Origin: Pyrodictiaceae archaeon
GTDB taxonomy: Archaea > Thermoproteota > Thermoprotei_A > Sulfolobales > Pyrodictiaceae
Direction: 5' to 3'
Length of the DNA: 64,000 bases
Assembly (NCBI GenBank): GCA_027036135.1
Contig: JALVSY010000007.1
Location: 686,880-750,879, forward strand
In this document: one piece after another, positions 1-64,000 of the stretch
Numbering within the stretch: position 1 is the first letter of the stretch
How the letters are laid out: every line of letters begins with the position of its first letter
Program-made: the position numbers and the translations under genes
Notes under the pieces: model-generated
Seen by the model: the letters and a program-made list of their open reading frames with translations, nothing else
Database searches by the model: none
What the model was told of the DNA's origin: nothing

Positions 1-38
1 TATCCTACCTACCACGCGTAGAGGGGTGACCGCCTATT

Positions 39-653
39 GTGGAGCCCAGTATTTTTCTCATACCAGTCAAGGAACTCCTCGCCCACGAGGAGGCTAGGCA
101 TAGCCGCGTACTCCGAGTAGCTAGGAGCATAAAACGCCTAGGCAGGGTAATGAGGCCCATAATCGTTGAGGAGCGCTCGTTAACGATAATAGATGGGCAC
201 CACAGATACAACGCATTAAGACTACTAGGAGCCCGGTACGCCCCCGTGGTAATGGCTCGCTACGGAGCCGAGATAGCCGGGATCAAGCCCCCGATCAGAG
301 TCATAAGGGTTAGGGCGGCATCGCCCCTAGACGCTCTGAGCACGGTAGAGAAGCATATCCAAGCGGTGGCTCCTAGGGGCCCGGGGAGACTAGTCCTCAG
401 AGTCGGTAGGGACACTATTGTTCTTAGGAGGGACCTAGAGCAACTACACCGGGCAATAGGCCTTCTCGAGAAAAAGACCCTAGGCAAACACGGGAAAGTG
501 CACCGCGTTATCGCGCTGCCGGATCCCCTAGAGCCGAGACTCGTTCTCAGAGCCGCGGAGAGGGGAGAGCCGTACCCGGAGAAAACGAGTATCCATGTCA
601 CCGAGTTGAAGAAGCTAGTGGCTCCAAGAAGGCTCCAGAAATTACTGGGCTAG
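39..653 (+). CDS. ParB-N/SerK-like protein (possible free serine kinase)
   Basis: A 204-residue protein of the ParB/sulfiredoxin-like superfamily. The conserved block IDGHHRYNALRLLG (about residues 51-64) follows a segment in which a protein or ligand is addressed by 'RPIIVEE'. This DGHHR signature is shared with archaeal SerK, which phosphorylates free L-serine to O-phosphoserine for cysteine synthesis, and with ParB-type nucleotide-binding domains. There is no ParB helix-turn-helix, so partitioning is unlikely. The GTG start is chosen because GAGGGGTGA lies about 9 nt upstream. The kinase role is inferred from family knowledge only; a CTPase or DNA-linked role is the alternative. Confidence 0.6.
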   Translation: MEPSIFLIPVKELLAHEEARHSRVLRVARSIKRLGRVMRPIIVEERSLTIIDGHHRYNALRLLGARYAPVVMARYGAEIAGIKPPIRVIRVRAASPLDALSTVEKHIQAVAPRGPGRLVLRVGRDTIVLRRDLEQLHRAIGLLEKKTLGKHGKVHRVIALPDPLEPRLVLRAAERGEPYPEKTSIHVTELKKLVAPRRLQKLLG

Positions 654-674
654 TCTTCTCCTCTTCTATCCTGC

Positions 675-1151
675 CTAGTTTTTCTCCACACAGCTTATTA
701 TTGACTCCGTGACGCCTGCTACTATCTTGTTCACGAACTCATCAACGTTTATGAAGCGTGAGAGCAATTGTAATGCCTTGCCCAGCTCTACCTCTGCTCT
801 CCATTTCACTCTTGTCTTGTTGGGTTCTTCCTCTTCTAGGTTGAGATGTATGACTCCGCTGTATCTCGCTCTTGCGATGCTGCCCTCGAACAAGTAGTCT
901 ATGTTGTTCTCGTCTATCTCCCTTATCTCTATGTTTGCCTTAGCTGTCAGCCTAGAAAGGTACTCCACGACACCGCCTACGTCTACGCGGAAGGTGGCTG
1001 TGAATCCCTTTTCCCTTGGCTCCCAGGAGACTAGGTAGGGTAGGCACTTGGCCACCTTGCCTGGGTTAGTCAGTGTATCGCGGACAGTGCTCAGCGGCTT
1101 GTTTATCACGAGCCCTCCGCTAAGCTCCATGGCCATTCCTTGCCGCCCCAC
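675..1151 (-). CDS. CoxG/SRPBCC-family protein
   Basis: A 158-residue (or 153-residue) protein with the SRPBCC (START/Bet v1-like) pattern of the CoxG family: an N-terminal strand with 'VINKPLSTVRDTLTNP', the 'VAKCLPYLVSWE' turn, a run of alternating beta strands, and a long C-terminal helix. CoxG proteins help membrane recruitment of CO dehydrogenase-type molybdoenzymes, but many archaeal relatives stand alone and no cox genes are seen here. The gene lies 14 nt after the GlpA-like gene on the same strand, so the two are probably cotranscribed. GTG at 1151 and ATG at 1136 are both possible starts. Confidence 0.7.
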   Translation of the reverse strand: MGRQGMAMELSGGLVINKPLSTVRDTLTNPGKVAKCLPYLVSWEPREKGFTATFRVDVGGVVEYLSRLTAKANIEIREIDENNIDYLFEGSIARARYSGVIHLNLEEEEPNKTRVKWRAEVELGKALQLLSRFINVDEFVNKIVAGVTESIISCVEKN

Positions 1152-1165
1152 TGGCTCTGTTGTGG

Positions 1166-2509
1166 TTAGAGGAGGCCTAGTTTCTTCCTACTATGAGCTG
1201 ATACCAGGTAGTGTATAGCGGTATAGGCTGCTGTTCTCCCCCTCTCCTCGTCCATGCTACCCGCTAGCCCCTTAATGGTCTCCTGGAACAGGTCTTGGCC
1301 CAGGCTTCTTAGCTCTCGCAGCTCCTGGTAGGGGTCTTGGCCTGCTAGCGGGGTCTCAGCGGTCTTCGAGGCCTTTTTCACGCCCAGGAACCCTGCTACC
1401 TCGTCTCCCAGTTTCTCCGCGACTAGCCGGGCCGTGGTGAACTTGCCGCCGAGGACCGTAAAGAACCCCCTTGGCTCTGGGTGGACTATCACCTGGAAGC
1501 TCCTTGTCGCCTCCCTCCCAGCCTTCTCCGTCTCCTTGCCCATCTTTATGAGGGGGCGTATACTTGTATATGCCCGGAGCACGGGGAGGCTCGCTATCCG
1601 TGGAAGCATCGCCGCTGCCTCCCTTGTTAGGAACTCTATCTCCTCCTCCATGGGCTCAACGTGGTCAAGGTCCTCCACGAGGAACGCCGTGGTACCAGCA
1701 ATCGAGTAGGCCTCATAGGGCACCACTATGTCGCCGTCCGATGGAGGCCTCATCCTGTTAACAACTCTCCGGGTAAGCCTACGGGCATAGACAACCATTG
1801 TCCCAGCGGTGGGCATTACCTCTGCCTCCACCCCTGCCCGCTTAGCGACCTCCCCGGCCCACGGCCCAGCAGCATTAACAACAGCCCTCGCGCTGAGCTC
1901 TAGGGGCTCTCCTCTCAGCTTGTCAAGCACCCTCACTACTAGGCCTTCGCTGCCGCGCCGGATCTCTAGGGCCTCTAGGTGCTCTAGGATGAGCGCGCCG
2001 TGATTAAAGGCTGTTAGGGCGACGCTCACAACCATGTCCTTGCCATAGACCACCTTGTCCGGGACCTCTACAACAATGCGCGCATCCCGGCTCAGCTCGG
2101 GCTCCTCACGCCGAGCCTCCTGCGGGGGAACCTCCTTGAAAGGTATCCCGTTTCTCCTCAAGCCCTCTACGAACTCGTCGTAGTACTCCTCGTCCTCCCG
2201 CGTAACCGCTACGAAGTAGCCACCAGTGTCCTCTATCACGTGGCTAGCTATGCGCGACAACACCTTGTTCTCAGCGATGCACTCTCTCGCCGACACGGGG
2301 TCGCGCACAGCATAGCGAGCACCACTATGGAGAAGGCCGTGGAACTTACCACTAGTCTCGCCACCGATAACGCTACGCTCAACAAGGGCTACGCTGAGAC
2401 CACGCATAGAGAGATCAAGAGCAGCCCAGAGACCAACAATCCCGCCACCAATAACAACGATGTCGAAATCGTAGCGACCCAAGACCCAAGACACCGAGAA
2501 AACAATCAT
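1166..2509 (-). CDS. GlpA/GlpD-like FAD-dependent glycerol-3-phosphate dehydrogenase
   Basis: A 447-residue FAD oxidoreductase of the DAO family. The dinucleotide-binding motif VVIGGGIVGLWAALDL lies near residues 18-33, followed by 'GGETSGKFHGLLHSGARYAV', a hallmark of anaerobic-type glycerol-3-phosphate dehydrogenases (GlpA). The C-terminal region has the family's 'GGKFTTARLVAEKL' block. The expected reaction is oxidation of sn-glycerol-3-phosphate to dihydroxyacetone phosphate, with electrons passed to a quinone or a carrier. In archaea glycerol-3-phosphate comes from glycerol, since lipids use the glycerol-1-phosphate isomer. ATG 2509, GTG 2494 and TTG 2482 are possible starts. No GlpB/GlpC partner is next to it. 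Confidence 0.82.
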   Translation of the reverse strand: MIVFSVSWVLGRYDFDIVVIGGGIVGLWAALDLSMRGLSVALVERSVIGGETSGKFHGLLHSGARYAVRDPVSARECIAENKVLSRIASHVIEDTGGYFVAVTREDEEYYDEFVEGLRRNGIPFKEVPPQEARREEPELSRDARIVVEVPDKVVYGKDMVVSVALTAFNHGALILEHLEALEIRRGSEGLVVRVLDKLRGEPLELSARAVVNAAGPWAGEVAKRAGVEAEVMPTAGTMVVYARRLTRRVVNRMRPPSDGDIVVPYEAYSIAGTTAFLVEDLDHVEPMEEEIEFLTREAAAMLPRIASLPVLRAYTSIRPLIKMGKETEKAGREATRSFQVIVHPEPRGFFTVLGGKFTTARLVAEKLGDEVAGFLGVKKASKTAETPLAGQDPYQELRELRSLGQDLFQETIKGLAGSMDEERGRTAAYTAIHYLVSAHSRKKLGLL

Positions 2510-2569
2510 TACCAGAAGGCTTGGTTAAGAATGCTGGCCCGGTCAAGTACCACGGCAACACATAGATCC

Positions 2570-3727
2570 CTAGGTACATAGCCTAGGACTCTTAACCGAC
2601 GAGACATAGGCTTCTCGTAGCCTCTTCTTAGCCTCAGCTAGCCTCGGGTGCCAAACATGGTCTAGGACGGTTCCACAAGCATCCATTATCATCATATGAT
2701 TAGCGACAGAAGCCGCTACTCCCCCGAGCACGCCGTCAACTACTAGGGCGTAGCCATGTGCTGCGTGCTTCGTCTCCCGAGCACCCTCGAGGGGCTCCAG
2801 TACATCAACTCTTATAGAGCCGGGGAGGCGCGAGGCCAAGTCATCTACTAGCTGTTTCATCCTCGTTAATCGCCCCGAGAGAACTAGGTGACTTATCCCC
2901 GTACGGACATGTATCCCAGCTATAATACTTGCTATACTCTCCATCATCGATTCATAGGCCTCTTTGCAGCCGCCCCGGCCCCGCTTAGCCCCCTCAACAG
3001 CCTCCTTGGGTTCAAGAGTCCCACAAGCCTCCATTACGCCTCCGTGGAAGACATCGCTTCTGTCCCAGCTACGCCCCATAACGACAACCTCTAGGTCAAG
3101 AGGCCCTGCCGTCAACATTCCTGTTGAGAGACTAGTACCGCCTAGGCCCCACGTTATTCTCCCCTTCTCCACAACCATCAGCGCATTATAGCCATAACCC
3201 ATCTCGAGAACCATCATGTTCGCTTTCCCGGGCTCCCTGCCATAGTACTGGTAAATAGCGAGAAGAGTCACAGCAAGCTTATCAGCGGTGCCAAGGTCTA
3301 CACGGTTATACTTCGCACCGGGCCTAAGAGTAGGTAGATGAATCACGCCGGGGATGAATACCGTTCGCGTCTCTCTATCCCTACAAAGCTCTACAACAGC
3401 CTCAGCAAGAGCCTTATACACCATGATACCAGGATCTCTTCTACGCACCCCCTCCTCGATGTCCTCCGGCCTAGACAATAAGAGAACCTCTACACCGAAA
3501 CGCCAAGGATCAATAACCTCATGAGAGAGCGTCACGGGGACACCATAGCCTGAAGGCCCTGCGACAGCATCGACTCTTCCAGCCTCGCGTATAGCCCTCA
3601 TCAAGGACTCCGGCTCCTGGGCAACCCTGCTAGTCTCAATACTATGCTCCCAAACCACGCGTCCATCCTCGACAACGACTAAGTCAAAGCTCCTAGTACC
3701 CGGATCTATGCCGAGAACCCTAACCAT
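2570..3727 (-). CDS. DUF1464 family ASKHA-fold protein
   Basis: A 385-residue protein of the archaeal DUF1464 family. It begins VRVLGIDPGTRSFDLVVVEDG, the phosphate-1 loop of the actin/sugar-kinase/acetate-kinase fold, and later has a glycine-rich 'WGLGGTSLSTG' segment and 'HLVLSGRLTR', resembling the adenosine-binding part of ASKHA kinases. The substrate is not known; butyrate-kinase-like activity has been guessed for the family. The ATG at 3727 is preceded by GGCGGAGA, a reasonable Shine-Dalgarno match. It is divergent from nothing nearby and may be its own transcription unit. Confidence 0.75.
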   Translation of the reverse strand: MVRVLGIDPGTRSFDLVVVEDGRVVWEHSIETSRVAQEPESLMRAIREAGRVDAVAGPSGYGVPVTLSHEVIDPWRFGVEVLLLSRPEDIEEGVRRRDPGIMVYKALAEAVVELCRDRETRTVFIPGVIHLPTLRPGAKYNRVDLGTADKLAVTLLAIYQYYGREPGKANMMVLEMGYGYNALMVVEKGRITWGLGGTSLSTGMLTAGPLDLEVVVMGRSWDRSDVFHGGVMEACGTLEPKEAVEGAKRGRGGCKEAYESMMESIASIIAGIHVRTGISHLVLSGRLTRMKQLVDDLASRLPGSIRVDVLEPLEGARETKHAAHGYALVVDGVLGGVAASVANHMMIMDACGTVLDHVWHPRLAEAKKRLREAYVSSVKSPRLCT

Positions 3728-3808
3728 ACGTCTCCGCCTCTTGGTTGTATTTGCTTTCTCGGCGCCTAGACTAGTAGTAAAGCCCGGTTATGAGTTCCGC
3801 GACCAGTA

Positions 3809-4699
3809 CTATCCATTATAGTGCTTCTCTAGTTCCTCGTAGAGCTTCGTCCTCCACCTCGCTACTCCGAGGCGGCCATAGACATAGGCCATGGTCTGTA
3901 CGAGGCCAGCTGCTGCCCCGAATTCCTCGACGAGTACCCCGGAGAGGCAGCTTGTTCGGAGCGGGCACTCGGGGCAAGCCACGTATCTTAGACAAGTACT
4001 CTTGCTAGGTACACGTACGTTCTGCAAACCTAGCATCTCTGTAGCGAAGCGAGCCAAGTGGGTATCACATGGGGCTACGCGCGTTGTTAGCCCGGTGAAG
4101 AGGAGTATAGCGTCAGCTGTCTTTGGGCCAATGCCTGGTAGCTCTAGTAGCTTCTTTCTCGCCAGCCACGGGTCCCTTTCCTCGAGGACTATGTTGGCGA
4201 GCCGTGGCAGCACTTTGGCTAGGTGCCTTGGCTGTGGACTAGGAGGCTCCGCTGCACGGGCTGCGGCTTCGGCAAGGGAGCCGGGGTCTATGCTCTCTAT
4301 TCCTGCGAATATTTTCCTCATCCAGCGCCGGACATTTATCGCGTATCTAGTGCGCCTAGAGAGCACAACGGAGGCGGCTACAAGCACTTTATCAACTGGC
4401 TCAAGAGCCGTGGAGACTACTAGGCCTCGGTAGCGCCCAGCTATCCAGTGGCCCCGTAGGCCCTCTTGGCACTCCTCGAGGCACCATTCTCCGGAGACTC
4501 CTTTGAGGAGGACACGGCTACAGGCTAGGCCTTTGCAGCATAGCCTAGAATCATTCATGTACAACACGGTGCCGGCGCCTGGGCCGAGCACCTTGACCCA
4601 GTGCTGCCGGGCCTCGTAGCGGTAAAGGGATGAGAGGAAACTCGGGTACATTGAGAGATCTAGGTCTAGCCACGGGGCCTCGATGCACTCCACGGCCAA
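3809..4699 (-). CDS. Endonuclease III-like HhH-GPD DNA glycosylase/lyase with Fe-S cysteines
   Basis: A 296-residue protein. Its helix-hairpin-helix LPGIGPKTADAILLF with the lysine expected for a bifunctional glycosylase/lyase sits near residues 190-205, followed by 'VAPCDTHLAR', where the Asp is the usual HhH-GPD catalytic acid. A cysteine set C-X5-C-X2-C-X5-C follows, close to the [4Fe-4S] loop of endonuclease III but one residue shorter in the first spacing. The N-terminal ~120 residues look like an added beta-rich lobe, as in OGG-type enzymes. The probable role is excision of oxidised bases. The TTG start lies 23 nt after the radical SAM gene, implying an operon. Confidence 0.72.
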   Translation of the reverse strand: MAVECIEAPWLDLDLSMYPSFLSSLYRYEARQHWVKVLGPGAGTVLYMNDSRLCCKGLACSRVLLKGVSGEWCLEECQEGLRGHWIAGRYRGLVVSTALEPVDKVLVAASVVLSRRTRYAINVRRWMRKIFAGIESIDPGSLAEAAARAAEPPSPQPRHLAKVLPRLANIVLEERDPWLARKKLLELPGIGPKTADAILLFTGLTTRVAPCDTHLARFATEMLGLQNVRVPSKSTCLRYVACPECPLRTSCLSGVLVEEFGAAAGLVQTMAYVYGRLGVARWRTKLYEELEKHYNG

Positions 4700-4722
4700 G
4701 CCCCGGGGGCGCCACGGCTTCT

Positions 4723-5511
4723 CTATATTAGCTCTCTTGGTATCTCTCCTGGACGGTAAGCTATTCTTGGCCGTAGCCCTGTCCTACGCAATAGTTCCTC
4801 GACGTGGCGGTAGAGGAATACGTACTCGGGGTCGATGCTTGATGCGAGCCGGGGATGGATACTGGCTAGTAGCTTCTTTATCCTCTTGTACCCCTTTTCG
4901 TCACTGAAACTAAGCATTACTGCTGGATAAACCTCTTCTCCTGGCTCTAGGCCGTAGCGGACAAGGCTCTCTAGCGCTCTTAGCTGGAGCCACCACGCCT
5001 CAGGCCTCGCCCTCGTTAGTTTCCAGAACTCCTCCGGGCTCGTGCCCTTGATCGATACCCTCACCTCGATGCCTGCTCCATGGAAGCTCGCTAAGCGCCT
5101 AGCATAGTCCTCCCGGGCACCTATGAGAATACCGTTGGTCTCTAGGATGAAGTGCAACCCGTAGCTAGTGACACGCTCAATTACTCTTACTAGGTGCTCG
5201 AACCCTATTGTCGGCTCACCACCAGATAACCTGGCCTGCTTAACCCTCGCCTTCTTCGCCAAGGCGAGCAGCTTACTAGCAGCCTCCTCTGCCGATAAGA
5301 GCCTTCCTTGCTCGTACCCGGTCCACGTAAAGCGCCAAGCCCAGCAAAAACCGCAGCGCAGATTACAGCCAACAACATCGCCAGTAACTATGCCGCCGTA
5401 CCAGCGGTCTCGGCGGAACCTGTAGTAGCGCCTAAGCAGCTCGCCACCCCTACGCGTAGTTACCTGCTTCTCAACGATCTCTGAGAGTTTTATGGGGTCG
5501 TAACCGGGCAT
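4723..5511 (-). CDS. Radical SAM protein of unknown substrate
   Basis: A 262-residue radical SAM enzyme. The cluster motif is C-X3-C-X2-C in 'GCNLRCGFCWAWRF' (about residues 47-60), followed by the 'LSGGEPTIG' SAM-binding motif and 'ILETNGILIG'. This is the core of PFL-activase/NirJ-like radical SAM proteins; there is no C-terminal SPASM-type cysteine set. Related archaeal proteins are annotated only generally. It probably shares a transcript with the downstream glycosylase. The substrate cannot be read from the sequence. Confidence 0.72.
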   Translation of the reverse strand: MPGYDPIKLSEIVEKQVTTRRGGELLRRYYRFRRDRWYGGIVTGDVVGCNLRCGFCWAWRFTWTGYEQGRLLSAEEAASKLLALAKKARVKQARLSGGEPTIGFEHLVRVIERVTSYGLHFILETNGILIGAREDYARRLASFHGAGIEVRVSIKGTSPEEFWKLTRARPEAWWLQLRALESLVRYGLEPGEEVYPAVMLSFSDEKGYKRIKKLLASIHPRLASSIDPEYVFLYRHVEELLRRTGLRPRIAYRPGEIPRELI

Positions 5512-5564
5512 TTCTTTCTTCAGCCCCTGTTATCCAGAGAACTAGAGTGCTCCGCGAAAACCCG

Positions 5565-5612
5565 TAAATACTCCAACCCCTGGTGCACCACTTTACGGAT
5601 ACTGGTGCACAA
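5565..5612 (+). promoter_or_regulatory. cbiM promoter with TGGTGCAC operator-like repeats
   Basis: A TATA-like TAAATAC (5565-5571) is followed by the perfect 10-bp palindrome TGGTGCACCA at 5581-5590 and by TGGTGCACAA at 5603-5612, centres 22 bp apart. The expected transcription start (about 5594) falls between them, a typical position for repression. The repeats suggest a metal-responsive regulator (a NikR- or DtxR-like function), but no such regulator is encoded nearby. A third GTGCAC at 5630-5635 is the start codon plus His codon of cbiM and need not be an operator. Confidence 0.4.
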
Positions 5613-5629
5613 GAGGAGGTCAAGGAACC

Positions 5630-6298
5630 GTGCACATACCAGATGGCTACCCCAGCCCAGCATAGTGCATAGCACTCTACATAGTAACCATAGCCTACGG
5701 CATCGTGGCCTGGAAGAAAGCCAAGAAGATAATCAATAGCGAAACCATAACAGCGCTATCAGTACTAGCAGCTGGCATCTTCGTAGCAATGATGTTCAAC
5801 TGGCCAATACCCGGCGGCACATCACTGCACTTCGTAGGAGGGGCTCTATCTGGCATAATCATTGGCCCATGGCTAGCATTCTTCGTCTACGTAATGGTGT
5901 TGACGACTCAAGCGATAGTGTTCCACGATGGAGGCATAACAACGCTTGGAGCAAACATCTTCAACATGGGAATAGTGGATGTAGTAGTCGGGTACGCAAT
6001 ATACAAGCTAGTAACAAGAGCCATGGGGAACACGAGAAGGGCTAGAATAATAGGAGCGTTCCTAGGGGGTTGGCTAGGCCTAGCAGTAGCTGGCACAATG
6101 GCTGGTATAGAGATAGGGCTCAGCCCTTCATTCCCCTACGGCATAAAGATAACAGTGCCAGCTATGGCCATATGGCATACACTACTCGGAGTCATAGAGG
6201 GAATAATAACGGCATTCGTCATCGACTATCTCTATGAGAGGAAGAGCCCGCTAATAGAGATAGCCATGAAAGTTGCACCCCTAGCTCAAAACACATAA
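5630..6298 (+). pseudogene. cbiM/nikM Ni/Co ECF transporter S component with in-frame TAG at codon 12
   Basis: From GTG 5630 the frame reads V/M-H-I-P-D-G-Y-P-S-P-A, then TAG at 5663-5665, then C-I-A-L-Y and on without a break to 6298. MHIPDG is the invariant N-terminus of CbiM/NikM, whose amino group and His2 bind the metal. The start has a strong Shine-Dalgarno GAGGAGGT at 5614-5620 with 9-nt spacing. The body (from GTG 5705) is a five- to six-helix membrane protein with the CbiM 'GGALSGIIIGPW' and 'FHDGGITTLGANIFNMGIV' blocks. The amber codon therefore separates the metal-binding N-terminus from the protein. Reinitiation at GTG 5705 would give a protein lacking helix 1. Either an inactivating mutation or a sequence error. 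Confidence 0.8.
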
Positions 6299-6328
6299 AT
6301 ACGCTACGTAGAGGAGGTGGGGCCGTGT

Positions 6329-6616
6329 ATGTCGCTCTTCGAGAGATACAAGAACACTATAAAGATTCTAACCATACTAATAATTATTAGCCCCTTATTC
6401 GGCATAGTCTTGGCGGAGAAAGTGAACTACCATGAACCCGTTGACGTTGTTGCAGAGAAGCTTCATCTACACGAACTAGACATATACCATACACCTTTCG
6501 ATAACTATGAGGTACCGGGCTTGCCGCCAACCATAGGCTACATCGTGGCAGGCTTCATAGGGATTGGCGTAATACTTGGAGTAGGAGCCCTCTTAGCAAA
6601 GAGACTGAGCAAATGA
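6329..6616 (+). CDS. NikN/PDGLE-type ECF nickel/cobalt transporter auxiliary subunit
   Basis: A 95-residue membrane protein with one helix near the N-terminus (after 'KNTIKIL') and one near the C-terminus ('TIGYIVAGFIGIGVILGVG'), enclosing an extracytoplasmic loop ending 'PFDNYEVPGLPPTIGY', typical of archaeal CbiN/NikN/PDGLE proteins. The canonical PDGLEW is degenerate here (PVDVVAEKL). ATG 6329 is preferred over the in-frame GTG at 6317 because GAGGAGGTG (6311-6319) sits 9 nt upstream. It lies between cbiM and cbiQ, overlapping cbiQ by ATGA. Intact as far as can be seen. Confidence 0.7.
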   Translation: MSLFERYKNTIKILTILIIISPLFGIVLAEKVNYHEPVDVVAEKLHLHELDIYHTPFDNYEVPGLPPTIGYIVAGFIGIGVILGVGALLAKRLSK

Positions 6617-7384
6617 CCCTACTCGATAAAGCGGCGAGGAAGTTCGTAGAAGAGGTAAGCGACTCGCTAACGGCACTATCATCTACTAGGACCGAGCCCC
6701 CACCATTACCTGTTCTTTTTACCCCAATGCTCCTCGTATCAATTCTTATTCTTTCACGGCCAGCAGTGAACACGTGCATCCTCCTCGCCGCCGCCACCTC
6801 GTCGGTACCGCTTCTCGTAGCCTTGATGAGGCATAGGGAGGAGTACTATCACCGCTCTCTAGCGAAAACCGGGGTAATGATTGCCGCGTTCTCCACTATA
6901 GTAGCTGCACCACTACTAGTAACTAGTCCGGGGAGCCTTTACCGGCTTCATCGAGCGCATATCCGTGCTAACGCTAGAGCTTATAGCAGTAACCAGGGTA
7001 ATTGGGTAGCCAGCACTACTAGCCTCCCTGGAGTGCATAGGTGTCCCAAGCGAGCTAGTCCAAGCAATAGAGTTAATGACTAGGCTCATCCCGCTCCTAT
7101 CGCTTGACGCGCTACGCTTCATAGAGGCTAGGCGTGCCCGGAGCCTAGGAGAACAAGGAGCGAGAAAGACGTGGCATGTACTAGCTACTGCCCTCTCAGT
7201 CCTCCTCGAGAAGAGCTATGAGCGAGGGCATCGTCTCTCCCTCGCGATAAGGGCTAGGCGGTTAGGCGCACAGAGCCCTACGAGGAATAGGCGTTGCTTA
7301 TCCGGAGGGAGCTTTCTCGGGGCCCTAGCCTATCTGCCATTGATAAGCACTATTGTCTCCTACGTGGTGGCCCGCTTTGCCTAG
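6613..7384 (+). pseudogene. cbiQ ECF transporter T component, frameshifted and with in-frame TAG
   Basis: The frame starting at ATG 6613 codes for the first membrane helices of CbiQ to about 6930 ('APLLVTSPG') and then becomes non-protein-like. CbiQ coding resumes one base over at about 6935 (AFTGFIERISVLTLELIAVT), meets TAG at 7007-7009 between 'VIG' and 'PALLASLE', and continues to 7384. The last part has the coupling-helix motifs of the T component, 'FIEARRARSLG' and 'AIRARRLG', which bind the ATPase. One indel and one nonsense substitution (a Tyr codon would fit at the TAG) are needed to restore a full protein of about 256 residues. The 5' end overlaps nikN by 4 nt, as expected in an operon. 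Confidence 0.75.
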
Positions 7385-8174
7385 CTTGGAGGCGCGTAGT
7401 ATCTGGTTTCGTTACTCTAGGGTAGATGGTTACGTGCTAAGGGGAGCCGAGCTATATGCATCACCGGGCGATGCAGTAGCTATAGTGGGCCCAATGGGCT
7501 CGGGTAAAACCACGCTATTAATGATACTTGCTGGGCTCCTTAACCCGGAGAAAGGCGTCGTAAGGCTCGGCGACACAGTAGTAACGGGAGGCGGGCCCGG
7601 GGCTAGGCAGATGGTGGGAATAGTATTCCAAGACCCCGACGAGCAGCTCTTCAACCCCACGGTTTACGACGAGTTGGCATACGCGCTACGGACAATGGGG
7701 CTAGGGGAGGACGAGATAAGGGAGAGGGTAAGAATGGTGGCTGAGAGCCTTGGTATTAAGGACCTGCTAGGGAGACCTCCTCACCGGCTTAGCTATGGCC
7801 AGAAGAAACTGGTCGCGCTAGCGTCGGTTCTTGTTTATGAGCCGTACCTATTGCTGCTTGATGAACCAACAACAAACCTTGACAAAGAGTCTTTCGAGAA
7901 GGTTCTCGGACTTATAAACAAGTACCGGAACGAGAACAGAATAGTAGTGATAACCACCCATGACATCGATACAGTCATCCGTGCCTCCACGAAGCTATGC
8001 GTGCTAAGTAACGGTGTACTTGAGTGCAGTAATACCTGGGAAGTACTTGGGAAGGGACTAGATGCTCTCCCAGTGCCAGTGCCTATCAGCCTAGAGGTAC
8101 TTCTTCAGAGAGAAGGCAGCTGGGAGAAAGTAGCAGTAATGCTTCGCCGCATCATAGAGGGCCAAAGCTATTGA
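7377..8174 (+). CDS. CbiO/NikO ECF transporter ATPase
   Basis: A roughly 265-residue ABC ATPase with all motifs: Walker A GPMGSGKTT, Q-loop VFQDPDEQLFN (the DPDEQ form is typical of ECF/CbiO ATPases), signature LSYGQKK, Walker B LLLLDEPT and H-loop TTHD. It would energise nickel/cobalt uptake with CbiM/NikN/CbiQ. TTG 7377, overlapping the cbiQ stop and 7 nt after GGTGG, is taken as the start; TTG 7353 is also in frame. The ATPase is intact although its membrane partners are disrupted, so any inactivation would be recent. Confidence 0.85.
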   Translation: MPSLEARSIWFRYSRVDGYVLRGAELYASPGDAVAIVGPMGSGKTTLLMILAGLLNPEKGVVRLGDTVVTGGGPGARQMVGIVFQDPDEQLFNPTVYDELAYALRTMGLGEDEIRERVRMVAESLGIKDLLGRPPHRLSYGQKKLVALASVLVYEPYLLLLDEPTTNLDKESFEKVLGLINKYRNENRIVVITTHDIDTVIRASTKLCVLSNGVLECSNTWEVLGKGLDALPVPVPISLEVLLQREGSWEKVAVMLRRIIEGQSY

Positions 8175-8207
8175 AAGCCTAGGAACCGGTATACTCATTC
8201 CGGAGAA

Positions 8208-8289
8208 GCCGGGGAATGAAGACCGGGCTACCAGCCCGACAGAGGCCCCCAGTCCCTGATGGGGATGCAACCTCGGGGGCGACCCCGGC
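8208..8289 (+). ncRNA. Structured RNA candidate, three-way junction
   Basis: The 3'-flank of cbiO can fold into a closed three-helix shape. P1 is GCCGGGG (8208-8214) with CCCCGGC (8283-8289), 7 bp. P2 is CGGGCT (8224-8229) with AGCCCG (8233-8238), 6 bp with a 3-nt loop. P3 is GCCCCC (8245-8250) with GGGGGC (8275-8280), enclosing CCC/GGG. A pyrimidine tract (8291-8307) follows, as in crenarchaeal termination. It does not match tRNA, 5S, SRP, RNase P or the riboswitch classes I can recall. It may be a free RNA or a leader of queDE. The strand is assumed from the downstream T-tract. Confidence 0.45.
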
Positions 8290-8307
8290 TCGCTTTCTCT
8301 TTCTGTT

Positions 8308-8338
8308 CCCGAGGGTTGTCTCGGGGATAGCTTAATTA
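8308..8338 (+). promoter_or_regulatory. Hairpin and TATA-like box upstream of queD
   Basis: CCCGAG (8308-8313) pairs with CTCGGG (8320-8325) around a 6-nt loop, after a pyrimidine-rich tract that could end the upstream transcript. It is followed by TTAATTA (8332-8338), a TATA-like box that would place transcription near 8360, just before the first possible queD start. Hairpin plus T-tract suggests a boundary between the cbi transcript and queDE. Confidence 0.35.
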
Positions 8339-8369
8339 GGGCCTTGTAGGGGCTTGGCTATTTTAGCAC

Positions 8370-8771
8370 GTGGTAAAGAGGCTAGGAAAGGAAGGAGCAG
8401 TGACGTGGCGTAGTGGTGCTGTTGCCTTGGGGTTCCTTGTGAAGGCTTGTACGGAGTTCTCGGCTGCACACAGGATAGCTGGTCATCCCCGTTGTGGGAG
8501 GATCCATGGCCATAATTACCGTGTGTGTATCTGGCTTCGCGAGGACAAGCCAATGGGTATTGATCTCGATGACTTGGAGAAGTGGCTCCGCGTCAATGTG
8601 TTCGAGAAACTGGATCACAGGTTCCTTAACGAGGTTTTTGGGAAAGACACTGTTACTAGCGAGGACCTGGCTCTCTTCATCGCGGGCGAGCTAGAGAAGA
8701 GTTATGGGGGTAGGGTTGAGCGTGTCGAGGTCTGTGAGACAAGCAACCTCTGTGTCGAGTACACCAAGTAG
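8370..8771 (+). CDS. queD: QueD-like 6-carboxytetrahydropterin/6-pyruvoyltetrahydropterin synthase
   Basis: Up to 133 residues with the PTPS/QueD fold signatures: 'TEFSAAHRI' (first zinc His), 'RCGRIHGHNY' (catalytic Cys and two zinc His), 'LDHRFLNE' and the C-terminal 'CETSNLCVEY' with the pterin-anchoring Glu. It would make 6-carboxy-tetrahydropterin from dihydroneopterin triphosphate, the first dedicated step towards preQ0 and, in archaea, archaeosine in tRNA. The start is unsure: the conserved part begins at about GTG 8439, and GTG 8370, GTG 8400 and TTG 8427 are in frame upstream. It overlaps queE, which supports the assignment. Confidence 0.85.
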   Translation: MVKRLGKEGAVTWRSGAVALGFLVKACTEFSAAHRIAGHPRCGRIHGHNYRVCIWLREDKPMGIDLDDLEKWLRVNVFEKLDHRFLNEVFGKDTVTSEDLALFIAGELEKSYGGRVERVEVCETSNLCVEYTK

Positions 8772-9435
8772 CCTACGAGTAGTTGAGACGTTTGTCAGTA
8801 TTCAGGGCGAGGGCCCGTTCTGTTGCCGGCGTAGCCTCTTCATAAGACTGTCTGGGTGTAATCTTCGGTGCCCCTTCTGCGATACCAAGTACTCGTGGAG
8901 CGCCGAGAATGCACGGGAGATGAGCATCGAGGAGCTAGTAGTGCTCACCGGGAAGACCAATCCCTCGCTAGTAGTCGTTACTGGTGGCGAGCCGTTGCTG
9001 CAGAGAGCAGCATTGGAGGAGCTTGTCCGGATGCTCTACCGCCTCGGCTACGTCGTCCAGGTAGAGACTAATGGTACTCTTGAGGCCCCGGAGCCGGGGT
9101 CCCCTCTCTCCCAGGCATTCTTCGTCGTATCCCCAAAGGATGTCCCGGTGAAGGTCCCCGGGGCTAAGACTCATTGGTCGTGGTTCGACCTAGCCCGGCG
9201 CTATGGGCATGTCTGGTTCAAGTTCCTCGCCGCTACCCGGGAGCACGTAGAGGAGATAATGAGGTACGTGGAGGAGAACGGTATACCGCGTAGACTAGTC
9301 TACCTAATGCCCCTGACAGAGGAGGGTATGAGCCCAGAGCAAGTACTTGAGCTGCACAAGAGGGTAGCGAGAGAGGCACTGGAGCACGGCGTGAACTTTA
9401 GCCCAAGGATGCACCTCCTACTCGGGTTGAAGTAG
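8752..9435 (+). CDS. queE: QueE, 7-carboxy-7-deazaguanine synthase
   Basis: A radical SAM enzyme of the QueE family, about 227 residues. 'VSIQGEGPF' is the QueE N-terminal signature, followed by the cluster motif C-X3-C-X2-C in 'SGCNLRCPFCDT', 'VVTGGEPLLQ' and 'QVETNGTLE'. It converts 6-carboxy-tetrahydropterin to 7-carboxy-7-deazaguanine. GTG 8752, overlapping queD by 20 nt, is the best start; the in-frame ATG at 8704 would add residues that only read through the queD gene. QueD and QueE are therefore translationally linked. Confidence 0.88.
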   Translation: MSSTPSSLRVVETFVSIQGEGPFCCRRSLFIRLSGCNLRCPFCDTKYSWSAENAREMSIEELVVLTGKTNPSLVVVTGGEPLLQRAALEELVRMLYRLGYVVQVETNGTLEAPEPGSPLSQAFFVVSPKDVPVKVPGAKTHWSWFDLARRYGHVWFKFLAATREHVEEIMRYVEENGIPRRLVYLMPLTEEGMSPEQVLELHKRVAREALEHGVNFSPRMHLLLGLK

Positions 9436-10149
9436 CTAGAGGCCTAGGAGCACCCGTGCCTTGTTCTCCAAGATCCAGCCACGACTAGGCCCCGCGTAAT
9501 AGACAAGGCCCTCGCTGCGCAAGAGGCGGAACAAGACACCATAGCGCCCAAGAGCAGCCTCCGCCTCGTACTCGTCGCTAGCCTTCAGGCTCCTAAGCTT
9601 CTCCCCGAACTCCCTGACAGCTTCACGAGTAGCTATTACTCTGCGACCAGCCAGGCTAGCAACAACGTAGCCACGGGCCTCTAGCACCCCGGTGTCAACT
9701 TCTTGGCGAAGCTCCGGCGGAAGCTCCTCGAGAAGAACCAGGCCCCCCTTCTCCCGGAGCCTCTCAGCCAGCAATCGGAGCCACTTGGGCTCCCTCCTCT
9801 CCTGGCCCTGCTCTCTACTAACAGCCACAGCCGCCGCGATAGCCCGGGCAAGCTCCTCTATATCGCGCCGCGATAACCCGGAGCTACGCTGCGCTAAGTC
9901 GCGGATCTCTCGACGGAGCCCTGCAAGCTCCTCTTCGAGCCGGCGAAGACTCTCCTCGATGCGCTCAAGCCTAGCAACAAGGGAGCCAAGCTCCTGGGCC
10001 CCGGTACCTCCCTGCGCCCTACTAACCGCCTCCGCGACTGCCTCTTCGGCAACCCTGCGAATAACCTCGTCGAGGCTAACAGTGCCGCCACGAACCATGC
10101 CGCTAAGCTGGCGAAGATACTCGTCAAGCCTCTTACTACCCCTGGGCAC
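9436..10149 (-). CDS. Unknown coiled-coil protein
   Basis: A 237-residue protein not recognised as any named family. After an N-terminal helical segment (DEYLRQLSGMV) comes a clear heptad-rich coiled coil around residues 75-105 (SLVARLERIEESLRRLEEEL), then a basic 'REPKWLRLLAERLREKGG' region and a C-terminal part with two short repeats of 'ARGYVV'-like strands that could be a winged helix. GTG 10149 is preferred to TTG 10194 because GGGGAGGGTGG precedes it, although at a somewhat long distance. It converges with queE and abuts it with no gap. Confidence 0.55.
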   Translation of the reverse strand: MPRGSKRLDEYLRQLSGMVRGGTVSLDEVIRRVAEEAVAEAVSRAQGGTGAQELGSLVARLERIEESLRRLEEELAGLRREIRDLAQRSSGLSRRDIEELARAIAAAVAVSREQGQERREPKWLRLLAERLREKGGLVLLEELPPELRQEVDTGVLEARGYVVASLAGRRVIATREAVREFGEKLRSLKASDEYEAEAALGRYGVLFRLLRSEGLVYYAGPSRGWILENKARVLLGL

Positions 10150-10277
10150 AGCTAACCAGCCACCCTCCCCACAAACCCAGACTATGAGGGACAAGGTAAT
10201 CCTATATATGGAGACACGATGCCTTCCTATAACTACTCCGTGACTGAACCTTAATCCTCAAAAAGACCTCTAGCTAG

Positions 10278-11003
10278 ATGATGTATGCTCTCCCGGTGTG
10301 CTATGGGATGCGTAAGGGGCTTCGCATCGTACTTATTGATCTCGGGGGTACGCTTATGGTTGAGGAGGAGAGCAGCGAGGAGCTTAGCAAGGGGATTGCC
10401 GAGGAGCTGGGGCTCAGGCCCGCGCCTAGTTATAGTAGGGTTTATCGTGGCTATGGGCTTCGCTTCGCCTCTCTCTGCGAGGCTAGCTTGGAGGCTGTTG
10501 CCTACTACTATGCTGCGCGCAGCAACGAGGGCAGAGTTGATCCCAGGCAGGCTAGAAGGGTCTATGAGGACTTGGTGGAGGCGCTGGCTAGGAGTCTCCG
10601 CCCACTGCCTGGGGCGAGGGAGGCTCTTCGCGAGCTGAGCGGGCTTGTTGACCGCATCGTCGTGGTCTCTAATGCTTCCTCGCAGGAGGCTGTTGAGGAG
10701 GCTCTTAGGATGCAGGGCTTCATGGAGTACGTGGACGCAGTGGTTACTAGTAGGCTTGTCGGCGTCCGTAAGCCTGATCCAAGGATATTCCTCTACGCGC
10801 TAGGCCTCGTGGGTGCTAGGCCAGATGAAGCTGTCCACATAGGCGACCGGGGCTACGAGGACGTATTCGGCGCGAAAAACCTAGGTATAAGAGCAATCCA
10901 CATAGCCCGGGATGAGCCACCATCACCTATAGCGGATGCCGTGATAGCCTCAGTAGAGGAGGCCCCGGAGGCTGTTACCAGGCTAGTGGGGGAAAAGGAG
11001 TGA
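10278..11003 (+). CDS. HAD-superfamily phosphatase
   Basis: About 241 residues (231 from ATG 10308). HAD motif I is 'IVLIDLGGTLM': the nucleophile Asp is present, but the usual DxDGTL second Asp is replaced by Gly (D-L-G-G-T-L), which would weaken ordinary phosphatase acid/base chemistry. Motif II is 'IVVVSNASS', motif III Lys is in 'GVRKPDPRIF' and motif IV is 'HIGDRGYEDVFGA'. The overall pattern is that of the small REG-2/phosphoglycolate-phosphatase-like subfamily. A TATA-like CTTAATC near 10251 would place transcription close to the ATG, so the message may be leaderless. Confidence 0.75.
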   Translation: MMYALPVCYGMRKGLRIVLIDLGGTLMVEEESSEELSKGIAEELGLRPAPSYSRVYRGYGLRFASLCEASLEAVAYYYAARSNEGRVDPRQARRVYEDLVEALARSLRPLPGAREALRELSGLVDRIVVVSNASSQEAVEEALRMQGFMEYVDAVVTSRLVGVRKPDPRIFLYALGLVGARPDEAVHIGDRGYEDVFGAKNLGIRAIHIARDEPPSPIADAVIASVEEAPEAVTRLVGEKE

Positions 11004-11130
11004 TTAGCAGGCCCAAAGGAAGTATTCTCGCGTGGAGGGGCTGCGCCAGCGACGGGGCCGAGGAATGGCCCGCTACTAGGGATGAGCTGGCGCGTCCCAC
11101 CCCGAGCCTCTGAAGCCTTCTCGTGAGTGC

Positions 11131-12603
11131 TTACTCGTAGCCAGCTATTGTTACCCTGTATAGTTGCTTCCATGCAGCCACTCTGCTATTGACCCATTCC
11201 TGCACCTCGTGGGCGCTTACCCTGCTTCTCCGCCTCAGCCATATCCTCGCTACTGGGGCTTCTCCCAGATCGCCTAGGTCCACCGAGCCTAGCTCCACGC
11301 GGGCTACGTCGGGGTGGCTGAATAGTAGTTCCTCTAGGTCGCCGAGTAGCACTGGGTACGCCTTGTACTTGACCATTGGCTTTACTATACGGACGAAATA
11401 GTAGTGGCCCTGCTCGCTCAGCCTTATGATGTCCCCGGTTCGTAGCCACCCGGAGAGGAAGGCCTCGTTATTGGCCTCTGGGTCGCCGTAGCGCTTCATT
11501 ACCACGGGGCCACGCACTAGTAGCTCTCCCTCGGGGTATCCTGTTAGCCTCGCCTCTATACCCGGCAACGGCCTCCCCAATGAGCCCGGGGGGTCTCCCG
11601 GCTTACTAGCTATCAGTGGGAGCGCCTCCGTCATACCATACATCTGCAACAGCTCTGTGCCAGTCTTCCGTTTCCACTCCTCCTGTAGCTCTGGGCTGAG
11701 CGGGGCACCAGCGCTAACAGCAGCTACTAGTTCCCTGTGCCCACGGTAACCGGCTTTTAGGAGAGCCTTGTAGTACAGGGGGACGCCGAAGACTATGCTG
11801 GCCTTGCTCTCTGCGAGGCTCCTGGCCGCCTCGCTGGGGTCTAGTGGCCCCTTCTTGGTATAGAGTACTAGCTCTGAGCAGGTAGCTGTGGGCGAGAAAG
11901 CTCCGACGTGGAGCCCGAGCCCATGGCTTATCGGTACGGGGACGTAGATGCGCCAACCCGGCTCGTAGCCGTAGTGGCGAGCTATTAGCCACGCAGAGGA
12001 GGCCAGCGAGGCACCCGTGTGGATCACGGGGAGGGTTCTACCAGCTATGCCAGCGTAGAAGTAGGCCAGTATCTCGTCCCAGGGCCTAGGCCTCTCATAG
12101 TCCTCTCCAGGACTGCTCCCCGTGCTAGAGTAGAGCTTCTCCGCTACGAGGCACCCCGTGCCAAGCCTTCTGGCTATAGCGCAGTGGTTCTCAGCGAACC
12201 CGGAATGTGTTACGAGGAGCCCTGCTCCTACCTGGCCTAGCTGCTTCTCGAGGTCCCATGGCCCCGATAACGGGTCTATTATCGCTACCCGCTTCCCCGC
12301 GAGCCAAGCCGCGTAGATGGCCACGAGACCCGGGACAGAGTTTATCGGTGCAACCGCGACTGTGTCGCCACGGGCCCTGGTGCCAATGACACGGGAGACA
12401 CCTATAGCTTTCCCGAGGAATTCTTGGTAGCTGAGGCTCCGCGACTCAGTATCCCGTACAAAGACCCGGGTAGGATGGCTCGTGGCACAGCCTAGGAGCA
12501 TGTCTAGCGGGGTCCCGGGATACCAAGCACTACTCGCCAAGTACTGCTTCCCGATTAGTACTGTCACGTCCCTGGCTGGGCGGCAATAAACCCCGAGGGC
12601 CAC
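11131..12603 (-). CDS. AMP-forming acyl-CoA synthetase-like protein with degenerate P-loop
   Basis: A 490-residue member of the ANL (acyl/aryl-CoA synthetase) superfamily. The motifs 'LLQMYGMTEALPL', 'GSLGRPLPGIEARL' and 'GWLRTGDI' are clear, and a C-terminal-domain Lys is in 'VKYKAYPV'. The phosphate-binding loop normally reading YTSGTTGxPKG is replaced by 'YFYAGIAGRTLPVIHTGASL' (about residues 178-197), losing most Ser/Thr/Gly positions and the Lys. It may therefore bind ATP differently or have lost the adenylation step. The gene stands alone between convergent and divergent neighbours. The true start may be about 12 codons downstream (GTG in 'DVTVLIG'). Confidence 0.72.
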   Translation of the reverse strand: MALGVYCRPARDVTVLIGKQYLASSAWYPGTPLDMLLGCATSHPTRVFVRDTESRSLSYQEFLGKAIGVSRVIGTRARGDTVAVAPINSVPGLVAIYAAWLAGKRVAIIDPLSGPWDLEKQLGQVGAGLLVTHSGFAENHCAIARRLGTGCLVAEKLYSSTGSSPGEDYERPRPWDEILAYFYAGIAGRTLPVIHTGASLASSAWLIARHYGYEPGWRIYVPVPISHGLGLHVGAFSPTATCSELVLYTKKGPLDPSEAARSLAESKASIVFGVPLYYKALLKAGYRGHRELVAAVSAGAPLSPELQEEWKRKTGTELLQMYGMTEALPLIASKPGDPPGSLGRPLPGIEARLTGYPEGELLVRGPVVMKRYGDPEANNEAFLSGWLRTGDIIRLSEQGHYYFVRIVKPMVKYKAYPVLLGDLEELLFSHPDVARVELGSVDLGDLGEAPVARIWLRRRSRVSAHEVQEWVNSRVAAWKQLYRVTIAGYE

Positions 12604-12718
12604 TAGCTACGCGCACCCATAGGAAACGAGTCCGGGGAGCCATGACGCCCTGCAAGAGCTAATAAGGGGAACGGGGACAGGTACTCCCCTCGAGAAGAGG
12701 GGCAAGGGAAGCATAGAC

Positions 12719-13372
12719 ATGGGCGAGGTACTCGCCGCGACCCCTACGCTGCCGAGGCTAATCCCCTACGCTGCTGCCGGGGACCTGGCCTACGGCGGTA
12801 AGCTCCACGGCCTACTAGCTGGCAGCCTCTACGCCGGGACACTAGAAGCGCCCGGGACCTGCGTATCGCTGTGCACAGAGTACAGGCTACCAGCAAGGTG
12901 CCGGGGCGCTGGCCGCGCCGAGCTCTACTACGTCGAGCCCCAATTGCTCCATGTGCTTGACCAGCGACTAGGCGGCCTAGGAGCCGAGCGGAGGACCATA
13001 ATCCTCCGACACGGCGAGCTAGTAATCCACGCCGAAGCCTACCTAGCCACAGGCTGCCGCATAGTAAACAACAATGATAACTGGGTGAGGCTACTCCTAG
13101 CCCTCCCACCACAAGCACCCCCACCCGCTACGCCAATGGCGGTCTACACAGCAGTCATAGAGGCCCTAGAGCCCTGCCAAGACCAGCAGGCATTCTGCAA
13201 AAACCCAGCAGCATCAACAGAGGCGGCGATAGCGGACATACTAGTATCAACAAGCATGCTCAACTCGTGGCTAGAAAGCCTAAACGCACAACTCCTACCA
13301 GCACCCGCGAGACTAAGCCCCAACAACCTAACAATCTACACACATGTACCCACAAGGAGAAAGGAACAATAG
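12719..13372 (+). CDS. Divergent gamma-glutamylcyclotransferase (GGCT/AIG2)-like protein
   Basis: A 217-residue protein. The order 'PYAAAGDLAYGGKLHGLLAG', 'YAGTLEAPG', 'YRLPARCRGAGRAELYYVEP' and 'LHVLDQRLGG' follows the GGCT-like fold (YGTL...G, pyrLp, v.GelyevdpelL..LD.lEG). The catalytic Glu of the LD-x-x-E-G motif appears to be replaced, so activity is uncertain. The C-terminal ~80 residues are extra and unassigned, with cysteines in 'EPCQDQQAFCKN'. The assignment rests on pattern alone. The upstream segment contains GGCAAGGGAAG before the ATG. Confidence 0.45.
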   Translation: MGEVLAATPTLPRLIPYAAAGDLAYGGKLHGLLAGSLYAGTLEAPGTCVSLCTEYRLPARCRGAGRAELYYVEPQLLHVLDQRLGGLGAERRTIILRHGELVIHAEAYLATGCRIVNNNDNWVRLLLALPPQAPPPATPMAVYTAVIEALEPCQDQQAFCKNPAASTEAAIADILVSTSMLNSWLESLNAQLLPAPARLSPNNLTIYTHVPTRRKEQ

Positions 13373-13490
13373 GTACCCAAGTACTGAGTCAACCTATTTA
13401 GTCCTGCTATCCAGTAGCGGCTGTTAATCGTTCATCGAGTCGCGAAGAGAACATTACATAGACTTAGTTCCCCGGTCATTACTAAGGCTG

Positions 13491-13937
13491 TTAAGGCATC
13501 ACCTTTAGCCATGGCACATGCTTAAAGTCATTATCAAAAGTCAAGATCACGTCTATACCGTAGTGTTTGCACGTTAATGCTATAATAGCATCGCTTGGCG
13601 GCAAGTTATAACGAGTCATTACTTCCAATAATTCCCGGGGATTGGCACGATCCGGGAGCACAACTATATCCAGGGCCTCGAGGAGCCTAACAAACCTCGC
13701 CAGCTCAGCTGACGCAAAGCCTACCCCGCTGGATCTAATATAGGAGCAAAGCCTAGCTATCTTTCGTATGCCAAGTCTCTTCTCGGCAAGCCTTCGAATA
13801 ATAACAAACATTACTTCATCCAAGACGCCCGTAGATGTTACAAGGTCACTATATTGTTTAAGCAATGTAGCCGCTTGCTCAGTATACTTGCTCCTAAACA
13901 TATAATAGTGGAACACATTTGCATCGACGAACTTCAT
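13491..13937 (-). CDS. PIN-domain toxin (VapC-like)
   Basis: A 148-residue PIN-domain ribonuclease. The first acidic residue is in 'MKFVDANVFHYYMF', then a Glu in 'TGVLDEVMFVI', an Asp in 'LPPSDAIIALTCKHYGID' and a late Asp in 'LTFDNDF', giving the usual four-acid centre. VapC-type toxins cleave tRNA or rRNA and are held inactive by a paired antitoxin. The DUF104 antitoxin gene lies immediately upstream, 23 nt away on the same strand. Intact as read. Confidence 0.85.
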   Translation of the reverse strand: MKFVDANVFHYYMFRSKYTEQAATLLKQYSDLVTSTGVLDEVMFVIIRRLAEKRLGIRKIARLCSYIRSSGVGFASAELARFVRLLEALDIVVLPDRANPRELLEVMTRYNLPPSDAIIALTCKHYGIDVILTFDNDFKHVPWLKVMP

Positions 13938-13960
13938 GCAACAATCCCTTACTTGAGCCC

Positions 13961-14236
13961 CTAGAGTTTCTCTAACTCAGCTTCCTCAATAAGCTCCTCT
14001 AACTCATCCTCACTAATCTCTCCCAAGAATCCCTTAAACCTATCAACTATCCTCGCACGATCACTGGGCTTCTCAATCCTAATTAGCACCACCTCACCCT
14101 CCCTGAAATCAACTCTCTCCAACGGCTTTAGTACACCATTCTCGTATCTTACCCTTATAACCCTAGATACGGCCCTAGACACGCCTCCTCTCCACCTGGT
14201 AACCGGGAGGCGAGTTTCCTCAAAGCTCTTGCCCAT
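13961..14236 (-). CDS. DUF104-family antitoxin
   Basis: A small antitoxin of the DUF104/AF2212 family: 'IRVRYENGVLKPLERVDFREGE' is the family hallmark, an AbrB-like beta fold, followed by an acidic helical tail ('EDELEELIEEAELEKL') that would wrap the toxin. The core begins near Val in 'SRVIRVRYENG', so the ~25 residues before it may not be translated. It precedes the PIN gene at 13491-13937 in the usual antitoxin-toxin order. Confidence 0.78.
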   Translation of the reverse strand: MGKSFEETRLPVTRWRGGVSRAVSRVIRVRYENGVLKPLERVDFREGEVVLIRIEKPSDRARIVDRFKGFLGEISEDELEELIEEAELEKL

Positions 14237-14457
14237 ACATTACCAAATAGGATCTTGCAAGCTACCAATTATATATTCAATACGATGCCTATCTAGTCAT
14301 CTTATTAAGTCTAGTTAGTACACTCAATTAACTCGACGCATCTAACTAAGTCACTAATCTCGCTTAGTATGTATTATGGAGCTTCCATGTAGGCTACTTG
14401 TGGCCGGAAACAATGAATGTTTATGCCGGGATCCTATGATGGTTTTGTCGGCATCTT

Positions 14458-14988
14458 TTAGAGTTCGTCTAGCTCTTTAAGGAATTCTTCGAGTATGTTC
14501 CTTGATATCCAGAAACCGCTCTCTATGAGCCTGTCTATTATCGGCTTTGCCTTAGGGACTAACCCCTCGTACTTAGCTAATGCTATTACACCTAGTGTAC
14601 CCATTACCTGTAATCCTAGCCTCTTAGCTAAGTTCCTTGCATCACGGTCGTCAACGAGTAGCAAGTCTGCGCCACGCTCTAGTGCTAGAGCTATTGCCTC
14701 CGCTTCTCCCGTATCAATGAATTCCTCGAGAAGGGCTACTAGCCTCGTGTCTCCCACCTTCTTTAGAGATATGAATTTGGCTCTTACTATCTTCTCGTAG
14801 CCAGGCTTACCCTCAACAGTTATTTCCTTCCAGACAGCTTCCGGGACGAGGATTTCCCCGAAGAGCTTCTCCAAGAGATATAAGTAACATATCTTGGCTA
14901 ATGCGATTATAACACTTGAGTTAGAGACCACGAGAACCCATTTCCTTGCCTCGTCACTTTCCTGGCTTCTTTGCAAGCTTCTTAGCAA
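14458..14988 (-). CDS. DUF3368-type PIN-domain toxin
   Basis: A PIN protein of the DUF3368 family, about 160 residues from the core start. Seen: 'VVSNSSVIIALAKI' (the first Asp of the PIN core is Asn here, as often in DUF3368), 'ILVPEAVWKEI', 'TGEAEAIALALERGADLLLVDDRDARNLAKRLGL' and 'MGTLGVIALAKYEGLV'. It overlaps the upstream UPF0175 antitoxin gene by about 35 nt in the track frame, the usual pairing for this family. The precise start is unsure (TTG or GTG codons before 'VVSNSS'). Confidence 0.82.
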   Translation of the reverse strand: MLRSLQRSQESDEARKWVLVVSNSSVIIALAKICYLYLLEKLFGEILVPEAVWKEITVEGKPGYEKIVRAKFISLKKVGDTRLVALLEEFIDTGEAEAIALALERGADLLLVDDRDARNLAKRLGLQVMGTLGVIALAKYEGLVPKAKPIIDRLIESGFWISRNILEEFLKELDEL

Positions 14989-15232
14989 CCTCCAAGTCTT
15001 CCCTTAGCTCCTCTTCACCGTAGTGCAAAGGTATGCCCTCACTAGCTAACAGTTCTAGGAAATCCCATTTTGAAACCCCAGCTATCCTCCGAGCCTGACC
15101 CAGACTAGCTATACCCTTCTCATAAAGCCTCAACGCCAGCTCTATCCTAATCCTCTTCTCAAGCTCGCCAGGAGGAACCCTAAGGCTCTCCGGAACCTCA
15201 ATAACAACTCGCTTAACACTAGCCTTAGCCAC
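14954..15232 (-). CDS. UPF0175-family antitoxin
   Basis: A 92-residue protein with the UPF0175 pattern: 'VVIEVPESLRVPPGELEKRI', 'ELALRLYEKGIASLGQARRIAG' and 'SKWDFLELLASEGIPLHYGEEEL' - a ribbon strand followed by a small helix-turn-helix-like region. It is the cognate antitoxin for the DUF3368 PIN protein that follows and overlaps it. It probably binds its own promoter. Confidence 0.82.
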   Translation of the reverse strand: MAKASVKRVVIEVPESLRVPPGELEKRIRIELALRLYEKGIASLGQARRIAGVSKWDFLELLASEGIPLHYGEEELREDLEVAKKLAKKPGK

Positions 15233-15636
15233 CTAAACCCCCTCTATCAAAAATACCTAATGGAAGATATTAATCCTAGCTATTCTAAGACGAGCCAGGC
15301 TTTTAACAATGCTAAAGCCCTAAAGCCAACTATCAAGTATATAGAATAACTGGTTATGAACCCCTTATTAGCCAACCTAGATCATTATCGGTTTTAGAGT
15401 GTCTCCTTTTAAGCCCCAAGGCTTCAAAACATCTCAGTCCTAACTAACTCGTCACCAGGCCCTTCAAGCCATTGTTAACCTATACAAGAGAACGTACCGC
15501 TCCCGTAGGTCACAGAACCATGCAAGAAGCCTTCTTGGACACAATAACCCAGCATGTAAACATGATACCAACATCCAAGGCTAAGCACATAACTAGCCAA
15601 TCCTATATTATCTTCACACAGTAACCTCACAAAGCC
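15233..15636. other. About 400 bp without a recognised gene
   Basis: Between the UPF0175 antitoxin and a coiled-coil gene. AT-richer than its surroundings. No open frame with protein-like content, no tRNA and no repeats were found. The coiled-coil protein upstream belongs to a class that usually precedes a toxin, but all three minus-strand frames here are broken, so any former partner has decayed beyond recognition. Confidence 0.4.
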
Positions 15637-15909
15637 TTAGCCCTTGAGCATTGCTAGTACACGCTTCTTTCGCCCTTCTAGTTCCCTAAGCCTTTTCTTC
15701 AAATAGACGTACTCTGGCCAAAGCAAGTCAACTTCTGGATTATCAATACCTGTCTCTGTGAATAACTTCTCTAGTTCCTCCCAGTTGCTAGCACCAAGCC
15801 TCACAGCTATTCTCTGAAGCCTTGCCTCGACCAAGGCGATTTCCCTATTGATTTTCCTTAGCATAACCTCTAGGCTTTCACGAACAATAGGCTCCAAGCA
15901 GCACCCCAC
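15637..15909 (-). CDS. Small coiled-coil protein, antitoxin-like
   Basis: 90 residues: 'INREIALVEARLQRIAVRL' then a short linker 'NWEELEKLFTETG', an acidic spot 'NPEVDLLWPEYVYLKKRLREL' and a basic helix. This helix-linker-helix arrangement resembles small archaeal antitoxin-type proteins that precede ribonuclease-like partners. The partner is missing downstream. GTG 15909 is the first start; an internal ATG before 'LRKINREI' is also possible. Function inferred from pattern and neighbourhood only. Confidence 0.45.
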   Translation of the reverse strand: MGCCLEPIVRESLEVMLRKINREIALVEARLQRIAVRLGASNWEELEKLFTETGIDNPEVDLLWPEYVYLKKRLRELEGRKKRVLAMLKG

Positions 15910-16029
15910 AGTATAGAACTGCTTAGACCGAGCTAATTAAGGGACAAAGATACTGGTTAAAAGCCAAGTCCAAGGCACTAACTATGGCACAGATTATAAA
16001 CGGAGCCGGAATAAATGGACAAGGAACGG

Positions 16030-16210
16030 CTATGGAACTCCTTTCTTTTCTAGGACGTAGCGTAGGTATATCGCGGCTACGGCTATAGCAATCATTGCTA
16101 GGATTACTCCTAGGATGGAGAGCTCCATGGGTAGGTCTACTCTGTAGGGTTTATGGCTCTGCGGAAGGCATAATGGTTTCTTCTCGACGGGTTTCGGGAC
16201 TTGGTAGGGT
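16030..16210 (-). pseudogene. C-terminal anchor fragment of a membrane/surface protein
   Basis: On the minus strand an open frame ends at 16030 with 'MELSILGVILAMIAIAVAAI' then a basic tail, a single transmembrane helix like the C-terminal anchors of archaeal surface and solute-binding proteins, preceded by a proline/lysine-rich stretch ('HKPYQVPKPVEKKPL'). No convincing start lies upstream: the frame runs into the antisense of the next gene. ATG 16128 would give 32 residues. It may be a remnant, or a short single-helix protein. Confidence 0.35.
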
Positions 16211-17299
16211 TTGTGTATGGGCTTAGAGGGTATTAGGCCCCGGGTTAGTGTCGAGCTTGTGGCTAGTAACGGTGTTGTTGTACTTGATGAGGTTAGTGGT
16301 AAGCTTCTCTTGCTTATTGAGCGGTGCGGCTCTATTCTTTGTGCTGCTCGTAGCCTAGGTATTGCTTATTCCCGTGCATGGGACCGGATTAGTAGGGCTG
16401 AGAGGCTGCTTGATGCGAGGATTGTTGAGGCTCGGAGGGGTGGTAGGGGTGGCGGCGGTGCAAGGCTCACCGAGGCGGGCCGCGAGTTGTTGATGCTTTT
16501 CCTTGAGGCTTATCGCAGGGTTCACGGCGCTGACCCGGTCGTTGATATTGCTCCTGGCCGCGGAATGGATGCAGGGTTTTTGCTATATGCTGGTAGTAAT
16601 GATCCGTTGCTGCAACGTGTTATCGGTGTTCTCCGCGAGGAAGGTATACTCATCGAGGCTCACTGGATTGGCTCCCTTAATGGCCTTGCCTCTGTATTGC
16701 TCGGGGAAGCCGATATTGCTGGTATTCACCTCGTTGATAGGGAGACTGGTGAGTATAATGTCCATGTTGTTGGGGCCCTGGCTAGGAGTACTGATATAGT
16801 GCTTGTTAGGGGTTATAGGAGGCTCCAGGGCTTCGTTACTCGTCGCCCAATGAGCCTAGAGGAGATTGTTGAGGGTCTTCTGCGCAGCAGGCTCCGCCTA
16901 GTTAACCGCGAGGAGGGTACTGGTAGCCGTGTCCTCCTCGAGCACGTCCTAAGCGAGTGGGCCGGGAGGCTGGGGATTAGTGGAGAGCTATCCAGGATTG
17001 TGAAGGGATGGAACAATGTCGCTAAGACACATGTCGAGGTTGCTGAGCGCGTAGCGAGGGGAGAGGCAGACGTAGGGCTTGCGGTTAAGGCTGCTGCTAG
17101 TCTCTACGGTCTCGAGTTCACCCCAGTCACGTGGGAGAGCTTCGACTTCGTTGCAAGGAGGCAAAGCCTCTCAAAGAAGCCGCTACGGGAGTTCATCGAG
17201 TATCTCTGTAGCGAGGAGTTCCGGGAGCTTCTGGAGAGCATTCCTGGGTACGAGTATTGCAACGAAACATGCAGAGTCATACAAGGTGCAGATAAATGA
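16211..17299 (+). CDS. ModE-like DNA-binding domain fused to a periplasmic-binding-type sensor domain
   Basis: A 362-residue regulator. Residues ~20-105 match the ModE/LysR-type winged helix ('LLLLIERCGSILCAARSLGIAYSRAWDRI', 'GGARLTEAGRELL'). Residues ~125-345 are a type-2 binding-protein-like domain ('LLYAGSNDPLLQRVIGVLREE', 'GEADIAGIHLVDRETGEYNV', 'NREEGTGSRVLLEHVL', 'GEADVGLAVKAAASLYGL'), the COG1910 fold. It probably senses molybdate, tungstate or a related ligand and controls the wtpABC genes 90 bp downstream, where a 16-bp palindrome lies. GTG/ATG starts near 16211 and 16217 are both possible. Confidence 0.82.
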   Translation: MCMGLEGIRPRVSVELVASNGVVVLDEVSGKLLLLIERCGSILCAARSLGIAYSRAWDRISRAERLLDARIVEARRGGRGGGGARLTEAGRELLMLFLEAYRRVHGADPVVDIAPGRGMDAGFLLYAGSNDPLLQRVIGVLREEGILIEAHWIGSLNGLASVLLGEADIAGIHLVDRETGEYNVHVVGALARSTDIVLVRGYRRLQGFVTRRPMSLEEIVEGLLRSRLRLVNREEGTGSRVLLEHVLSEWAGRLGISGELSRIVKGWNNVAKTHVEVAERVARGEADVGLAVKAAASLYGLEFTPVTWESFDFVARRQSLSKKPLREFIEYLCSEEFRELLESIPGYEYCNETCRVIQGADK

Positions 17300-17327
17300 C
17301 TACTAGTAGTTGACATCACTGAACTGA

Positions 17328-17357
17328 TATCCGGTACCGGATAACGCTTAAAATATC
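17328..17357 (+). promoter_or_regulatory. Perfect 16-bp palindrome and TATA box of wtpABC
   Basis: TATCCGGTACCGGATA (17328-17343) is its own reverse complement over 16 bp and lies immediately before a TATA-like CTTAAAATAT (17347-17356), which would place transcription about 17377 and translation of wtpA at 17388. A site overlapping BRE/TATA suits repression by the ModE-like regulator encoded just upstream. The sequence differs from the E. coli ModE box. Confidence 0.6.
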
Positions 17358-17387
17358 GTCTTGTAATACTTTACACCGGCGATATAG

Positions 17388-18461
17388 ATGAACAAGATCG
17401 TATACATCGCCCTCGGGATTATTCTCATAGCCCTCTTGGTAACTGGGCTACATACATACCTAGGTCATTCCCAAAGCAACAAAGAGAAAACAACTACTAT
17501 AACGGTTTGCAATGCCGGCTCCCTAACTATACCATTACAAGAGCTTGCAAAGAATTTTGAAAATAAGTATGGAATAAGAGTACTGATAGAGCCTAGTGGC
17601 AGCGTCGAAGCAGTTAGGAAGGTGACAGATTTCGGCATAAATTGCGATGTTGTAGCGGTCTCTGATTATAGGCTCATACCACGCTTCATGGTTCCTAAGT
17701 ATGCTAAATGGTATATAGCTTTTGCAAGTAACAGCATAGTAGTGGCTTACACGAGCCATTCAAAATACGCAGACGTTATTTCTAGACTAAAAAACCCTCT
17801 TGCTATATTTAGCATACTATCCAAAACTACTAGTATAAGATATGGCTTTTCGAATCCCAACATGGATCCATGTGGCTACAGGGCGGTTGGTGTAATAGGT
17901 CTCGCTTCTCTCTTATTACACAACATCAGTATATTGAAAGACCTCGTCATAGACAAGATCCCCGGATCGAGCTATAAGATAATCAACGGTACCCTTCATA
18001 TATATATACCAGCCAACATAGAGCCACAAGGAAACCTCGTTATGAGGCCAAAGGAGGTTGACCTTGTCTCATTGCTTGAGAGCGGGGCAGTTGATTATGC
18101 CTTCGAATACCAGAGTATTGCTATACAACACGGGTTAAGGTACATAAAGCTACCTCCTGCAATAAATCTTGCAGACCCAGATATGGCGTCGGAGTACTCC
18201 AAGGTTATAGTCCACATACTTGTTGGCACAAACGATGAGAAAGCTATAAGAATGGCCCCAATAATATACGGAGTTACCGTTCCTCTTAACGCTAAACACA
18301 GAGTAGCTGCCCTACTTTTCGTTAAATACTTGTTAGAGTACGGCAGAGAGGTGTTTAGCAAGAATGGGCAACCCTTCCTCCTCAATCCAATAGGCTACGG
18401 AAAAGTACCGGAGGAGCTAAGGGGACTTGTCAAGCCTGCAAAGGAGTCTACGAAGAGCTGA
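17388..18461 (+). CDS. wtpA: WtpA-type tungstate/molybdate-binding protein
   Basis: 357 residues. An N-terminal hydrophobic helix (residues 4-24) anchors or exports it. The core has 'ITVCNAGSLTIPLQELAKNF', 'IEPSGSVEAVRKVTD', 'CDVVAVSDYRLIPRFM', 'YGFSNPNMDPCGYRAVGVI' and 'GAVDYAFEYQSIAIQHGL', the ligand-binding motifs of the WtpA/ModA-like tungstate-binding family. Tungsten is essential for aldehyde-ferredoxin oxidoreductases in hyperthermophiles; molybdenum for nitrogen-oxide enzymes. It is first in wtpABC; its 3' end overlaps wtpB. Confidence 0.9.
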   Translation: MNKIVYIALGIILIALLVTGLHTYLGHSQSNKEKTTTITVCNAGSLTIPLQELAKNFENKYGIRVLIEPSGSVEAVRKVTDFGINCDVVAVSDYRLIPRFMVPKYAKWYIAFASNSIVVAYTSHSKYADVISRLKNPLAIFSILSKTTSIRYGFSNPNMDPCGYRAVGVIGLASLLLHNISILKDLVIDKIPGSSYKIINGTLHIYIPANIEPQGNLVMRPKEVDLVSLLESGAVDYAFEYQSIAIQHGLRYIKLPPAINLADPDMASEYSKVIVHILVGTNDEKAIRMAPIIYGVTVPLNAKHRVAALLFVKYLLEYGREVFSKNGQPFLLNPIGYGKVPEELRGLVKPAKESTKS

Positions 18462-19230
18462 GCCGTCTCTTATCTCTCTCTATGCTATATCGTCTTTTCT
18501 TATCTTATTTCTAGTCCTACCACTTATTTCCCTCTATATGATGTTTAGCCCAAGGGTTGCTGAGAAAATCTTCTCCTCACCTGAAATGACAAAGCAGGTT
18601 AGGGATGCATTCATAACATCTATCACAGCATCCCTAATAGCTGTCGCTATACTGACACTCCTAGGCGTCCCACTTGCCTATATTCTTGCACGCCACGATT
18701 TCCGAGGCAAGGGCCTCATAGAGACCATCATAGATGTACCGTTCGTAATGCCCCATGCTGTAGCCGGAATAATGATATTAGCAGCTTATAGTCATAGGGG
18801 CGTGTTTGGCTCACTTACATCCTCTATCGGGCTACGGATACAAGACGCTTTTGCCGGGATAGTCGCCGTCATGATATTTGTCTCGGCACCTATTCTCGTG
18901 GATACCGTCAAGGCAGGCATAGCTTCTATTGACCCAATGCTGGAGGCTGTAGCAAGATCTCTTGGAGCTAGCCCTTTACGGGCATTTATAGACATTATTG
19001 TCCCCATGACGTTACGCCACATAATAGCTGGTATTATTCTAGCATGGGCTAGGGCGTTAAGCGAGGTCGGTGCGCTACTCATAGTAGCATATTATCCTAT
19101 GACCATAAACATCCTTATAATAGAGTATATGAATATCTATGGACTTAGCTATGCCGTAGTATTATCAGTACTCTTTGCCTCGCTCGCCATAGCGTTATTC
19201 GCCTCCCTCCGAGCGGTGATAAAGAAATGA
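18427..19230 (+). CDS. wtpB: WtpB-type tungstate/molybdate ABC permease
   Basis: 267 residues with about six membrane helices and the ABC permease EAA loop 'MLEAVARSLGASPLRAFIDI'. The TTG start at 18427 overlaps wtpA by 35 nt; AAGGGG lies just before it. It forms the channel for oxyanion uptake with WtpA and WtpC. Its end overlaps wtpC by 4 nt (ATGA), so the three genes are tightly coupled. Confidence 0.88.
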   Translation: MSSLQRSLRRAEPSLISLYAISSFLILFLVLPLISLYMMFSPRVAEKIFSSPEMTKQVRDAFITSITASLIAVAILTLLGVPLAYILARHDFRGKGLIETIIDVPFVMPHAVAGIMILAAYSHRGVFGSLTSSIGLRIQDAFAGIVAVMIFVSAPILVDTVKAGIASIDPMLEAVARSLGASPLRAFIDIIVPMTLRHIIAGIILAWARALSEVGALLIVAYYPMTINILIIEYMNIYGLSYAVVLSVLFASLAIALFASLRAVIKK

Positions 19231-19946
19231 TAGAGATCCGAGGCCTACTGGTAAGGCTAGGGGACTTCACGCTCAGCATAGAGAAGTTATTAGTGAAGCA
19301 AGGCGAATACATGGTTGTTCTAGGCCCTAGCGGTGTCGGGAAAACTATTCTCCTACTAACACTGGCCGGGCTCATCACGCCCGAGAAGGGAAGCGTACTC
19401 ATCAACGGCGTAGACGTGACCCATGATCCCCCAGAGAGGCGGGGAGTAGCACTCGTACCCCAAGGCTACGCGTTGTTCCCCCACATGAATGTCTATGACA
19501 ACATTGCTTACGGGCTACGTGTCCGCGGAGCCCCGGAACAGGAGGTTAGAGAAAAAGTCAGAGAGATAGCGGAGAGGCTCGGCATAACCCACCTGCTCAG
19601 CAGAAAACCACGTACCCTCAGCGGGGGTGAACAGCAAAGAGTAGCACTCGCAAGAGCCCTGGTCGTTGAGCCAGAGCTTCTCCTACTAGACGAGCCCTTA
19701 AGCGCACTCGATCCCCGGCTCAGAATCAGCGCAATAAAGCTACTAAAGAGGCTCCACCGCGAGCTAGGCTTCACCGCGATACACGTGACACATAACCTAG
19801 CCGAGGCCCTCTCGCTCGCAACCCGAATAGCATATATGGAGAAGGGTCGCCTAATCGGGGTCTACGAGCCACGCGAATTCGTAGAGACAAAACATGCTAC
19901 CCCGTACCTAGAGGAGTACCGTGCTCTGAGACAATTCCTGGAATAA
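19227..19946 (+). CDS. wtpC: WtpC-type tungstate/molybdate ABC ATPase
   Basis: A 239-residue ATPase: Walker A GPSGVGKT, Q-loop 'VPQGYALFPHMNVYDNIAYGL' (CysA/ModC group), signature LSGGEQQRVALARAL, Walker B LLLLDEPLSALD and H-loop 'HVTHN'. It is shorter than ModC/CysA because it lacks the C-terminal MOP/TOBE regulatory domain, like many archaeal WtpC. Last gene of the wtp operon. Confidence 0.9.
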   Translation: MIEIRGLLVRLGDFTLSIEKLLVKQGEYMVVLGPSGVGKTILLLTLAGLITPEKGSVLINGVDVTHDPPERRGVALVPQGYALFPHMNVYDNIAYGLRVRGAPEQEVREKVREIAERLGITHLLSRKPRTLSGGEQQRVALARALVVEPELLLLDEPLSALDPRLRISAIKLLKRLHRELGFTAIHVTHNLAEALSLATRIAYMEKGRLIGVYEPREFVETKHATPYLEEYRALRQFLE

Positions 19947-20115
19947 CTCTCGCCTATCCAGGGGACTAAAGAACAGGATAATTAACCCATTAGACACTAA
20001 TAACCAAGAATCCGGGAAGGGCCTCCACTCATAAGGGGCATATTTATCGAGAAGAACGTTTCGGCGAGAAAATAATTAGGAATAATCATGACTATGTGTT
20101 CAGGGCCGAGAAACA

Positions 20116-20286
20116 ATGAATCTATTGAGGAATTCGAGAAGGCTAGTCATAGATGAATATATTAGGTTAATGGAGGAGCTGGGAGAGCCTAGTGTAGAGG
20201 AAGTAGAAGAGGCTACTAGGGAGGCTTCTTGGGCAAAGCTAGAGAAGGCCCGGCAACACAGCGATAGAACCCGGATGATTGATTAG
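20116..20286 (+). CDS. Small acidic helical protein
   Basis: An open frame of 56 residues starting ATG 20116: 'MNLLRNSRRLVIDEYIRLME', then an acidic helix ('GEPSVEEVEEATREASW') and a basic tail. Codon use and amphipathic helix pattern look protein-like and similar to small antitoxin-type proteins. No partner is next to it. It ends 4 nt into the convergent methyltransferase gene. Real coding is plausible, not proven. Confidence 0.4.
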   Translation: MNLLRNSRRLVIDEYIRLMEELGEPSVEEVEEATREASWAKLEKARQHSDRTRMID

Positions 20287-20843
20287 GCTCGGTAGACGTA
20301 GATTCCTCGGTGCATTATTCTTAGCTCTGCTGTGGCTAGGTGGCCTTTGTCTCCTTCTGCTGGGTAGTCTAGACTAAGCACTATTAATCCGAGCCCCTTG
20401 AGCGCTTCTAGGAGCTTGGCCACTGCTCTTGGTAGGAGGTAGGCGTAGGCGACGCTTGCCCGGCGGGGCCTAAAGCTCGCGAGGTCTCCTTGCACCACGT
20501 CGACTAGGAGGCTCTTGGTGTTCTTGTGCGCCATTTTTGCGAGGTCAGCATCTAGTTCTAGGCAGATAGCGTAGTACCCCTTCCCCGCGACCCTCCTCGT
20601 TATGCGGGCTGTGCCGCACCCAGGCTCGTAGAAGACCACATAGCGGTTGCTTACTCGGCTTCTCTCGAGAAAGGTTTCTAGGAGCTGGCTCAAGGGCTCC
20701 TCTATGTACTCCTGCGTAGGCACAAAAGGAGATAGGGAGCCGCCAACGCTCTCAACAGTATAGAAAGCGTCGTAGAGAAGCTGGATAGTTCTACCAAGCT
20801 CCTCTGCGTCAAGCTTTTCACCTCTTAGATCCCTACCGCGCAT
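20283..20843 (-). CDS. Small class I SAM-dependent methyltransferase (aKMT-like)
   Basis: 186 residues. A SAM-binding 'YEPGCGTARITRRVAGKGYYAICLE' corresponds to motif I plus the acidic residue after strand 2; 'VVQGDLASFRP' is motif III-like. 'FVPTQEYIEEPL' before motif I and 'VLSLDYP' with 'HRGIYVYR' at the end resemble the crenarchaeal protein lysine methyltransferase aKMT4, which acts broadly on chromatin and other proteins. The identification as aKMT is by resemblance; the methyltransferase fold is firmer. Confidence 0.6.
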   Translation of the reverse strand: MRGRDLRGEKLDAEELGRTIQLLYDAFYTVESVGGSLSPFVPTQEYIEEPLSQLLETFLERSRVSNRYVVFYEPGCGTARITRRVAGKGYYAICLELDADLAKMAHKNTKSLLVDVVQGDLASFRPRRASVAYAYLLPRAVAKLLEALKGLGLIVLSLDYPAEGDKGHLATAELRIMHRGIYVYRA

Positions 20844-20876
20844 ATTGCCCCTTGTATTATCTATTTGCTGGTTAAT

Positions 20877-21779
20877 CTAGGTTATTTTTAAATGCTCTAT
20901 ACCAAATGTGTGGCCAAGCACTTGACCGAAGAGAAAACTAGCAGCAGCAGTGCCTATCAATAATGATGTGCTTTCCGCGAATTCTCTAACAAAGTTCTTT
21001 CCCTGAATCACGGCGCTATAGAACGTAAAGAGACCTGCGAGCACAAGAGCACCGGACAGCGATGTAGTAAAAGCTATAAGCATTGAATTGATGAGGAAAT
21101 AGGGCAATGCCAGAATTACTACGGACGCGATATATGATATTCCTGTTATTAGTGCGCTCGTCGACGGCTTGACTTGAGAACCATGCTTAGCCTGCAAATA
21201 TGCTGCCCCAGCCATGGATAGTGCAGCGGAGAGCCCTACGACTAAGCCAGCTATACCAGCCATTATTGTATCGCTGGTTGCCCCGAGAAACCCGGCGTGT
21301 ACACCAGTTATTTCAACAATGGCGTCAGCAAGGCCTAAGGCTATATATCCCATATATTCCATTCTTACATCGCTTAGTCGATTCAGCAGGTAGCGCTCCT
21401 GTTTTTCTTCCTCTCTGATAATTTTTTCTAGAACCTCCCTATCCTTACCATCTAGGTGGCGAAGAACTTCCTTATATAAACTTACTAATTTTTCCTTTTC
21501 CCTCTCTATTATAGCTAGTATAAACGCGGGCCCAAATATTTTGTACAAAAGCTTGAGCAGGAGAAGCTTAGCATCATATGAGCCACATTTATCGCCTAGA
21601 AACCTAGACCAAAACTCAATATATTTCCTCTCCTGTTCTGCTAGCTTTTTTAACATCGTTTTTAACTCTTCATCAGCGATACGTTCCGATAGGAATTTAT
21701 AAGCCTCATAGGCTATAGTCTCCTTGCTACAAAAATCCCTAACCATATGTATCCAAGCCTTGGAAGGCATATTTTGCAC
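20877..21779 (-). CDS. Ferritin-like domain fused to VIT1/CCC1 transporter
   Basis: 300 residues in two parts. The first ~145 form a ferritin/rubrerythrin-like four-helix bundle with metal-ligand spacing ('CSKETIAYEAYKFLSERI', 'LAEQERKYIEFW', 'IIEREKEKLVSLYKEVLRHL', 'IIREEEKQERYLLNRL'). The rest is the VIT1/CCC1 domain with five helices: 'ALGLADAIVEITGVHAGFLGA', 'IAGLVVGLSAALSMAGAAYLQAK'. The family moves iron/manganese across membranes; the ferritin-like part probably gathers or oxidises Fe(II), as in the bacterial MbfA exporters. Likely protects against iron and oxidative or nitrosative stress. Confidence 0.8.
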   Translation of the reverse strand: MQNMPSKAWIHMVRDFCSKETIAYEAYKFLSERIADEELKTMLKKLAEQERKYIEFWSRFLGDKCGSYDAKLLLLKLLYKIFGPAFILAIIEREKEKLVSLYKEVLRHLDGKDREVLEKIIREEEKQERYLLNRLSDVRMEYMGYIALGLADAIVEITGVHAGFLGATSDTIMAGIAGLVVGLSAALSMAGAAYLQAKHGSQVKPSTSALITGISYIASVVILALPYFLINSMLIAFTTSLSGALVLAGLFTFYSAVIQGKNFVREFAESTSLLIGTAAASFLFGQVLGHTFGIEHLKIT

Positions 21780-21922
21780 CCCTATAGCATTACCCTTACT
21801 AACTAGAAATAATTTCTAATCGAAATCATATCTATTTTAATAAATGAACCCGTTGACAATAGATTGCCTAGTCACTTAAAAATCTCCGCTCCTAGAGAAG
21901 GACTCGCGAGGAAAGAGTAGCT

Positions 21923-22642
21923 ATGCGTATTCCTCTTTGGCTCGAGATGAGTAATAGGAGAGTGCTAGTAGTTGGCGGAGGAAACGTTGGTACACGTAGA
22001 GCCCTCATGTTCCGGAGAGCGGGGGCTGAGGTACGCGTAGTAGCAAAGTGGTTCAGTGACAAGCTAGCCGAGGCGGCTAAGAAGGACAATGGGATAAGAC
22101 TAATCGAGGCAGATGCGGGCAACGAGGAGGAGCTCGAGCCCCATGTAGAGTGGGCAGACATAGTAGTTATCGCTACCGATAACGAGGGGGTCAATAACCT
22201 CGTCTGGAGGCTCGCTGAGAAGCACCGACGATTGGTAAACGACGCTACGAACGCTGAGCGGACACAAGTCGTGGTACCATATATGGGCGAGGCCTATAAC
22301 GGTGGACTAAAGGTAGCTGTCACAAGTGAGGGCAGAACAGGGGTAGCTGCTCGTAACGCTCTGCAAAGGATATTGAAGTGCCTAGAGAGGGATGAGGAGC
22401 TAAGACTCCTCTACGACGTCATGGCCCGGCTTAAACCGGTTCTCAAAAAACACGTACCCATAGCTAAGCAACGTATACCATTGTACTACGAGGTCGAGGA
22501 CCTAGTTAAGCCCCTTATAACCAAGTTAGAACCCATGGATGAAATACTCGGAAGAATCGCTGATTATCTTTCAAATAGGTTTAAGGAAATGGGGTTAAGA
22601 GTTGATAGGGATCAGCTTATCCAAGAGCTCCTAAGAGAGTAA
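21923..22642 (+). CDS. Precorrin-2 dehydrogenase/sirohydrochlorin ferrochelatase-type protein
   Basis: 239 residues. The Rossmann motif 'RVLVVGGGNVGTRRALMFRRAGAEVRVV' and 'LVNDATNAERTQVVVPYM' with the catalytic Asp match Met8/CysG N-terminal. It oxidises precorrin-2 to sirohydrochlorin for siroheme, heme d1 or the archaeal alternative heme pathway. The C-terminal ~80 residues are a longer helical extension than usual. It stands alone; no other tetrapyrrole genes are in the window. Heme supply for the NO reductase is a plausible link, inferred only. Confidence 0.85.
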   Translation: MRIPLWLEMSNRRVLVVGGGNVGTRRALMFRRAGAEVRVVAKWFSDKLAEAAKKDNGIRLIEADAGNEEELEPHVEWADIVVIATDNEGVNNLVWRLAEKHRRLVNDATNAERTQVVVPYMGEAYNGGLKVAVTSEGRTGVAARNALQRILKCLERDEELRLLYDVMARLKPVLKKHVPIAKQRIPLYYEVEDLVKPLITKLEPMDEILGRIADYLSNRFKEMGLRVDRDQLIQELLRE

Positions 22643-22775
22643 CTAGGCAAGTAGTGTGTTGCTTTATCCTTGCATATAATTGTTTTATATTCTATGCGTG
22701 GATAGAATTTTGTACTTCTTCGCTCCAACGACCTACATAGAGCTGATTATTTTTAGGCGATAGATATTGGAAGCC

Positions 22776-24392
22776 GTGATTCGTGTTCCTCGTGGAGGAC
22801 GTGTTGATGAGATCGCGTTAGCTAGGCTCGGCGGATTCGCTGGAATTTATCGTAGTCCCAGGCTGCATAGACCGCGCTGGCCCTATTGCTCGAGGCCTTG
22901 GTGCCCGGGTAACCGGGCATACAACGGGAGATACTATGTTAAGGCAACCGAGCCTCTCAAGAAGGACGAGGAGGTAATCCTCTACCAGGTAACAGAGCTT
23001 ACGAAGCTCATGTCGTCTCTCTGGGTGCTTGCAGCCTCCGAGTCTCTCCACGGCTGGCCAGCTAGGACAGTGCCACTCTCATCGACTATGCTAGCTACTA
23101 GAATCCTTGGTCTAGAACCCTACCTAGGAGGCAGGGACTCCGGGACCGGGGTGCTGCGATTAGAGAACATTAGCGATGAAAGAGTTGTGATTGTCGGCGC
23201 TGGGCTTGGAGGCCTCATTGCCGCCGAGGAGCTTCGTAGAGCTGGGGTGAAGACCGTTATAATGGACTACTCTGGGGGCACTAGCCATATCCACTATCTC
23301 CTAGGCGACGACGAGGCTAGGCGACTCCTCGGCAAGCTCGGCAACGAGATAGTCCCTGCGCGCTACATAGGCTACTACGACGAGGGACACGCGCTCCTAT
23401 CTAGCGACGCGCTCTACGTCACCAAGGGCCCCGTGGTCTACGCTATGGGAGGAGAAGCGCCGCCACCAATCACGGTTAATAATGATCTCCCCGGAGTGGT
23501 CTCGGCTAGCTATGGGCTCGAGCTAGTAGAGATGCTTGGATACAAGCCACGCAGAGTCGTCGTGCTCGGCTATGGCTACCTGGCTCCAAGGATTGCTGAC
23601 TGGTTCGCAGAGAGAGGCATAGAGACAAGGCTTGTTGCCCTCAAGGGCTCGCTGCCCGAGAAGCCGGAACGAGCTGAGCTCGTCGAGGCTGAGCGCGTAG
23701 AGGGCCTCCTCGGAGCCGAGTGCGTAGGGGCAGTCATCGTTGACGGGGAACGGTTTGGCGCCGATATGGTTGTCTCTGCCCTAGGCGTCTACCCCGACTC
23801 GCTACCCGTCTACGCTGCCGGGTATAAGCCCGTCTATCTCAGCGCTTGTTACCGATTCGTACCAGAGATCCCGGAGCCGAGCACCTCTCTTGATAAGCAT
23901 GGAGGCCTCGTGGCAGCCGGCATTGTTGCTGGCTACGAGTGGCCAGGGGCTGTGAAGGCTAGTGCCCGGTACGCTGCAGCCCTAGTAGCGCACTCTATGG
24001 GCAAGGTATCGGAGAACGATGTGGAGCACTACTACCAGGAGCTACGAAGCGCCATTGACGAGCAGACAAGGTACTGTCCCAAGGCCATTAGGCCACCAGT
24101 GTGGCTAAGCGGCGAGATAACGGGGCTACAACTAATAGACCTTGACGAGGATCTAGCACTCTACCACATTTACTCTGCTTGGAGCAAGGGCTACAAGAGA
24201 ATGGAGATGCTAAAGAGAGTCACTGGGCTAGGAACGGGCTCCGATCAGGGAAGATTCTCGGCTACCACGGCTGCAATAATCCTTGCAGCGATAAGCGGCA
24301 CCGACCCAGGCGAGATAGGCGTCTTCCGGCCAAGGCCTCCATATTTTGTTCCAGATGCCTCACTCTTAGCAAAAGCACCAACCGAGTGGTGA
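22776..24392 (+). CDS. Sarcosine oxidase alpha/proline dehydrogenase alpha-like FAD protein with degenerate 2Fe-2S domain
   Basis: About 538 residues. An N-terminal Fer2_4-like domain is recognisable ('YRSPRLHRPRWPYC') but only two of the four Fe-S cysteines remain (WPYC and PWCPGN); the other two positions are not Cys. Next comes a FAD-binding motif 'RVVIVGAGLGGLIAAEEL', a second dinucleotide fold ('RRVVVLGYGYLAPRIADWF') and the sarcosine-oxidase-alpha tail 'LKRVTGLGTGSDQG...RPRPPYFVP'. It pairs with the DAO-family beta subunit downstream. GTG 22776 is favoured: a TATA-like ATTATTTTTA at 22744 puts transcription almost at this codon (leaderless); TTG 22767 is possible. Confidence 0.8.
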   Translation: MIRVPRGGRVDEIALARLGGFAGIYRSPRLHRPRWPYCSRPWCPGNRAYNGRYYVKATEPLKKDEEVILYQVTELTKLMSSLWVLAASESLHGWPARTVPLSSTMLATRILGLEPYLGGRDSGTGVLRLENISDERVVIVGAGLGGLIAAEELRRAGVKTVIMDYSGGTSHIHYLLGDDEARRLLGKLGNEIVPARYIGYYDEGHALLSSDALYVTKGPVVYAMGGEAPPPITVNNDLPGVVSASYGLELVEMLGYKPRRVVVLGYGYLAPRIADWFAERGIETRLVALKGSLPEKPERAELVEAERVEGLLGAECVGAVIVDGERFGADMVVSALGVYPDSLPVYAAGYKPVYLSACYRFVPEIPEPSTSLDKHGGLVAAGIVAGYEWPGAVKASARYAAALVAHSMGKVSENDVEHYYQELRSAIDEQTRYCPKAIRPPVWLSGEITGLQLIDLDEDLALYHIYSAWSKGYKRMEMLKRVTGLGTGSDQGRFSATTAAIILAAISGTDPGEIGVFRPRPPYFVPDASLLAKAPTEW

Positions 24393-24398
24393 CAAGAC

Positions 24399-25619
24399 TT
24401 GACGAGAAGCTCTAGCGTAATGGGCTTGCCTAGGGCACCCTTTAGCGAGAAGCTACCCGATAAGGCAGACATAGTCATTATAGGTGGTGGGGCCGCTGGC
24501 ATAGCCGCCGCGTATGCTATGGCTAGGCTCGGCTACGCTGAGAGCCACCAAGTAGTACTATTGGAGAGGGGTTACCTTGGCCGAGGCTCAGCCACGCGGA
24601 ATGCTGGACGGTTCCGTGTACACTTCTTCTCCAAGGAGAATGCAAGGTTCGCCATAGAGTCTAGGAAGAGGATACTAGAGATACCCTACGTTACCGGTGT
24701 TAACCCCGTCATAGTTCTTGGCGGCTACCTGTGGCTCTTCGAGAAAGAGGAGACCTTCAAGGCTTTCAAGAGAACCAATGAAGAGCTATGGCGGCCACTC
24801 GGAGTACCAGTAGAGATAATGAGTATAGACGAGGCGGCAAAGAGATTCCCACATATAAGAATGAATAACTTCATCGGCGCGGCCTTCGGGCCACAGGATG
24901 GAAGCGTGCACCACGACTACATGATGATCGCCATGGCTTCCTACGCTGCCCGCAAAGGGGTCACGATAGCGCCTTACCGGGAAGCCGAGGAGATAGTTAC
25001 TGAGAACCACCGGGTCAAAGGAGTAAGGGTAAAGGGCCATGGAGTGATAGAGGTGGGCAAAGTCCTTGTCGCGGCAGGGGTGTGGACGGGGCCACTCCTA
25101 GAGAGGCTCGGGGTAAGGCTCCCGCTGAAACCTGTTAGGAAGAGCCTCCTTGTCACCGAGCCTTATCGGTTCTTCCTCAAAGAGTTCGTCGTGGTCTTCG
25201 AGACCGGGAGCTATGTGGCCCAGACAGCCAAGGGCGAGATAATAGCTACTGAGAAGTATCCTGCAGGAGAACCGGAGACCATAAATTGTAAGAACGTATC
25301 ACTGCGATGGCTCATAGCCACCATGAAGCTAGTAAAGAGGCTAATAGGAGATAAGGGCATCCACGTTATGAGGACGTGGAGCGGTCACTACTACGTAAGC
25401 CCAGACCATAGCCACGTGCTTGGAAGGGATCCAGACTGGCCAGACGGGCTCTACGTCGCAACGGGCTTTAGCGGCCACGGGCTAATGATGTCGCCTTATG
25501 CTGGCGAGCTAGTAGCCATAAATATTGTTGAGGACAAGATACCGGATGATATGAAGCCCTACCTGCCAACAAGGTTCCATGAAGGGAAACTAATACACGA
25601 AGGACTCGTAATAGGATAG
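24399..25619 (+). CDS. DAO-family FAD oxidoreductase, sarcosine oxidase/proline dehydrogenase beta-like
   Basis: 406 residues. The FAD motif 'DIVIIGGGAAGIAAAYAMARLG' followed by 'GRGSATRNAGRFRVHFFS' (sarcosine oxidase beta/dye-linked L-proline dehydrogenase beta pattern), 'VLVAAGVWTGPLLERLG' and the C-terminal 'LYVATGFSGHGLMMSPYAGEL'. With the preceding gene (6-nt gap) it likely forms an alpha-beta dehydrogenase oxidising a secondary amine such as L-proline or sarcosine and passing electrons to a membrane or soluble acceptor. The substrate cannot be fixed from sequence. TTG 24399 follows GGTGA; ATG 24420 is an alternative. Confidence 0.82.
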   Translation: MTRSSSVMGLPRAPFSEKLPDKADIVIIGGGAAGIAAAYAMARLGYAESHQVVLLERGYLGRGSATRNAGRFRVHFFSKENARFAIESRKRILEIPYVTGVNPVIVLGGYLWLFEKEETFKAFKRTNEELWRPLGVPVEIMSIDEAAKRFPHIRMNNFIGAAFGPQDGSVHHDYMMIAMASYAARKGVTIAPYREAEEIVTENHRVKGVRVKGHGVIEVGKVLVAAGVWTGPLLERLGVRLPLKPVRKSLLVTEPYRFFLKEFVVVFETGSYVAQTAKGEIIATEKYPAGEPETINCKNVSLRWLIATMKLVKRLIGDKGIHVMRTWSGHYYVSPDHSHVLGRDPDWPDGLYVATGFSGHGLMMSPYAGELVAINIVEDKIPDDMKPYLPTRFHEGKLIHEGLVIG

Positions 25620-25679
25620 GGCTGCATCCCCAGCATAGGTTTTTAGAGGGGCCGGTACCCGCCTCCCTTCTACAAGGAA

Positions 25680-26351
25680 GTGTCCGCTTTGAGAAAAAGA
25701 CTTGGTCTCATAGGCTCCTTGCTCGTATTAGCGATACTCTTAGCGCCCATAGCTGTAGCGGAGAAGCCCTTCTGGGCAAAGGAGGGTAACTGGGTAAAGT
25801 ATGAGACAGAGCTAACAATGGAGGGCCAGGCTCTACAACTAGTATTCGGGACAACAAGGCTCACAGTGAAGGAGATAGTTGAACTCAAAATAGTCTCCGT
25901 GAACGATACCGGGTTCCAAGCTCTCGCAAAGATACTAGAATACCACGTTGAGCCGAAGGAGTTAGAAAAGAAAATGGAGAATGCTGCTCTCAAGACAAAG
26001 ACCATCTATGTAAGGTTCAATAACAAGCCCGGCTCAGAGCCCCTCTTCTATGCCGACCCTAAGCAACTCCCACCAAACGGCGTCGTAAAGGCAGGGCTAG
26101 AAGAGTCACCAATAACAGCAATATATGACACGAAAACCGGCTGGTTATTAGAGGCACACGCGAACACAACGAAGCAAGGGGTAACCACCACACTTCACAT
26201 GGTCCTACTCGACAGCAACTTCGTCAAGAAGAACAGCAAGAACCTAGGCGGTGCGGAGAGTAAAGCGAACATGGCACTCATACTAAGCTTAGCTGGCGTC
26301 GCAGCAACAATAGCTATCATAGCTATGCTTATTACTCGAAAACACCGCTAA
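25680..26351 (+). CDS. Secreted membrane-anchored protein of unknown function
   Basis: 223 residues with a Sec signal peptide ('RLGLIGSLLVLAILLAPIAVAE', cleavage likely after AVA), a beta-rich extracellular domain containing 'WVKYETELTMEGQ' and 'IYDTKTGWLLEAHANTTKQG', and a C-terminal helix ('NMALILSLAGVAATIAIIAML') with basic stop. This is the common layout of crenarchaeal cell-surface proteins. No enzyme motif was seen. It lies 60 bp after the amine-dehydrogenase pair and could be co-expressed. Confidence 0.7.
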   Translation: MSALRKRLGLIGSLLVLAILLAPIAVAEKPFWAKEGNWVKYETELTMEGQALQLVFGTTRLTVKEIVELKIVSVNDTGFQALAKILEYHVEPKELEKKMENAALKTKTIYVRFNNKPGSEPLFYADPKQLPPNGVVKAGLEESPITAIYDTKTGWLLEAHANTTKQGVTTTLHMVLLDSNFVKKNSKNLGGAESKANMALILSLAGVAATIAIIAMLITRKHR

Positions 26352-26701
26352 TACGGATAAAGAGAGGCATGGGGCAGCAATTCCCTGTTTCTTCTCAAGG
26401 AATAGAATAGATCTATTATCCTACCCCTCCTCCCTATGAGGTTCTTTTGTCTCTTCTTGTCGTTACCCACTACTCTATGAGATCCGGTTTAGCCTAGAGA
26501 CAAGGACTCTATGCCTCGACACGGCTAACTAAGACGTGAAAAGGATAACTGTTTTAGTACTTCTCGCCTTATTCCGTTCTCCTATTACCCTAGTAGTGGA
26601 CTACGCACAGCTAAGAATAGCTAGCTAGAATGCGATAATTAATTAAAACAATAATGTTCTCTTTGCTCTGTGTAACTAGTTCCTACCTAGGGTAGAGAGA
26701 G
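26352..26701. other. 350-bp gene-free spacer
   Basis: T-rich tracts after 26380 probably end the upstream transcript. An AT-rich box GATAATTAATTAAAAC (26633-26648) is the best TATA candidate for the downstream methyltransferase, although it lies ~60 bp from its start codon. No tRNA, repeat or convincing ORF was found. Confidence 0.4.
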
Positions 26702-28123
26702 GTGCGCACCGAAGCTGTTGAGGCTCTTGCTAAGAGTGTTTGGGAGTATATTGAGGAGGAGCGGGCAAGGAGACCGAAGCTCTCAGTGCCGGCTCATGGT
26801 CTGAGGATACTCGTTGAGGCTCTTAAGCTGGCTGAGGAGTTTAAGCCTAGCCAGCACGCTAAGAGAGTAGTCTTTAGCAAACACGGTGTACTAGGTACTG
26901 GGCTTGACCGGTTACTGACCTCGGTCTTCTATGACGTGTTGAAGAAGCAGGGTTTACTCGATCGCGTTATCGTTGAGCTTACTGGCGCCGAGAGCGCATT
27001 GATTCTTGATCCTTGGCTGCGTGCTGCTCTCCGCGCGGCTATCGATATTGTTCTCTTCTATCGCCCAGACAGGGATACTCTTCGGAGGCTACGATGGAGT
27101 ATTGCCGACTACTTATCAGCTAGGACTCATCCCTTTGTGGGCATGTATTATTGGCAACTCTTCGACAAGATACTCTCCTATAGGCCTAGGCCGAGGAGCA
27201 TTGAGGAGGCACTAGAGTGGCGCTACTTCCTCCCAGCCTGGTTTATACGTAGGATGCGGGAGCTTCTTGGCCCCGAGGAGGCCGAGGAACTGTTCAAGGC
27301 CCTTAACGAGAAGCCGTTGATAAGCGTGAGGGTGAATACTCTGAAGGCTCGTGTCGAGGAGATTGTTGAGGAGCTTAGGAGGGAGGGCAAAGAGCCGATA
27401 ATTAGTGAACGGGTCCCCGTGATACTGAAGTTCGAGGGCCCCTATGACTTCGATAATAGTAGGCTCTATCGCGAGGGCAAGATAATTATCCAGGAAGAGG
27501 CTAGTGCTGTAGCATCCCTAGTCCTAGCACCGAGGCCCGGGATGACTGTTGTAGACCTAGCCGCTGCGCCTGGGGGCAAGACGAGCCACATGGCTGAGCT
27601 TATGAGGAACCGTGGCATCATCTACGCCTTTGACATAGATAGGACTAGGATCAAGAGGATGAGGATGCTTCTCCACAGAATGGGGATAACTATAGTCAAG
27701 ATATTCGAGAAGGACGCTAGGAAGGCCCCGAAGATACTCGGGGAGGAGATAGCTGATAGAGTTATGCTCGACGCACCCTGCACGAGCACGGGCACGATAG
27801 CTAAGAACCCTGAGCTAAGGTGGCGTGTCCGCGAGGAAGGCCTCGAAGAGATAATCAAGTTGCAGCGCGAGCTACTCGAAGCAGCTGCTAGGCTCCTAAA
27901 GCCTGGCGGCAGGATGCTTTACTCTACTTGTAGCTTGTTACCCGAGGAGAACGAGGAGAACGTGAAATGGTTCCTCGAGAAGCACCCAGAGTTTAGGCTC
28001 GTAGAGCTGACTGGTCCCTATGACCCGTCGCCCTGGCTCCCGGGGGCTATGAGGGCGTGGCCGCATAGACATAAGACGATTGGGTTCTTCTACGCCCTCC
28101 TGGAGAAAAAGGAGAAGCGATGA
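26702..28123 (+). CDS. NOP2/Sun (RsmB-type) RNA 5-methylcytosine methyltransferase
   Basis: 473 residues. The N-terminal half carries a NusB-like helical domain and an RNA-binding segment. SAM motif I is 'VVDLAAAPGGKTSHMAELM', then 'YAFDIDRTRIKRM', the motif IV 'MLDAPCTSTGTIAKNPELRWR' with one catalytic Cys, and motif VI 'MLYSTCSLLPEENEENV' with the nucleophilic Cys. These two Cys define m5C RNA methyltransferases of tRNA or rRNA. GTG 26702 is preceded by a purine run (GAGAGAG). A downstream gene of unknown function follows after 24 nt. Confidence 0.9.
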   Translation: MRTEAVEALAKSVWEYIEEERARRPKLSVPAHGLRILVEALKLAEEFKPSQHAKRVVFSKHGVLGTGLDRLLTSVFYDVLKKQGLLDRVIVELTGAESALILDPWLRAALRAAIDIVLFYRPDRDTLRRLRWSIADYLSARTHPFVGMYYWQLFDKILSYRPRPRSIEEALEWRYFLPAWFIRRMRELLGPEEAEELFKALNEKPLISVRVNTLKARVEEIVEELRREGKEPIISERVPVILKFEGPYDFDNSRLYREGKIIIQEEASAVASLVLAPRPGMTVVDLAAAPGGKTSHMAELMRNRGIIYAFDIDRTRIKRMRMLLHRMGITIVKIFEKDARKAPKILGEEIADRVMLDAPCTSTGTIAKNPELRWRVREEGLEEIIKLQRELLEAAARLLKPGGRMLYSTCSLLPEENEENVKWFLEKHPEFRLVELTGPYDPSPWLPGAMRAWPHRHKTIGFFYALLEKKEKR

Positions 28124-28147
28124 TAGTAGAGTGGTGCACTGGCCGCC

Positions 28148-28816
28148 TTGGCAAAGGCTAGGCTAGTGGCACTAGTAGCTACCAGGGGGGCGCTTGACTC
28201 GGTTGCTGAGACTCTACGCTTACTAGGCCCCGAGGAGTCCTTCTTAGCGCTCGTTAGTGGTAGTAATCGATTCGTAGCCATGGGTGCCTCGGTTAGCGAT
28301 GCACGGGACATACTCCTAGGCGGTGCTAGCCGCGGCGACATCGTCGCACTGATTGCACAGGGTGCTGTGTGTAGTGATTCGCACTTCTTCCTAAAGAGCG
28401 GCGAGTATAGTTATTTACTTGTTTGTAGCTTATATCCACTCGCTAAACAAGCCATAGTTACTGGCCAACCGCCCATTCCCTCGCGTAGGATCCCCGAGGC
28501 AGTACTCTACGCCTATACTGCTCGCCTCGTAAGGGACGGAGCGAGCGCGGAGAGACTAGTCACCAAGATAGCCTATAGCGCTGAGGGGCTCGGAGCCGGG
28601 GCGCTCGTATGGGAGAAGCGGGGGAAGAGCCCCCGCGTATACCTAGCCACCAGTGGCAATACCAGGATATGTACCAGGCACCTCGGCCCCGCAGCCCTAG
28701 CCTGGCTCACGAGAGGAGACAGCGAGTGCTTCCAGAGAGCTGTGCTCCGACTAGAGCTACTACGCCGTAGCCCGAGGATAATTATCCGCGAACTCGAGAA
28801 AGTACTCTACGACTAG
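28148..28816 (+). CDS. Unknown protein downstream of the NSUN methyltransferase
   Basis: 222 residues, not recognised. It begins with an alpha/beta segment ('RLVALVATRGALDSVAETL') and ends with a basic helix 'IIIRELEKVLYD'. The middle part has three well-spaced Cys ('GAVCSDSHFF', 'LLVCSLYPL', 'TRICTRHLG') that could bind metal but form no known motif. TTG start 24 nt after the methyltransferase stop suggests one transcript. No transmembrane segment is seen. Confidence 0.55.
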   Translation: MAKARLVALVATRGALDSVAETLRLLGPEESFLALVSGSNRFVAMGASVSDARDILLGGASRGDIVALIAQGAVCSDSHFFLKSGEYSYLLVCSLYPLAKQAIVTGQPPIPSRRIPEAVLYAYTARLVRDGASAERLVTKIAYSAEGLGAGALVWEKRGKSPRVYLATSGNTRICTRHLGPAALAWLTRGDSECFQRAVLRLELLRRSPRIIIRELEKVLYD

Positions 28817-28913
28817 CGCAACAACTACCCGGGGGCTAGAAGGCGGTGTTACTAGCTCCTCTTTCTCTAGAAGCAACCGCCTAGCAGATAAGACTAGTCA
28901 CGGGGTACGGGCT

Positions 28914-29228
28914 TTGAGCCAAACTGCTAGGGAACGTCTCAAAGAGGTACTCGAGGTCATAGTCTCGAAAGAACTGGTATCTCCAGGAGACGCCGTAGTT
29001 GAGACCGGACTGCCACGCTACCTGGTCCTGGCAGCGTTTCAGTGCCTAGAAGCGCTCGGCATCATAGAGCCAGCCTTCGTCAAGGGCAGCTACAAGGTCT
29101 ACACTCCAACCATCTATGCTAAGAAACTCCTCAAGGCCCTCGAGTCTGGAGAAAAGCCAATACTGGCTCTACTCTCCGAACCAGCCAGTAGTGTGAGTAC
29201 TACATTGTCTAGCGAAGCCACCACATAG
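28914..29228 (+). CDS. Small winged-helix protein
   Basis: 104 residues: 'ERLKEVLEVIVSKELVSPGDAVVETGLPRYLVLAAFQCLEALGII' then a strand pair 'GSYKVYTP', the compact winged-helix pattern common in archaeal transcription factors. The C-terminal ~25 residues are Ser/Thr-rich. The site it binds is not known; no dyad was seen next to the gene. TTG start follows a purine-poor leader. Confidence 0.6.
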   Translation: MSQTARERLKEVLEVIVSKELVSPGDAVVETGLPRYLVLAAFQCLEALGIIEPAFVKGSYKVYTPTIYAKKLLKALESGEKPILALLSEPASSVSTTLSSEATT

Positions 29229-29323
29229 AGCAGTATAGGGCAGGAGTATGGGCATGATCCTCTCCATCGGTATCTTTTAGCCTAGCGCTTCACCCTATGT
29301 ATGTATATAATGCTCCCTGGTGC

Positions 29324-30755
29324 TTACCGATACTTCATTATCCTTTTCGTTGCCTCGATGGCGTAGAAGAAGCCTATTACTTCTAGACGCCCAAGCAACA
29401 TCAGTATCATGAGTATCGCTTTAGCCGAGAACGAGGCTGTAGCTGAGGTTATTCCCACGCTTAGCCCTACAGTGCCCAGGGCACTGGCTGCCTCAAAGGC
29501 CGCGTCTATGGCTTTGTACTCGGGATTGAAGGCTAGGAGGGCTATTGTACCAACCATCCATGCTAGGAAGAAGAACGATATTACGGCAAAGGCGTTTAGT
29601 AGCTCGTTTTGGGATGTCTTGTAGCCGCCTACACACCTTGTTATTATTACGCCCCCGTATACGGTCTCTTTTATGCTCCACCAGAGGTTCTTGAAGAGTA
29701 TCATGAGGCGGTACTGCTTTATACCACCGGTTGTTGAGAGCACTGAGCCGCCTACGAGCATTAGTAGGGAGAGAATTAGCTTCCAGACCGGGTGCGCCTT
29801 GGATAAGTCGCTTATGCTGAATCCGGTTCCGGTTACCGCGCTTATCGCATGAAACGCAGCTTCTCTTAACGGGTTGTAGGGGCTCCACGTTATCCCTATG
29901 TGCCAGAGTATGAGCGCGGATAGCGACACCGACACTATTATTGTTACTAGTAGCGAGTTTATTTCCCCGCTTAGTCGCCTCCGCTTACCAACCAATAGCG
30001 CATAGATATCGGCGAAGTTGGATGCACCCATAATCATGCCCGCGAGCGCTGCCAGCTCCACCTTGACTGCGTGGTAGAACGCTATACTAGCGCTATGCGT
30101 GGAGAACCCGCCAGTTGCCAGGGCCGTCATCGAGTGATAGACTGCATCGCTGAGCGTCATACCGGCCCAGTAGAGGAGTGCAGCATCTATATAATAGGAA
30201 GTAGGTGGCCATCAAGGCTCTTAGGCTTTTGGCTATGCTTGGTTCTAGTCTCTCGTATCTGCCCTCTGCTAGGCCTACGAGGTGAGCTGGGAGCCCGCCT
30301 AGCCGGGCGAACACGAAGAACATAACCACTATGCCGAAGCCTCCTAGCCACTGGCAATAAGCCCTCCACCACAAAATACTCGGAGGAAGCTGCTCCACGC
30401 TGGGTACATAGCGGTGGAAAAACGGGTCAACACCACCAGTGAACACAGAGAGACCAGTAGTAGTATAGCCACTAATACTCTCAAACCAAGAATCAACCAA
30501 GGGTATATGGAGAACAACACTAACCGGAACAGCAGAGAAAAAAGGAGTCAAAACCCAAGCAAGAGCAACAAGTATGAATGCCTCGTTTTTGCTAAGGCTT
30601 CTGGACGGCTTTACGAACATGAACCATATGCCGGAGAATGCTAGGTACGCGGTAGCCCAGACTAGTAGTTGAAGCGAGTAGGTGACGTCACCCGATAAGA
30701 GCCCTGTTAAGCCAGATAGGAGATGGGTTATTCCCGCGGCAGCAACAGAGACCAT
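29324..30755 (-). pseudogene. trkH-type K+ uptake permease, split by a frameshift
   Basis: Two minus-strand frames together make one TrkH/KtrB-like protein of about 477 residues. The 5' part (from ATG 30755) has 'GYTTTGLSVFTGG' and 'GGFGIVVMFF' selectivity-type loops; the 3' part has 'SMTALATGGFSTHS', 'AVTGTGFSIS' and 'ALGTVGLSVG'. They join at 30188-30194, a TATATA run: reading '...YFLLY' then one step over to 'DAALLYWAGMTL'. Adding one TA dinucleotide would restore 'YFLLYIDAALLYWAG'. A slippage mutation or an assembly error is likely. Without repair the pore would be incomplete. Confidence 0.8.
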
Positions 30756-31103
30756 GACGTGGCGAAGCAAGGGAAAAACACGGATCACTCTTCGTTCTCG
30801 ATGATGGATTTCTATTGGTTGATGCCGGGGCTTCTTGATTCTCAAGGTTTTGAGACACCTAGTACACGATGCCCCTTGAACAACGCTGCGGTTATCTTCA
30901 CGGGAAGCAGAGCTGCTTGCCGAGGCGTCCCTCGAATGCTCCCTCATTGCTGCAAGAAGCGCTACGCTAGGGTAAAAGTCGTTGCTCCTGCCTCATCCCG
31001 GATCACGATATGTACATTACTACAGAGAAGCTTTGTCCACGGCAACGCGGATAAAACCTGGGTACAAGCCTTTCCTTGTTTCTTCTTGGGTGCGTTAGGT
31101 TCC

Positions 31104-33065
31104 TTGCGAAAAGAGCTTGTTAAGCCCGAGAGCCTTGATGGACTAGTCCTCGTCTCTAGCCCTGCTGTACCACCTAGGTGCAGTGACCACATCTACTACG
31201 TTGCTACGAGGGTTTCTGTTCAGCAAGACCGCTATGAATCCGCTATAATGCTCTACGATACTGGTAGTGGCGAGCACCGCGTCCTCCAAGGCGGGCCTAG
31301 TGATACGTGCCCGCTTCCCTCACCCGACGGTTCACGCTACTTGTTCATTCATCGCCCCGAGCAACGTAGCCAAAGGGATAGGAAGCAGCCGGGGCTCGAG
31401 CTTAGACTAGCTAGCCCTGGCTCAACAGGTAGTGTGGTTGTGGCTAGGATTCGTGGACTCGTCTCAGCAGCGTGGAGCCCCGACTCTCGGAGAGTTGTTG
31501 CTGCTATCCCGGTTGGGGAGCCAGATGAGGATATTAAGCTTGTTACTCGCCTACCTGTCTGGTTTAACGGCAAGGGCTATGTCTATAATACCCAGGTCAA
31601 GCCCTTCATAATCGACGTTGACTCCGGCGACATGACCGAGATCGATATCGGGCTTGAATGGGTACAAGTGGGTAGTGTTGATTGGAGCCCTGATGGAAGG
31701 TACATAGTGATACTGGCCTCCTATGACGAGAAGAAGCCCTTCCTCTACCGGCTATACGTCTACGACAGTGTTAGGGAGGAATACTGGGTAGCTGCCGAGG
31801 GACTCAGCGGGTACGGGGAGCTAGCATGGAGTCCCGACTCTAAGAGGGTAGCTTATCTGGGCCACCGGCTTGAGCGGGGTTTCGCTACGCACAACCGAGT
31901 AATAGTTATTGATCCGTGGGGCGGAGAGGAGTGCCTCACGTGCAGTCTTGGGCGAAACGCTAGTAACACAGTTAATAGTGATGTCCGTGGCCCGAACTGC
32001 TCTAAGCGACTAGCATGGACGCGTAGGGGCATACTCTTCCTCATGAGTGACGGCGGCGAGGTTAAGCTCTATAGCGTCTTGCCGGGCAAGGAGCCTCGGC
32101 CCGTGATCGCTCCAAGAGGAGGAGTAGTTGACGAGTTTGCCACCGATATTAGTGGCGAGCTGGTAGCCTATACCTTTATGACCCCGACGAGCCCCAAGGA
32201 GCTATACCTTTACCTCGATAACAAGGCAATCAGGATAACGCGGCATACCGAGGCATGGGTTAACAAGCACCTTCTCTCCTCCCCGGAGAGGATAGCGTTC
32301 AGGGCAAGTGATGGAGCCCTTGTTGAGGGCTGGGTACTGAGACCACCTCGTGGCGTGGAGGAGAGGGGCTGGGTACTCTACATCCACGGCGGTCCCAAGA
32401 CCATGTGGGGCTACGGCTTCATGCACGAGTTCCATGTACTGACTTCAGCTGGGTACACAGTTCTTTATGTTAACCCGCGGGGAAGCGATGGCTACTCAGA
32501 GGAGTTTGCTGACATAAGGTGCCGTTACGGTGAGAGAGACTACGAGGACCTAATGGAGGCAGCTAAGTACGCGGTAACAGAACTAGGCCTCGCCGAGGAC
32601 CGAGCAGCTGTTATGGGCGGGAGCTACGGCGGCTTCATGACGAACTGGGTAATAGGGCACACCGGCTTCTTCAAGGCGGCGGTGACGATGAGGAATATAT
32701 CTAACTGGATAAGCATGTACGGTACCACCGACATAGGCTGGTACTTCGTCGAGGACCAGATATGCTGCACGCCCTGGAAGAACCCGGAGCGGTGCTGGGA
32801 GAAGAGCCCACTACGCTACATCGACAAGGCCAAGACACCCACGCTCATAATCCATAGTGACCAGGATTATCGGTGCTGGCTAGACCAGGCCTTGCAGCTC
32901 TACACAGCGCTAAGGCTACACGGCGTGGATACGAAGCTAGCAATATTCCCTGGCGAGAACCACGACCTATCGCGCAGCGGGAAGCCGAAGCACAGGGTAA
33001 AACGACTACAACTAGTACTAGAGTGGCTAGACAAACACATAGGTGAGAAAAAGGGGCTAGCTTAG
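31104..33065 (+). CDS. S9-family serine peptidase (acylaminoacyl-peptidase/prolyl oligopeptidase type)
   Basis: About 653 residues. A seven-bladed propeller region carries repeated 'SWSPDGR/AWSPDSR' blade motifs, and the C-terminal alpha/beta hydrolase has 'YIHGGPKTMWGYGF' (oxyanion region), nucleophile 'MGGSYGGFMTNW', Asp in 'IHSDQDYRC' and His in 'PGENHDLSR'. It removes or cleaves short peptides in the cytosol. Longer upstream frame exists to 30723, but it overlaps the divergent trkH N-terminus and is not protein-like; TTG 31104 with GGTG about 10 nt upstream is chosen. Unusual Cys-rich insertion 'DQICCTPWKNPERCWE' near the active site. Confidence 0.88.
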   Translation: MRKELVKPESLDGLVLVSSPAVPPRCSDHIYYVATRVSVQQDRYESAIMLYDTGSGEHRVLQGGPSDTCPLPSPDGSRYLFIHRPEQRSQRDRKQPGLELRLASPGSTGSVVVARIRGLVSAAWSPDSRRVVAAIPVGEPDEDIKLVTRLPVWFNGKGYVYNTQVKPFIIDVDSGDMTEIDIGLEWVQVGSVDWSPDGRYIVILASYDEKKPFLYRLYVYDSVREEYWVAAEGLSGYGELAWSPDSKRVAYLGHRLERGFATHNRVIVIDPWGGEECLTCSLGRNASNTVNSDVRGPNCSKRLAWTRRGILFLMSDGGEVKLYSVLPGKEPRPVIAPRGGVVDEFATDISGELVAYTFMTPTSPKELYLYLDNKAIRITRHTEAWVNKHLLSSPERIAFRASDGALVEGWVLRPPRGVEERGWVLYIHGGPKTMWGYGFMHEFHVLTSAGYTVLYVNPRGSDGYSEEFADIRCRYGERDYEDLMEAAKYAVTELGLAEDRAAVMGGSYGGFMTNWVIGHTGFFKAAVTMRNISNWISMYGTTDIGWYFVEDQICCTPWKNPERCWEKSPLRYIDKAKTPTLIIHSDQDYRCWLDQALQLYTALRLHGVDTKLAIFPGENHDLSRSGKPKHRVKRLQLVLEWLDKHIGEKKGLA

Positions 33066-33873
33066 TAGCTTCTTCTCTATCTCCCTCTCTATCTCGCCAG
33101 CTCTCCTCGTGGCCACTCTTACTGCCTCTATGACTGCTGACTTGAAGCCCCGGCCCTCTAGGATGCCTATCGCGGCTATCGTCGTGCCCGCGGGGGTCGT
33201 TACCTCGTCCCTTAGCTCTGCTGGGTGAAGGTCACTGTGCTCTGATAGATACCTAGTAGTAGTCTCTAGTAACTTGGTCACGAGGCTCCTAGCAGTGCTC
33301 CTGGGCAGCCCCACTGCTAGGGACGCTAGGAAGAACGCGTCAAGGAACTCGGCGACAATAGCTGGCCCCGAGCCCGCTACTGCTGTCCAAGCATCCATGA
33401 GTTCCTCGGATATCTCGTAGACCTCGCCGAAGCAGTTAAGCATTCTCCTCACCTCCTCGGCATGCTCGGAGCCCGGTGGAGAATATAGCCCGGTGAGGCT
33501 CTTCCGGATCCTTATGTTGAGGTTCGGCATTGCGCGGTGAATCTCGGCCCCTGGTAGGGCTTCGCGGAGTACTCGGGTAGAGATAGCAGCCATAACTGAG
33601 ACGACCACCTTGCCCGCAACGTCTCCCCGGATGTCCCTCGCTACTGCTGGGAACTGGTAGGGCTTCACAGCCAGGAACACATAGTCGGACTCCCGGACAG
33701 CGCACCTATTACAATTAGTTGCATCGAGCCCCGTCGAGCGGAGACGATTAAGGGTCCCGGGGCTACGCGCCGTCACTTTTACCTCTGCGCCGCACTCCTT
33801 CAGGGAGAGGGCTATCACCGAGCCTACCTTACCGCCACCAATAACAGCTACTCTAGTACCCTGGAAGACTCAT
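33057..33873 (-). CDS. proC: ProC pyrroline-5-carboxylate reductase, N-terminus frameshifted
   Basis: Delta1-pyrroline-5-carboxylate reductase, last step of proline synthesis. The NAD(P)-binding 'RVAVIGGGKVGSVIALSL' and 'VFLAVKPYQ', 'RAMPNLNIRI', 'DAWTAVAGSGPAIVAEFLDA' and 'RDEVTTPAGTT' are all present. The only in-frame start is GTG 33818, which would delete the GGGxxG motif; the reading frame of that motif is closed just upstream by TGA. ATG 33873 starts MSLPG in another frame that meets TAG after six codons. A 1-nt indel near 33858 would join them. A TATA box TTTTTATA near 33917 fits the ATG. Either a broken gene or a sequence error. Confidence 0.75.
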
Positions 33874-33927
33874 CCCACGATACACCAAGGCACCGAGAGT
33901 GGGGAGAAGGGAGGTATAAAAACATTA

Positions 33928-34953
33928 TTACTCTCTCACATGGATTAGGCCGAGCTTCTTTAAGAGCAATGCGTATTCGAGCCTTGGTCTCGTGTGCCAC
34001 CTGTCCTCAAAGGGATCGTAGAGCTCATACGGGAAGGGGAACACCATTGTCCGGTAGCGCACGTATATGTCTAGGTCACAGCCTTCCCGGATCAATATAT
34101 CCGAGAGGGAACCGCTCATCGTTACCCCAGCCATTGCTCCCAGCTTTGAGTAATAGAGGTATGTTGACTCACCAGTAGCTGCTAACGCGCCGTAGAGAGT
34201 ATCGGTGCAGCGCTTATCCGTGCCAATAAGGGCCTTTACGCCGCTAAGGCCGCTCGAGACGTATACTCTGCCAAGAACATAGGCCTCACTTAGCCTGCGA
34301 TAATAGCGATTAATGTACTTAGGCTTAATACTACCCTGCAATGGCGCTGGCAAGTCCCTTGAGGCAGCTATGTTGATAATATCGCCTATCTTCTTAAGTG
34401 TCAACAAGGGGTCGTGGTCGAGCACTGCTATGAGTACGTGCGCTAGTACTGGTGTACGGAGTTCTAGCTTCTCTATACTAACGAGTTCGTGGAGGTGTTT
34501 ACCCAGCTTGTTAACTAGCTTAGGCTCACGCCTACCGAGACAGTTCTGTACTGGTATCTTCCACCCATAGTAGCCCTCATCGAGCCACTCAACGGGACTA
34601 CCCGGGTCTATCCCGGGCGGTATGAACCATGATATGAAGAGCTGCTTGGAGTTAAGCAGAGAAATAGTATGAATATACCATGGCAGGGGGAGCCCCTGCT
34701 TCTCAAGGAACTCGTTTGAGACTGTTCTCAGACGATGCAATCGTCTCCAGAGGCCTGGGTCGACGCGTTTTACTCCATAGACTACGCCTATGCCCATAGG
34801 CTTGAGGTGCTTGAGGTGGAAACTGCGGAGAGAGGAGCTCTTCTTAATTGTCTCTATGTAGCGGTAGCGAGTAGCAGGTGCAAGGCCCAGGTCGTCTAAG
34901 CGGAAATCATAGCAGCTCAGCTTCACAATGAATTCCTCGAAGCCTGTGCTCAT
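33928..34953 (-). CDS. Unknown archaeal protein
   Basis: 341 residues, not recognised. It starts with a segment ('FRLDDLGLAPATRYRYIETIKK') that looks like a short helix-turn-helix and ends 'LEYALLLKKLGLI'. The 'LIREGCDLDIYVRY' stretch resembles the acidic pair of nucleotidyltransferases (D-x-D near 'GSLSD'), suggesting a minimal nucleotidyltransferase-like domain around residues 275-300. That is a weak hint. It is divergent from a small membrane protein gene. Confidence 0.55.
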   Translation of the reverse strand: MSTGFEEFIVKLSCYDFRLDDLGLAPATRYRYIETIKKSSSLRSFHLKHLKPMGIGVVYGVKRVDPGLWRRLHRLRTVSNEFLEKQGLPLPWYIHTISLLNSKQLFISWFIPPGIDPGSPVEWLDEGYYGWKIPVQNCLGRREPKLVNKLGKHLHELVSIEKLELRTPVLAHVLIAVLDHDPLLTLKKIGDIINIAASRDLPAPLQGSIKPKYINRYYRRLSEAYVLGRVYVSSGLSGVKALIGTDKRCTDTLYGALAATGESTYLYYSKLGAMAGVTMSGSLSDILIREGCDLDIYVRYRTMVFPFPYELYDPFEDRWHTRPRLEYALLLKKLGLIHVRE

Positions 34954-35059
34954 TATTCTGTTAACCCTTGTTTGTTCCTGTTATTCCGCCTCATACATGT
35001 TTTGTGAAAATAGCATTGAAAACAGAAAACAATTACTTAACAATAAAGTGGTGAAACAC

Positions 35060-35209
35060 ATGAACACCAAGAAGATAAAGCTCGTACTAGCCCAGCTAGT
35101 ATCAAGGAAAGAGGTACGCATAGCAATACTCGTAGCAGCCTTGCTCCTAGCCAAGAACCTACTACCAAATGCAAAGGCCCGGGACATAGGCGACATACCC
35201 GACGCCTAA
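35060..35209 (+). CDS. Small single-helix membrane protein (49 aa)
   Basis: ATG 35060, 5 nt after GGTGA, gives 49 residues: a basic start 'MNTKKIKLVLAQLVSRKEVR', a short hydrophobic helix 'IAILVAALLLAKNLL' and an acidic tail. A longer frame from 34928 exists but overlaps the divergent gene and reads poorly. Membrane localisation is inferred. Confidence 0.5.
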   Translation: MNTKKIKLVLAQLVSRKEVRIAILVAALLLAKNLLPNAKARDIGDIPDA

Positions 35210-35368
35210 GAACCTGCTTTTAAGTTTTTCTCTAAGCCTCTTCATTAAATTCTTTAACACACCCTATACGCTGGTAACACCCACTACTCCTACCGGGTGT
35301 AAACTATACCCGCATTCCGGGACAAAGCCCTCGGCCTAAGAGCAATACTCAGGGCACACGCTCGCAAA

Positions 35369-35584
35369 ATGTACGGGAAAGAGCTTGAGCAACTCACACG
35401 CCAAGAACTCCACAACCTAGTCTCAACAGTAATGCCTGGCCGAGAGAAACTAGTTGAGAAAATCTACTGGAGCAGCAGAGAAGAGGAAACACTAGCCGAG
35501 CAAATCGAGCCAGGTTCGCTAAAAAATCGAGTACCCTACCCAGCAATAGAGCGGAGAAATAACAAGGCTACACTCTTCATGTAG
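35369..35584 (+). CDS. Doubtful small ORF
   Basis: 71 residues beginning 'MYGKELEQLTRQELHNLVST', soluble and mixed charge. No ribosome-binding site is visible, and no family was recognised. The frame stays open upstream to about 35297 without another start. Included because the composition is protein-like; it may equally be a gene remnant. Confidence 0.28.
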   Translation: MYGKELEQLTRQELHNLVSTVMPGREKLVEKIYWSSREEETLAEQIEPGSLKNRVPYPAIERRNNKATLFM

Positions 35585-35738
35585 CTAGATATAGCCATAG
35601 CCTCTATTCTACCAGTTAGCTAGCACCTTCTCATCCATGCCCAGAGTTGCTTCCTTAATTATTTCATGTCCTCGAAATATAGTTTTGGTGCTTCAAGGAC
35701 TCGGTAGAGGCTTCAATAACCAGCCTATGTTGTTATCG

Positions 35739-36869
35739 TTAAAGGCTAGGAGGAATGCGCTTGAACAGGCCCCGGGGCCAAGCTATGAAGACGGTTACGA
35801 GTAGCGCTAGTACAAGTAATACTAGTGAGGCTGTGCCGCTTATAGGGAAGCTTATGGCTGCTAGGAATAGGAGGATGTAGTTTAGTGCTGTGTAGCGCCT
35901 TGCTGTCGGTATCCCGAGGATTATCGGAACCATCATTGGCGCGTGTATCAGTATGTGCTGGGTTACGAATCCTATCGTGGTCATGTGTATGAAGATGTAG
36001 AGTAGCTTGTATATATTCGGTGACTTGGAGTACATGAGGCTAGAGGCCAGCACCATTATGACATAGATCGCCGCGAATACGTGGCCTACTAGGAAGTATA
36101 GGTGGCTGCTCCTCGCAGGCCCCCTCTTCATCGCTCTCGTCTTCTCTAGGAAGACTAGGAGCTTATCCATCCTTGCCGCTGGTATGTAGAGGAGCATGGT
36201 TAATGCCAGGGCTAGCGCTCCGAGCGGTGGCCGCCAAGCGTATAGTGCTAGGCTTGCTCCCTGCGCCGCGTAGAGAGCGTAGACCAAGGAGGTTCTTGGC
36301 TTCTCACCGTAAGTGGATGGAAATGAGTGAATAGTTACAGCATAGATACTGGTAACCGCTAGGGCATAGACAAGGCCTAGGTAGTAGGTAAAGAAGCCCC
36401 TAGCCGGGTTAGAAGCCAGCGCATAGATCGCTGAGAGCGTGTAGGCATAGGCGAGCCCAGCTATGCTTAAGCCAACGCTTCCCCGAGGCGCCTCAGCAAC
36501 CGCTATCCATAGGGCTACTGCATACAATGCATAAATCGTTGCAAGAAGAGACCTGGGAGGAAGCCTATCTAGGAGCACAAGTCCCCCGAGGCCTAGACCC
36601 GCTAAGGCAACGATATAGGTAGCAATAACAAGTACTAAGGCTACCTTCTCTGCTCTCTTTGAGCGACGAGTACCCGAGGCCGCATAACTAGTAGCTATAC
36701 CAGCAACAAAGACAGCTAGTACAGTACTGGCCATTAGTGCTGCGTGAAACGCTGTATAGCCGCGAAGGGCCTCCCATAGAGCCTCCGCGAGTAGGAAGAA
36801 GCTGATGTACACTGCGAACGCACTGCTACGATGAACCAGCTTAATCCACGAGGCCAAGATACTCCCCAT
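35739..36869 (-). CDS. Polytopic membrane protein with conserved histidines (NnrS-like?)
   Basis: 376 residues with about 11-12 membrane helices. Histidines sit inside or at ends of helices: 'KLVHRSSAF', 'YTAFHAALMAS', 'SSHLYFLVGHVFAAIYVIM' and 'IFIHMTTIGFVTQHILIHAPMM'. This is reminiscent of NnrS or heme-copper-type membrane proteins involved in nitric-oxide tolerance, and a NO reductase gene lies 10 kb away, but I cannot place it firmly. The next gene upstream on the same strand is a membrane metalloprotease. Heme or metal binding is inference. Confidence 0.5.
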   Translation of the reverse strand: MGSILASWIKLVHRSSAFAVYISFFLLAEALWEALRGYTAFHAALMASTVLAVFVAGIATSYAASGTRRSKRAEKVALVLVIATYIVALAGLGLGGLVLLDRLPPRSLLATIYALYAVALWIAVAEAPRGSVGLSIAGLAYAYTLSAIYALASNPARGFFTYYLGLVYALAVTSIYAVTIHSFPSTYGEKPRTSLVYALYAAQGASLALYAWRPPLGALALALTMLLYIPAARMDKLLVFLEKTRAMKRGPARSSHLYFLVGHVFAAIYVIMVLASSLMYSKSPNIYKLLYIFIHMTTIGFVTQHILIHAPMMVPIILGIPTARRYTALNYILLFLAAISFPISGTASLVLLVLALLVTVFIAWPRGLFKRIPPSL

Positions 36870-36943
36870 GATAAAGTATACGTGTCTATACCTAGGGCAT
36901 TATCAAGGCTTCCACATATGCTCCGCGGGGAACCGAAAAAGAC

Positions 36944-37510
36944 CTACATAATATACACCACTATCCTGTCCCGGTACTCAACAACACCTCCCTCCACTAC
37001 ACCGTCCCAGCGATAAAGCAGATAGAACCTCTCAGCATCACCATGGACTAGCCAGAAGTAGAGAGCATTAACCACGTCGGGCGCGCCACCAGCAAGGTTC
37101 GCAGCAGCCATGACGCAGGCTATGCCGCCTAGGATAGAGTACTGGGTGGCTAGGTAGAGTAGGAGAGGCGTTAGTATCTGTGGCGCGAGAGTCACTAAGA
37201 GGTATTGGCTCGGTGTCATGTAATCATAGTCTAGCATGAGGGCTACCAGCTTCCTGTTGAAGAGGAGCCTAGCGCCAGGAACCCGGAGAGCAACCGCTAC
37301 CGCGTAGTGAGTCGCCTCATGCACCGCGACAAGGAGCAGCGCCGCAGCAATGTAGACAAGGAGACTAGCTGGGCACCCGGTAGCCCTATTGAGCAGGTAG
37401 AGCGACTCACAATGATTCGCGAACACGAGAGGCATAGAGACGAGCACTAGTATTGCTAGGAATAACCCGGCGTAGAGGGGCTTAAACCTCGCTATCTCTA
37501 CTCTTTGCAC
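36944..37510 (-). CDS. DUF3267-type membrane zinc metalloprotease
   Basis: 188 residues with four or so membrane helices. The HExxH motif is 'AVHEATHYAVAVAL' (zinc ligands and catalytic Glu), and 'NLAGGAPDVVNALYF' supplies the later conserved Asn/Asp typical of DUF3267/M50-like proteases. These intramembrane enzymes cut membrane-bound regulators; the target is not known. It overlaps pyrF by 13 nt, so it is in the same transcript despite the unrelated role. Confidence 0.75.
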   Translation of the reverse strand: MQRVEIARFKPLYAGLFLAILVLVSMPLVFANHCESLYLLNRATGCPASLLVYIAAALLLVAVHEATHYAVAVALRVPGARLLFNRKLVALMLDYDYMTPSQYLLVTLAPQILTPLLLYLATQYSILGGIACVMAAANLAGGAPDVVNALYFWLVHGDAERFYLLYRWDGVVEGGVVEYRDRIVVYIM

Positions 37511-38184
37511 CTTCTCAGCATCTCCTCTTGCTTACTGAGCACCTCCTCGGCACTAGCTACTGGGTCTCCGGCTCCTGTTATTAGTCTACCAACTATCTCG
37601 TAGTCAGCTCCGGCGCAGAGGGCCTCGCCTGGCCTTGCTCCCTGGGCACCTATGCCGGGTGATAGTATCTTCACGCCTTGTCCAAGGGTCTTCCTCGTCT
37701 CTCGTATTATTGCTGGCCTCGTAGCTGGGGCGACGACGCCCCATGGTCTCAGCTTGGCTGCTACGCTGAGTATGCTGGGTAGCGCTTTGTCGTAGACCTC
37801 CTCGGCTCCCGGATGACTCATAGAGACTACTATTATCAGTTTCTTGCCCAGGCTGTCCAAGTATTCTTTGAGCTCGTCGAGCGCGCCCCGTACGCCAACG
37901 AAGCCATGGGCTATCACGGCATCAACGCTGCTAGCTACACTTGACGCTACTAGCTTCATCACATGGCCTATATCCGCTAGCTTGAGGTCGGCAATCCATA
38001 GTTTCTCTGGGCAGGCTCCGCGAAGCTCGCTAAGAGACTGTACACCGTTTGCTAAGAGGAATGGGAGACCCACCTTGAACCCAGCTACCCGGGTACATAG
38101 ACTCCTAGTCAGCCCCCTAGCCTCCTCTACGCCGAGACCATCTATCGCAACTATCAGCGTCAATACGAGAGCCCCGCAGCACAC
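37498..38184 (-). CDS. pyrF: Orotidine-5'-phosphate decarboxylase
   Basis: 228 residues, TIM barrel. The catalytic charge network D-x-K-x-x-D is 'IADLKLADIGH'; the phosphate loop is near 'LSPGIGAQG' with the terminal 'GRLITGAGDP' Arg. It makes UMP from OMP. TTG 38163 ('LTLIVAIDG') may be the true start; GTG 38184 adds seven residues. Divergent from pyrD, with 190 bp between that holds the promoters of both pyrimidine genes. Confidence 0.93.
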   Translation of the reverse strand: MCCGALVLTLIVAIDGLGVEEARGLTRSLCTRVAGFKVGLPFLLANGVQSLSELRGACPEKLWIADLKLADIGHVMKLVASSVASSVDAVIAHGFVGVRGALDELKEYLDSLGKKLIIVVSMSHPGAEEVYDKALPSILSVAAKLRPWGVVAPATRPAIIRETRKTLGQGVKILSPGIGAQGARPGEALCAGADYEIVGRLITGAGDPVASAEEVLSKQEEMLRRCKE

Positions 38185-38377
38185 TAAAGCCCAGTACCAG
38201 GATTAAATGATGACCGTCCACAACGCTTCTTCATAGTAATTATTAATAAAATTATCAACATGTGAATGGCGTATGGGGGAAAGTTTCTTGCTGGACTACG
38301 TAATGGAAAAATATTACCCTTAATAGTTGCTTTAATTCGGTCCCTACTTATGCTCGTTACCGGAGGATAGCTGCGCT

Positions 38378-39289
38378 GTGTCTCCTAGCCTGGAGACGAA
38401 GATTGGGGGACTTGTGCTTCGGCACCCAGTTATGAACGCTAGTGGTATTCTCGGCTCCAGTACTGAAGGGTTTGAGAGACTGGTAAGGGCTGGGGTAGCG
38501 GCGCTTGTTACTAAGTCTTTTACACGACTGCCCCGCCGAGGCTACCCTACTCCTATAGCTGTGCCGCTTCCCTATGGGTTGCTGAACGCTGTTGGCCTTA
38601 GCAATCCGGGTGCAGAGGCTCTGCCAGAGCTGTTACGCTATGCTCGGGGGCTCGGTGTCCCGGTTGTAGTAAGTATTGCTGGTAGCGACGAGGAGGAGTT
38701 CGCGGAGGTAGCGGTTGTTGCCGAGGAGAGCGGTGCTAGCGCTGTTGAGCTTAATCTTAGCTGTCCTCATGCGCGGGGAAGGGGCCTAGAGCTAGGCATG
38801 GATCCTGGGAAGGTGAAGAGCATTGTCTCGGCAGTAGCCTCCACGGTAAAGGTGCCGGTGTGGGCCAAGCTGGGTATGAGTGACCGCTTATTGGACTCGG
38901 CAAGCGCCGCGCTAGAGGCTGGTGCAAGAGCCTTGGTACTCATCAATACTATCCGGGCTATGAGGATAGACGTGTGGGCTAAGAAACCAGTGCTTGGTAA
39001 TAGAATTGGAAGTTTATCTGGGCCAGCTATTCACCCCGTGGCTGTACGCGCTGTCTACGAGGTCTATGGCGAGACGGGGGCCGATATAGTAGGAGTTGGT
39101 GGAGTTGAGGACTGGGAGACCGCGGTCGAGTTAGTGCTTGCGGGTGCACGCGCCGTGCAAGTGGGAACAGCCATAGTGACCCGGGGGGAGCAGGTGATAG
39201 CAGAAATCCTTGAGGGTATCAAGAGGTACTTAGAGCTAGTGGGTGCTAGGAGCCTAGAGGAGCTGGTAGGGGCTGCGCACCGAGCCTAG
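38378..39289 (+). CDS. pyrD: Dihydroorotate dehydrogenase, class 1B catalytic subunit
   Basis: 303 residues, FMN TIM barrel. 'NASGILGSSTEGFERL', 'TKSFTRLPRRGYPTP', 'NAVGLSNPG' and the catalytic 'ELNLSCPHARGRG' (Cys base of class 1) are present; 'GVGGVEDWETAVELVLAGARAVQVGTAI' binds the FMN phosphate. Class 1B enzymes normally need PyrK (Fe-S/FAD subunit), which is not encoded next to it. GTG 38378 start; TATA-like TTTAATT at 38330. Paired with divergent pyrF. Confidence 0.93.
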   Translation: MSPSLETKIGGLVLRHPVMNASGILGSSTEGFERLVRAGVAALVTKSFTRLPRRGYPTPIAVPLPYGLLNAVGLSNPGAEALPELLRYARGLGVPVVVSIAGSDEEEFAEVAVVAEESGASAVELNLSCPHARGRGLELGMDPGKVKSIVSAVASTVKVPVWAKLGMSDRLLDSASAALEAGARALVLINTIRAMRIDVWAKKPVLGNRIGSLSGPAIHPVAVRAVYEVYGETGADIVGVGGVEDWETAVELVLAGARAVQVGTAIVTRGEQVIAEILEGIKRYLELVGARSLEELVGAAHRA

Positions 39290-39317
39290 AGAGACCACGG
39301 AATAGGTTTCTGCGGGG

Positions 39318-40376
39318 ATGGATGAAGTAGTGGCTTTGCCAGCTATCATAGAGGTTCTCAAAGAGATACGAGATGCACTAGCATCTACTGCCTTTCGCAA
39401 AGTAATGCGGAACAGGTTTACCCTGGTGGCGCTCTTCTTTGCCTCGATGTGGCTTCTCTCAGCCCTCTTCTTCTACTACGCTGAGCACGTGCACGGCGGC
39501 AGGGATATAGACTTACCTACTTGTCTCTATTGGAGCCTCATAACCATGGCCACTGTTGGCTACGGCGACGTTGTGCCAGAGACGGGGCTCGGTAGACTAG
39601 TTGCCAGTATCACTGCTATCCTCGGCATAGTGGCTTACACGTTAACGGTATCGGTTATAGCTGACGCTTTCCTCGAGAAGGGGATGAGGAGGGCAATGGG
39701 CCTAGCACCGCTTAAGCGGAAAGAAATAATCGTTATAGACAGCGACGAGACCTGCTGGGACCTAGTGGACGAGCTAGTAGCTAACGGGCTAGCAGAGAAG
39801 GTAGGCTGGTTCACCGATAAGCAGCCAGCCACGGAGCCTCCCGTGGACTTCTTCGTCGGAGACCCCATGAGGGCAGAAGATATGAGGAAGGCCGGCGTAG
39901 ACAAGGCGAGACACATAGTCCTATGCCTAAGCGATGACTCGAAAGCCCTACACGTAGCACTATTGGCCAAGAAGCTTAACCATGGAGCCAAGATACACGC
40001 GATAGTGAGGAGCAGCGAGCTAGCCGAGCTCCTACGAGAAGCAGGGGTAGAGACAGTTCTCTCGATAAGGCTCCTAGGCAGGGCACTAGCCTCAGCAATA
40101 TTCGAGCCAAGCGTGGTCAAGTTCATTGATGAAGCGGTCTCGGTTAGGGGGGTCGCGGACGTAACCGAGACCGAGGCCAAGAACCTAGCAGGACTAACGG
40201 TGGCTGAGGCACAGGACAAGCTAAGCAGGCAGGACAAAACCTACCGGTACCAAGTCATAGGCATAATAAGGGAAAGAAAACTAATCCTAGCACCAAGCCT
40301 AAGAGAGAAAATAATGTCAAGCGATAGGCTACTAGTGCTCAGGGTGAGGAAGGACCCGGGTATTGTGGAGCTTTAA
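39318..40376 (+). CDS. MthK-type potassium channel with RCK domain
   Basis: 352 residues. Two membrane helices flank the pore with the K+ filter 'TMATVGYGDVVP'. The rest is an RCK (TrkA-N) domain ('IIVIDSDETCWDLVDEL', 'DFFVGDPMRAEDMRKAGV', 'LCLSDDSKALHVALLAKKL') followed by a TrkA-C domain. The nucleotide-binding Gly-rich loop is not canonical, as in Ca2+-gated MthK. Ligand-gated K+ efflux is expected. It starts 28 nt after pyrD. Confidence 0.9.
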   Translation: MDEVVALPAIIEVLKEIRDALASTAFRKVMRNRFTLVALFFASMWLLSALFFYYAEHVHGGRDIDLPTCLYWSLITMATVGYGDVVPETGLGRLVASITAILGIVAYTLTVSVIADAFLEKGMRRAMGLAPLKRKEIIVIDSDETCWDLVDELVANGLAEKVGWFTDKQPATEPPVDFFVGDPMRAEDMRKAGVDKARHIVLCLSDDSKALHVALLAKKLNHGAKIHAIVRSSELAELLREAGVETVLSIRLLGRALASAIFEPSVVKFIDEAVSVRGVADVTETEAKNLAGLTVAEAQDKLSRQDKTYRYQVIGIIRERKLILAPSLREKIMSSDRLLVLRVRKDPGIVEL

Positions 40377-40566
40377 GCCCAGCTAAAAAGCCTTGAACAA
40401 TCAAACCAGGTACCACAATCACTTTATCGCGAGAACCAAGGGCGAAGCAACTAAGCTATCCACGCAAGATATTGGGCGGAAACCCCCGGATAGCGTAACA
40501 TCCTTTAAGAGTCTTCTCTTGATTTGGATAAGAAATTAACTTGGCTAGCTATAGTACGAGGATAAT

Positions 40567-40781
40567 TTGGGGAAGCTATTGGCTCGAGTTATAAGGGCTA
40601 GATACATGAGGGGAGTTCTAGAGCTCCTAGATAAAGTTGATTTAGGTGAAGGAGAGATAGTATCCGTAATAATTGAGGAGAAAAAATTATCGAACGGAAT
40701 AGCAGACATAGTTAACAAGATTAGGAAGAACACCCAAAGATTGATGACCCCGTAAAGGTTCTAGAGGAGTTAAGAAAATGA
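40567..40781 (+). pseudogene. DUF104 antitoxin with a 3'-end frameshift
   Basis: The frame starts 'VIRARYMRGVLELLDKVDLGEGE', a DUF104 antitoxin, and as read ends at 40755 after an unlikely tail (NTQRLMTP). Shifting at the AAGAA run (40725-40730) gives instead 'KHPKIDDPVKVLEELRK' ending at TGA 40779-40781, overlapping the PIN start by ATGA, exactly as expected for an antitoxin-toxin pair. One missing A would explain it. TTG start near 40567 after GGATAATTTGGGG. Confidence 0.7.
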
Positions 40782-41206
40782 TCGTTGTCGATGTTAGCGT
40801 ATTCGTAGACTCTTTATTTAGCAGCAATCCGGACAGGTATCAGAAGGCAATAGGATTCCTTAAGGCCGTTGATGGCATGCCATTATACGCGCCAAGGATA
40901 TTCAGAGTAGAATTGATTGCTGTGGCACGTAGACTAGGATTTAAAGGTAAACGCCAAGAACTACTAGGCATTGTAGAGAAGCTAAACCTTGTCGAAGAAC
41001 ACGGCATCATCAGCGTCACGGAATATGTGGCTGACCAAATACATCCAAGAGCTGTTGATGCATACTATATAGCCACCGCAATAATAACGAATAGTATCCT
41101 AGTCGCAAATGATAAGCTTATGGTCAAAAATGCGAGAAAGGCGGGAATAGAAGCCTCTTACTTACTTGAGGAATACGACGTCCTATTAAATAGAGTAAAA
41201 GGCTGA
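40778..41206 (+). CDS. PIN-domain toxin (VapC-like)
   Basis: 142 residues. Acidic residues in 'MIVVDVSVFVDSLF', 'FRVELIAVARRLGF', 'AVDAYYIATAIITNS' and 'LVANDKLMV' form the PIN active site. Its antitoxin gene (DUF104) sits just upstream and appears frameshifted near its end, which would remove the toxin-binding tail and, if real, leave the toxin poorly controlled. The toxin itself is intact as read. Confidence 0.85.
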   Translation: MIVVDVSVFVDSLFSSNPDRYQKAIGFLKAVDGMPLYAPRIFRVELIAVARRLGFKGKRQELLGIVEKLNLVEEHGIISVTEYVADQIHPRAVDAYYIATAIITNSILVANDKLMVKNARKAGIEASYLLEEYDVLLNRVKG

Positions 41207-41351
41207 AACACGGAAGCTAATCGATTTCATCTATTCCAATCATGTTTGTCACTAGTGAATTTATTTTCCAAGGTCCGGTCTGTATTCATTTAGTATAATT
41301 TTCGTGGCCCCCTGTCAGGCACTAGGATGTTGCAATAGTCCGATGATTTCG

Positions 41352-41744
41352 TTAGGGGTCTATTCCTTTTCGGGAAGCCTTTTCGAGCAATCTTGAAGCT
41401 AGGAGAGCGGCATCACGGTATTTTCTGTTCCTAATTATGTCTCTCACTAGATCCATGTCCACGGCGGCGTATTCATGTACAACAATGTTGCGAAACCCTG
41501 CTATGCGGCGTATAAGCTCGTAGTCCTGCTCTGAGACAAGCCCCTCAATGCGCAGTGACTCCGCTGCCTCTCTAGGCGTTGTCGGCGTGTAGCCTAGCTC
41601 AGCAGCAATCCTCATCACCATATCTAGCAAGGCCTGTGACTGTATCTGGAGCGCGTGAAGCGCTGCCAACTCCTCTACCCAGTTCCTTATCCCATGCTCG
41701 GCAAACCAGTCAAGCCTCGCCGTCATCTCGGCGATAGTGTTCAT
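41352..41744 (-). CDS. HepT-like (DUF86) HEPN toxin
   Basis: 130 residues of a four-helix HEPN ribonuclease. The catalytic R-X4-H motif is in 'FRNIVVHEY'. The rest ('ELAALHALQIQSQALLDMVMRI', 'LVSEQDYELIRRIAGF') matches DUF86/HepT. It lies 4 nt after its partner MntA on the same strand; MntA-type proteins neutralise HepT by adenylylating the Tyr of the RX4HXY motif, here 'RNIVVHEY' with Tyr present. Confidence 0.87.
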   Translation of the reverse strand: MNTIAEMTARLDWFAEHGIRNWVEELAALHALQIQSQALLDMVMRIAAELGYTPTTPREAAESLRIEGLVSEQDYELIRRIAGFRNIVVHEYAAVDMDLVRDIIRNRKYRDAALLASRLLEKASRKGIDP

Positions 41745-41748
41745 GAGC

Positions 41749-42195
41749 CTAGCTAGGACTCCCAGGGCCCCATCTCCTCCTAGCAGCCATTACACCGGTC
41801 TCAATTACGTGGAGCCTCTTTATAACCAACTCGTAGTCACTACAAACCATTACGCGGAGCAACAGCCATCTCCTAGCCCGCCCCCTCTCCTCCTCGTAGA
41901 CTAGGATCCCGTGCCTCCAGGCACTATGTATTATCGGGCACGGCGTATCATTGCTCGCCTCCACTACATCAACCCTGGCCCAATCAACACCAAGAACTTC
42001 TCCCACCTCGATACTTATCCTCAGCCTCCACTCAGCACCACCTCTTCCTCGAGGCTTAACAAGCAGATCAACATCCTCTCCAACACCCCTATAAGCAAGA
42101 CTACCAAACAACACAACCCATTCAACACCAAGCTTAGCCCAGTTAACCCTCCTTAGAGCACTCATTACCTCCTCGCGCCCAAGCATACCAGTCAC
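41749..42195 (-). CDS. MntA-like nucleotidyltransferase antitoxin
   Basis: 148 residues. The minimal nucleotidyltransferase motif GS-X10-D-x-D is 'FGSLAYRGVGEDVDLLV'; a third Asp is in 'WARVDVVEA'. It is the antitoxin of the HepT toxin that follows by 4 nt. A C-terminal helical stretch ('VMVCSDYELVIKRLHVIETG') resembles the start of another HEPN/nucleotidyltransferase family. Intact as read. Confidence 0.85.
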   Translation of the reverse strand: MTGMLGREEVMSALRRVNWAKLGVEWVVLFGSLAYRGVGEDVDLLVKPRGRGGAEWRLRISIEVGEVLGVDWARVDVVEASNDTPCPIIHSAWRHGILVYEEERGRARRWLLLRVMVCSDYELVIKRLHVIETGVMAARRRWGPGSPS

Positions 42196-42514
42196 AAACC
42201 GTTACCTCCCCAACAACTTGCCATTACGTATATACTCCCATTAACAGAGGCACGAGCAATAGTCCACGCCAGGAATAGATAGACAAAAACGAGAACTAGT
42301 AAACACCTTTTCTACGCACCTTCAAGGAACCATCATCCCCTTGTGCCTGCTTCTTAGCCCTCTAGCAAGCTTTCGGCATTAAGGCCCTTGAGCCTACTAC
42401 ATAGAGTCCCGAAGCTCGTTACTGATCCGACAAATCTAGGCCTAAGCTCCATGATGCTAGGGGTAGGATTCTCGCAGCGATCATGATGGCAACGAGGCAC
42501 GACAATATGAGGTT
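42196..42514. other. Spacer between two HEPN-MNT pairs
   Basis: About 320 bp. A minus-strand open frame (42354-42545) partly overlaps the next gene but shows no family signature, and its amino-acid make-up (many Ser, Arg, Pro, His) does not look like a real protein. A T-rich stretch after 42300 could end transcription. No RNA gene seen. Confidence 0.35.
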
Positions 42515-42835
42515 TCAACCGAGATTGGGAGATAGGTAGTACCACTTATCCTTCTCCTCTACTAGCTCTATGTGTACGTCTTCGTAGTCCGGTATTCCTG
42601 CTTTCTCTAGTATCCATGCCTTTATTTTCCCTCTCTCGAGCATGGATCTTGGCAGCTTCTTGCATACGACCAGTATATCTACATCGCTTGCAGGCACCGC
42701 CCTACCTTTAGCCCAACTACCGGTGAGATATGCTCTGCAGCCTAGAGACTCTACAACATTCCTTACGCGCTCGAAAACCTCGAGAGGATCAAGCTTTCTA
42801 GCCAGAAGCTTTACGACTCTTTCTGGCTTCAACAA
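42515..42835 (-). CDS. Minimal nucleotidyltransferase (MNT) of a HEPN-MNT pair
   Basis: 106 residues. 'LTGSWAKGRAVPASDVDILVVCKKLP' is the GS-X10-DxD nucleotidyltransferase signature, and 'DYEDVHIELVE' supplies the third acid. It overlaps the upstream HEPN gene by 38 nt, a typical HEPN-MNT arrangement. Such pairs act as toxin (HEPN) and antitoxin (MNT). Confidence 0.82.
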   Translation of the reverse strand: MLKPERVVKLLARKLDPLEVFERVRNVVESLGCRAYLTGSWAKGRAVPASDVDILVVCKKLPRSMLERGKIKAWILEKAGIPDYEDVHIELVEEKDKWYYLSPNLG

Positions 42836-43250
42836 AATTTATCACCTCTTCAGCGAACGATACAAGCTCTTCTGCATCCTCTTTACTGAATTCCTTGGGA
42901 AGATACCTTGCCGAGTAATACGCGTCTTCAAGTGTATGAAACTTGTACCTATTCCTCTTTATGAACTCGCTCACTTCATTAGCGAAGCCTAGCAATTCTC
43001 CCACAATATAGAGGAGCCTCCTAAGATTATGACTACGTGGAGCAACATCCGTGTACTCAAGTATTACCGACTTTAAATACAGCTGAACAGCCTGCTCGGC
43101 TTCAAAGACCGCTCCATCATAATCCCTGGCCTGCAGACTCATCTTAGCCCTGGCTAAGGCGTTCCTAGCCCTTCTAGCTAAGAGCCTCACAACATACTCG
43201 TGACTCTCCTCATCCACATTGCCTTTTCCTTTATCACGCTCAATGGACAT
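42798..43250 (-). CDS. HEPN-domain protein of a HEPN-MNT pair
   Basis: 150 residues, all-helical. 'YVVRLLARRARNALARAKMSLQ', 'DYDGAVFEAEQAVQLYLKSVI' and 'SHNLRRLLYIVGELLGF' match the classical HEPN domain (COG1895/2250). The typical HEPN R-X4-6-H is less clear than in the HepT gene nearby ('RYKFHTLEDAYYSARY'). It precedes and overlaps its MNT partner. ATG 43250. Confidence 0.8.
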   Translation of the reverse strand: MSIERDKGKGNVDEESHEYVVRLLARRARNALARAKMSLQARDYDGAVFEAEQAVQLYLKSVILEYTDVAPRSHNLRRLLYIVGELLGFANEVSEFIKRNRYKFHTLEDAYYSARYLPKEFSKEDAEELVSFAEEVINFVEARKSRKASG

Positions 43251-43293
43251 GCATTACCTCCTCGTATATACCGGAGAGCAGAGGACTAAAGAA

Positions 43294-43560
43294 TTACAGC
43301 CCCTCATAGTCCGACACCAATAACATGAGGCCCAAAGAGATAATGATACCCGGTCTCAGCGAGCCTATCATCACCCCAAGGCACTCATGCCACGACAAAG
43401 GGTCCAGGACTTCGGCAACAATGTCCTCTTCGCAGCCTAAACTAAAAGCCTCTAAAGTAGTTCTACTCGAACCAACAACACACGGCTTCTTACACTCGCC
43501 ACGGAGATCAATGCACACGAATCTCTCTATAGATAGCGAGTCCCCGTATCCGCTAGACAT
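43294..43560 (-). CDS. Unknown small protein coupled to a decayed PIN gene
   Basis: 88 residues, not recognised. Several Cys ('CIDLRGECKKPC') near the N-terminus and 'EDIVAEVLDPLSWHECLGV' in the middle suggest a compact domain; the end is hydrophobic ('GIIISLGLMLLV'). Its ATG overlaps the stop codon of the upstream PIN gene (ATGTCTAG), the arrangement of translational coupling, which favours it over the plus-strand frame in the same place. Confidence 0.38.
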   Translation of the reverse strand: MSSGYGDSLSIERFVCIDLRGECKKPCVVGSSRTTLEAFSLGCEEDIVAEVLDPLSWHECLGVMIGSLRPGIIISLGLMLLVSDYEGL

Positions 43561-44001
43561 TATGGTGAAGAAGATCCCGAACCCTCTCCATGTCTCTCAA
43601 TAAGTAGTAGGCCTCTACACCAAGCTTCTTAGCACTTTGTGCTTGCCTCTTATCATTAGTCGATAAGATGCCATTAACTATAATTGCTACTGCTATGTAG
43701 TATGCATCCGCAGCTCGTGACCCTGTTTTCCGTGCTACTTTAACAGCTTTCTCGTAAATAGCTTCCTCCGGTATCAGCTTAATCGCGGGAAGGGTGTCGA
43801 GAACCAGGTCTAGCTCTTCCTCAGATAAGTAACGTGACAGAACGCCAACGATCTCAACAACCAATAGTTTTGGTTCATAAGCCTCTACGGTGCCTTGTGC
43901 AACAAGCCTAGCTATTTTAAGCTATGGCGGCGTGATCCTCGTTAGGGGCTGCATAGAGATTTATAAGCAATGAAGCGTCTAAAACGACTTTTTCTAGGCA
44001 A
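43553..44001 (-). pseudogene. PIN-domain toxin gene broken by two frameshifts
   Basis: The long frame to 43864 ('VVEIVGVLSRYLSEEEL...AADAYYIAVAIIV...STNDKRQA') lacks the start of a PIN domain. The missing part is present upstream in another frame ('VVLDASLLINLYAAPNEDHA'), joined at 43919 by one extra base; a second shift at a run of five T (43989-43993) is needed to reach the TTG at 44001. Repaired, the four PIN acids (VLDAS, VVEI, ADAYY, STND) would all be present. It follows a frameshifted DUF104 antitoxin. Confidence 0.68.
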
Positions 44002-44205
44002 AACGCTCACGCTCCTTAATAAGATCCTCGACGAGGTCCCTGCCACCAAGACGTCCTCTTAGCTTATTCCTTATCTCACGGGCAACCTGGGTAACATCTT
44101 TCTTAATTATTCTAATCCTGACACGCTGTCCTTCCCTGGGATTAAGCTTCTCAAGTGGCTTTAAAAAACACCATTTTCGTATACGGCCTCAAAATCCTTA
44201 GCCAT
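43994..44205 (-). pseudogene. DUF104 antitoxin with frameshift in a homopolymer run
   Basis: From ATG 44205 the frame reads 'MAKDFEAVYENGVF' and stops at TAA in a run of six T (plus-strand A at 44163-44168). The neighbouring frame continues as a clear DUF104 antitoxin, 'KPLEKLNPREGQRVRIRIIK', through 'RGRLGGRDLVEDLIKERERFA' to the stop at 43994. It would overlap the PIN start by 8 nt. The run length is off by one or two bases. Decay or sequencing error. Confidence 0.68.
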
Positions 44206-44485
44206 AACCTCCAACCCACTATATCTTCTAGCTACGACTCGTTTCCAATAAAAAACGAATAAAACGCTACTGGAGACTTACCTGTGTCTAAGTATGCCCG
44301 GGTTAGGAGCCACCAGCGAGGAATCAAGGAAATCAGTGAATATTACTGATTGGCTATTAAATGAAAAGCTTGAAGTATGTATGGATATCTTGTGCCACCT
44401 TTATACTATCTGGTGCCTGCCTTGGTGCTGGGAGAAAAGTTGTGATACGTATAAAAACATGTATCAGACTTATATCCGTACTTGG
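44206..44485. other. Spacer between toxin-antitoxin island and amt
   Basis: About 280 bp, AT-rich. A plus-strand frame of 102 residues starts here but runs on into the antisense of amt, is rich in Cys and Trp and matches nothing known, so it is not taken as a gene. T-rich stretches near 44390-44470 probably end transcription of amt. Confidence 0.35.
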
Positions 44486-45697
44486 TTACTCGCTATAAGC
44501 TATTTCGCCCAGTTCCTCTATATCGAGTCCCTTAATTTGTTCCTCTTCTGGAACTCTAAGTTGCATTGTTTTATCAAGTATCCAGAGGATAATGTATGTT
44601 AAGATGAATGGATAGACGGCTCCTATTGTTGCAGCTGCTACTTCTTTGCCGAAGAAGGCTATGTTTCCATAAACTAGGCCATTGCTTCCCAGAACGGCTG
44701 ATGACCCGAATATTCCTAGTAGTATGACTCCGGTTAGACCTCCCATGCCGTGGACTCCCCAGACGTCTAAGACGTCGTCCCATCCCTTCTTGTTCTTGTA
44801 AGAGACTGCAGCGTACGCAACTAGCGCAGCTACGATACCAACCACCATGGCGGCTTGCGGAGGTATAAAGCCAGCGGTAGGAGTTACTGTTGCTAGGCCG
44901 GCTATGGCCCCGGTACAGAAGCCCACAGTACTTATTTTCTTCCCCATTGCAGTATCCAGGAGAACCCATGTGATTGCCGCAAACGCTGCCGCTATCTGGG
45001 TGTTCGCGAATGCTATGCTAGCATCTCCTCCGGCTCTTAAGGCGCTACCAGCATTGAACCCAAACCACCCGAACCATAGTAAAGCCGTCCCGAGAGCGAC
45101 TAGCATAAGGTTGTGTGGGCGATCCTTAACCTTCCTGGCCCCAAGGTAGAGCGCTGTTGCTAAGGCCGAGAAGCCTGCTGCTTCATGCACCACTATTCCT
45201 CCAGCGAAGTCCTCAACGCCCCAAGACTGGAGGAAGCCTCCTCCCCATACCCAGTGCGCTATAGGGAAGTAGACAAGGAATAGCCAGAGAGTTAGGAACA
45301 CGATATATGCCTTAAACTTCATCTTGTTAGCAAAGGCGCCAGTGATCAACGCAGGCGTGATTATAGCGAACATTAGCTGGAACATTACATAGGCTAATAA
45401 TGGTATCTTGTAAGCAGTCAGTGTCGTGTACTCGTTCATATGCATCAATAATGCATACTTAAGACCACCTATTAAGCCGCCGACATCTGGGCCGAAAGCC
45501 AGGGTGAAGCCAATCAACACCCAGATAATTGTTGTCCATCCCAGAGAGAACAACGATTCCATTAGTATTGTTAATGCGTTCTTTTTACCAACCAAGCCAC
45601 CGTAAAAGAGACCTAGACCCGGCGTCATTATCATTACTAGAGCAGCAGAGATCAAAACAAAGGCAGTATTACCACTACTAATCAGCGCCGGATTCAC
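44486..45697 (-). CDS. amt: Ammonium transporter (Amt/MEP/Rh family)
   Basis: 403 residues and about eleven membrane helices. 'GNTAFVLISAALVMIMTPGLGLFYGGLVGKKN' is the Amt N-terminus; 'IAHWVWGGGFLQSWGVEDFAGGIVVHEAAGFSAL' contains the first pore His ('VHEAAG'), and 'GVHGMGGLTGVILLG' the second twin-His motif. It conducts ammonium into the cell. No GlnK/PII gene is adjacent, which is unusual. The gene is preceded by a very AT-rich 250-bp spacer. Confidence 0.93.
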   Translation of the reverse strand: MNPALISSGNTAFVLISAALVMIMTPGLGLFYGGLVGKKNALTILMESLFSLGWTTIIWVLIGFTLAFGPDVGGLIGGLKYALLMHMNEYTTLTAYKIPLLAYVMFQLMFAIITPALITGAFANKMKFKAYIVFLTLWLFLVYFPIAHWVWGGGFLQSWGVEDFAGGIVVHEAAGFSALATALYLGARKVKDRPHNLMLVALGTALLWFGWFGFNAGSALRAGGDASIAFANTQIAAAFAAITWVLLDTAMGKKISTVGFCTGAIAGLATVTPTAGFIPPQAAMVVGIVAALVAYAAVSYKNKKGWDDVLDVWGVHGMGGLTGVILLGIFGSSAVLGSNGLVYGNIAFFGKEVAAATIGAVYPFILTYIILWILDKTMQLRVPEEEQIKGLDIEELGEIAYSE

Positions 45698-45975
45698 ACC
45701 ATAGCCGCCTCAAATCAGTAGATTCTTAATACTATTTAATAAACTCCGTCCAAGCCATGACAGTTAATCATTTATTAAAATAAAATTAAAAGATTAAAAT
45801 ATTAATAATTATATTAATTTTCTCTAAATAATTATATATTTCTATTCTTCTATTCTATATCTAATTAAGATTCTTATTTTAATTTATTAAATAGAAATAT
45901 TATAATTGTAAATTTTCGTAAATTTTATAACCTATTATAAGGGGAAACTAGAATAATACTATAAAATAAGTAAAA
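45698..45975. other. Strongly AT-rich spacer upstream of amt
   Basis: About 280 bp composed mostly of A and T (for example TTAATAATTATATTAATTTT at 45800-45819) in a chromosome that is otherwise GC-rich. It lies between the minus-strand amt start and the end of the minus-strand HTH_10 gene. No ORF or repeat family is recognised. It must contain the amt promoter and the terminator of the regulator; an origin-like or protein-binding (chromatin) element is possible. Confidence 0.5.
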
Positions 45976-46452
45976 TTATGCATATAGATTAACTACTTTT
46001 CTAATGCCTTTCTTAATGAGCTTCCAAGCAGCAGGTTTAGAAACGTTAAGAGCTTTAGCAACGCTAGATACATTATTGTATTGCAAAGCAAAGAGAACCA
46101 AGGCCCTTCTCTGCCTTGGCGTTAGAGCCAGGGATCTTATATCATACTCGTTAGTATCAAGCACTCTTTGCTCATATTTTCTTAAAATCTTTCTCACATT
46201 AACGGAGTCAACTAATACAAAGCGCACAAACCCGTCATGTGTAATAATCGGAGATGTTAATGTATAGCCACGCCTTATTAGCTGAGCAAACATGCATTCT
46301 TCGTTTCTCTTCCTTATCCTAATGATACTGCCCCCGCTTAGCAATATGTGCTCTATTCTATCACAGCCTAGTAGTCGGTATCCTATGTAGACCGCTGGTT
46401 CTGCTTCTTTGACCTCTCTACAAGGCTCCATAGATACGAGTAGAGTTTTCAT
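45976..46452 (-). CDS. HTH_10 (bacterio-opsin-activator type) transcription regulator
   Basis: 158 residues. The C-terminal ~50 match the HTH_10 domain: 'LTPRQRRALVLFALQYNNVSSVAKALNVSKPAAWKLIKKGIRKVV'-like spacing beginning LTPRQRRALV. The N-terminal ~100 residues are a sensor-like region with several Cys ('SMEPCREVKE', 'LLGCDRIEH', 'NEECMFAQLIRRGY') that could bind a metal, heme or NO-sensitive cluster. It is divergent from the NO reductase gene and 150 bp away, with a perfect inverted repeat between, so it likely controls that gene. Confidence 0.72.
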   Translation of the reverse strand: MKTLLVSMEPCREVKEAEPAVYIGYRLLGCDRIEHILLSGGSIIRIRKRNEECMFAQLIRRGYTLTSPIITHDGFVRFVLVDSVNVRKILRKYEQRVLDTNEYDIRSLALTPRQRRALVLFALQYNNVSSVAKALNVSKPAAWKLIKKGIRKVVNLYA

Positions 46453-46527
46453 ATCTTAAATCACAGCCCCCGTGAAGCTAATTATATCATCACTACTTAA
46501 TATGATTAACGCGTGCTTATTTAACAC

Positions 46528-46547
46528 TGGTTAATAAAAGTTAACCA
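46528..46547. promoter_or_regulatory. Inverted repeat operator candidate upstream of the NO reductase
   Basis: TGGTTAA (46528-46534), six bases, TTAACCA (46541-46547): a perfect 7-bp inverted repeat. The TATA-like TTAATAAAA lies inside it, so a bound protein would block or mark the norZ promoter; transcription would start near 46560, and translation at 46604 after GAAAGGTGA. On the other strand, TTAAATAAGC (46516-46525) could be the TATA box of the regulator. Confidence 0.5.
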
Positions 46548-46603
46548 CGAAGCCTATCAAGAAACCATACTCTAAGGTATACACGCGTGAAAGGTGAAGC
46601 CCT

Positions 46604-48790
46604 ATGGCTAATGATAATGGCAAGAAAGTTAACGGTTGGAGCCTCCTAGTACTAATAGCGACCATTGCTGTATACGCAGGTTACTTAGCTGGCGCATTGT
46701 ATACATATGAACATTTACCACCAATTCCTGCCGAAGTTCGTACAGCTAGCGGTAAAGTACTCTTCACGGGCAAGGATATCGTAGAGGGTAAGTGGCTTGT
46801 CCAGCGCTATGGTTTACAAGACTATGGCAGCATACTTGGCTTTGGGGGCTATTTTGGACCAGATTACACGGCATACGTTTCCAAGATGATAGCCGATGCA
46901 GCGATTCATAACAGTCCAGGAGTTCACGTGAAGCCGTCCAGTCTAGTAAAGATAGTCAAGGATGGAGATAAGACAGTATTTATTGTAGCAAAGCCAGTGG
47001 CCGAGGCGTATGAGAGAGCTGTCAAGTTCTTCGAGAACTTCTTCGCAGGAAAATACGGCTCCACGAGGCTAGCCAGTGGTCTTTTCACAAATAGCGACAT
47101 AAAGAAAATGGTTTCGTACTTCACATGGACAGCACTAATAGCGCTAAAGGGCTATACGCATGGCTTTCCATACACGAAGGGCTTGCTTAAGCCCAATATA
47201 AACGCTATGCGGGCCACTTGGGTCACATTAATAATCTTCATGGCTGCCGTGATGCCACTAACGGCATATATAATAATAAAGTTCATTGACTACTGGAAGG
47301 ATGAGAGAATAAGCATTAATTTACCAAGACCAAACAAGGCACAGAGGCTAACGCTTCTAGGTATGGCTCTCGCGATGATAGGGCTTGGCGTACAAGGCCT
47401 CCTAGGCGGCTATATGATGCATCTCTACGCTGATCCAACGCTTTACGGGCTCGATCTACACAATATATTGCCATTTAATGTAGCAAGGGGCCTACACTAT
47501 AACCTCGCAATATTATGGATAGCTATAACCTGGGTCAGCTTCGCGCTCTTTACGCTGCCCTACTTCGGCGTGAAGCTGGACGAGAAGAAGGTACTAATGA
47601 TACTCATAGCGGCTACTGTGGTATCTCTGGGAGCACTCCTAGGACTATGGGCCTCATACCTAGGCAAGATACCAGCCACAGACAATCTATGGTTCATAAT
47701 AGGAAGCCAGGGACGCCCCGTTGTAAGCGCTGGCACTCTTTGGCTCCTCCTAATAGCAGCGCTGCTTGGATATATGTCCTACACGGTGTACCAGGCCTCT
47801 AAGATAAACCAGTACCCGCTTAATACCCTCTTAAAGATACTCGCCATAGGCCTCGGAGGCACAGCATTTGGTACCTTCGTAGGCGCTTTACCGATAGTAA
47901 GGCCCTTCAAGAACTTCACGCTGGACGAGTACTTCAGATGGATAACAATCCATGCCTTCGTTGAGGGCTTCTGGCCAGGAATAGTGTCATCTATACTAAT
48001 AATACTGCTCGTTATAGCTGGCATGGTGCCTCCTAGGCTTGCCGTGGCAGCGGCGGGCACTGATGCAAGCCTAGAAATAATTAGCGGAATGATAGGCACT
48101 GCTCACCACTACTACTGGGGCGGACAGCCAACGTTCTGGATGTACGTCGGCGCTGCCCTAAGCACTCTCGAGGTCATACCAATAGGGTTCCTAATGGCGT
48201 ACTCAATAGTCCTATGGCGTAGAGGGGAGATAAAGACAGAGCTACAGAAGACGCTGCTCACATTCATCCTAGTAGCAGGCATAGGCGGCGGTCTCGGAGT
48301 AGTAGCGTTTGGAGCAGGATTACTGAACATGCCGATACTGAACTATTATCTTCACGGCACACAGGCAACGATGCTTCACGCGCATCTAGCAATGCCCCTA
48401 GCCTACGGCATACCATCGATGCTGATGTGGGTTGTAGCCTTCTACCTAGCTGGTGCCCTAACGGATAGGCATCTATCTATTGCGCGGAAAGCTGCAGTAA
48501 TAATAGCGATAGGTTTCTATCTCCAAGCACTTGTCCTAGGAATAATGGCGTATAGACAGTTCCAGGCAGAGACGAATCTAGGGTACTGGGCTGTTAAGGG
48601 AATCGTGACTCCAAGCGGTAAACCAGGCATATGGACCACGATGACTGGCGTAATATGGAGCAGACTGGTAGGCGACTTAGTGGCTGCCGCTGGGATGTTA
48701 ATGCTGATGGTGCCCATGTTGTTTAACCTGCCAAAAGCGCTGCATGAACCAGTACTAGTAGAGACCAAGGAGGCTATAAGAAGAAAATAA
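46604..48790 (+). CDS. norZ: Quinol-dependent nitric oxide reductase (qNOR)
   Basis: 728 residues: an N-terminal extension with the cytochrome-c-like soluble fold of qNOR that lacks a heme-binding CxxCH, followed by twelve or so helices of the heme-copper-oxidase type. Metal ligands: 'GLHYNLAILW' (heme b His), 'IHAFVEGFWPG' (non-heme iron His and the Glu unique to NO reductases), 'GTAHHYYWGGQP' (two FeB His) and 'LHAHLAMPLAYG' (heme b and b3 His). It reduces NO to N2O with menaquinol-type donors. ATG 46604 with a good Shine-Dalgarno. No nitrite reductase is in the window. Confidence 0.93.
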   Translation: MANDNGKKVNGWSLLVLIATIAVYAGYLAGALYTYEHLPPIPAEVRTASGKVLFTGKDIVEGKWLVQRYGLQDYGSILGFGGYFGPDYTAYVSKMIADAAIHNSPGVHVKPSSLVKIVKDGDKTVFIVAKPVAEAYERAVKFFENFFAGKYGSTRLASGLFTNSDIKKMVSYFTWTALIALKGYTHGFPYTKGLLKPNINAMRATWVTLIIFMAAVMPLTAYIIIKFIDYWKDERISINLPRPNKAQRLTLLGMALAMIGLGVQGLLGGYMMHLYADPTLYGLDLHNILPFNVARGLHYNLAILWIAITWVSFALFTLPYFGVKLDEKKVLMILIAATVVSLGALLGLWASYLGKIPATDNLWFIIGSQGRPVVSAGTLWLLLIAALLGYMSYTVYQASKINQYPLNTLLKILAIGLGGTAFGTFVGALPIVRPFKNFTLDEYFRWITIHAFVEGFWPGIVSSILIILLVIAGMVPPRLAVAAAGTDASLEIISGMIGTAHHYYWGGQPTFWMYVGAALSTLEVIPIGFLMAYSIVLWRRGEIKTELQKTLLTFILVAGIGGGLGVVAFGAGLLNMPILNYYLHGTQATMLHAHLAMPLAYGIPSMLMWVVAFYLAGALTDRHLSIARKAAVIIAIGFYLQALVLGIMAYRQFQAETNLGYWAVKGIVTPSGKPGIWTTMTGVIWSRLVGDLVAAAGMLMLMVPMLFNLPKALHEPVLVETKEAIRRK

Positions 48791-48999
48791 TACAAAAACC
48801 CTTTAACTACTAACGATATCTAGATACTTGTTTAAAAGTTACTAACTAAGTTTTTTATATAAATTATGTATTGAGGCATCTATATCTGATTCTAGAGTGT
48901 GCTAAAGCGTCTAATTATATTATTTCATATCCGCTCAGATATTGAAGGATAGCGAAAAAGCAGACAAGTGGTCTCTCTTTGAAGAGGGGCTAATAGTTC

Positions 49000-50016
49000 T
49001 TGCACAGAGCTATTGAGGCTCGTGGTCTTGTTAAGCGCTATGTTACTTGGGAGCGTCGGGGCCTGTTTCGTAGGCGTAGGAGGAGTGTTGAGGCTCTTCG
49101 GGGTGTTAGTTTCTCTACTCGTTGGGGTGAGGTGTTTGGGCTTCTTGGGCCTAATGGGGCTGGTAAGACTACTACTGTGAAGATTCTCTCTACGCTTCTC
49201 CTCCCCGATGAGGGGGGTGCGCGGGTAGCTGGCTACGATGTCGTCAGCGAGGCTGTCATGGTTAGGGATAGTATTGGTGTTGTGCTGAGTGTTGAGAGGG
49301 GTTTCTTTTGGAAGCTTACTGGCCGCGAGAACCTGAGATACTTTGGTATGCTGCGGGGGCTGCGTGGCGGTGAGCTGGAGGAGAGGGTTTCGCGTGTTCT
49401 TCGCCTCGTTGGGCTCGAGGAGCTTGGCGCTGCTGATAAATTGTACGAGGAGTACTCTCTCGGCATGAAGGCCCGGCTTGCTCTTGCCCGAGCACTTCTC
49501 CACGACCCCAGAGTGCTTATCCTCGACGAGCCCACGCTCGGCCTGGACCCTGTCTCTGCTAGGCGTATCCGCGAGCTAGTTGTACGGCTTGCCCACGAGG
49601 AGCAGAGGGCTGTGCTCATAACTACACATAACATGTTCGAGGCCGAGATGATATGTGACCGTGTAGCAATAATAGACGAGGGCGTCATAAAGGCTATTGG
49701 CTCCCCCGAGGAGCTTAAGGCGAAGATAGCTCACAGCGTCCCCATTGTCATAAGGTTCCGAGGCGATAGGGGCCCCGGGGAGGCCGAGAAGGCTCTCCGA
49801 GCAGGGCTAGAGGTCCTGGGTCTCAGTGTTAAGCCTGTTGAGGATGGCTATGTGGCTCGTATCCTTGTTAGGAGTGGCGAGGACGAAGAGGTGCTCGCTA
49901 GAGCTATCGCTGTCTTGGCGAAGCTAGGCTTCTCTATTAGGAGCGTTGAAGTCTCCAAGCCCAGCCTCGAGGACGTATTCGTAGCTCTAACAACCCGGGA
50001 AAAGAGTGGGGCTTGA
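49000..50016 (+). CDS. ABC-2-type exporter ATPase (DrrA-like)
   Basis: 338 residues. Walker A 'GPNGAGKTTTVKIL', signature 'EYSLGMKARLALARALL', Walker B 'RVLILDEPTLGLD', H-loop 'TTHNM', and a C-terminal ~80-residue DUF4162-like extension typical of DrrA/NatA exporters. The basic linker 'WERRGLFRRRRRSVEAL' near residue 20 is unusual. It forms an operon with the two permeases that follow (overlaps 11 and 14 nt). The substrate is unknown: drugs, lipids or Na+ are usual for this class. Confidence 0.88.
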   Translation: MHRAIEARGLVKRYVTWERRGLFRRRRRSVEALRGVSFSTRWGEVFGLLGPNGAGKTTTVKILSTLLLPDEGGARVAGYDVVSEAVMVRDSIGVVLSVERGFFWKLTGRENLRYFGMLRGLRGGELEERVSRVLRLVGLEELGAADKLYEEYSLGMKARLALARALLHDPRVLILDEPTLGLDPVSARRIRELVVRLAHEEQRAVLITTHNMFEAEMICDRVAIIDEGVIKAIGSPEELKAKIAHSVPIVIRFRGDRGPGEAEKALRAGLEVLGLSVKPVEDGYVARILVRSGEDEEVLARAIAVLAKLGFSIRSVEVSKPSLEDVFVALTTREKSGA

Positions 50017-50833
50017 TGCTGCTATGCCGAGTTCTTTCCTCGACGTGGTTGCCGCGGAGTTCTACGCGTATACGAGGTTCTATAAGAATAACCGGGCGAT
50101 GATGATTGCTGCCTTTATCTGGCCCTACCTAATGGTCTTGATACTTCTTGGGCTTGGCTACCTCTTTGGCAGTCTTAGCCAGTACGCTGCCCGCATGGGT
50201 GTCAGGAACCCAGTGTTCTTCATAGTGTCGGCGAGCACCGTTGCGATGAGCTCAACGTTCATAATTGACGAGGTTGCTAACTATACGCTCTATAATCGCT
50301 GGAACGGCACTCTCCCCTACATCCTATTGACCCCTATGAGGCTTCCTAAGCAACTACTAGCAGCTAGCATACCCTCGACACTAGTATCGCCAGCTATTAG
50401 TGTTACATCTGCGCTCCCAGTAGCAATTTACTTCGAGGGACTGAGGGGAGCAATTATCATTGCTGCTTTGTATACTGTTATTGTTCTCGGGATGGTGCCG
50501 CTCGCTGGCCTCTCCGTCCTCATAGCTGGGCTGGTCCTCACTGTGAGGGAGGAGACAAACATAGCTAATAGTATTACGCCCTTCCTCCTCTTGGTCTCCG
50601 GCGTCTTCTACCCAGTAACGATACTGCCTAAGGCATTACAGCTCATAGCCGTGGCTGTGCCCGTGAAGTATGTTGTGGATATAGCCCGGGCCATAGCCTC
50701 TACGGGTACGTTTAGCCACGAGGTCTTCCTAGCAGTCTATGTACTCACATTGATGGCGTTTGCGTATAACTCTCTCGTCGCGCCGCTACTCGGTGCTATA
50801 GAGGAGCGGGTGAAGCGCTATGCACCATTCTAG
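50006..50833 (+). CDS. ABC-2-type exporter permease 1
   Basis: 275 residues with six helices of the ABC2_membrane family: 'YNRWNGTLPYILLTPMRLPKQLL' is the conserved cytoplasmic coupling segment and 'NSITPFLLLVSGVFYPVTILP' the typical late helix pair. GTG 50006 overlaps the ATPase gene; ATG 50024 is also possible. Pairs with the next gene as a heterodimeric channel. Confidence 0.85.
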   Translation: MGLDAAMPSSFLDVVAAEFYAYTRFYKNNRAMMIAAFIWPYLMVLILLGLGYLFGSLSQYAARMGVRNPVFFIVSASTVAMSSTFIIDEVANYTLYNRWNGTLPYILLTPMRLPKQLLAASIPSTLVSPAISVTSALPVAIYFEGLRGAIIIAALYTVIVLGMVPLAGLSVLIAGLVLTVREETNIANSITPFLLLVSGVFYPVTILPKALQLIAVAVPVKYVVDIARAIASTGTFSHEVFLAVYVLTLMAFAYNSLVAPLLGAIEERVKRYAPF

Positions 50834-51638
50834 CAGGGGCCTAGCCAAGTTATTGGCAGTGATATACCTGCACGGTGTGAGGACTTGGCGCTATAAGTAC
50901 AGCTTCATAAATTCCTCGATAAACACTATGCTTTGGATAACCATATTCCTCCTAGGCGTGATAATGTTCGTCCCCGCCAAGGAGCTGCCAGTAGTAGCGC
51001 CACAGGTGTTCTGGGGAATAACTGTCTGGAACCTGATAACCTATACCGTTATATACATCTCTGGCTGGACAACATGGTTCCTCGTATCAATGGGGCTAGT
51101 AGAGGAGCACATACTCCACGGCCTAGGCCTACCCCTACTCCTCGCTGGGCGCCTCGTAACAGTCCTAGCTGAGTCAGCTATAGCCGTCCCCCTAGTCTAC
51201 TTCGTGCTAAGAGGAGTAGCTGGCCCCATGAGGCTCGTGGAGAACCCGTGGCTACTCCTCTACGGCCTAGTAGCGGCGGAGGCAATGGCTATAGGCTACG
51301 CATTAGTATTAGCGACACTGGCGCTTCGGCTAAGCATACCGGGGCCCATGCTTGACATAACTAACTTTATACTCTTCGTAGTGGGCGGGATAGCTGCCCC
51401 GGTTGCGAAGCTCCCTGCCCAGCTACGGGTAGTCGCACTCCTCACCCCGTATTCTCATGCAGCCGAGCTAGTGAGGTACGCCGCGACCGGGACGAGGCCC
51501 TACCTAGGCCTCTTAACCGAGACATTTATCAGCGGAGCACTAGCCGTAGCCATGCCGCTAGCCGCCTACGCGTTCTACCGCTTCGTTGAGAAGCATTATC
51601 TCCGGCGCTACGGTGTACGCGGCGTTGGCAGAATGTAG
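50820..51638 (+). CDS. ABC-2-type exporter permease 2
   Basis: 272 residues, six helices. 'GLVEEHILHGLGLPLLLAGRLV' corresponds to the coupling segment of permease 1, and 'FILFVVGGIAAPVAKLPAQLRVVALLTPYSHAAELVRYAATG' to its late helices. Less similar to standard ABC2_membrane than its partner. ATG 50820 overlaps the end of permease 1 by 14 nt. Confidence 0.82.
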   Translation: MHHSSRGLAKLLAVIYLHGVRTWRYKYSFINSSINTMLWITIFLLGVIMFVPAKELPVVAPQVFWGITVWNLITYTVIYISGWTTWFLVSMGLVEEHILHGLGLPLLLAGRLVTVLAESAIAVPLVYFVLRGVAGPMRLVENPWLLLYGLVAAEAMAIGYALVLATLALRLSIPGPMLDITNFILFVVGGIAAPVAKLPAQLRVVALLTPYSHAAELVRYAATGTRPYLGLLTETFISGALAVAMPLAAYAFYRFVEKHYLRRYGVRGVGRM

Positions 51639-51675
51639 ACCGTAACAAAAATACCTGGTCAATACACGTTTCTTA

Positions 51676-51750
51676 ATCCCGGCCTCCTCGCCGGGGGACA
51701 CCGCCGCGTAACGGCGCCTACAAGGGGGATGAGACCCGGCTGCGCACCGG
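51676..51750 (+). ncRNA. Structured RNA candidate between convergent genes
   Basis: This 110-bp convergent spacer contains closely packed G/C stems: CCCGGC (51678-51683) with GCCGGG (51690-51695); CGCCG (51702-51706) with CGGCG (51712-51716) around CGTAA; CCGG (51736-51739) with CCGG (51747-51750); and an alternative closing pair ATCCC (51676-51680) with GGGAT (51726-51730). A TATA-like AAAAATAC is ~26 bp upstream, and TCTTCTTC follows. A stable small RNA or a double terminator for the two convergent genes would both fit. No known class recognised. Confidence 0.32.
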
Positions 51751-51760
51751 AACATCTTCT

Positions 51761-52564
51761 TCATGGTTTCTGGAACTGTAGCTCCGCTAGGCTCCTAACG
51801 GTATAAGTGGCGTCGCATAGCTCGCCTCGCTCACCAGCAACCCCTGTCAACACCAATACGCTGTCCATGCCAGCTCTCTTTGCTGCTTCTATGTCTGTGT
51901 CGCAGCGATCACCTATGACGAGCGCCTCTACTGCGTGGACTCCATGTAGCTTGAGAGCTAGCTCAAACATGTATGTCTCTGGCTTGCCCGCAACAAAGAC
52001 TGGTCTAGCACCCGTGGATCTCTCTAGGAAGGCTAGTATCGCGCCAGCACCAGGCGCATCGCCACCCTCAACGGGGACAACGTTATCCGTGTTAGTAGCT
52101 ATCAAGGGGACACCGCACTTCCTTATTGCTTGGTGGGCTCTCCAGAGCTTATGGTAGCTAACAAGCCTATCGAGGCCAACCACTACGTAGTCCACAAGGC
52201 AGCTACCCGGGTCCATGGAGGTATAGACGAGGTGACCCTGCTCCACTAGCTCCTCTATGAGGCCCTCCTCCCCTATCACTAGGACGCGGGCCCTGCCACA
52301 CATATCTACGAGGCGGGCGGCGACAGCGTAGCCGCTCGTGATTATCTCGTCGGGGCCAACGTCCCAGCCCATTACCGCTGAGAGCCTCTCCATGTAGAGC
52401 CTCCGACTCCTCGTAGAATTATTTGTGACGAAGACTATCTTGATCCCAGAGTCGTGTGCCTTGCGTAGCCACTCAACATTCTCCTCGATAATCTCCTTGC
52501 CTCTCCACACAACACCGTCAAGATCCACTAGGAAGAGGCGATAAGCCTTCTCGAGTATTTGCAA
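51761..52564 (-). CDS. HAD-IIA phosphatase (NagD/phosphoglycolate-phosphatase-like)
   Basis: 267 residues. HAD-IIA motifs: 'LFLVDLDGVVW' (motif I), 'VFVTNNSTRS' (motif II), the C2a cap, Lys in 'VAGKPETYMFELALK' (motif III) and 'VIGDRCDTDIEAAKRAGM' (motif IV). Family members hydrolyse small phosphate esters such as glycerol phosphate or p-nitrophenyl phosphate. In archaea a sn-glycerol-1-phosphate or phosphoglycolate phosphatase role is possible. TTG/ATG start at 52564 near 'LQILEKAYRLF'. Confidence 0.88.
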   Translation of the reverse strand: MQILEKAYRLFLVDLDGVVWRGKEIIEENVEWLRKAHDSGIKIVFVTNNSTRSRRLYMERLSAVMGWDVGPDEIITSGYAVAARLVDMCGRARVLVIGEEGLIEELVEQGHLVYTSMDPGSCLVDYVVVGLDRLVSYHKLWRAHQAIRKCGVPLIATNTDNVVPVEGGDAPGAGAILAFLERSTGARPVFVAGKPETYMFELALKLHGVHAVEALVIGDRCDTDIEAAKRAGMDSVLVLTGVAGERGELCDATYTVRSLAELQFQKP

Positions 52565-52690
52565 CCCTTACTCACTCCCCTATACAAGAGCCCCTATGGC
52601 TCCTCCCGGGGCGTCGCCGGGCGGGGCGCGTGGAGGCCGCATCCTTTATGAGTATCTATCGTGGCTATATAGTCTCGGTGAAGCAGGGCC

Positions 52691-53572
52691 TTGATCCTCT
52701 TTGACTGGGGCACCTATAACGGGCTCACCACCTTGGTGAAGGCTGCTACTCTCGGCATGAAGCTCACCGAGATACCGCCCTACGACTTCTCTAGGCGTAG
52801 TAGGAGGCTCGAGTACTTCCAGCAATACCGCGAGCTAGCAACTAAGGCGTTTACCACTATAACTGCTCACGCGCCCTACTATAACGTTGTCTCAACGGTC
52901 CCCGAGGTCTATGAGAGGAGTAAGAAGGCCCTAGTAGCTGCTGCGAAGAAGGCTAGGGAAGCTGGCGCCGAGATATTCAACCTGCACCTTGGCTGGAGAG
53001 CGTGGATGGATAACCGCGATATAGAGCAGGCAGCTGAGGTCGTGAAAGCTATCCTGGACGAGGTACCCGACATAGTTGTTACGCTCGAGACTATGTATTC
53101 TAGGAGAATGCTGGGCACCTTCGATGATATCAAGGCGATAATAGAGACAGTGGGTAGTGACAGGATACAGATATCGACTCAGCTAGAGAACGTGTTTATG
53201 CTGGAGACTGGTGCTGCTGAGCACGGTAACTTCGAGGCAGCTAATAGGAGCGTTGATGAGACCTTCTGGAGAAACGTTCTCCAAAAGACGCTGAGCCTTA
53301 GCACGAAGTACCTATCGCTTAGGTTCTCCCAGGTGGTGGGCTTCGCCCTTGGGAGAAGAGTGCTGAAGAAAAGGGTGCCGCTTGGCAAGGGCTATCCAGA
53401 CCTAGAGCCCTTGGCGAGAGCACTGGCGGATTTCATGGTGCACGAGATAAGGGAGAAGAACCTTGAGATGAGGATGCACCTAATCTACACGGGGCCCCCG
53501 GAGACTAAGTACCGCGACACAATAATGCTCTACGCAAAGGTGATGAGCGAGGTAGTGCCTCATCTCCACTAA
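52691..53572 (+). CDS. TIM-barrel protein of the endonuclease IV/sugar isomerase superfamily
   Basis: 293 residues, AP2Ec-like. 'ITAHAPYYNVVS', 'EIFNLHLGWRAWMDNRD', 'VVTLETMYSRRMLGTFDD' and 'QISTQLENVFMLETGAAEHGNFEAAN' correspond to metal-ligand positions of the xylose isomerase-like/endonuclease IV barrel. The characteristic endonuclease IV GDC..H..G is not clear, so AP-site cleavage is doubtful. An archaeal 'hypothetical endonuclease IV related' protein. TTG or ATG start near 52691. Confidence 0.72.
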   Translation: MILFDWGTYNGLTTLVKAATLGMKLTEIPPYDFSRRSRRLEYFQQYRELATKAFTTITAHAPYYNVVSTVPEVYERSKKALVAAAKKAREAGAEIFNLHLGWRAWMDNRDIEQAAEVVKAILDEVPDIVVTLETMYSRRMLGTFDDIKAIIETVGSDRIQISTQLENVFMLETGAAEHGNFEAANRSVDETFWRNVLQKTLSLSTKYLSLRFSQVVGFALGRRVLKKRVPLGKGYPDLEPLARALADFMVHEIREKNLEMRMHLIYTGPPETKYRDTIMLYAKVMSEVVPHLH

Positions 53573-53735
53573 CATAGCCTTTTCCCCGATACCATTCCCT
53601 GCCTCTGCAGCTAAACCACGGGGTACATAGGGAGCCACTCTATCCCGAGCCTAGTCAGGGAATTATTCAGGATACTTGATTCCTTGTAAAGAAGACCAAA
53701 ACATGGCTAGCTAGTGAGGGGAGCCCAGAGGAGCC

Positions 53736-55553
53736 TTGGCAAAGCCTCCTAGTACTAGGCTTCGGCCCCGTAAGTATCAGTTAGAGGCCTATGAGTGGGC
53801 TCTGCGTGTTCGTCGTGGAGTAGTGGTGCTGCCTACCGGTACTGGTAAGACGCTTGTCGCTGTGCTCTGGGCGAAGAAGCTCCTAGAGAGCGGTGGCGCT
53901 AAGAGGGTATTGTTCCTCGAGCCTACGAGGTTCCTTGTGGAGCAGGTTGCTAGGTATATTCGCTGGGTCTCGGGCCTAGAGGCCGAGGCTGTTCACGGTG
54001 CTGTTCCCCGCGGGGAGAGGGATAGGAGGTGGAGAAGCCAAGTAGTGGTTGCTACCCCTGAGATTGTTCTAAGTGACTGGGATCTCGTAGAGAAGAACCC
54101 CGTTGACGCCGTTGTTGTTGATGAGTGCCACCATACTACTGGCAAGGATGCCTACAAGGAGGTAATGAAGAAGCTGAGAGGCGTTGAGTATCGGCTTGGC
54201 TTGTCGGCGTTCATTCCTAGGCATCGGAGGAGAGAGATAGAGGAGACTATTGGGGAGATAAGGGAGTGGAGCTGGTCTAGCCCAGATGTAGCCCCGTACA
54301 TCCCGCCATGGATAGGCGAGGTATACGAAGCCTCGCTGAACGAGGCCGAGCAGCGCCTCTACAACGCTCTCGAGGAGCTCAGTAACCGAGTGGCTGGTAG
54401 GCTACGGGGACTCGTAAGGAATGCTCTCCGCTGGCTAGTACGCGACGGTGCACTCGCCCTAAGGGAGAGCGCGGGGAAGCCGACACTGCTTGCCTCGCTT
54501 CTCAGCGAGCTAAGAGAACTAATAGGTGACCCGGGGGTAAGGCCTAGTCACAAGACCGAGCCCTTCAAGAGGATACTACGGGACCACGAGGGCTACTACT
54601 CCAAGGCAATAGTATTCATAGACCGTGTGGTTGTTGCCCGGCACGCCTGCGAGGAGGCCAAGAAGCTGGGCTATACCTGCGCCCTCATCCGGGGAAGGAT
54701 GCGGGGCCCCGAGCTAAGGAAGGCGCTGGAGGAGGCGGCAAGGCCCGAGACAAGAGTAATCGTTTCAACCTCTGCTGGCGAGGAAGGCATAGACCTGCCT
54801 GATGCCGATCTCTTAGTGATGTGGAGTATTACTGCCTCTCCTCTACGCTTCATACAGCGCCACGGGAGAGTGCTTAGGGCTAGGGAGGAGAAGCCCCGTA
54901 AGCCGCGCGTGGTGGCCTACATTGTTACGCTCGACACCGTTGATGTTGATAGCTTTGTCGACGCTATAGAGACTGCTAGGAAGATAGGCGTTGATGTACC
55001 TGTTGACCCTGGCGTCGTGGAGGCTCTTTGGCGCCGCACTACCCGGAGCCGGATAATAGCAGTGCTCGAGGGGAATCCAATGACAATAGAGCTGCTCATA
55101 GAGGCTCTCGGCATGCCGCGCGATAGGCTGGAGCGCGACTTGCAGAGGCTTATGCAGAGAGGCGAGGTAGTCTACATCTATACAGCAATAGGCAAGGTCT
55201 ATGCATATAGCGGCGACATAGAGCTATTGGAGGAGAGGTTCCCAGAGTACCTTAGCCCAGAGAAAGGCGCCAAGGCCAGGGCGAAGTACGTTGCTCAGGG
55301 CACTAGTAGGTGGAGCCGGGCAATTAGCGGTGACTACGAGCAACTATATGCCCGCCTATCAAGGGTTGTTGAGAAGACTCCTATCGAGAGGCTACTAGCG
55401 AGCCTAGAGGTTGACACGGGTAAGGGGCTCGTGAGGCTAGTGAACCTACACTATACCTTCCTCATAGACGAGGAGGAGAAACTGGGGCTAGTACTGAGGA
55501 ATGCTTTCTCGGTGCCACGGATAATAAGGGAGCTGGGCACCCTTCCCTCATAG
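53736..55553 (+). CDS. SF2 helicase, Hef-like
   Basis: 605 residues. Motif I 'VLPTGTGKTLVAVLWAKKLL', motif Ia 'LFLEPTRFLVEQ', motif II 'VVVDECHHTTG', motif III 'LGLSAF', motif V 'VIVSTSAGEEGIDLPDADLLV' and motif VI 'RFIQRHGRVLRA'. The sequence between, the thumb insertion and a C-terminal winged helix ('NPMTIELLIEALGMPRDRLERDL') resemble the helicase half of archaeal Hef (FANCM), which acts on stalled forks. The XPF-type nuclease of euryarchaeal Hef is absent. TTG start after GAGGAG. Confidence 0.82.
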   Translation: MAKPPSTRLRPRKYQLEAYEWALRVRRGVVVLPTGTGKTLVAVLWAKKLLESGGAKRVLFLEPTRFLVEQVARYIRWVSGLEAEAVHGAVPRGERDRRWRSQVVVATPEIVLSDWDLVEKNPVDAVVVDECHHTTGKDAYKEVMKKLRGVEYRLGLSAFIPRHRRREIEETIGEIREWSWSSPDVAPYIPPWIGEVYEASLNEAEQRLYNALEELSNRVAGRLRGLVRNALRWLVRDGALALRESAGKPTLLASLLSELRELIGDPGVRPSHKTEPFKRILRDHEGYYSKAIVFIDRVVVARHACEEAKKLGYTCALIRGRMRGPELRKALEEAARPETRVIVSTSAGEEGIDLPDADLLVMWSITASPLRFIQRHGRVLRAREEKPRKPRVVAYIVTLDTVDVDSFVDAIETARKIGVDVPVDPGVVEALWRRTTRSRIIAVLEGNPMTIELLIEALGMPRDRLERDLQRLMQRGEVVYIYTAIGKVYAYSGDIELLEERFPEYLSPEKGAKARAKYVAQGTSRWSRAISGDYEQLYARLSRVVEKTPIERLLASLEVDTGKGLVRLVNLHYTFLIDEEEKLGLVLRNAFSVPRIIRELGTLPS

Positions 55554-55607
55554 CGACGAGTGCTTATACCTAGGAGGCTCTGCTTCAGGTTGTGGGGAGA
55601 AAGAGGT

Positions 55608-55853
55608 GTGCCTGAGCAGCGGCTAGGCTCCGAGACTATTAGGTCCCTCGTATCGCTAGTACTGGGGCTAATCACTCTGTACCTTGGTTACCGGTTCTTC
55701 ATGTATAGCTTGAGCTTCCTCGCGGCCGAGCCGCCACGAGTCACTGCCGGGCTCATGGCGGGCCTGGCAGGGTTCACGTTCACAGCTGCTGCTGTAACCC
55801 TCTTACGGGACTGGATAATAGTTGAGAAAGCTGGGCGGAGCGAGAAGAGCTAG
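55608..55853 (+). CDS. Two-helix membrane protein
   Basis: About 81 residues with two membrane helices ('LVSLVLGLITLYLGYRFFMYSL', 'AGLMAGLAGFTFTAAAVTLL'). GTG 55608 after GGGGAGAAAGAG is preferred to TTG/CTG codons near 55560. It follows the helicase by 54 nt, likely in the same transcript. Not recognised. Confidence 0.6.
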   Translation: MPEQRLGSETIRSLVSLVLGLITLYLGYRFFMYSLSFLAAEPPRVTAGLMAGLAGFTFTAAAVTLLRDWIIVEKAGRSEKS

Positions 55854-55901
55854 GCTTCCTCTCAACCAGCGGCTCCTTATCACTACCTGGCTGCGGCTAG
55901 T

Positions 55902-56255
55902 TTAGTCCTGCTTGGCTGAGGGCCCGCATTCGAGCACCGTCTCTGACTCTATCTCGACAGCGCCGTGGACTCCGCGGAGAATAACTCTCACCCTTTCAGG
56001 CTTTGCTGCCTCGCAGATGTCGCGGGCTATCCTACTGGTTATGTGCTCCTGGTAGTCCCGTGTGTTCTTGAAGCTCTCCAGGTATTCTTGGAAACTATAG
56101 GCCCCCACGTACAGCTTCTCACTACTGGGTACGTACTCAACGAATACCTCGTAGCGATCAACTAGCCCCGTTAGCGGGCAAACAGCATCAAACACGCTTC
56201 GCAGAGTCACCTTGCCTGCCCCGTCCTCTATACGGATAGTTTTTATACTCACCAT
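55902..56255 (-). CDS. QueF-like protein, archaeosine synthase type
   Basis: 117 residues of the QueF T-fold. '[22 protein letters not shown]' holds the thioimide-forming Cys, and '[24 protein letters not shown]' and '[17 protein letters not shown]' match QueF substrate and fold motifs. It lacks the NADPH-binding features of the reductase, as in crenarchaeal QueF-L, which adds ammonia to preQ0 in tRNA to make archaeosine. With queD and queE at 8.4-9.4 kb it covers most of that pathway. The upstream extension to 56669 is antisense to the divergent gene and not used. Confidence 0.8.
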
Positions 56256-56430
56256 TTTACTCGCCCCGTGGAGGCTTTGTGGCCTAAACCTACCAGGGGA
56301 TAAAACTAGCGCCCATAGCTGCACAAGTGAGGGCAGGGCACTCTTACCCCGGAACCCATTATGCCACGTTGTGGGAGAGGTACTGATAAGGAGGGGTTCT
56401 CGGAGAGAATATGGTTCCCGGGCATGGATT

Positions 56431-57396
56431 GTGACGAGTGCTGGAAGCAAGATTAGCGCTATTATCAGGGTTAGTAAGCTTGCTGACCGGGTTCTTGGTG
56501 AGGTCTCGAAGGTTGTATATGGCCTCGAGAACGAGACAAGGATTATTCTTGCATCACTTATTGTTGGCGGCCATGTTCTTATAGAGGGTGTGCCCGGAGT
56601 AGCTAAGACTACTCTCGCAAAAGCTATTGCATCGTCTCTTGACCTAAAGTTTAAGCGTATACAGTTCACCCCGGATCTCTTGCCAAGCGATATTATAGGT
56701 ACCTTAATATTTGATCAAAGGACCGGTGAGTTTAGGCTACGCAAGGGACCGATATTCGGCAACATAGTGCTTGCCGACGAGATTAACAGGGCAAGCCCAC
56801 GGACACAATCAGCACTACTAGAAGCGATGCAGGAGAGACAAGTAAGCATCGAGGGTAATGCGCTCCGCCTCCCGGAGCCTTTCATGGTCATTGCTACCCA
56901 GAACCCCGTGGAGCTGGAGGGTACCTTCCCGCTCCCGGAGGCGCAGCTAGACAGATTCCTTGTCAAGGTGCCTATTCGTAGACCCGGCCGCGGCGTGCTG
57001 AAGAGGGTTCTGAAGAGTCTTCGCGTCATAGAGCAGTGGCCGATAAGCCCTGTAGCTGGTGCAAAGGATGTACTAGAGGCCCGGGAAGCCGTGTGGAGTG
57101 TTGAGGTCTCCGAGCCCGTTATCGACTATATAATCGACCTCGTGGATGCTACTCACGAGTACCCCGGAGTAGAGCTCGGCGCTAGTCCCCGCGCAGCTAT
57201 TGCTTTACAACAACTAGCCAGGGCACTAGCAGCCATGGCCGGCCGCGACTACGTTATACCAGATGATGTGAAGGTTGCCGCGAGGTATGTGCTACCGCAC
57301 CGCATAGTATTAGCCCCGGAGGCCGAGGCTGAGGGGCTTACGCCCGAGGCCGTGGTTGGGAGCATTCTCGAGAAGACCCGCGTGCCCATACCCTAG
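56431..57396 (+). CDS. MoxR-type AAA+ ATPase
   Basis: 321 residues. Walker A '[17 protein letters not shown]', Walker B '[22 protein letters not shown]', sensor 1 '[26 protein letters not shown]' and sensor 2 near '[17 protein letters not shown]'. MoxR proteins work with VWA or DUF58 proteins to mature enzymes or complexes; no DUF58/VWA gene follows here, so it stands alone. GTG 56431 is the best start; the frame is open to 56212 but overlaps the divergent QueF-like gene. Confidence 0.87.
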
Positions 57397-57524
57397 CACT
57401 CTGTCCCCGTGGATGCATAACGGGGGCTCCTTATCGCTGAGCTGCGAACTATTCTCGGCGTACTTTGCTACGGAAGAGTTTTTCTAGAATACATATCACT
57501 ACAATAAATCGGTGTATTTACCGT

Positions 57525-58490
57525 TTGGTTATCGAAGCGCGCGAGATAGTATCAATGATCAAGGATAGTATGGAGCAACGAGGCTTACCATTACCCGTTA
57601 GCCGGGAGGCCATCTACGAGTGGAGCCGTGGCCTAGGTCTTCCGTCCAGCGGTGATTACCTCCTCTATACTGGTGGCTTGTACCAGCTCCTCCCCTATAT
57701 TGAGAGCCTTGTTATCCAGCTGGAGAAGGTTGGGAAGAGCAGTGTTGGCGGCTTCGCCCTAAAGCTCGCCAAGAAGGTCATGAAGGTTGTTGATGTCTCT
57801 AAGCTGGTTAGCAAGCCCGATAAGGAGGCCAAGAAGTACAGCGAGCAAGTCCTACAGAGCATAGCTCGGCTACTCTCGGCCGCGAGTATAAGCTTCTACT
57901 ATGACCCCGAGCTAGACGGGTATAGTGGTGCTCTTCTCTACGACATGGGTCTCCTCAAGAGCTTCCGGAGACACGCAGAGAGAGTCTACGAGGCGTTCAG
58001 GTCACGTGGAGTAAGGAGAATAGTCACCATCGACCCCCATACCACACATATGCTTCGCTCAGTCTACCCCAAGGTCCTGAGCGGCTACGAGCTAGAGGTT
58101 CGCTCCTACCTAGAGCTATTAGCAGAGAACCTTGACAAGCTCCGCTTCAAAACGAGTAGTGCCGGGCCAGTCGTTATCCACGACCCATGCCTCTATGCCC
58201 GCTTCGAGAACGTCATAGAGGAGCCTAGGAAGCTACTAAGCGCCGCTGGCTACGACGTCAAGGAGCCGCGCAGGAGTCGCAGGCTAACATACTGCTGCGG
58301 CGGCCCAGTAGAGTCCCTAGCACCAAGCCTCTCAAAGAGAATAGCTATGAACAGGGTAGAGGAGCTAATGGAGTACGCTAGCACAATAGTGACCCTCTGC
58401 CCTATCTGTTATGCTAATCTCCACCGTGTCGCTCCGAGGAACGTGCGCGTAGCGGATATCTCGGTACTGCTCTCCGAGAGGCTTGAATAA
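57525..58490 (+). CDS. CCG-domain Fe-S oxidoreductase subunit (LutA/HdrB/GlpC-like)
   Basis: About 321 residues. Cys-rich CCG signature in the C-terminal half: 'VIHDPCLYARFENVIEEPRK' with 'TYCCGGPVESLAPSL' and 'IVTLCPICYANLHRVAP'. This domain binds a non-cubane [4Fe-4S] cluster in HdrB, GlpC and LutA/LldE. The N-terminal half is helical with no extra ferredoxin Cys. It lies 2 nt before the LutB-like gene; together they are probably a lactate or other hydroxyacid-oxidising module, with no flavoprotein next to them. Start unsure (TTG 57525, ATG 57555). Confidence 0.78.
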   Translation: MVIEAREIVSMIKDSMEQRGLPLPVSREAIYEWSRGLGLPSSGDYLLYTGGLYQLLPYIESLVIQLEKVGKSSVGGFALKLAKKVMKVVDVSKLVSKPDKEAKKYSEQVLQSIARLLSAASISFYYDPELDGYSGALLYDMGLLKSFRRHAERVYEAFRSRGVRRIVTIDPHTTHMLRSVYPKVLSGYELEVRSYLELLAENLDKLRFKTSSAGPVVIHDPCLYARFENVIEEPRKLLSAAGYDVKEPRRSRRLTYCCGGPVESLAPSLSKRIAMNRVEELMEYASTIVTLCPICYANLHRVAPRNVRVADISVLLSERLE

Positions 58491-58492
58491 CC

Positions 58493-59704
58493 ATGAGCGT
58501 GAAGAGGATTACCTATAAGGAGGCCCTAGAGGAGATCTGCAAGGGTCTTGGCGACGAGGAGTTTCAGAGAGGGCTGCGCACTGGTGTCCGGAACGCTGAG
58601 GGTAAGTTCCTGAAGATACTTGATGCTCACCCCGAGCTACGCGAGCTAGCCAGCATGGTTGAGGATGCGAAGAAGAAGGTAATAAGCAACCTTGAGCACT
58701 ACATAGACATGGCCATGGAGTCTCTCAAGAAGGTCCACGCTAAGCCATACTTCGCCCACACAGCCGAGGAGGCTCGAGAAATAGTAGCGAAGATAATTGG
58801 ACGAGGCAAGACAATAGTCTTCTCCAAGAGCATGGTTGCCGAGGAGATCCAGCTCCAGCACTACCTAGAGGAACTCGGCAACGAGGTATGGGAGACCGAT
58901 ACAGGTGAATTCCTCATAAGGCTGGCAGGCAGCAAGCCAATGCACACCACCGCGCCAGCAATCCACTTGTCTAGGCAGAAGGCCATAGAGCTTCTACGAA
59001 AGAAGCTCGGAATAAAACTCCCCGACAACGCTATGCACGAGGAAATAGTGGGCGCGATAAGGAAGTTCCTCAGAGAAAAATTCGCCAAAGCAGACATAGG
59101 CATTAGCGGTGGCAACGCGCTCGCAGCCGACACGGGCTCAATAATACTCGTCGAGAACGAGGGCAACATCCGCCTCGTCACAGGGTACCCGCCAGTACAC
59201 ATCGCGGTAATAAGCGTAGAGAAAATACTGCCAACATTCCCCGTAGCACTAGCAGCAGCAATAGTACAAGCAGCATGGGCGGGCCTCTACCCACCAACCT
59301 ACCTCAACGTGATAAGCGGGCCAAGCTCAACCTCGGACATAGAGAGGAAACGCGTCTACGGGGCACACGGGCCACAGGAAGTTCACGTAGTACTAGTAGA
59401 CAATGGCCGAGTCGAAGCGGCCAAACACCCAGTACTAAGCGGGCAACTCAAGTGCATAAAGTGCGGTAGATGTCAATGGGAGTGCCCAGTGTGGCAACAA
59501 ACAGCAAACCTCTGGGGAGGCCCAGTCTACGGTGGCCCAATGGGAATGGGCTGGACAGCCATAACACTAGGCCTACGAGACGCAGCAGAACTAAGCATGT
59601 TATGCCTAGGCTGCGGAAGATGCGATGAAGTCTGCCCAGTCCACGTACCCCTATCAAGCATAATCCACTGGCTAAAACAACAATACACCGGCGAAGGAGA
59701 ATAA
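58493..59704 (+). CDS. LutB/LldF-like LUD-domain ferredoxin protein
   Basis: 403 residues. A LUD domain ('KTIVFSKSMVAEEIQLQHYLEELGNEVWETDTGEF', 'ADIGISGGNALAADTGSIILVENEG') and a C-terminal pair of ferredoxin-type clusters: 'CIKCGRCQWECPVW' and 'CLGCGRCDEVCPVH'. It is the electron-transfer subunit of lactate utilisation LutABC, but LutC is not next to it. It overlaps nothing and follows the CCG subunit directly. Coding to 59704 with a purine-rich tail. Confidence 0.87.
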   Translation: MSVKRITYKEALEEICKGLGDEEFQRGLRTGVRNAEGKFLKILDAHPELRELASMVEDAKKKVISNLEHYIDMAMESLKKVHAKPYFAHTAEEAREIVAKIIGRGKTIVFSKSMVAEEIQLQHYLEELGNEVWETDTGEFLIRLAGSKPMHTTAPAIHLSRQKAIELLRKKLGIKLPDNAMHEEIVGAIRKFLREKFAKADIGISGGNALAADTGSIILVENEGNIRLVTGYPPVHIAVISVEKILPTFPVALAAAIVQAAWAGLYPPTYLNVISGPSSTSDIERKRVYGAHGPQEVHVVLVDNGRVEAAKHPVLSGQLKCIKCGRCQWECPVWQQTANLWGGPVYGGPMGMGWTAITLGLRDAAELSMLCLGCGRCDEVCPVHVPLSSIIHWLKQQYTGEGE

Positions 59705-59754
59705 GAAGCAAACAACAAAGCCAACACTGATTCTATGTTTTATTCCTTGATGCT

Positions 59755-60783
59755 TTACTTGATTCTTAGCCTACTAGCTGCTCTATGATATATGGGGTCA
59801 AGGAAGCGATAGTCTTGTATTATGCTTAACTTTTCCAGTTTTTTTATGATCCTCGTTAGCGTTGATTTGGGCACAGTAACTCCCTCTTTCTCTTCAATAT
59901 ATCTCCTTACCGATGACCAGGTGCTTGCTCCCTCAGCTATGGCCTTTAGAACTAGTTTCTCACGAGGACGCAGGTTCTCTAGCTCTTTAGCTGCTAGGTT
60001 TATTACAGCATCAAGTATTCGGTTGAAATCCCTTACTCCATCGATATATGATTTTCCGAAGTACACGAGCCAGCCAACAATACCATCGAAGATGTTAACA
60101 GCCTTTTCTATAAGATCCTTACTGGGTCTTATCCCTTGTTCCATGAATCCCTTTTCTAGGAAGTCCCTTGACATTTGTGGAGTAAAGCGCTCTACTAGGA
60201 GCTCTAGCGCATATCGCCCGTAAAGAGGTGAATCAGGATTATCTGTACCAATGAACTCTCTTAGTAGCCCTATCTCCGAGCCACTTAGTACTATGGTTAT
60301 GTTCTCGAGGTTATCATATGCATAGGCTATTGCGCGTTTTACCTCAATTGATATTGGCGGTCTTATTAGCTGAGCCTCGTCAAACACAATTATTATCCTC
60401 TTGTCATGCTTATTAAGTTCCTCTAGTAGCCCTACGAGGCTTATTGAGTCTCTACCACGCCAACGTATCTCAACCTCGGCACCAAGAACACGTATACCCC
60501 TGATACTTTTCACTATATCCCTTAGCTTACCAAGGTGAGACGTAATACCGTCACTTATCCTGCTATAGAGCTCAGCTAAGCTACTTACACCCCTCATATC
60601 TATGTAGATTCCGCGCCACTCCTCAAGAAATGATCGAAGAAGCGAAGTCTTACCGATACGCCTTATACCAAGAACAAGCACTAGCGGCTCTCCGCGCTCT
60701 GCAGCACGGTCTAGTAATGTAAGCTCCTTCTCTCTGTCAAAGAGTTCTAGCCTAGACGTCTTAGGCCGGGGATCAAAAAGCAC
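59755..60783 (-). CDS. Archaeal ATPase (COG1672/SSO1545-like family)
   Basis: About 342 residues. AAA/STAND-type P-loop 'LVLVLGIRRIGKTSLLRSFL', Walker B 'RIIIVFDEAQLI', sensor 'ITIVLSGSEIGLLREF', and a C-terminal winged helix ('LKAIAEGASTWSSVRRYIEEKEGVTVPKSTLTRIIKKLEKL'). This archaeal family is multicopy and its role is unclear. GTG 60783 is taken as the start because the longer frame runs through a perfect palindrome that is probably an operator. Genes of this family often sit next to mobile or stress loci. Confidence 0.85.
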   Translation of the reverse strand: MLFDPRPKTSRLELFDREKELTLLDRAAERGEPLVLVLGIRRIGKTSLLRSFLEEWRGIYIDMRGVSSLAELYSRISDGITSHLGKLRDIVKSIRGIRVLGAEVEIRWRGRDSISLVGLLEELNKHDKRIIIVFDEAQLIRPPISIEVKRAIAYAYDNLENITIVLSGSEIGLLREFIGTDNPDSPLYGRYALELLVERFTPQMSRDFLEKGFMEQGIRPSKDLIEKAVNIFDGIVGWLVYFGKSYIDGVRDFNRILDAVINLAAKELENLRPREKLVLKAIAEGASTWSSVRRYIEEKEGVTVPKSTLTRIIKKLEKLSIIQDYRFLDPIYHRAASRLRIK

Positions 60784-60784
60784 A

Positions 60785-60830
60785 GTTCCGCACCGGAACT
60801 CAGTTCCGGTGCGGAACCAATAATTAAGAT
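60785..60830 (-). promoter_or_regulatory. Double dyad operator and TATA box of the ATPase gene
   Basis: Positions 60785-60817 form a perfect palindrome of two 16-bp arms with one base between; each arm repeats a smaller dyad GTTCC-N5-GGAAC. On the minus strand a TATA-like TTAATTAT (60820-60828) sits directly upstream, so transcription starts inside the dyads. Regulation by the ATPase's own winged helix or another repressor is likely. The start codon follows at 60783. Confidence 0.65.
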
Positions 60831-61123
60831 ATCGGTAAAGATGAGGCAAAATACTACGTATACAACATGTCCATTAAACACAAGAATATTATAGCTCTAT
60901 CAATCATACTTACAATTCTTTATCGAGTTAGCCTCTAGTGTACTATAGATCCGATAGAAAGAATTTATTACTATTTAATCAATGTTCTGAGAAAACAATT
61001 CTGCTAGAAAGTGAACCTAGAAAGGGAACTAGAATTTAAAATATGATTGGAGGGATTTGGTAAGACAATGAACCAAACGAATTAATTATGACCAAAGATT
61101 CGCTCTAATGGATACCGTGCTAG
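60831..61123. other. AT-rich spacer, 290 bp
   Basis: Between the ATPase promoter and the end of AmrS. It is AT-rich with no clear ORF or RNA gene. It holds the transcript end of amrS and perhaps part of an upstream control region for the ATPase gene. Confidence 0.35.
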
Positions 61124-62257
61124 CTAGAATATTAGTGGTAGTATGTCTCCTGCTCCTCCGTGGAATTTTCCGCGTATGTTTATCTTGTAGCCGCATCTCG
61201 GGCATTTGTTGTCCTTTGTTAGTCTCCACGCTATTATTGCGAAGCCTCTTCTCTCTATTACTTTGTAGCCGCATTGTGGGCAGTAGGTGCTTTCGAGTGG
61301 GTGTCCCCAGACGTTGCCTATGTATACGTAGTGTAGTCCTTGCTCCTTGGCTATCTTGGCTAGTTTCTCTAGTGTCTCTACGGGGGTTGGTGGTAGGTTT
61401 GTGAGCCGGTAGTCTGGGTGGAAGCGTAGTAAGTGGAATGGGGTCTCGGGGCCTAGGTTTTCTACTATCCACCTGGCTAGTCGGCGTACGTCTTCCTCCT
61501 TGTCGCCGTACTTGGGTACTACGAGGTTTGTTATCTCTATGAACCAGCCCTGTTTCTTCATCTCTAGGAGGGCATCATATATGGGTGAGGGATCTGGTAC
61601 TCCCATGAATTTTTTGTAGAACTCGGGGTTTCCTCCTCCCTTGAAGTCCACTGTTACACCGTCCATGTAGTTTCCTAGCATCCTTATTGCCTCTGGTGTC
61701 ATGTAGCCGTTGGTCACCATGACGTTGTATAAGCCTTTCTGCTTTGCCAGTTTCGCGACGTCGTACATATACTCGAAGAATATTGTTGGCTCGTTGTAGG
61801 TGTATGCTATCCCGTCCGCGCCGTACTCGAGGGCAGCCTCAACTACTTTCTCGGGGGGCACGTAGCGGCCATAGAGGCCTCGTTCTAGCCTTGACTGGCT
61901 TATTTCCCAGTTTTGGCAGAATTGGCAGAAGAAGTTGCAACCCACAGTGCTTATTGAGAGTACGCTGCTCCCGGGCTCGAAGTGGAAGAGGGGCTTCTTC
62001 TCTATGGGGTCAATGTTCATTGCCGTGAGTAGGCCGTAGACAAGGGTGTATAGTTTCCCGCCGATATTCTTACGGACGCCGCATACACCATACTTGCCCG
62101 GGGCTATTATGCAGCGCCTAGCGCAGAGGTTGCAGCGCACATAGCCCTTCTCGCCATGGTACTCCACTGGCTCCCATAGGACTGCTTCTCTCACGTAGGG
62201 CTTCTTTAGTAGCTCCTCGTTGCTCGGTCTCCTCTCCTCGCTTAAGCCTATGGCCAA
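61124..62257 (-). CDS. amrS: AmmeMemoRadiSam system radical SAM enzyme
   Basis: 377 residues. An N-terminal Cys-rich region ('CNLCARRCIIAPGKYGVCGVR') binds an extra cluster; the radical SAM motif C-X3-C-X2-C is 'VGCNFFCQFCQNWEISQ'; then 'YTYNEPTIFFEYMYDVAKLA' and 'MVTNGYMTPEAI'. Two zinc-like CxxC pairs ('CPQCGYK', 'CPRCGYK') end the protein. It is the radical SAM member of the AmmeMemoRadiSam system, whose AMMECR1 and Memo partners are not in this window. TTG 62257. Substrate unknown. Confidence 0.9.
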   Translation of the reverse strand: MAIGLSEERRPSNEELLKKPYVREAVLWEPVEYHGEKGYVRCNLCARRCIIAPGKYGVCGVRKNIGGKLYTLVYGLLTAMNIDPIEKKPLFHFEPGSSVLSISTVGCNFFCQFCQNWEISQSRLERGLYGRYVPPEKVVEAALEYGADGIAYTYNEPTIFFEYMYDVAKLAKQKGLYNVMVTNGYMTPEAIRMLGNYMDGVTVDFKGGGNPEFYKKFMGVPDPSPIYDALLEMKKQGWFIEITNLVVPKYGDKEEDVRRLARWIVENLGPETPFHLLRFHPDYRLTNLPPTPVETLEKLAKIAKEQGLHYVYIGNVWGHPLESTYCPQCGYKVIERRGFAIIAWRLTKDNKCPRCGYKINIRGKFHGGAGDILPLIF

Positions 62258-62386
62258 GACATGTGTCCCCGAGTGTATAGGGGTTGTAGGAACTCTGTAT
62301 AAGTAACCCGAAGTACACTGGGCTGTAGATACTTTAACGACGAAGAGCAGGGGAGTAGATACCAGTACTGTTGCACAAGTTAGTAA

Positions 62387-63805
62387 CTAGACTAGTCCCT
62401 GTTTTCCCAGTTTTTCTCTGTACCGTTTATAGCGTAGCATAGCGGCTAGGCTACCTACTGCTCTCTCCGGGCTAGGGTATGCTGGTATGTGTTCTCGGTT
62501 CAGTACCTTCATTGCCTCGTAGGTCTCTATGCCGCCGACCATTGCTACGAGTAGTGGCTTGTTCTTGTCGCGGTACTCCTTGGCTACATCGGTTATTGCT
62601 TTTGCTAGGTCTATTGGGTCTAGTACCGCGGTCTGACAATAGAGTACGACTATGTTGTCTACCTTGTCTGACTCGTAAGCTACTCTTAGTGCTGCGACGT
62701 AATTGTCTACCCCGGCTTGGCCGGAGAGGTCTACTGGGTTCTTGGGGCTACCGAACCAGGGCATTGTTTTTCGGAACTTCTCTATCAACTCGTTATCGGG
62801 TTGTAGTAGGGGTACACCGTGTAGCTCTGCGGCATCGGTTGCTAGTACTCCTACCCCGCCGCCATTGGTTATGATGACCGTGTTCTCGCCTGGTGGGAGC
62901 GGCTGGGTTGCGAAGGCTCTTGCCCAGTCGAACATCTCTTCCACAGTCTCTGCTCTCAGTATACCTGCCTGCTTGAACCCAGCGCTGTAGAGCGTGTCTG
63001 CTCCTGCTAGGCTTCCAGTGTGGCTCGCTACCGCAGCTGCTCCTCGCCTCGTTCTGCCAGCCTTTATGACTATTACGGGCTTCTTCGCCGTGACCCTCTT
63101 CATTGCCTCTATGAATCTCTGCCCAGTGCCTGGCTTCAATCCCTCAAGGTAAATAGCTATGACCCTCGTGTGTGGGTCGTCTGCCAGCCACTCGGAGACC
63201 TCAACCACATCTATATCGGCCATGTTGCCCATGCTCACGACTGCGCTGAGTCCTAGCTCGTTCATAGCAGTCCAGCCCATCAATGCTATGCCGAGGGCCC
63301 CACTCTGCGTGATGAATGCTATGTTTCCTTTCCTAATCCTGCTGGGCCCGAAGGTAGCGTTCATCCCTATAGGGGTATAGGCTACGCCAAAGATGTTGGG
63401 GCCTAGGACCCTCATCCCATACCTCCGGGCTATCTTGACGAGCTCCTCCTCTGCCTCCCTGTTACCTACCTCGGAGAACCCCGCCGTTATGACAACGAGT
63501 ACCTTGACGCCCTTCTCGCCACACTCCCGAGCAACCCTATTCACTATACCAACAGGTACAGCAATGACCGCCATGTCTACCTCATCGGGTATATCAAGCA
63601 CGCTTGGATAAGCCTTGAGCCCCAGGATCTCCTTCGCGAAAGGGTTCACAGGGTAAATCTTACCCGTGTACCCGGACTCTATCAGGTTACGGACAATCGT
63701 GTAACCTATTTTCCCGGGATGCCTAGACGCGCCTATCACGGCTATGCTGCGTGGATTAAACAATGCATCAAGAGGGCTACGCGGCTTCAAGGCTAGTAAG
63801 GACAC
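62387..63805 (-). CDS. ADP-forming acyl-CoA synthetase, alpha subunit
   Basis: About 472 residues. CoA-binding 'DALFNPRSIAVIGASRHPGKIGY', the succinyl-CoA-synthetase-like ligase domain 'NIAFITQSGALGIALM' and the phospho-His loop 'AVASHTGSLAGADTLYSAGFKQAG' (His of SHTGSLAG). The enzyme converts acyl-CoA, ADP and Pi to acid, CoA and ATP, the main ATP-yielding step of peptide and sugar fermentation in hyperthermophilic archaea. The ATP-grasp beta subunit is not fused and not seen; it may lie outside. GTG 63805 or TTG 63787 start ('LKPRSPLDALF' after GGGAGGTG). Confidence 0.9.
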   Translation of the reverse strand: MSLLALKPRSPLDALFNPRSIAVIGASRHPGKIGYTIVRNLIESGYTGKIYPVNPFAKEILGLKAYPSVLDIPDEVDMAVIAVPVGIVNRVARECGEKGVKVLVVITAGFSEVGNREAEEELVKIARRYGMRVLGPNIFGVAYTPIGMNATFGPSRIRKGNIAFITQSGALGIALMGWTAMNELGLSAVVSMGNMADIDVVEVSEWLADDPHTRVIAIYLEGLKPGTGQRFIEAMKRVTAKKPVIVIKAGRTRRGAAAVASHTGSLAGADTLYSAGFKQAGILRAETVEEMFDWARAFATQPLPPGENTVIITNGGGVGVLATDAAELHGVPLLQPDNELIEKFRKTMPWFGSPKNPVDLSGQAGVDNYVAALRVAYESDKVDNIVVLYCQTAVLDPIDLAKAITDVAKEYRDKNKPLLVAMVGGIETYEAMKVLNREHIPAYPSPERAVGSLAAMLRYKRYREKLGKQGLV

Positions 63806-63837
63806 CTCCCAGGGATAAGAGGTAAGTGCTCTGGGCA

Positions 63838-63876
63838 AAAACGTTTTGGCACCACAACGTTTTAATAAATAAATCG
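63838..63876 (-). promoter_or_regulatory. Promoter of the ADP-forming synthetase with paired AACGTTTT repeats
   Basis: On the plus strand AACGTTTT occurs at 63840-63847 and again at 63856-63863 (16 bp apart); the first belongs to the 10-bp palindrome AAAACGTTTT (63838-63847). Next to them, on the minus strand, is a TATA-like TTTATTTATT (63864-63873), so the repeats cover the transcription start. This looks like an operator for a dimeric repressor. The gene starts about 35 bp downstream. Confidence 0.45.
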
Positions 63877-64000
63877 CCGAATAGAGAAAATAACTAGCTG
63901 AAACAGACTCTAGAGTACAGGGATACCGAGAATACGGGTTCTTGTTCATTGATTGAGAAAAAAGGGAACCAGGTTAGCACCCCTTACCTTGTTGAGCGCG
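63877..64000. other. Right edge, no complete gene
   Basis: 123 bp at the window edge. A minus-strand frame ending ...NLVPFFLNQ-stop at about 63950 could be the tail of a gene lying beyond the edge, but it is too short to identify. Nothing else is seen. Confidence 0.25.

Follow-up and report, generated by a model that had tools for sequence, protein, structure and literature searches.

A probable recent nonsense mutation in cbiM points to loss of an ECF nickel/cobalt importer in a Pyrodictiaceae archaeon

In the genome analysed here (G000), the gene of CbiM, the substrate-binding subunit of an ECF nickel/cobalt importer, is interrupted by an in-frame TAG, which is most probably a recent TGG-to-TAG nonsense mutation by which the function of the importer has been lost. 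The gene lies in a stretch of 64,000 nucleotides (the window, C7:686880-750879 of this genome) of which a preliminary description had left four options open for the TAG, namely inactivation, assembly error, readthrough, and reinitiation at a downstream GTG. That description did not mention the two breaks in cbiQ, which lies two genes downstream, nor the proline that codon 8 of cbiM encodes in place of leucine. With three disabling lesions spread over two genes and an invariant residue replaced in addition, inactivation is chosen over the other options. Readthrough and reinitiation are unlikely.

The interrupted operon

All features described here are on the forward strand, and positions are those of the window unless a contig is named. 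The Shine-Dalgarno sequence GGAGGT (5615-5620), which is identical in the closest relative, stands 9 nt ahead of the GTG at 5630-5632, and from this GTG the residues HIPDGYPSPA, the TAG at 5663-5665 and the residues CIALYIV follow in a single frame that ends with the TAA at 6296-6298, exactly as had been described before. The interrupted gene, cbiM/nikM (5630-6298), is present in a single copy according to a profile search of the contigs; the residues past the TAG match Pfam PF01891 with 192 bits from profile position 12 on, and their PDB relatives are the CbiM/NikM chains of 4m5b, 4m58 and 5x3x. As all full-length CbiM relatives examined begin at this position, with M, V or L followed by the HIPDG that marks the conserved N-terminus of the family, the GTG at 5630 can be regarded as the true start, in line with the earlier proposal, and judged by the same alignment a misread start does not explain the TAG. 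The closest relative, contig JALVKZ010000172.1 (L026, hereafter the sister), aligns over 3.9 kb with 90% DNA identity, shares the GTG start and has TGG (Trp) at the position of the TAG, and Trp is also found there in 9 of the 18 other relatives aligned, which bears out the expectation of a sense codon in close relatives. Codon 8 (5651-5653) is CCC (Pro), a position at which the sister and each of the 18 relatives in the alignment have Leu.

The genes of the other subunits follow in the same operon. The cbiN/nikN-like gene of the small PDGLE subunit (6329-6616, Pfam PF13190, 28.7 bits) is intact, and cbiO, encoding the ATPase (7353-8174, ABC_tran, 94.5 bits), is open. The T-subunit gene cbiQ (6613-7384) is the sole PF02361 match in the genome and has a stop within; it is broken by a frameshift in a G run (6930-6933) that is one base longer than in the sister, and by another TAG at 7007-7009, in the frame that follows the shift, which is a TGG in the sister. 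The sister's counterpart of cbiQ is an intact reading frame of 256 aa. In its M-N-Q-O order, its PF01891 domain with the HIPDG start, its PDGLE-type N subunit, its CbiQ-type T subunit and its ABC ATPase, the operon is like the group I ECF systems CbiMNQO/NikMNQO to which the structures named above belong, but it differs from them in that CbiM and CbiQ are interrupted, whereas the operon of the sister is intact. Intact frames for a working complex are thus absent, and the lesions of cbiM and cbiQ are absent from the sister at all three sites. Ribosomes that start at GTG 5630 would halt after 11 residues, which would part the metal-binding N-terminus from the membrane part, and with a T subunit that is disabled twice, readthrough of CbiM would not be expected to restore the complex.

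The pairwise dN/dS against the sister is low for all four genes (M 0.072, N 0.076, Q 0.134, O 0.189), which suggests that selection kept acting on the operon during most of the period after the two lineages separated and that the breaks are either recent or errors; because the values are this low (0.07-0.19), the breaks must, if they are real, be very recent. They are then too recent for dN/dS to tell whether selection has been relaxed, yet the leucine-to-proline change has hit an invariant site of CbiM. For the three disabling lesions in the operon of about 2.5 kb, the rate in 431 other genes would let one expect 0.07-0.10, which corresponds to a rough Poisson P of about 1e-4 if independence is assumed. 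Neither CbiM nor CbiQ was found in G004, a complete genome from the same genus, and for this reason a loss of the importer appears to be tolerated in the genus. What is seen here is most likely a known kind of event, an ordinary gene loss caught early in an unusually legible context. There is no essential difference to ordinary prokaryotic pseudogenes, with which the operon shares lesions that are missing from a close relative, a function for which there are alternatives, and old purifying selection that is still visible; special to this case is that one can point to the gene that likely serves as the replacement. In another complete genome of the same order (G035, C1:792902-793430, L022-L025), CbiM is also fragmented, with stops and changes of frame.

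Assembly error

If the stops and the additional G were artefacts of sequencing or assembly, the cbi operon of the strain would be intact. This possibility was weighed by a lesion survey in which 431 genes (411 kb) were compared with the non-overlapping reading frames of G004 as reference, within the 1.66 Mb of the genome that were also used for the motif and anticodon counts described below (about 0.55 Mb lie outside this set). About 10 of the 431 genes are broken, compared with about 1 in the reverse check on G004, and this higher frequency would fit an error-prone assembly. The lesions are clustered in transport operons and comprise point stops, single-base indels and a tandem duplication. 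The broken genes include those of proteins that we take, from reading the proteins and not from a family search, to be TrkH, a slipin, a MATE protein, an acyl-CoA ligase, a PAPS-reductase-like protein and a HEPN protein, in the last of which a Trp codon of G004 is TGA. At about position 30191 of the window (C7:717070), the gene of the TrkH-like potassium transporter carries a frameshift when compared with G004. In an amino-acid ABC operon (C7:883250-885564), four frameshifts are found in three consecutive genes, which may reflect decay or a poor assembly stretch. The break in the slipin gene is a tandem duplication of about 34 bp (C7:1038820-1038911), and in-frame TAG codons are found at C7:1099734 in the acyl-CoA ligase gene and at C7:757766 in the PAPS-reductase-like gene, where G004 has Trp and Glu, respectively.

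The run of four frameshifts in the ABC operon, the position of the cbiQ insertion in a G run, where a sequencing error might well be expected, and the low dN/dS of the cbi operon are all compatible with errors. However, errors would have to be strongly clustered for three disabling ones, together with the change of an invariant residue, to fall into a single 2.5-kb operon, and point stops as well as the tandem duplication in the slipin gene are untypical of homopolymer errors. The lesioned genes encode transporters and other probably dispensable functions, and no lesion was detected among 31 genes with more than 90% identity. A real loss would also have a reason, given that the operon is absent from G004 and that another nickel transporter, a NiCoT permease, is present. 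Real decay is therefore clearly favoured, and an intact operon behind a faulty assembly is unlikely.

Readthrough and reinitiation

Inactivation presumes that the UAG is a stop, and readthrough by a suppressor tRNA, by pyrrolysine or by a programmed mechanism, which would result in full-length CbiM, is very improbable. The frame is open on either side of the TAG, and a change from TGG to TAG accounts for two of the lesions in the cbi operon and for one in the acyl-CoA ligase gene, as one would expect if TAG could be decoded. As to the decoding ALTERNATIVES, a PylS profile search of the genome gave nothing over the cut-off. The Rfam search of all contigs gave 48 tRNA matches, the anticodons that ARAGORN can read are normal, the tRNA-Trp (C7:921904) has the anticodon CCA, and after a re-reading of the intron-bearing tRNA genes there is no tRNA with a CUA anticodon among those found, the anticodon counts covering 1.66 Mb. 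Two odd calls of ARAGORN in intron mode, 'tRNA-Pyl (cta)' and 'tRNA-Stop (tta)' (L180, L181), come from near-identical isoacceptor genes that are tRNA-Gln with the anticodons CTG and TTG when the intron is taken to lie at 37/38, an identity that is based on manual reading. With neither PylS over the cut-off nor a suppressor among the tRNA genes found, decoding by pyrrolysine or suppression was rejected as unsupported. A general use of TAG for Trp was rejected as well, as TAG is the commonest stop codon (244 of 525 genes) and only one other Trp-to-TAG change was found in the survey. Readthrough at the cbiM stop would furthermore leave the frameshift in cbiQ uncured.

Just as improbable is reinitiation at the GTG at 5705-5707, from which the list of reading frames has an open frame of 197 aa that would give a shorter CbiM lacking the N-terminal metal ligand and altered in its role: this GTG is not the start of the family and has no ribosome site ahead of it, none of the CbiM homologues examined begins there, the first residues that would be missing belong to the substrate site of the family (PMC6828968), and the partner CbiQ is broken.

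Alternative nickel uptake and a shared upstream element

The genome encodes a NiFe hydrogenase as well as the large subunit of a class II-type RNR, which is why nickel and probably also B12-type needs remain. A loss of the ECF importer could be tolerated through other nickel uptake, by the NiCoT permease and a NikA-like ABC system. The NiCoT gene (C7:535560-536681) is intact, with a PF03824 match of 338 bits, a TIGR00802 match over the cut-off, and the motif RHALDADH that agrees with the family signature RHAxDADH. No NiCoT was found in 19 other genomes of the family, and the identity of the gene to genes of a different family (f11), which we take to consist of Sulfolobales-like genomes, reaches 74%. 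The gene is also AT-rich (0.413 versus 0.503, with 5.5% of windows equally low). The NiCoT gene has thus apparently been acquired from outside the family. Surveys have already reported NiCoT from Sulfolobales and ECF systems from Desulfurococcales (PMC2667541). Of the 229 genomes examined in the class, NiCoT is present in 26 and CbiM in 57, and G000 is the only one that has both, where 6.5 would be expected; the hypergeometric P of 0.004 ignores kinship, and NiCoT is mostly from one family. It is thus probable that CbiM and CbiQ were lost because another nickel importer had been acquired.

A further link between these genes is the element GTGCAC-N16-GTGCAC, a candidate operator of a nickel regulator, which is found at 5583-5610 and ends 19 nt before the start of cbiM. 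Exact GTGCAC pairs with a gap of 16 occur four times in the 1.66 Mb, and a single further pair is found across the remaining gaps between 10 and 23. The four exact sites (5583-5610 in the window, C7:536699, C7:109254 and C16:115302) precede cbiM, the NiCoT gene, a NikA-like gene and the gene of the NiFe hydrogenase small subunit, the NikA-like gene encoding a family-5 binding protein that, among named models, matches NikA best, albeit below the cut-off of that model. Sites with one mismatch precede hypB, hypD, a CobN/BchH-like gene and a few others. Upstream of cbiM, the element is also present, exactly or with one mismatch, in the sister and at L004, L010 and L013, whereas the NiCoT gene of G000 differs in this respect from the Sulfolobales-like permeases of the same families to which it is otherwise alike, as five close homologues checked from f11 do not have the element.

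GTGCAC-N16-GTGCAC may be regarded as a candidate NikR-like operator. The operator of E. coli NikR is GTATGA-N16-TCATAC (PMC7055735), that of delta-proteobacterial NikR is GTGTTAC-N13/14-GTAACAC, and the consensus varies between groups (PMC545781). Like NikR operators, the element consists of two six-base half-sites that are 22 bp apart and stands before nickel transport and hydrogenase genes; its half-site GTGCAC differs, but its spacing matches that of the E. coli operator. A tblastn search with an approximate NikR sequence as query led to a NikR_C protein (C16:227962-228351), for which PDB and Pfam served as an independent check. Its metal is uncertain because the gene adjoins that of an ABC permease which we take, by our own reading, to be of a metal type. 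As to the metal of the importer, the fact that the element is common to the NiCoT, NikA-like and hydrogenase genes, and with one mismatch to hypB and hypD, points to nickel, while the one-mismatch site at the CobN/BchH-like gene and the presence of the class II RNR are on the side of cobalt. Altogether this suggests that nickel was the metal of the ECF system and that the NiCoT gene has been taken into the same regulon, in which the apparently foreign NiCoT and the NikA-like system would share the candidate operator that lies upstream of cbiM. It is conceivable, as a tentative reading of somewhat less than even likelihood, that a transporter swap is in progress, in which a Sulfolobales-like NiCoT was acquired and gained the nickel-regulator element of the host, and the native ECF importer under that element has just become non-functional.

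Biological meaning

The TAG by itself would be an ordinary pseudogene mutation, and it gains weight in that a replacement and a shared regulatory element can be named. A false lead is also removed, as neither UAG readthrough nor a CbiM form without its metal ligand is needed to explain the gene. For the family to which this archaeon belongs, a nickel regulon can be predicted, and the cbi operon would be a recent case in which the nickel importer of a hydrogenase-bearing hyperthermophile has been displaced by a non-orthologous one.
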